Below, piece after piece: positions 1 through 11,060 of a stretch of 11,060 nucleotides of DNA (positions are counted from its first letter, which is position 1; every line of letters starts with the position of its first letter). Location of the stretch: positions 1-11,060 of the forward strand of contig JASLJL010000361.1 in assembly GCA_030152405.1 (NCBI GenBank). Reading direction: 5' to 3'. The notes beneath the pieces were generated by a model. That model was not told the DNA's origin and searched no databases. It was given only the letters and a program-made list of their open reading frames with translations. This DNA comes from Gordonia sp. (in: high G+C Gram-positive bacteria). Its GTDB lineage: Bacteria; Actinomycetota; Actinomycetes; Mycobacteriales; Mycobacteriaceae. A program made the position numbers and the translations under genes.

Positions 1-1957
1 GTCCATCGCGATCTTCAGCGGTCTCACCGTGGTACCCGCCGTCATCGTGGCCGTGGTGCCGATGGCCGCCGCTCTCGGGTTCCTGACGCCCGTCCCGATC
101 GCGTTGCTCGCCGCCCGGACCCGCCTGCGTGCGGTCACGGCCGCGATCGTCACCACGGTCGCCGTCACCTTCGCTGTCGCCGGCCTCGGCACCGCGTTCG
201 GCGTCGCCGTCACCGCGCTGATCGGCGGAATCGTCGGCGAAGTGCGGCGGCGAGGCGGGGGACTGGCGATCCTGACCGCGCTGTCGGTGTTCGTCGCTCC
301 GGCGATCGCGGGCATCACCGTCCTGCTGATGTGGATCCTCAAGCCACTGCGGACACTCGGTCTCGAAGTGTTCGACAACGTCCTCACCGGTCTGGCCAAG
401 ACGCTGCGGGCGGTCAAGCTCACCGGAGCCGGCGAGGCCGTCGAGAACTTCTCGGGCAACGTCGTCGACAACTGGTGGATCTGGCTGTGGATCCCGGGAA
501 CCATCGGCACGTTCATCACCGTGCTCCTCGCCGGCTGGTGCCTCGGCAAGGTGCTCGATCGCCTCGCGGACGTGAAGCTCGACGACACCCTCGAAGCGGC
601 GCACGTCGTCGACGACGTCGAGCCGAACCCGCTGCCGCTGCGCGCGGTCGGCGTCGGGTACCGCTACCCGGGCACTGCTCGCGACGTGCTGACCGGCATC
701 GACCTCGAGCTGCACGCCGGTGAGTTCGTGGCGATCGTCGGAGCCAACGGCTCGGGCAAGTCGACGCTCGCCAAACTGCTCGCCGGGGTGGACCCGACGG
801 TGGGAGTGATCGATCGCCCCGGAGCTCCCGGGCTCGGGCGTCGCGGGGGCACGGCCCTCGTCCTGCAGCGGCCCGAGGCGCAGATGCTGGGATCGCGGGT
901 GGCCGACGACCTCGTGTGGGGACTGCCCGACGGCGCCGCCGTCGACATCGAGGGACTGCTCGCCGAGGTCGGCCTCGCCGGGCTCGGCGATCGGGACACG
1001 TCCGATCTGTCGGGCGGCCAGCAGCAGCGTCTCGCCGTCGCCGCGGCACTCGCGCGCGGGCCGCGCCTGGTGGTCGCCGACGAGGTCACGTCGATGGTCG
1101 ACCCCCAGGGCCGCGACGAGCTGATCGGCATCCTCGCCGACCTTCCGCGGCGACACGGCATCACCGTCGTGCTGATCACGCACCGCGACTCGGAGGCTCG
1201 CGCCGCCGACCGCATCGTGCATCTCGCCGACGGACGCGTCATCGACCATCACCCCGAGTGGATGCGTCCCGAGAAGTCGGTGCCCGCCCTGAACTCGTCG
1301 CACGGCGACGGCGAACCGCTGCTCGTCGTCGACGGCGTGGCGCACACGTATCTGCAGGGATCCCCCTGGGAGGTGACCGCCCTGCACGATGTGAACCTTC
1401 GCGTCGACCGCGGCGACGGAGTCCTCATCGTCGGCGGCAACGGATCGGGCAAGTCGACGCTGGCGTGGATCCTCGCCGGCCTGACCAAGCCGACGGCCGG
1501 CTCGGTGCTGATCGACGGAGAGCCGATCGCCGAGAACGTCGGCAGCGTCGGACTCGGATTCCAGCACGCTCGACTGCAGTTGCAGAAGGTGACCGTCGGC
1601 GACGAGATCATGGCGGTCGGCGGCGAGAGCGTCGGGACCACGGAGGTGGGGCGCGTCCTCGACCTCGTGGCCCTGCCTCGCGAGTTCGCGGCGAAACGCG
1701 TCGACTCGCTGTCCGGAGGTCAGATGCGACGCGTGGTTCTCGCGTCGTTGATCGCGTCCGATCCCGAGGTCCTGGTGCTCGACGAGCCGCTTGCCGGTCT
1801 CGACCCGCAGGCGCGCGAAGAAGTGCTCGGGGTGCTCGCCCGACTGCGTGACGACGGCGCGACGATCGTGATCATCTCCCACGACCTCGAATCACTCGAT
1901 CGCGTGTGCAACCGCCGCGTGGAGTTGGCCGCGGGCGTCCTGGAAGGCGGTGCCTGA
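1..1957 (+). CDS. ECF transporter fusion: membrane (S-like) domain plus two ABC ATPase domains; 5' partial
   Basis: The reading frame is open from the first bases, and the GTG at 29 lies inside a hydrophobic segment with no ribosome binding site, so the true start is upstream of the window. The first ~190 visible residues form several hydrophobic helices resembling an ECF substrate-binding (S) component. Two ATPase domains follow. NBD1 has Walker A GANGSGKST (740-766), an EcfA-like Q-loop (LQRPEAQ), signature LSGGQ (1007-1021), Walker B ending ADE (to 1084) and switch His at 1181-1183. NBD2 has Walker A GGNGSGKST (1433-1459), LSGGQ (1709-1723), LDEP (from 1778) and switch His at 1880-1882. 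Both sites look ATP-competent. In the ECF family such ATPases energise uptake of vitamins or metal ions through EcfT, which is the next gene. From memory, Mtb Rv2326c has the same fused design and is about 700 aa, so only a few dozen residues should be missing. The substrate cannot be told from the sequence. Confidence 0.9.
   Translation, partial: SIAIFSGLTVVPAVIVAVVPMAAALGFLTPVPIALLAARTRLRAVTAAIVTTVAVTFAVAGLGTAFGVAVTALIGGIVGEVRRRGGGLAILTALSVFVAPAIAGITVLLMWILKPLRTLGLEVFDNVLTGLAKTLRAVKLTGAGEAVENFSGNVVDNWWIWLWIPGTIGTFITVLLAGWCLGKVLDRLADVKLDDTLEAAHVVDDVEPNPLPLRAVGVGYRYPGTARDVLTGIDLELHAGEFVAIVGANGSGKSTLAKLLAGVDPTVGVIDRPGAPGLGRRGGTALVLQRPEAQMLGSRVADDLVWGLPDGAAVDIEGLLAEVGLAGLGDRDTSDLSGGQQQRLAVAAALARGPRLVVADEVTSMVDPQGRDELIGILADLPRRHGITVVLITHRDSEARAADRIVHLADGRVIDHHPEWMRPEKSVPALNSSHGDGEPLLVVDGVAHTYLQGSPWEVTALHDVNLRVDRGDGVLIVGGNGSGKSTLAWILAGLTKPTAGSVLIDGEPIAENVGSVGLGFQHARLQLQKVTVGDEIMAVGGESVGTTEVGRVLDLVALPREFAAKRVDSLSGGQMRRVVLASLIASDPEVLVLDEPLAGLDPQAREEVLGVLARLRDDGATIVIISHDLESLDRVCNRRVELAAGVLEGGA
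1942..1947 (+). promoter_or_regulatory. Shine-Dalgarno GGAAGG for the EcfT gene
   Basis: GGAAGG lies inside the end of the upstream ATPase gene. It is 11 nt from the ATG at 1959 but only 2 nt from the in-frame GTG at 1950, so it favours the ATG as the EcfT start. Confidence 0.5.
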
Positions 1958-1958
1958 C

Positions 1959-2708
1959 ATGCAGATCCCGATGCTTCGGCAGATCCCCGGCGACTCCGTC
2001 GTCCACCGTCTCTGGGCCGGCACCAAACTGATCATCGTCCTGGTACTCGGGCTGATGACCTGGATCCTCCCGTCGTGGCCGGCCCTCGGGTACGTCGCGG
2101 TCTGCATGATCGTGTTCGCGTTGGCCGCAGGCATCCCGGTGGGGGCGCTCCCGCGTCCCCCGTGGTGGTTCTGGGCGGTGATGGCAGTCGGCGTCGCATG
2201 GTCGTGGATCGCCCGCGGCTCCGACGGCGGTCTCACCGCGTTGCGCGCGGTGCTCCTCGGGCTGGTCGTCCTCGCGATGTCGGTGCTCGTGGTGTGGACG
2301 ACGCCGGTCGCCGAACTCGCTCCCGCGATCGCCGTGCTGATGCGCCCGCTGAAGGTGCTGCGTCTGCCGGTCGACGAGTGGGCCGTCACGATCGCGTTGT
2401 CGTTGCGCGGGCTGCCGTTGCTCATCGAGGAGATGCGACTGCTGTGGGCGGCGCACCGGCTCCGTCCCAAGTCGAACGCGTCGTCGGGGCACCCGTCGGC
2501 GGAACCGTCGATCCTCGACATGATCGTCGCCGCGATGTCGTCGGCGATGCGTCGAAGCGCGGAGATGTCGGAGGCGATCACGGCTCGAGGCGGAACGGGA
2601 CGACTCACGGCGTACCCGTCGCGGCCCGGCAGGCTCGACGCGATCGTCCTGACCGTGTTCATCGCGGTCTCGGCGGGCGCCGCGAGCGCGGCGATCGTCC
2701 TGCTCTGA
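1959..2708 (+). CDS. ECF transporter transmembrane T component (EcfT/CbiQ family)
   Basis: A 249-aa integral membrane protein with hydrophobic segments near residues 20-58, 68-85, 95-115 and 226-248. It is predicted to be the scaffold that transmits ATP-driven motion from the ATPases to the S component. EcfT proteins carry two cytoplasmic coupling helices with Ala-Arg-Gly-type motifs. The second is intact (TARG, residues 208-211), while the first is degenerate (HRLRP, 166-170, where a Gly is usual). The ATG start lies 1 nt after the stop of the fused ATPase gene, so the two are surely one operon and probably translationally coupled. A GTG at 1950 would overlap by 8 nt but sits too close to the ribosome binding site. 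The pair matches the Rv2326c-Rv2325c arrangement as I remember it. Family assignment is firm; substrate is unknown. Confidence 0.85.
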   Translation: MQIPMLRQIPGDSVVHRLWAGTKLIIVLVLGLMTWILPSWPALGYVAVCMIVFALAAGIPVGALPRPPWWFWAVMAVGVAWSWIARGSDGGLTALRAVLLGLVVLAMSVLVVWTTPVAELAPAIAVLMRPLKVLRLPVDEWAVTIALSLRGLPLLIEEMRLLWAAHRLRPKSNASSGHPSAEPSILDMIVAAMSSAMRRSAEMSEAITARGGTGRLTAYPSRPGRLDAIVLTVFIAVSAGAASAAIVLL

Positions 2709-2724
2709 ACGATGGCGACGATTT

Positions 2725-2766
2725 CTGCTCTGACGCCGGGGAACGTCTCCAATGTTCGCGGAGCAG
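2725..2766 (+). terminator. Weak hairpin after the ECF operon (possible terminator)
   Basis: CTGCTC (2725-2730) pairs with GAGCAG (2761-2766), and inside it GAAC (2741-2744) can pair with GTTC (2754-2757). The structure is interrupted and has no T-run, so termination is only a guess from its position between two transcription units. Confidence 0.2.
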
Positions 2767-2810
2767 GCAGGAGAGCAAGAACGGTCAAGCGCTGACGCGC
2801 CGTCGCGGTC

Positions 2811-2816
2811 GATACT
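2811..2816 (+). promoter_or_regulatory. -10 hexamer GATACT of a putative leaderless promoter (AraC/DinB gene)
   Basis: GATACT matches TATAAT at four of six positions and ends 6 nt before the ATG at 2823, the spacing expected if transcription starts at or next to the start codon. No good -35 is seen at 17-18 nt and no Shine-Dalgarno precedes the ATG. Confidence 0.4.
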
Positions 2817-2822
2817 GAGGGC

Positions 2823-3764
2823 ATGGCAGACCAGCTGCGGGCCCTTCTCGACGCCGTGCTCGACGAGAGCAACGACGGACTCGACGACATGGCGGCCGAC
2901 GTGTTCTCGTCGTCGTTCCACTTCGCCCGCACAGTCCGTGCAGGTGCGGGCGAGTCGCCGGTGGCGCTGCGCAAGCGAGTGACCCTCGAGCGCGCCGCAT
3001 GGGAACTGCAGCGCGGCGCGAGGGTGACCGACACCGCGTTCGCGGCCGGTTACGAGACCGTCGAAGGATTCAGCCGGGCCTTCTCCCGCGCCTACGGGCA
3101 CCCGCCGACGGCCATGCCCCCGATCGGACAGGCGGGCCACTGGCTGGCCGCGCCGAACGGCATCCATTTCCATTCGCCGACCGTCCTGTACGTCGACGCG
3201 AACGAGGGCGGCGTCGCCGAGGAGTCGGCGGGCGACGTGGTGTCCTTGCAGGTCAGGCACGACGTCGCCGACATCCGGGCGCTCCTCGACGCGGCTGCGG
3301 CGCTGTCGGACGCGGAACGCGCGGCGGTCCGACTGCCGGGAAGCGCCCCTCGGCACTGGGACGGCCCGGACGAATCGCTCGACCAGGTGCTGTGGCACCT
3401 GGTCGTGAGCAAGGAGCCGTGGCTGGCGACGGTGGAGGGCTCGGCGATGCCGGACATGACACCGGTGACCGCTCCCGACGATCTCCGCGGGCGGCACGAC
3501 GAGGTCTCCGGACGGTGGCTCGCGATGCTCCGCGACATCACTCGGCGGGACGCGTGGTCGGACTGGATCGTCGACGCTCTGTGCGAGCCGCCGGAGTCGT
3601 TCCGGTTGTCGCAGATCGTCGCGCACGAACTCACCTTCTCGACGCACCGCAGAATGCTCGCCCGGTGGATGCTCCGGGACGCCGGAATCGACACCGGCAC
3701 AGCAGAACTCGACCCCGACCCCATCATCTGGCAACGACGCACCACTGGAGGAACTCCCCGATGA
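2823..3764 (+). CDS. AraC-type HTH regulator fused to a DinB-like domain
   Basis: A 313-aa protein. Residues ~20-97 form an AraC-type double helix-turn-helix: LERAAWELQRG leads into VTDTAFAAGYETVEGFSRAFSR, then the family's YGHPP. Residues ~140-285 resemble a DinB/YfiT four-helix bundle, with a His in LWHLVV (H192) and Hs in VAHELTFSTH (H268, H275). The last two are seven residues apart rather than the usual four, so the DinB metal triad may be altered. Unlike classical AraC proteins the DNA-binding part is N-terminal, and the C-terminal domain may act as the sensor. Its stop overlaps the next start (ATGA), so it probably controls or works with the reductase it is coupled to. The inducer is unknown. 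Confidence 0.75.
   Translation: MADQLRALLDAVLDESNDGLDDMAADVFSSSFHFARTVRAGAGESPVALRKRVTLERAAWELQRGARVTDTAFAAGYETVEGFSRAFSRAYGHPPTAMPPIGQAGHWLAAPNGIHFHSPTVLYVDANEGGVAEESAGDVVSLQVRHDVADIRALLDAAAALSDAERAAVRLPGSAPRHWDGPDESLDQVLWHLVVSKEPWLATVEGSAMPDMTPVTAPDDLRGRHDEVSGRWLAMLRDITRRDAWSDWIVDALCEPPESFRLSQIVAHELTFSTHRRMLARWMLRDAGIDTGTAELDPDPIIWQRRTTGGTPR
3747..3752 (+). promoter_or_regulatory. Shine-Dalgarno GGAGGA for the RibD_C-type reductase
   Basis: A near-perfect GGAGGA lies 8 nt before the ATG at 3761, inside the 3' end of the regulator gene. It fixes the reductase start and implies strong translation from the shared mRNA. Confidence 0.75.
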
Positions 3765-4306
3765 CCGCTTACACGTTCTACACGGCGTCCACCCTCGACG
3801 GCTTCCTCGCCGACGAGAACGACTCCCTCGACTGGCTGCTCACTCAACCCATCGACGACGACGGTCCGCACAGCATCAACGACCTGATGGCCGGCACGGG
3901 CGCGATCGCCATGGGTTTCACGACGTACCAGTGGCTGCTCGATCACCTCGCCGAGAGCGGGGAGGAATGGCCCTACGCGGAGTACCCGACGTTCCTGTTC
4001 ACACACCGGGACGTCGAGCCGATCCACCCGTCGATCGTCGTCGTCCAGGGTGCTCCGACCGCGCACCGGGAGACGCTCGAGAGCGCGGCGGGGGAGAAGG
4101 GCGTGTGGGTGGTCGGCGGTGGTGACCTCGCGGCGCAGTTCGCCGAGTGCGGCATGCTTGACGAGATGCTGGTGTCGTTCGCACCCGCCACCGTCGGCGC
4201 CGGACGGCCGCTCTTCCCCCGAGCCTGGGACTTCGAACTCGTCGAGACCGCGCAGAACAAGGCGTTCCTCATCGGGCGCTACCGGGTGCTGGGACCGCGC
4301 GCGTAG
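3761..4306 (+). CDS. Dihydrofolate reductase-family (RibD_C domain) protein
   Basis: A 181-aa protein of the RibD C-terminal/DHFR fold, probably an NAD(P)H-dependent reductase of unknown substrate. Family marks are the N-terminal strand with STLDGFLA (residues 10-17), AMGFTTYQW in place of the usual GRxTYE, the nucleotide-binding loop VWVVGGGDLAAQF (115-127), and the closing ATVGAGRPLFP (143-153). It overlaps the AraC/DinB-like gene by ATGA and has its own strong ribosome binding site. The pairing suggests a dedicated regulator-enzyme module. It is not expected to be the housekeeping folate enzyme, because these proteins form a separate branch. A strong hairpin follows the stop codon. Confidence 0.8.
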   Translation: MTAYTFYTASTLDGFLADENDSLDWLLTQPIDDDGPHSINDLMAGTGAIAMGFTTYQWLLDHLAESGEEWPYAEYPTFLFTHRDVEPIHPSIVVVQGAPTAHRETLESAAGEKGVWVVGGGDLAAQFAECGMLDEMLVSFAPATVGAGRPLFPRAWDFELVETAQNKAFLIGRYRVLGPRA

Positions 4307-4321
4307 CTCCCTTCAGAACGA

Positions 4322-4359
4322 CGAACGGCGGCCGTCCCCGAGGGGACGACCGCCGTTCG
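4322..4359. terminator. Strong bidirectional terminator between reductase gene and sodA
   Basis: A long hairpin: CGAACGGCGG (4322-4331), a C-A mismatch (4332/4349), then CGTCCC (4333-4338), tetraloop CGAG, and the matching arms to 4359. It sits between two converging stop codons (4306 and 4370), so it can serve both strands. It has no long T-run on either side, as is common for actinobacterial terminators. Confidence 0.8.
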
Positions 4360-4369
4360 AGGCGAGAGG

Positions 4370-4999
4370 TCAGGCGGGGACGATGAGTCCTGAACCCTGG
4401 GTCTTGGCGCGAGCGAGACGCTCGTTGGCGTCGTCCCAGTTCACGACGTTCCACCAGGCCTTGACGTAGTCGGGCTTGACGTTCTGGTAGTCGAGGTAGA
4501 AGGCGTGCTCCCACATGTCGAGCATGACGACCGGGATGAGGCCCACCGAGGTGTTGCCGCTCTGGTCGGTGAGCTGCTCGATGACGAGGCGCTGACCGAT
4601 GGTGTCGTAGCCGAGGATGGCCCAGCCGGAGCCCTGCAGGGTGGTGGCCGCAGCGGTGAAGTGAGCCTTGAACTGCTCGAAGCCGCCGAAGTCGACGCCG
4701 ATCTGCTCGGCGAGATCGCCGGTGGCCTCGCCGCCGCCGTTGGGCGACAGGTTCTTCCAGAAGATCGAGTGGTTGGTGTGGCCGCCGAGGTGGAAGCTCA
4801 GGTTGGCCGACAGTCCGTAGACCTTGTCGGCGACGGTGCCGTCTTCGCGAGCCGCGGCGAGCTTCTCCAGGGCGGTGTTGGCGCCCTTCACGTAGGTGGC
4901 GTGGTGCTTGCTGTGATGCAGCTCCATGATCTTGCCGGAGATGTGGGGCTCGAGTGCGCCGTAGTCGTAATCGAGTTCGGGCAGGGTGTATTCAGCCAC
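4370..4999 (-). CDS. sodA: Superoxide dismutase, Mn/Fe family (probably Mn-preferring)
   Basis: A 209-aa enzyme converting superoxide to oxygen and hydrogen peroxide. The GTG start is chosen because AGAGGAA lies just upstream and the protein then begins [18 protein letters not shown], the usual N-terminus. Metal ligands by family alignment are H28 (in MELHHSKHH), H77 (in [10 protein letters not shown]), D161 and H165 (in DMWEH); the gateway Tyr is Y36. The position that holds His145 in the iron enzyme of M. tuberculosis appears here as Gln (Q146, in LTDQSGN), as in manganese-using mycobacterial enzymes, so manganese is inferred. No signal peptide is visible; some actinobacterial SodA proteins are nonetheless found outside the cell. 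The gene is divergent from msrA. Confidence 0.97.
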
Positions 5000-5003
5000 G
5001 ATG

Positions 5004-5010
5004 TTCCTCT
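5004..5010 (-). promoter_or_regulatory. Shine-Dalgarno AGAGGAA for sodA
   Basis: On the minus strand AGAGGAA ends 4 nt before the GTG (AGAGG core spaced 6 nt). This decides the GTG start at 4999 over longer upstream readings of the same frame. Confidence 0.7.
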
Positions 5011-5129
5011 CAAAGATTCGCGAAAGATCCGTACTGGGTCCAGTCAACAACATTTCCGCAGACCGGTGGTTATTGCAACAGATCTGGTCACCGTCATGTT
5101 CCATTCGCCGCCTCCCGCCGGAATCGTCG
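5011..5129. promoter_or_regulatory. Divergent sodA/msrA control region
   Basis: The 142-bp space between the divergent starts must hold the sodA promoter and the upstream part of the msrA promoter. It contains a locally AT-richer patch with the self-complementary hexamer TTGCAA (5073-5078) and, on the minus strand, TTGACT (5042-5047), both -35-like. No convincing -10 sits at the right distance for sodA, so exact promoters are not assigned. I see no clear operator palindrome. Confidence 0.4.
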
Positions 5130-5135
5130 TAGCCT
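5130..5135 (+). promoter_or_regulatory. -10 hexamer TAGCCT of a putative leaderless msrA promoter
   Basis: TAGCCT fits the actinobacterial TANNNT pattern and ends 6 nt before the msrA ATG. There is no Shine-Dalgarno, so the mRNA is probably leaderless. Confidence 0.45.
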
Positions 5136-5141
5136 GGTCGC

Positions 5142-5855
5142 ATGAGCCTCTTCGATCGCCTTCTCGCAGCCGCCGACGTCAAGACCGCGATGGTGCCTCG
5201 TGAGCGTGCACTCCCCGGTCGATCGACTCCGATGCCGCTGCGCGACGAGAACATCGTCCTGCACCGTCCGATGCGCGGCGCGGCGTCCGCCGACGGGGGA
5301 TTCGCGCCGTCGGGGATCGGTGACTGGGGCCCGGACCTCGCGGCGATCGTGCTGGCAGGCGGCTGCTTCTGGGGCGTCGAGGAGATCTTCTGGCAGCAGC
5401 CGGGAGTGCACACGACGGCGGTCGGCTACGCGGGCGGCTACACGCCGAATCCGACGTACGAAGAGGTGTGCACCGCGCAGACCGGTCACGCCGAGGCGGT
5501 GCTCGTGGTCTTCGATCCGGCGCAGACCACCGCGAAGACGTTGATCGAGCTGTTCTTCACCTCGCACGACCCGACGCAGGAGATGCGCCAGGGCAACGAC
5601 ATCGGCACGCAGTACCGGTCGGCGGTCTTCACCTTCGACGACGCCGACCTCGATCTGGCCGTGGCGTCGGTCGAGAAGTTCGGCCCGACGCTGACCCAGG
5701 CCGGATACGGACCCATCACGACGGAGATCTCCTCGATGGCCGATGCGGGTGACGGCGTCTTCTACTACGCGGAGGACCTGCACCAGCAGTACCTGCACAA
5801 GAACCCGAACGGATACCGCTGCCACGTGTCGACTGGACTGACCTTCCCCGCCTGA
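5142..5855 (+). CDS. msrA: Peptide methionine sulfoxide reductase MsrA
   Basis: A 237-aa cytoplasmic enzyme that reduces the S-epimer of methionine sulfoxide in proteins and free methionine, regenerated by thioredoxin. The catalytic cysteine is C75 in GGCFWG (73-78). The family signatures [37 protein letters not shown] and [18 protein letters not shown] are all present. C227 near the C-terminus is the likely resolving cysteine; the second one known in E. coli MsrA is absent here. An N-terminal extension of ~65 residues containing LPGRSTPMP resembles the longer E. coli-type enzymes. It is divergent from sodA, which fits oxidative-stress defence, and its TGA overlaps the next ATG by one base (TGATG). 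Confidence 0.96.
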
Positions 5856-6934
5856 TGCCGCCGTCCCGCTCGAACCCGGACACGATCACCCTCGAGCAGT
5901 GGAATCGCACGCTGCTCGAACGTCAGCATCTGCTCGAACGCGTCGACGACGACGTCGTCGAGGTGATCGATCGGATCGTCGGCCTGCAGTCCCAGGACCC
6001 GCAGGCCGCGTTTTACGGACTCGCCTGCCGAGTGGCCGATTTCGATCCGGCCGACGTCGACGGACTGCTGACCGACCGCGAACTGGTGCGCATGACGCTG
6101 CAGCGCGGCACGGTGTTCCTCGCCGACGGGCTCGACGCCAGGTGGATACGCGAACTCGTGCAGCCGATGCTCGCCTCGGCCGTCGAGACCAACCACGGGC
6201 GCAAGCTCGTCGACGTGACCGGCGACGACGTCCTCGACCACGCACGAACCGTTCTGGCGGACGGCCCGGTGACCGCGTCGGCTCTGCGCGCGTCACTCGC
6301 CGAGCGATGGCCCGATGAACCCGCGGCCGACATGGCGGCGGTGGCGCGGCTGCGCCTCCCCGTGGTGCAGACTCCGCCGCGCGGACTGTGGAAGCGGTCC
6401 GGCGCGCCGACGTATGCGCTGCTCGACGACTGGATCGGGCCGGGGGAGCCCGCGGTGATCGGCGACGAGGCGCGCCGCGATCTGATCCGGCTGTATCTGC
6501 GCGGCTTCGGTCCGGCGTCGGTCGCCGCCGTTCAGACGTGGTCTGGTCTGACCGGGCTCGGTCCGATCATGTCGGCGATGGAGGCGGATTGGGAACTCGT
6601 CGTCTACTCGGGTCCGGACGGGCAGACGCTCTACGACCTGGACGGGCTCGCGATCGCATCGGGCGCCGAACCGGCGCCGGTCCGGTGCGTCGCGCCCTAC
6701 GACAATCTGATCGTCGCGAACGCCGACCGGATCAGGGTGGCCGATTCCGACCTCTACAAGGCGCTGTGGACGCCCAACGGGCAGTTCCCGGGGTTCGTCC
6801 TCGTCGACGGGCGACTCGCCGCCACCTGGAAGCCCGGCAAGGACGGGATCGCGCTCACTCAGCTCCGGGATCTCACCCCGGCCGAGCGGGCCGACGTGGA
6901 ACGCGAGATCGCCCTGGTGAGCGAGCTCGTCTGA
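5855..6934 (+). CDS. Winged-helix protein of the AlkZ/YcaQ DNA glycosylase superfamily (HTH_42)
   Basis: A 359-aa protein. Residues 43-58 (GLQSQDPQAAFYGLAC) match the superfamily segment that carries the catalytic QxQ/QxD motif, here Q45-S46-Q47, like the QxQ of Streptomyces AlkZ. LVRMTLQRGTVFLA (78-91) and the C-terminal barrel APYDNLIVANADR (280-292) and FVLVDGRLAATW (314-325) are also family marks. Characterised members excise alkylated or crosslinked bases from DNA; whether this one does is inference, since actinobacteria carry many uncharacterised paralogues. The ATG overlaps the msrA stop by one base, so it should be translated by reinitiation after msrA and share its expression. No glycosylase of the classical HhH type is seen. 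Confidence 0.75.
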   Translation: MPPSRSNPDTITLEQWNRTLLERQHLLERVDDDVVEVIDRIVGLQSQDPQAAFYGLACRVADFDPADVDGLLTDRELVRMTLQRGTVFLADGLDARWIRELVQPMLASAVETNHGRKLVDVTGDDVLDHARTVLADGPVTASALRASLAERWPDEPAADMAAVARLRLPVVQTPPRGLWKRSGAPTYALLDDWIGPGEPAVIGDEARRDLIRLYLRGFGPASVAAVQTWSGLTGLGPIMSAMEADWELVVYSGPDGQTLYDLDGLAIASGAEPAPVRCVAPYDNLIVANADRIRVADSDLYKALWTPNGQFPGFVLVDGRLAATWKPGKDGIALTQLRDLTPAERADVEREIALVSELV

Positions 6935-6938
6935 CGCG

Positions 6939-7682
6939 CTAGGCGCCGGTGCGCGGATTGCGCGCGGAGATGAAGTAGCGGCGCCCGGTCGGATCGTCCA
7001 TCACGACGCGGTCGGCGTGCCGTTCGACGACCGTGGCGCCCCAGTCCTCGTGGCGCTCCACTTCGACGTCCAGATTGCTGGCGGCGACGTCGAGGTAGGC
7101 GGCGCCGAGACTGTCGTCGGACCGGACGAGCAGCACCTGAAGGGACAGATCCGGGTTGCGGGTCAGGGTGCGCCGGTTCAGCTCGCCGCGTTCAGTCTTT
7201 CTGGGGGCTTCCTGGCCGGTGAGCGCGGACCAGAAGGCAACCTCGGCGTCGAACTTGGCCGCGGGGACGTCGTAGCAGATCTGATCGATGATGCTGATCG
7301 TCCCGCCCGGCCAGCGGATCGGTCGGGCGCGACGCGTCTCGCCGGTCCATTCGACGAGGCAGAACCTGCCGCCCGCGGGGGACGCCATCACGCGATGCGT
7401 CCCGTAGTCGGCGAGCTCGCGGGCGCCGAGAGCGACAGCTTCAAGTGATGCGGCCGCGGGGTCGTCGACCGAGATGTCGAGGTGAGTGCCGCCGGGACCG
7501 GACTCGATGCGCTGCACGCGGAGGTGAGCGTCGCCGTTGAACGGATCGAGTGACGCGAACTCCTTCGAGGGTCCGCGCGGCGGGGAGACCGTGCTTCCGG
7601 AGATGGCACGCCAGAACGTGACTTCGGAGCCGAATTCGGCTGCGGGGAAGTCGAGGAACGCGGTCAACCAACGGACGTGCAC
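6939..7682 (-). CDS. VOC-superfamily (glyoxalase/bleomycin-resistance-like) protein, two tandem domains
   Basis: A 247-aa protein made of two similar halves (about 1-115 and 128-247) of the Glyoxalase_6 type. In half one AAEFGSEVTFWRAISG, GGTHLDISVDDP and ASPAGGRFCLVEW mark the fold. In half two AKFDAEVAFWSALTG, GAAYLDVAASN and DDPTGRRYFIS are the equivalents. Such proteins are metal-dependent enzymes or drug-binding proteins; I see no full set of metal ligands, so function is unknown. The GTG start is supported by a -10-like TAGAAT ending 6 nt upstream. It is a single gene, converging on the AlkZ-like gene with only 4 bp between the stops. Confidence 0.8.
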   Translation of the reverse strand: MHVRWLTAFLDFPAAEFGSEVTFWRAISGSTVSPPRGPSKEFASLDPFNGDAHLRVQRIESGPGGTHLDISVDDPAAASLEAVALGARELADYGTHRVMASPAGGRFCLVEWTGETRRARPIRWPGGTISIIDQICYDVPAAKFDAEVAFWSALTGQEAPRKTERGELNRRTLTRNPDLSLQVLLVRSDDSLGAAYLDVAASNLDVEVERHEDWGATVVERHADRVVMDDPTGRRYFISARNPRTGA

Positions 7683-7688
7683 GCGTCG

Positions 7689-7694
7689 ATTCTA
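7689..7694 (-). promoter_or_regulatory. -10 hexamer TAGAAT of a putative leaderless promoter (VOC gene)
   Basis: On the minus strand TAGAAT matches TATAAT at five of six positions and ends 6 nt before the GTG start. No Shine-Dalgarno is present. A small perfect hairpin (GCCTG/CAGGC, 7703-7715) covers part of the expected -35 area and could be a regulator site. Confidence 0.5.
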
Positions 7695-7948
7695 GAGGGG
7701 AAGCCTGCCTCAGGCGACGGCTGGCTAACTCACTCTAAAGTTTCAGTAGAGAGTTTTGTGCGGCGTGTTATCCCCAGGTTGTCCCCAACTGTGGATGTGG
7801 ATAACTGAATGAAATCTACTTGGCGGTAATGCATCCGGCGCGTGCCGATGGGGCGAATCGGGCGTGAAAACGAGATCGCGGTCACAGAAATCACCCCATT
7901 TTCCTAGGTCTATCCACAATTCCACAGGTTTGTCCACAGGGTGGCTGG

Positions 7949-7975
7949 AGGGTGTTGGTGAACTTCGAACACCCT
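7949..7975. repeat. Inverted repeat AGGGTGTT / AACACCCT
   Basis: Perfect 8-bp arms (7949-7956 and 7968-7975) around an 11-nt spacer. It lies just after the densest group of DnaA-like boxes. It may be a protein-binding site; nothing in it identifies the protein. Confidence 0.5.
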
Positions 7976-8010
7976 GTGAACCGACCGCCGAAGCGGGTCT
8001 GTGGAAATCG

Positions 8011-8028
8011 CTATGCAGGTCTGCATAG
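8011..8028. repeat. 18-bp palindrome CTATGCAG-GT-CTGCATAG (operator candidate)
   Basis: Perfect 8-bp arms with a 2-nt spacer, centred about 88 bp before the rhodanese start. The size and symmetry fit a dimeric regulator site. I do not recognise the regulator. Confidence 0.55.
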
Positions 8029-8094
8029 TTGCGGAGGTTGCTGAGAGTCGTCGAGTGCGGCACGAGCCCGACCACCCGAACTCGACAGGTGTGG

Positions 8095-8100
8095 AAAACT
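8095..8100 (+). promoter_or_regulatory. -10-like AAAACT of a putative leaderless rhodanese promoter
   Basis: AAAACT ends 7 nt before the GTG at 8108 and shares its first bases with a DnaA-like box (8090-8098). No -35 is evident at 17-18 nt and there is no Shine-Dalgarno. Confidence 0.3.
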
Positions 8101-8107
8101 GGTTTGC

Positions 8108-8446
8108 GTGAGCATGGGCGACATCGAGTCGGTAGGGGTCACCGAACTCCCCGACGACTTCACCGACGACCCGGACCGGATCCTCCTCGACGTCCGCGAG
8201 GGCTACGAGTGGGAGGAGGCGCATGTGCGCGGCGCCCTGCACATCCCGCTCGGCGAGGTGCCCGGTCGCATCGACGAGATCGATCTCGACCGGGAGCTGT
8301 TCGTCGTCTGCCGCACGAGCGGGCGGTCGTACCGGATCATGGAGTATCTGCTCAACCGGGGCATCGACGGAACCGTCGTCACCGGTGGCATGGTCGCGTG
8401 GATCGGCGCCGACAAGCCGGTCGACACCGGCTCGGACGCCCAGTGA
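8108..8446 (+). CDS. Single-domain rhodanese-like sulfurtransferase
   Basis: A 112-aa protein that is one rhodanese domain: ILLDVREGYEWEEAHVRGALHIPLGEV (residues 25-51) and the active-site loop VVCRTSGRS with catalytic C68, then GGMVAWIGADKPV. Rhodaneses carry a persulfide on this cysteine and hand sulfur to acceptors, or take part in redox signalling; the acceptor here is unknown. The GTG at 8108 is chosen because a -10-like hexamer lies 7 nt before it; an ATG at 8114 would remove only two residues and cannot be excluded. The stop overlaps the next GTG by 4 nt (GTGA), so it heads a tight operon with the DUF4328 and GDPD genes. Confidence 0.88.
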   Translation: MSMGDIESVGVTELPDDFTDDPDRILLDVREGYEWEEAHVRGALHIPLGEVPGRIDEIDLDRELFVVCRTSGRSYRIMEYLLNRGIDGTVVTGGMVAWIGADKPVDTGSDAQ

Positions 8447-9390
8447 GCGCCCCGGTGAATCTCGACATCTGCCCGTCCTGCCGCATTCAGGCGCCGCATC
8501 GTGAGGGGCGGACCGTGTGCCCCCGGTGCGGCGGAGCGCTGGTGCAGTCGGCGCCTGCTCGCCCCGCGCCTGCCCGGCCCGCACCGATCCGACGGCCCGC
8601 ATTGCGGTGGACGGCGCACCGGCCCGCCGAGGCGATGCCGCAGCGGAAGCCGCCACGCTCCCCGGCCCCGGGGCCGACACCGTCGTACGCCTACAACCCC
8701 GGGTGGGGACTCATCGACGCGCCGGCAGCACCGCGCGAGAGCACGGATGCGGTACCCGTCGCCACCGGCGCGTTGACCAGAGCGATGGAGCTCACCTGCA
8801 TGGTGCTCGGCGCGACCGCAGTGGTCCACGGGGTGCGCTACCTGATCGCCGTGATGAACCGGACGCGTCCGATCGCCGCGTGGGTCGACTGGCTCAGCAG
8901 CATCGCGGTGCTCGTGTTCGGAGTCATGTCGCTCATCGCGGCCGTCGTCGTCATCGTGGCGTTCGGCAGGTGGGTGCGGGAGATCCGGCTGCGCGCGTAC
9001 GCCCGGTCGGGCTACCTCGACCCTCGGCCGACCTGGTTCGTGTTCGCCGCGACGGTGACACCGCTGGTGAACGTCGTCGGCGCGCCCTGGCTGCTGCAGG
9101 AGGCCGCACGCATGGACACCGGAGACGACGGACGCGCAGCACGTGTCCGGATTCGTCTGGCGGTGGCGTGGGCGCTGGTGAACGCGGTCGCCGTGTGGGC
9201 CCTGGTCTACCGGATCGTCGCGTGGCGCACGGGATCGCTCCAAGTCGACGCCGACGCACTCGCGCTCGTCACCCTCTCGTTCGCCGTGTCCGCGGTGTTC
9301 GCCCGCTGGGCCGTCACGAGAGTGGAGCGACTCGCCGGTGTGGCGGCCGACGACGACGCCCGACCGGTCCGACGAATGGTGGCCGCATGA
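8443..9390 (+). CDS. Zinc-ribbon DUF4328 multi-pass membrane protein
   Basis: A 315-aa protein. The N-terminus has a zinc-ribbon pattern CPSC...CPRC (C10, C13, C26, C29), followed by a Pro/Ala/Arg-rich linker (about 35-80, with repeats of PAPAR) and about five membrane segments near 116-138, 151-175, 196-216, 238-260 and 270-290. WFVFAATVTPLVNVVGAPWLLQE is typical of DUF4328. The GTG start overlaps the rhodanese stop by 4 nt; a second GTG at 8455 would still keep the zinc ribbon. Its own stop overlaps the GDPD start (ATGA). From memory, Mtb Rv3843c, a membrane protein beside glpQ1 (Rv3842c), is the likely counterpart. Function is unknown; it may anchor or sense for the neighbouring phosphodiesterase. 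Confidence 0.8.
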   Translation: MSAPVNLDICPSCRIQAPHREGRTVCPRCGGALVQSAPARPAPARPAPIRRPALRWTAHRPAEAMPQRKPPRSPAPGPTPSYAYNPGWGLIDAPAAPRESTDAVPVATGALTRAMELTCMVLGATAVVHGVRYLIAVMNRTRPIAAWVDWLSSIAVLVFGVMSLIAAVVVIVAFGRWVREIRLRAYARSGYLDPRPTWFVFAATVTPLVNVVGAPWLLQEAARMDTGDDGRAARVRIRLAVAWALVNAVAVWALVYRIVAWRTGSLQVDADALALVTLSFAVSAVFARWAVTRVERLAGVAADDDARPVRRMVAA

Positions 9391-10172
9391 CAACTCGAGA
9401 CGTCTCGCGGTCCGGCAAGCCCGCTGTCGTCGCTCATCGCGGCGCGTCGGGCGAGATGGCCGAACACACGCTGGCCGCCTACGAACTGGCGCTGCAGCAG
9501 GGATCCGACGGCCTCGAATGCGATGTGCGGCTGACCGCCGACCACGAACTCGTGTGCATCCACGATCGGACCATCGAGCGCACGTCGGACGGGCTCGGCG
9601 CAGTCAGCGAGATGACGCTGGCGCAGCTCCGCGAGCACGACTTCGGCTCATGGCACAGCGGCACACCGGCGAAGGTCCTCACCCTGCGCGAGCTGCTGAC
9701 GCTGACACTCGACTGGCACCGTCCGGTGCGCCTCTTCATCGAGACGAAGCATCCGGTCCGGTACGGCAGTCTCGTCGAGACCGCGTTGCTGGAGATGCTG
9801 CACGAGTTCGGGGTGGCGTCGCCGCCGTCCGCCGATCACAGTCGGGCCGTCGTGATCTCGTTCTCGTCGGCGGGCGTCTGGCGAATCCGGCGGAGCGCCC
9901 CGATCCTGCCGACGATCCTGCTCGGGGACACCGCGCGGATCATCGGCGGCACCGCGGCCACCGCGGTCGGCGCCACGGGCGTAGGCCCGTCGGTCGAGAC
10001 TCTGCGCCTGCATCCCGATCTCGTCGACCGTGCGGCGGCCGCGGGCCGCGTCACCTACTGCTGGACGGTGGACGAGAAGCCGGACGTTCAACTCTGCGCG
10101 GACCTCGGTGTCCGGTGGGTCGCCACCAACCACCCGGCCCGAGTCCGGGACTGGCTCGTCACCGTCGACTGA
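9387..10172 (+). CDS. glpQ1: Glycerophosphodiester phosphodiesterase (GDPD)
   Basis: A 261-aa enzyme expected to cleave glycerophosphodiesters to glycerol-3-phosphate and an alcohol, recycling deacylated phospholipids. The GDPD core is complete: AHRGASGEMAEHTLAAY with catalytic H17, GLECDVRLTADHELVCIHD with metal ligands E44 and D46 and catalytic H59, FIETK with E119 and K121, and the closing YCWTVDEK...GVRWVATNHP. No signal peptide or lipobox is seen, so it should be cytoplasmic, unlike periplasmic GlpQ enzymes. It starts inside the stop of the DUF4328 gene (ATGA), so the two are co-translated. The name follows the mycobacterial neighbour pattern, not a search. Confidence 0.92.
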   Translation: MTTRDVSRSGKPAVVAHRGASGEMAEHTLAAYELALQQGSDGLECDVRLTADHELVCIHDRTIERTSDGLGAVSEMTLAQLREHDFGSWHSGTPAKVLTLRELLTLTLDWHRPVRLFIETKHPVRYGSLVETALLEMLHEFGVASPPSADHSRAVVISFSSAGVWRIRRSAPILPTILLGDTARIIGGTAATAVGATGVGPSVETLRLHPDLVDRAAAAGRVTYCWTVDEKPDVQLCADLGVRWVATNHPARVRDWLVTVD

Positions 10173-10197
10173 CCGCGGCTCGACGCTCTGCGACACT
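10169..10197 (+). promoter_or_regulatory. Promoter CTGACC-17-GACACT of the DUF5926 gene
   Basis: CTGACC (10169-10174, overlapping the GDPD stop) and GACACT (10192-10197) are 17 nt apart. The -10 ends 7 nt before the ATG, so a leaderless transcript is possible. The hexamers match consensus at four and three positions. There is no Shine-Dalgarno. Confidence 0.4.
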
Positions 10198-10204
10198 GGT
10201 ACGC

Positions 10205-11060
10205 ATGGCAAAGAAGAGCAAGCGCGGCAGCGGCCCGCGTCCAGGTAGCAATCGCGCCGAGCGGGTGGCGGCACGCAAGGCCAGGCAGGCCGCCTCCCTG
10301 GAGGGGCCCAGCCGTCCGTTCGAGGGTCTCGCCGCCGAATGCGACCTCGTCGCGATGCGGTCGTTCATCGCCTCGGCCACCGCGCAGGTGACGTTCGCCG
10401 ACGGCTTCGGAGCCAAGCACGAAGCCGACTTCGCGACGGTCCTTCCGGGTGCCGTGTTCGCAGACGTCCGCGACCGGCCCGCCGGAGCGCAGGGCCTCGT
10501 CGCGCTCCAGACCGATCCCGAGCCCGCCGACCTGCGGGCGTCGCTGTCGGCGGCGCTGACCTGGGCGGGCAACGCCGAGCCCGGCGACGAGTACTCCGGC
10601 GAGGCCACCGACGTCGCTCTCACCGAGATCGTCGATCCGGCAGCGACCCTCGACGTGATCGTCTACGAGAACTTCGACTGGTGGTTCGCCGACGACACCG
10701 ACCTCGACCCGCAGGTCAAGGCGATGCTCGAACGCGCCAACGACACGATCCTCCCGACCGCCCGGCTCCATCCGACGAGCGGCGTCGGGGCGCCCTGGTG
10801 GGTCGACGCGGGTGAACGCGCTCACTTGCGCTGGGTGCGGCCCGAAGACGAGTCGTCGCTGATGAACGCCCTCGCTCGGGTCCACGCCGCCGGGTCGCTG
10901 ACGATGGGCGACGGCTCGCGATTCGCGGGATCGTTCCGCACCCACGGGCTCGTCGTCCCGGTGTTCGATCTCGACCGCGAAGCGCATCACGAGGAGTGGC
11001 ACGACGCGCTCGACGCCCTCGACACCGCACTGACCGAGGCGATCGCCGACACCTCTGACC
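10205..11060 (+). CDS. DUF5926-family protein, 3' partial
   Basis: The frame is open from the ATG at 10205 to the window edge (285 residues), so the stop lies beyond. The first ~32 residues are very basic (MAKKSKRGSGPRPGSNRAERVAARKARQ) and look nucleic-acid- or ribosome-binding. RPFEGLAAECDLVAMR (37-52), the FATVLPGAV region and YENFDWWF (154-161) are the marks by which I recognise DUF5926. The family is cytoplasmic, of unknown function, and is sometimes mislabelled as a SecA-related protein. No enzyme motif is evident. The total length is probably only slightly greater than shown. It lies 32 nt after the GDPD gene and may have its own promoter. Confidence 0.8.
   Translation, partial: MAKKSKRGSGPRPGSNRAERVAARKARQAASLEGPSRPFEGLAAECDLVAMRSFIASATAQVTFADGFGAKHEADFATVLPGAVFADVRDRPAGAQGLVALQTDPEPADLRASLSAALTWAGNAEPGDEYSGEATDVALTEIVDPAATLDVIVYENFDWWFADDTDLDPQVKAMLERANDTILPTARLHPTSGVGAPWWVDAGERAHLRWVRPEDESSLMNALARVHAAGSLTMGDGSRFAGSFRTHGLVVPVFDLDREAHHEEWHDALDALDTALTEAIADTSD

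What the first reader, a model, noticed from the sequence alone, without database searches (positions are those of the whole stretch)
7768..8098. DnaA-box cluster in an intergenic region with no dnaA or dnaN beside it
About nine 9-mers resemble DnaA boxes, two of them perfect (TTATCCACA, TTGTCCACA) and four with one change, with some at helical-turn spacing. In actinobacteria the known origin lies between dnaA and dnaN; here the flanks are a VOC gene and a rhodanese gene. Possible roles are a DnaA-titrating locus (like datA in E. coli), DnaA-controlled transcription of the flanking genes, or an accessory origin. In Mtb, as I recall, the sodA-glpQ1 area lies within roughly 100 kb of oriC, which would make titration plausible.
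Basis: partly seen in the sequence, partly recalled or inferred. Interest (0 to 1): 0.7.

Follow-up and report, generated by a model that had tools for sequence, protein, structure and literature searches.

The report
Conserved DnaA site outside the origin
This stretch of non-coding DNA in a Gordonia bacterium looks like a conserved docking site for DnaA, the protein that starts chromosome copying; it sits away from the copying start point, the matching place binds DnaA in mycobacteria, and its strict layout suggests a part in timing chromosome copying, which is still untested.

Summary
The 425-bp intergenic region 7683-8107 has 7 boxes within one change of TTNTCCACA, 3 perfect; 0 of 2000 shuffles reached 7. 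The window is a Gordonia close to G. malaquae. As a DnaA target the place is already known: it matches Rv3843c-RVnc0040, one of five regions bound by M. tuberculosis DnaA in vitro, with counterparts bound by M. smegmatis DnaA in vivo (PMC7738170). The other four regions also have box clusters in Gordonia relatives. New here: a three-box core occurs once per genome in 109 of 161 family genomes, 100 of them 1.03-2.29 kb upstream of the GDPD gene, and 72-536 kb from dnaA in the 22 genomes measured. The element keeps its inner spacing but points the other way relative to the operon in 17 Gordonia (8 by inference) than in 84 other loci. In 64 of 101 loci a CRP-like site lies 5' of the core, in 59 at one of two spacings a helical turn apart. 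Best reading: an origin-proximal DnaA-regulating nucleoprotein site, datA/DARS-like in role but not shown to be a member of either. Function unproven.

The parts
7683..8107 (.). Intergenic region that holds the DnaA-box element
   Evidence: Between VOC and rhodanese ORFs; GC 0.555 against 0.689 for the window; 7 boxes, 0 of 2000 shuffles
7768..7776 (+). Distal box 1 of the 11-bp pair, TTATCCCCA (one change), 142 bp before the core
   Evidence: boxes at -141 to -144 in both orientation classes
7779..7787 (+). Distal box 2 of the 11-bp pair, TTGTCCCCA (one change; perfect in L003, L004, L044), 131 bp before the core
   Evidence: boxes at -130 to -133 in both orientation classes
7796..7804 (-). 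Perfect box TTATCCACA (also perfect in L001, L003, L004, L044; one change in L002)
7871..7886 (+). Degenerate CRP-like site CGAGATCGCGGTCACA, 8 of 10 positions of TGTGAN6TCACA, 39 bp before the core
   Evidence: not significant on its own in the window, supported only by its conserved position in relatives
7910..7918 (+). Core box A, CTATCCACA
7918..7926 (+). Core box B, AATTCCACA (two changes; one base shorter spacing than the GTTTCCACA version common in relatives)
7930..7938 (+). Core box C, perfect TTGTCCACA, 12 bp after box B
8000..8008 (-). Opposing box ATTTCCACA, 70 bp after core box C
8090..8098 (-). Perfect box TTTTCCACA just before the rhodanese start (window, L001-L004)
8108..8446 (+). 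Rhodanese-domain gene, first gene downstream
8443..9390 (+). DUF4328 protein gene (positional match of Rv3843c)
   Evidence: equivalence to Rv3843c inferred from gene order and recall
9378..10172 (+). GDPD gene (glpQ1-like by recall), used as the synteny anchor
6942..7682 (-). VOC (Glyoxalase_6) gene; neighbour in the window, about 1 kb from the element in L005, L006, L009

Best explanation
The region is a chromosomal DnaA-binding element inherited in the family that holds Gordonia, Williamsia and Mycobacterium, and is the Gordonia counterpart of the mycobacterial DnaA site Rv3843c-RVnc0040. Shown by sequence: a core of three same-direction boxes; often an opposing box 55-70 bp on one side; in Gordonia and Williamsia-like loci a helically phased box pair 131/142 bp on the other side; in many loci a CRP-like site at a fixed, helically phased distance from the core. 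Inferred: DnaA fills the core and reaches the flanking boxes in one folded complex, helped in many lineages by a DNA-bending CRP-family protein. Because the element lies near oriC and is duplicated soon after initiation, the complex withdraws DnaA, or changes its nucleotide state, and so sets when oriC can fire again. This is a datA- or DARS-like role reached with a different architecture.
For: DnaA of M. tuberculosis (in vitro) binds Rv3843c-RVnc0040 and the M. smegmatis counterpart is a ChIP-seq peak. All five published regions have box clusters in Gordonia relatives: in front of dnaA and at oriC, dnaB and the ppiA/bPH_6/CrgA region, and this one. The core is found once per genome in 109 of 161 genomes, 0 hits for the reversed control; 100 of 105 genomes with core and GDPD have it 1.03-2.29 kb upstream of GDPD. 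The box pair at about -131/-142 is seen in 13-14 of 17 loci of the Gordonia orientation and in about 14-17 of 84 of the other, at the same offsets. CRP-like site within 110 bp 5' of the core in 64 of 101, against 10 of 101 on the 3' side and 3.3 expected from background density. In G175 and G190 the core lies 9.6 kb or a contig away from the rhodanese-GDPD operon. Within 233 kb of dnaA in 20 of 22 genomes. G. malaquae encodes a close homologue of the CRP/FNR protein of PDB 3h3u.
Against: No functional data: I found no replication phenotype for this site. The element mostly stays in front of the same operon, and in 46 loci a luciferase-like gene lies downstream of the core in the core's direction, 60-351 bp away in 32 of them, as a divergent promoter region would look. 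Seven loci (L065, L067, L071, L076, L079, L083, L084; at least L084 a Mycobacterium) lack the CRP-like site, and 37 of 101 elements have none at two mismatches or fewer. The window's own CRP-like site is degenerate; about 2.8 such matches per window are expected by chance. Ten of 111 loci have no core within 4 mismatches. The counts come from related genomes and are not independent.
Confidence: 0.5

Rival explanations
1. The element is a transcriptional control region: DnaA, in many lineages with CRP, tunes the rhodanese-DUF4328-GDPD operon, or a divergent gene or small RNA, with the cell cycle.
For: The element keeps its place 1.03-2.29 kb upstream of GDPD in 100 of 105 genomes. In the window and L001-L004 a box lies just before the rhodanese start. 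In M. tuberculosis a small RNA, MTS2975, lower in stationary phase, lies between Rv3843c and Rv3844. In 46 loci a luciferase-like gene follows the core in the same direction (46 of 46), at 60-351 bp in 32.
Against: The element points the other way relative to the operon in 17 Gordonia than in 84 other loci while its inner geometry is kept. No single gene is always beside it: no rhodanese hit in 29 of 120 loci scanned, among them L084 (Mycobacterium); no luciferase-like hit in the 8 named and 8 inferred Gordonia loci; the distance to the luciferase-like gene varies from 60 to 3112 bp; in G175 and G190 the core lies apart from the operon. The main text of PMC7738170 names Rv3843c only at the binding site, with no statement of regulation.
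Confidence: 0.32
2. Simple titration: the boxes act only as a passive sponge and their arrangement has no further meaning.
For: Several strong boxes near the origin would be enough in principle; G. malaquae has only 37 exact TTRTCCACA sites in its genome, against 12 for the reversed pattern.
Against: A sponge needs no fixed spacing, yet the three-box core, the 11-bp pair and its offset recur at the same spacing.
Confidence: 0.12
3. An accessory or relict replication origin.
For: In G. malaquae exact boxes cluster here and at oriC; the 3-mismatch core hit of one genome, G150, is at its own dnaA/oriC.
Against: No AT-rich stretch like that of oriC: lowest 40-bp GC is 0.375 here against 0.275 in the G. 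malaquae dnaA-dnaN region, which also has repeated CTA triplets before an AT-rich run. None of the ten window proteins scanned is an initiator or helicase.
Confidence: 0.04

Closest known systems
Mycobacterial DnaA-binding region Rv3843c-RVnc0040 (PMC7738170; passages and section 9 read)
   Same: Matching genomic place, upstream of the Rv3843c-like (DUF4328) and GDPD genes near sodA; box cluster; one of five DnaA regions whose counterparts exist as clusters in Gordonia relatives
   Different: In Gordonia the element is inverted relative to the operon, a rhodanese gene is in between, the core is one base shorter in the window and near relatives, and a CRP-like site is present; DnaA binding in Gordonia is untested
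datA of E. coli (PMC4585315, passages)
   Same: Non-coding DnaA-box locus outside oriC, with a site for a DNA-bending protein between boxes (IHF in datA; a CRP-like site here)
   Different: Different box layout and partner; effect on DnaA-ATP untested; no sequence or positional relation was looked for
DARS1/DARS2 of E. coli (PMC4585315 and PMC8682772, passages)
   Same: Core of three DnaA boxes; accessory DNA-binding proteins (IHF, Fis) at DARS2
   Different: DARS boxes I and II oppose each other; the three core boxes here point the same way
DnaA-box clusters of Streptomyces and of Bacillus subtilis (recalled, no text seen)
   Same: DnaA-box clusters outside oriC thought to modulate initiation
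   Different: Recalled only, not compared here

Membership tests
Rv3843c-RVnc0040 type DnaA site | Lies upstream of the Rv3843c-like (DUF4328)-GDPD genes near sodA | tested here: met
   naming of Rv3842c/Rv3843c by recall, gene order
Rv3843c-RVnc0040 type DnaA site | Contains the shared three-box core | tested here: met
   Core with 0 mismatches in L084, a Mycobacterium by SodA (about 7 differences in 204 residues from PDB 1ids, organism recalled), and in L076, L079, L083; 2 mismatches and one base shorter in the window. The M. tuberculosis and M. smegmatis sequences themselves were not seen
Rv3843c-RVnc0040 type DnaA site | Bound by DnaA | not testable with these tools
   Shown for two mycobacteria, not for Gordonia
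datA | DnaA-box cluster outside oriC | tested here: met
   72-536 kb from dnaA in 22 relatives
datA | IHF site between essential DnaA boxes | not tested
   No IHF consensus scan was made; a CRP-like site occupies a comparable place
datA | Promotes hydrolysis of DnaA-bound ATP | not testable with these tools
   Needs biochemistry
DARS | Three-box core with boxes I and II in opposing directions | tested here: not met
   Core boxes share one direction; DARS arrangement
oriC | Between dnaA and dnaN | tested here: not met
   Flanks are VOC and rhodanese; dnaA-dnaN lies elsewhere in G. malaquae and dnaA elsewhere in 22 relatives
oriC | AT-rich unwinding element | tested here: not met
   Composition only, against one origin
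CRP site | TGTGAN6TCACA | tested here: inconclusive
   8 of 10 positions in the window, not significant alone; 64 of 101 elements have 8 or more of 10 on the 5' side of the core, 59 at two spacings

The most novel reading that the evidence does not exclude
Gordonia, Williamsia and further genera of their family have a datA/DARS-type locus for the initiator DnaA that is built around CRP instead of IHF: cAMP-CRP bends the DNA next to a three-box DnaA core at a fixed helical phase, so carbon or energy status gates DnaA availability and the timing of chromosome replication. Mycobacterium keeps the DnaA core but appears to lack the CRP gate.
Probability: 0.3. Interest if true: 0.85.

Novelty: new variant of a known kind. 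Interest (0 to 1): 0.6.

Why it matters
To my knowledge (recalled) no locus of the datA or DARS kind has been established in the mycobacterial family, and how these bacteria restrain DnaA is open. A DnaA site reported as an unexplained peak in two mycobacteria turns out to match a once-per-genome, origin-proximal element with a strict architecture and, in many loci, a companion CRP-like site. That gives a defined piece of DNA to delete, re-space or move in a harmless Gordonia or Rhodococcus strain, and a concrete hypothesis that links cAMP signalling to replication timing.

Tried and rejected
Chance cluster: rejected. Accessory origin: disfavoured. Known RNA element: the Rfam scan of the window at E up to 5 gave two hits, both below their gathering scores and both outside the region. 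Tie to the VOC gene: rejected, because in L005, L006 and L009 the element lies about 1 kb from VOC but still in front of the rhodanese gene. Of the nine core genomes not counted as next to GDPD: G170, G154 and G182 have a more distant GDPD beside the core that fell below my E-value cut, G121 has the core beside a rhodanese gene near a contig end, G010 is at a contig start, G175 and G190 have the core beside a luciferase-like gene but away from the operon, G150 is at its own dnaA/oriC, and G194 could not be placed. The wider pattern YTNTCCMCA was hardly enriched in G. malaquae (172 sites against 153 for the reversed control; only the first places were listed), and exact boxes are not enriched overall in some relatives (23 against 27 in G005, 24 against 27 in G006, 19 against 28 in G009); it is the clustering that stands out. 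Paper searches were weakened because the term datA also matches the word data, and the stem mycobacter could not match as a whole word. No IHF scan, tree or structure prediction was made.

Counts dropped: 10 of 111 loci without a core at 4 mismatches or fewer were left out of the geometry and CRP counts; one of them, L093 (G190), has its core elsewhere. The 22 genomes were picked because the element lies on a long contig (0.8 Mb or more), not at random; for G084 and G176 the element position was estimated from the GDPD gene. Only 100 regions of the 126 GDPD genomes were fetched for the geometry counts.

Full report
What is there. The window comes from a Gordonia: the VOC protein is 87% identical to its counterparts in G. 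malaquae and G. spumicola, and the ten loci found are eight Gordonia and two Williamsia. Gene order in the window is ABC transporter and CbiQ genes, HTH_18-DinB_2, sodA, msrA, an AlkZ-like gene, VOC, the intergenic region, then rhodanese, DUF4328 and GDPD. In the intergenic region 7683-8107 I count 7 boxes within one change of TTNTCCACA, three perfect, plus three with two changes. The whole 11-kb window has one more at one change. None of 2000 dinucleotide shuffles of the region reached 7; the highest was 4. In stretches of about 20 kb (13.8 kb in one) around the same place in the ten relatives, this spot is the densest in each, with 4-9 boxes per 425 bp against at most 2 elsewhere.

How rare such clusters are. 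The window's own genome is not held, so I used G. malaquae. It has 37 exact TTRTCCACA sites in 4.5 Mb, against 12 for the reversed pattern. Taking two or more within 250 bp, they form five clusters: in front of dnaA, the dnaA-dnaN origin, a pair upstream of an ECF sigma gene about 10 kb from dnaA, this region, and a pair 14 bp apart in front of an ORF without a Pfam match. In the five further genomes whose site lists were complete (G003, G005, G006, G007, G009) this locus again holds 2-3 exact boxes within 250 bp; the lists of the other four (G002, G004, G008, G010) were cut or not shown.

It is a known DnaA site elsewhere. Hicks et al. 2020 (PMC7738170; passages and section 9 read) found five regions highly enriched with M. 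[quoted passage not shown] They found homologs of the same five by ChIP-seq in M. [quoted passage not shown] Rv3843c is, by gene order and recall, the DUF4328 gene next to glpQ1, so the window holds the counterpart of Rv3843c-RVnc0040. In Gordonia relatives the other four regions also carry box clusters: in front of dnaA and at oriC (L011; in G002 and G003 beside the dnaA), in front of dnaB (L104, PF00772 and PF03796), and the ppiA / bPH_6 / CrgA region that corresponds to Rv0010c-Rv0011c (L105, L106, L109). A search for papers with both Rv3843c and DnaA gave three, of which only Hicks et al. treats DnaA binding there in what I saw; RVnc0040 occurs in that paper alone. One of the other two (PMC8613195, passages only) lists dnaA, Rv0010c and Rv3843c among candidate genes in an isoniazid screen, without tying the last to DnaA in the passages I saw. 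The third (PMC3207917, passages only) reports a small RNA, MTS2975, between Rv3843c and Rv3844, lower in stationary phase.

Conservation. I used the GDPD protein as anchor in 161 genomes of the family; 126 have it at E 1e-75 or better. A three-box core, YTATCCACAGTTTCCACANNNTNATCCACA with up to 3 mismatches, occurs in 109 of 161 genomes, exactly once in each, with no hit for the reversed control. Of the 105 genomes with both, 100 have the core 1.03-2.29 kb upstream of GDPD. Of the nine others, three (G170, G154, G182) have a more distant GDPD beside it, G121 has a rhodanese gene beside it near a contig end, G010 (Williamsia) is at a contig start, G175 and G190 have the core beside a luciferase-like gene and about 2.4 kb from sodA but away from the rhodanese-GDPD operon, G150 is at its own dnaA/oriC, and G194 could not be placed. 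Twenty-one GDPD genomes have no core at 3 mismatches; among them are G. malaquae and other Gordonia, which match a form with one base less between the first two boxes. At order level, 41 of 200 genomes have a match.

Architecture. The core is three boxes in one direction, the first two abutting (overlapping by one base in the window) and the third 12 bp after the second. In Gordonia and Williamsia-like loci a pair of boxes 11 bp apart lies about 131 and 142 bp on the 5' side: 13-14 of 17 loci of the Gordonia orientation and about 14-17 of the 84 others, at the same offsets. In the genome-wide set the figures are 6 same and 94 opposite, the six being among those Gordonia-like genomes. So the element turned round relative to the operon in the Gordonia lineage and kept its inner spacing.

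Neighbours. No rhodanese hit was found in 29 of 120 loci scanned. A luciferase-like gene follows the core in the core's direction in 46 of 46 loci where both were found, 60-351 bp away in 32 and 0.96-3.1 kb away in 14; none of the eight named or eight inferred Gordonia loci has a hit. So the usual arrangement looks like a divergent intergenic region between that gene and the rhodanese-GDPD operon, with either neighbour missing or moved in some lineages.

A companion site. The alignment showed a conserved GTGAC-N5-TCAC between the pair and the core. It matches TGTGAN6TCACA, the palindrome given for E. coli CRP in PMC4117774 (passage). With two or fewer mismatches in ten, 64 of 101 elements have it within 110 bp 5' of the core, against 10 of 101 in an equal stretch on the 3' side and about 3 expected from its density in 60 whole loci (0.033 per 110 bp). 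Its start lies 28-30 bp before the core in 28, 37-40 bp in 31, 49 and 60 bp in one each, and 65 bp in three weaker cases. The two main classes differ by about 10 bp, one helical turn; closely related genomes make these counts non-independent. Seven loci (L065, L067, L071, L076, L079, L083, L084) lack it at 3 mismatches or fewer; L084 is a Mycobacterium by its SodA. In the window it is CGAGATCGCGGTCACA, no more than chance taken alone. G. malaquae encodes a 224-residue CRP-family protein that aligns end to end with PDB 3h3u at 450.7 bits (M. tuberculosis origin of 3h3u recalled).

Position on the chromosome. In 22 genomes picked for long contigs, dnaA and the element are 72-536 kb apart, median 155 kb, 20 within 233 kb; 19 lie on the dnaN side and 3 on the rpmH side.

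Mechanism. Shown by sequence: box cluster, recurring spacing, inversion as a unit, companion site in many loci, single copy, origin-proximal place. Shown by others in mycobacteria: DnaA binding. Inferred: a folded DnaA complex, often with CRP, that acts on DnaA itself rather than on a neighbouring promoter. The inversion, the changing neighbours and the two displaced cases favour an effect on DnaA in trans; the usual divergent intergenic place and the small RNA in M. tuberculosis keep a promoter role alive. An origin is unlikely because the region has no AT-rich stretch like that of the G. malaquae origin. I put the DnaA-regulating reading at 0.5 and transcriptional control at 0.32.

Known or new. 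DnaA binding at this genomic place is known in two mycobacteria. The family-wide architecture, the inversion in Gordonia and the CRP-like companion were not described in the passages that I could read; the searches behind that statement were made, in an open-access library only. It works like datA or DARS at most by analogy: the DARS core arrangement was tested and not met, and datA's biochemical activity could not be tested.

Noticed in passing
window 8011-8028: Palindrome CTATGCAGGTCTGCATAG right after the opposing box; similar palindromes recur at this place in most of the aligned Gordonia loci but not in the Williamsia-like ones; possibly an operator of the rhodanese operon.
   Followed up: partly
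L011 2190-2240 and L107 2464-2514; also G002:C2:712761-712811: Pair of perfect DnaA boxes 42 bp apart at the front of an ECF sigma factor gene about 10 kb from dnaA (Pfam for L011, by eye for L107); not among the five published mycobacterial regions.
   Followed up: partly
L012 2397-2419: Two perfect inverted DnaA boxes 14 bp apart in G. malaquae, in front of a 319-aa ORF without a Pfam match.
   Followed up: partly
window 2823-3764: One ORF joins an AraC-type HTH_18 domain to a DinB_2 domain.
   Followed up: no
L104 2719-4932: dnaB ORF of 737 aa with DnaB_C matched in two stretches, which may mean an intein or other insert.
   Followed up: no
G301:C1:5887, G093:C1:5883 and similar hits; L158 (G150): Core-like triples at 3 mismatches near the start of some contigs of other genomes of the order, and at oriC of G150; the same box triple may be used at origins there.
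   Followed up: partly
L151 (G175) and L152 (G190): The core stays beside a luciferase-like gene while the rhodanese-GDPD operon lies 9.6 kb away or on another contig.
   Followed up: partly
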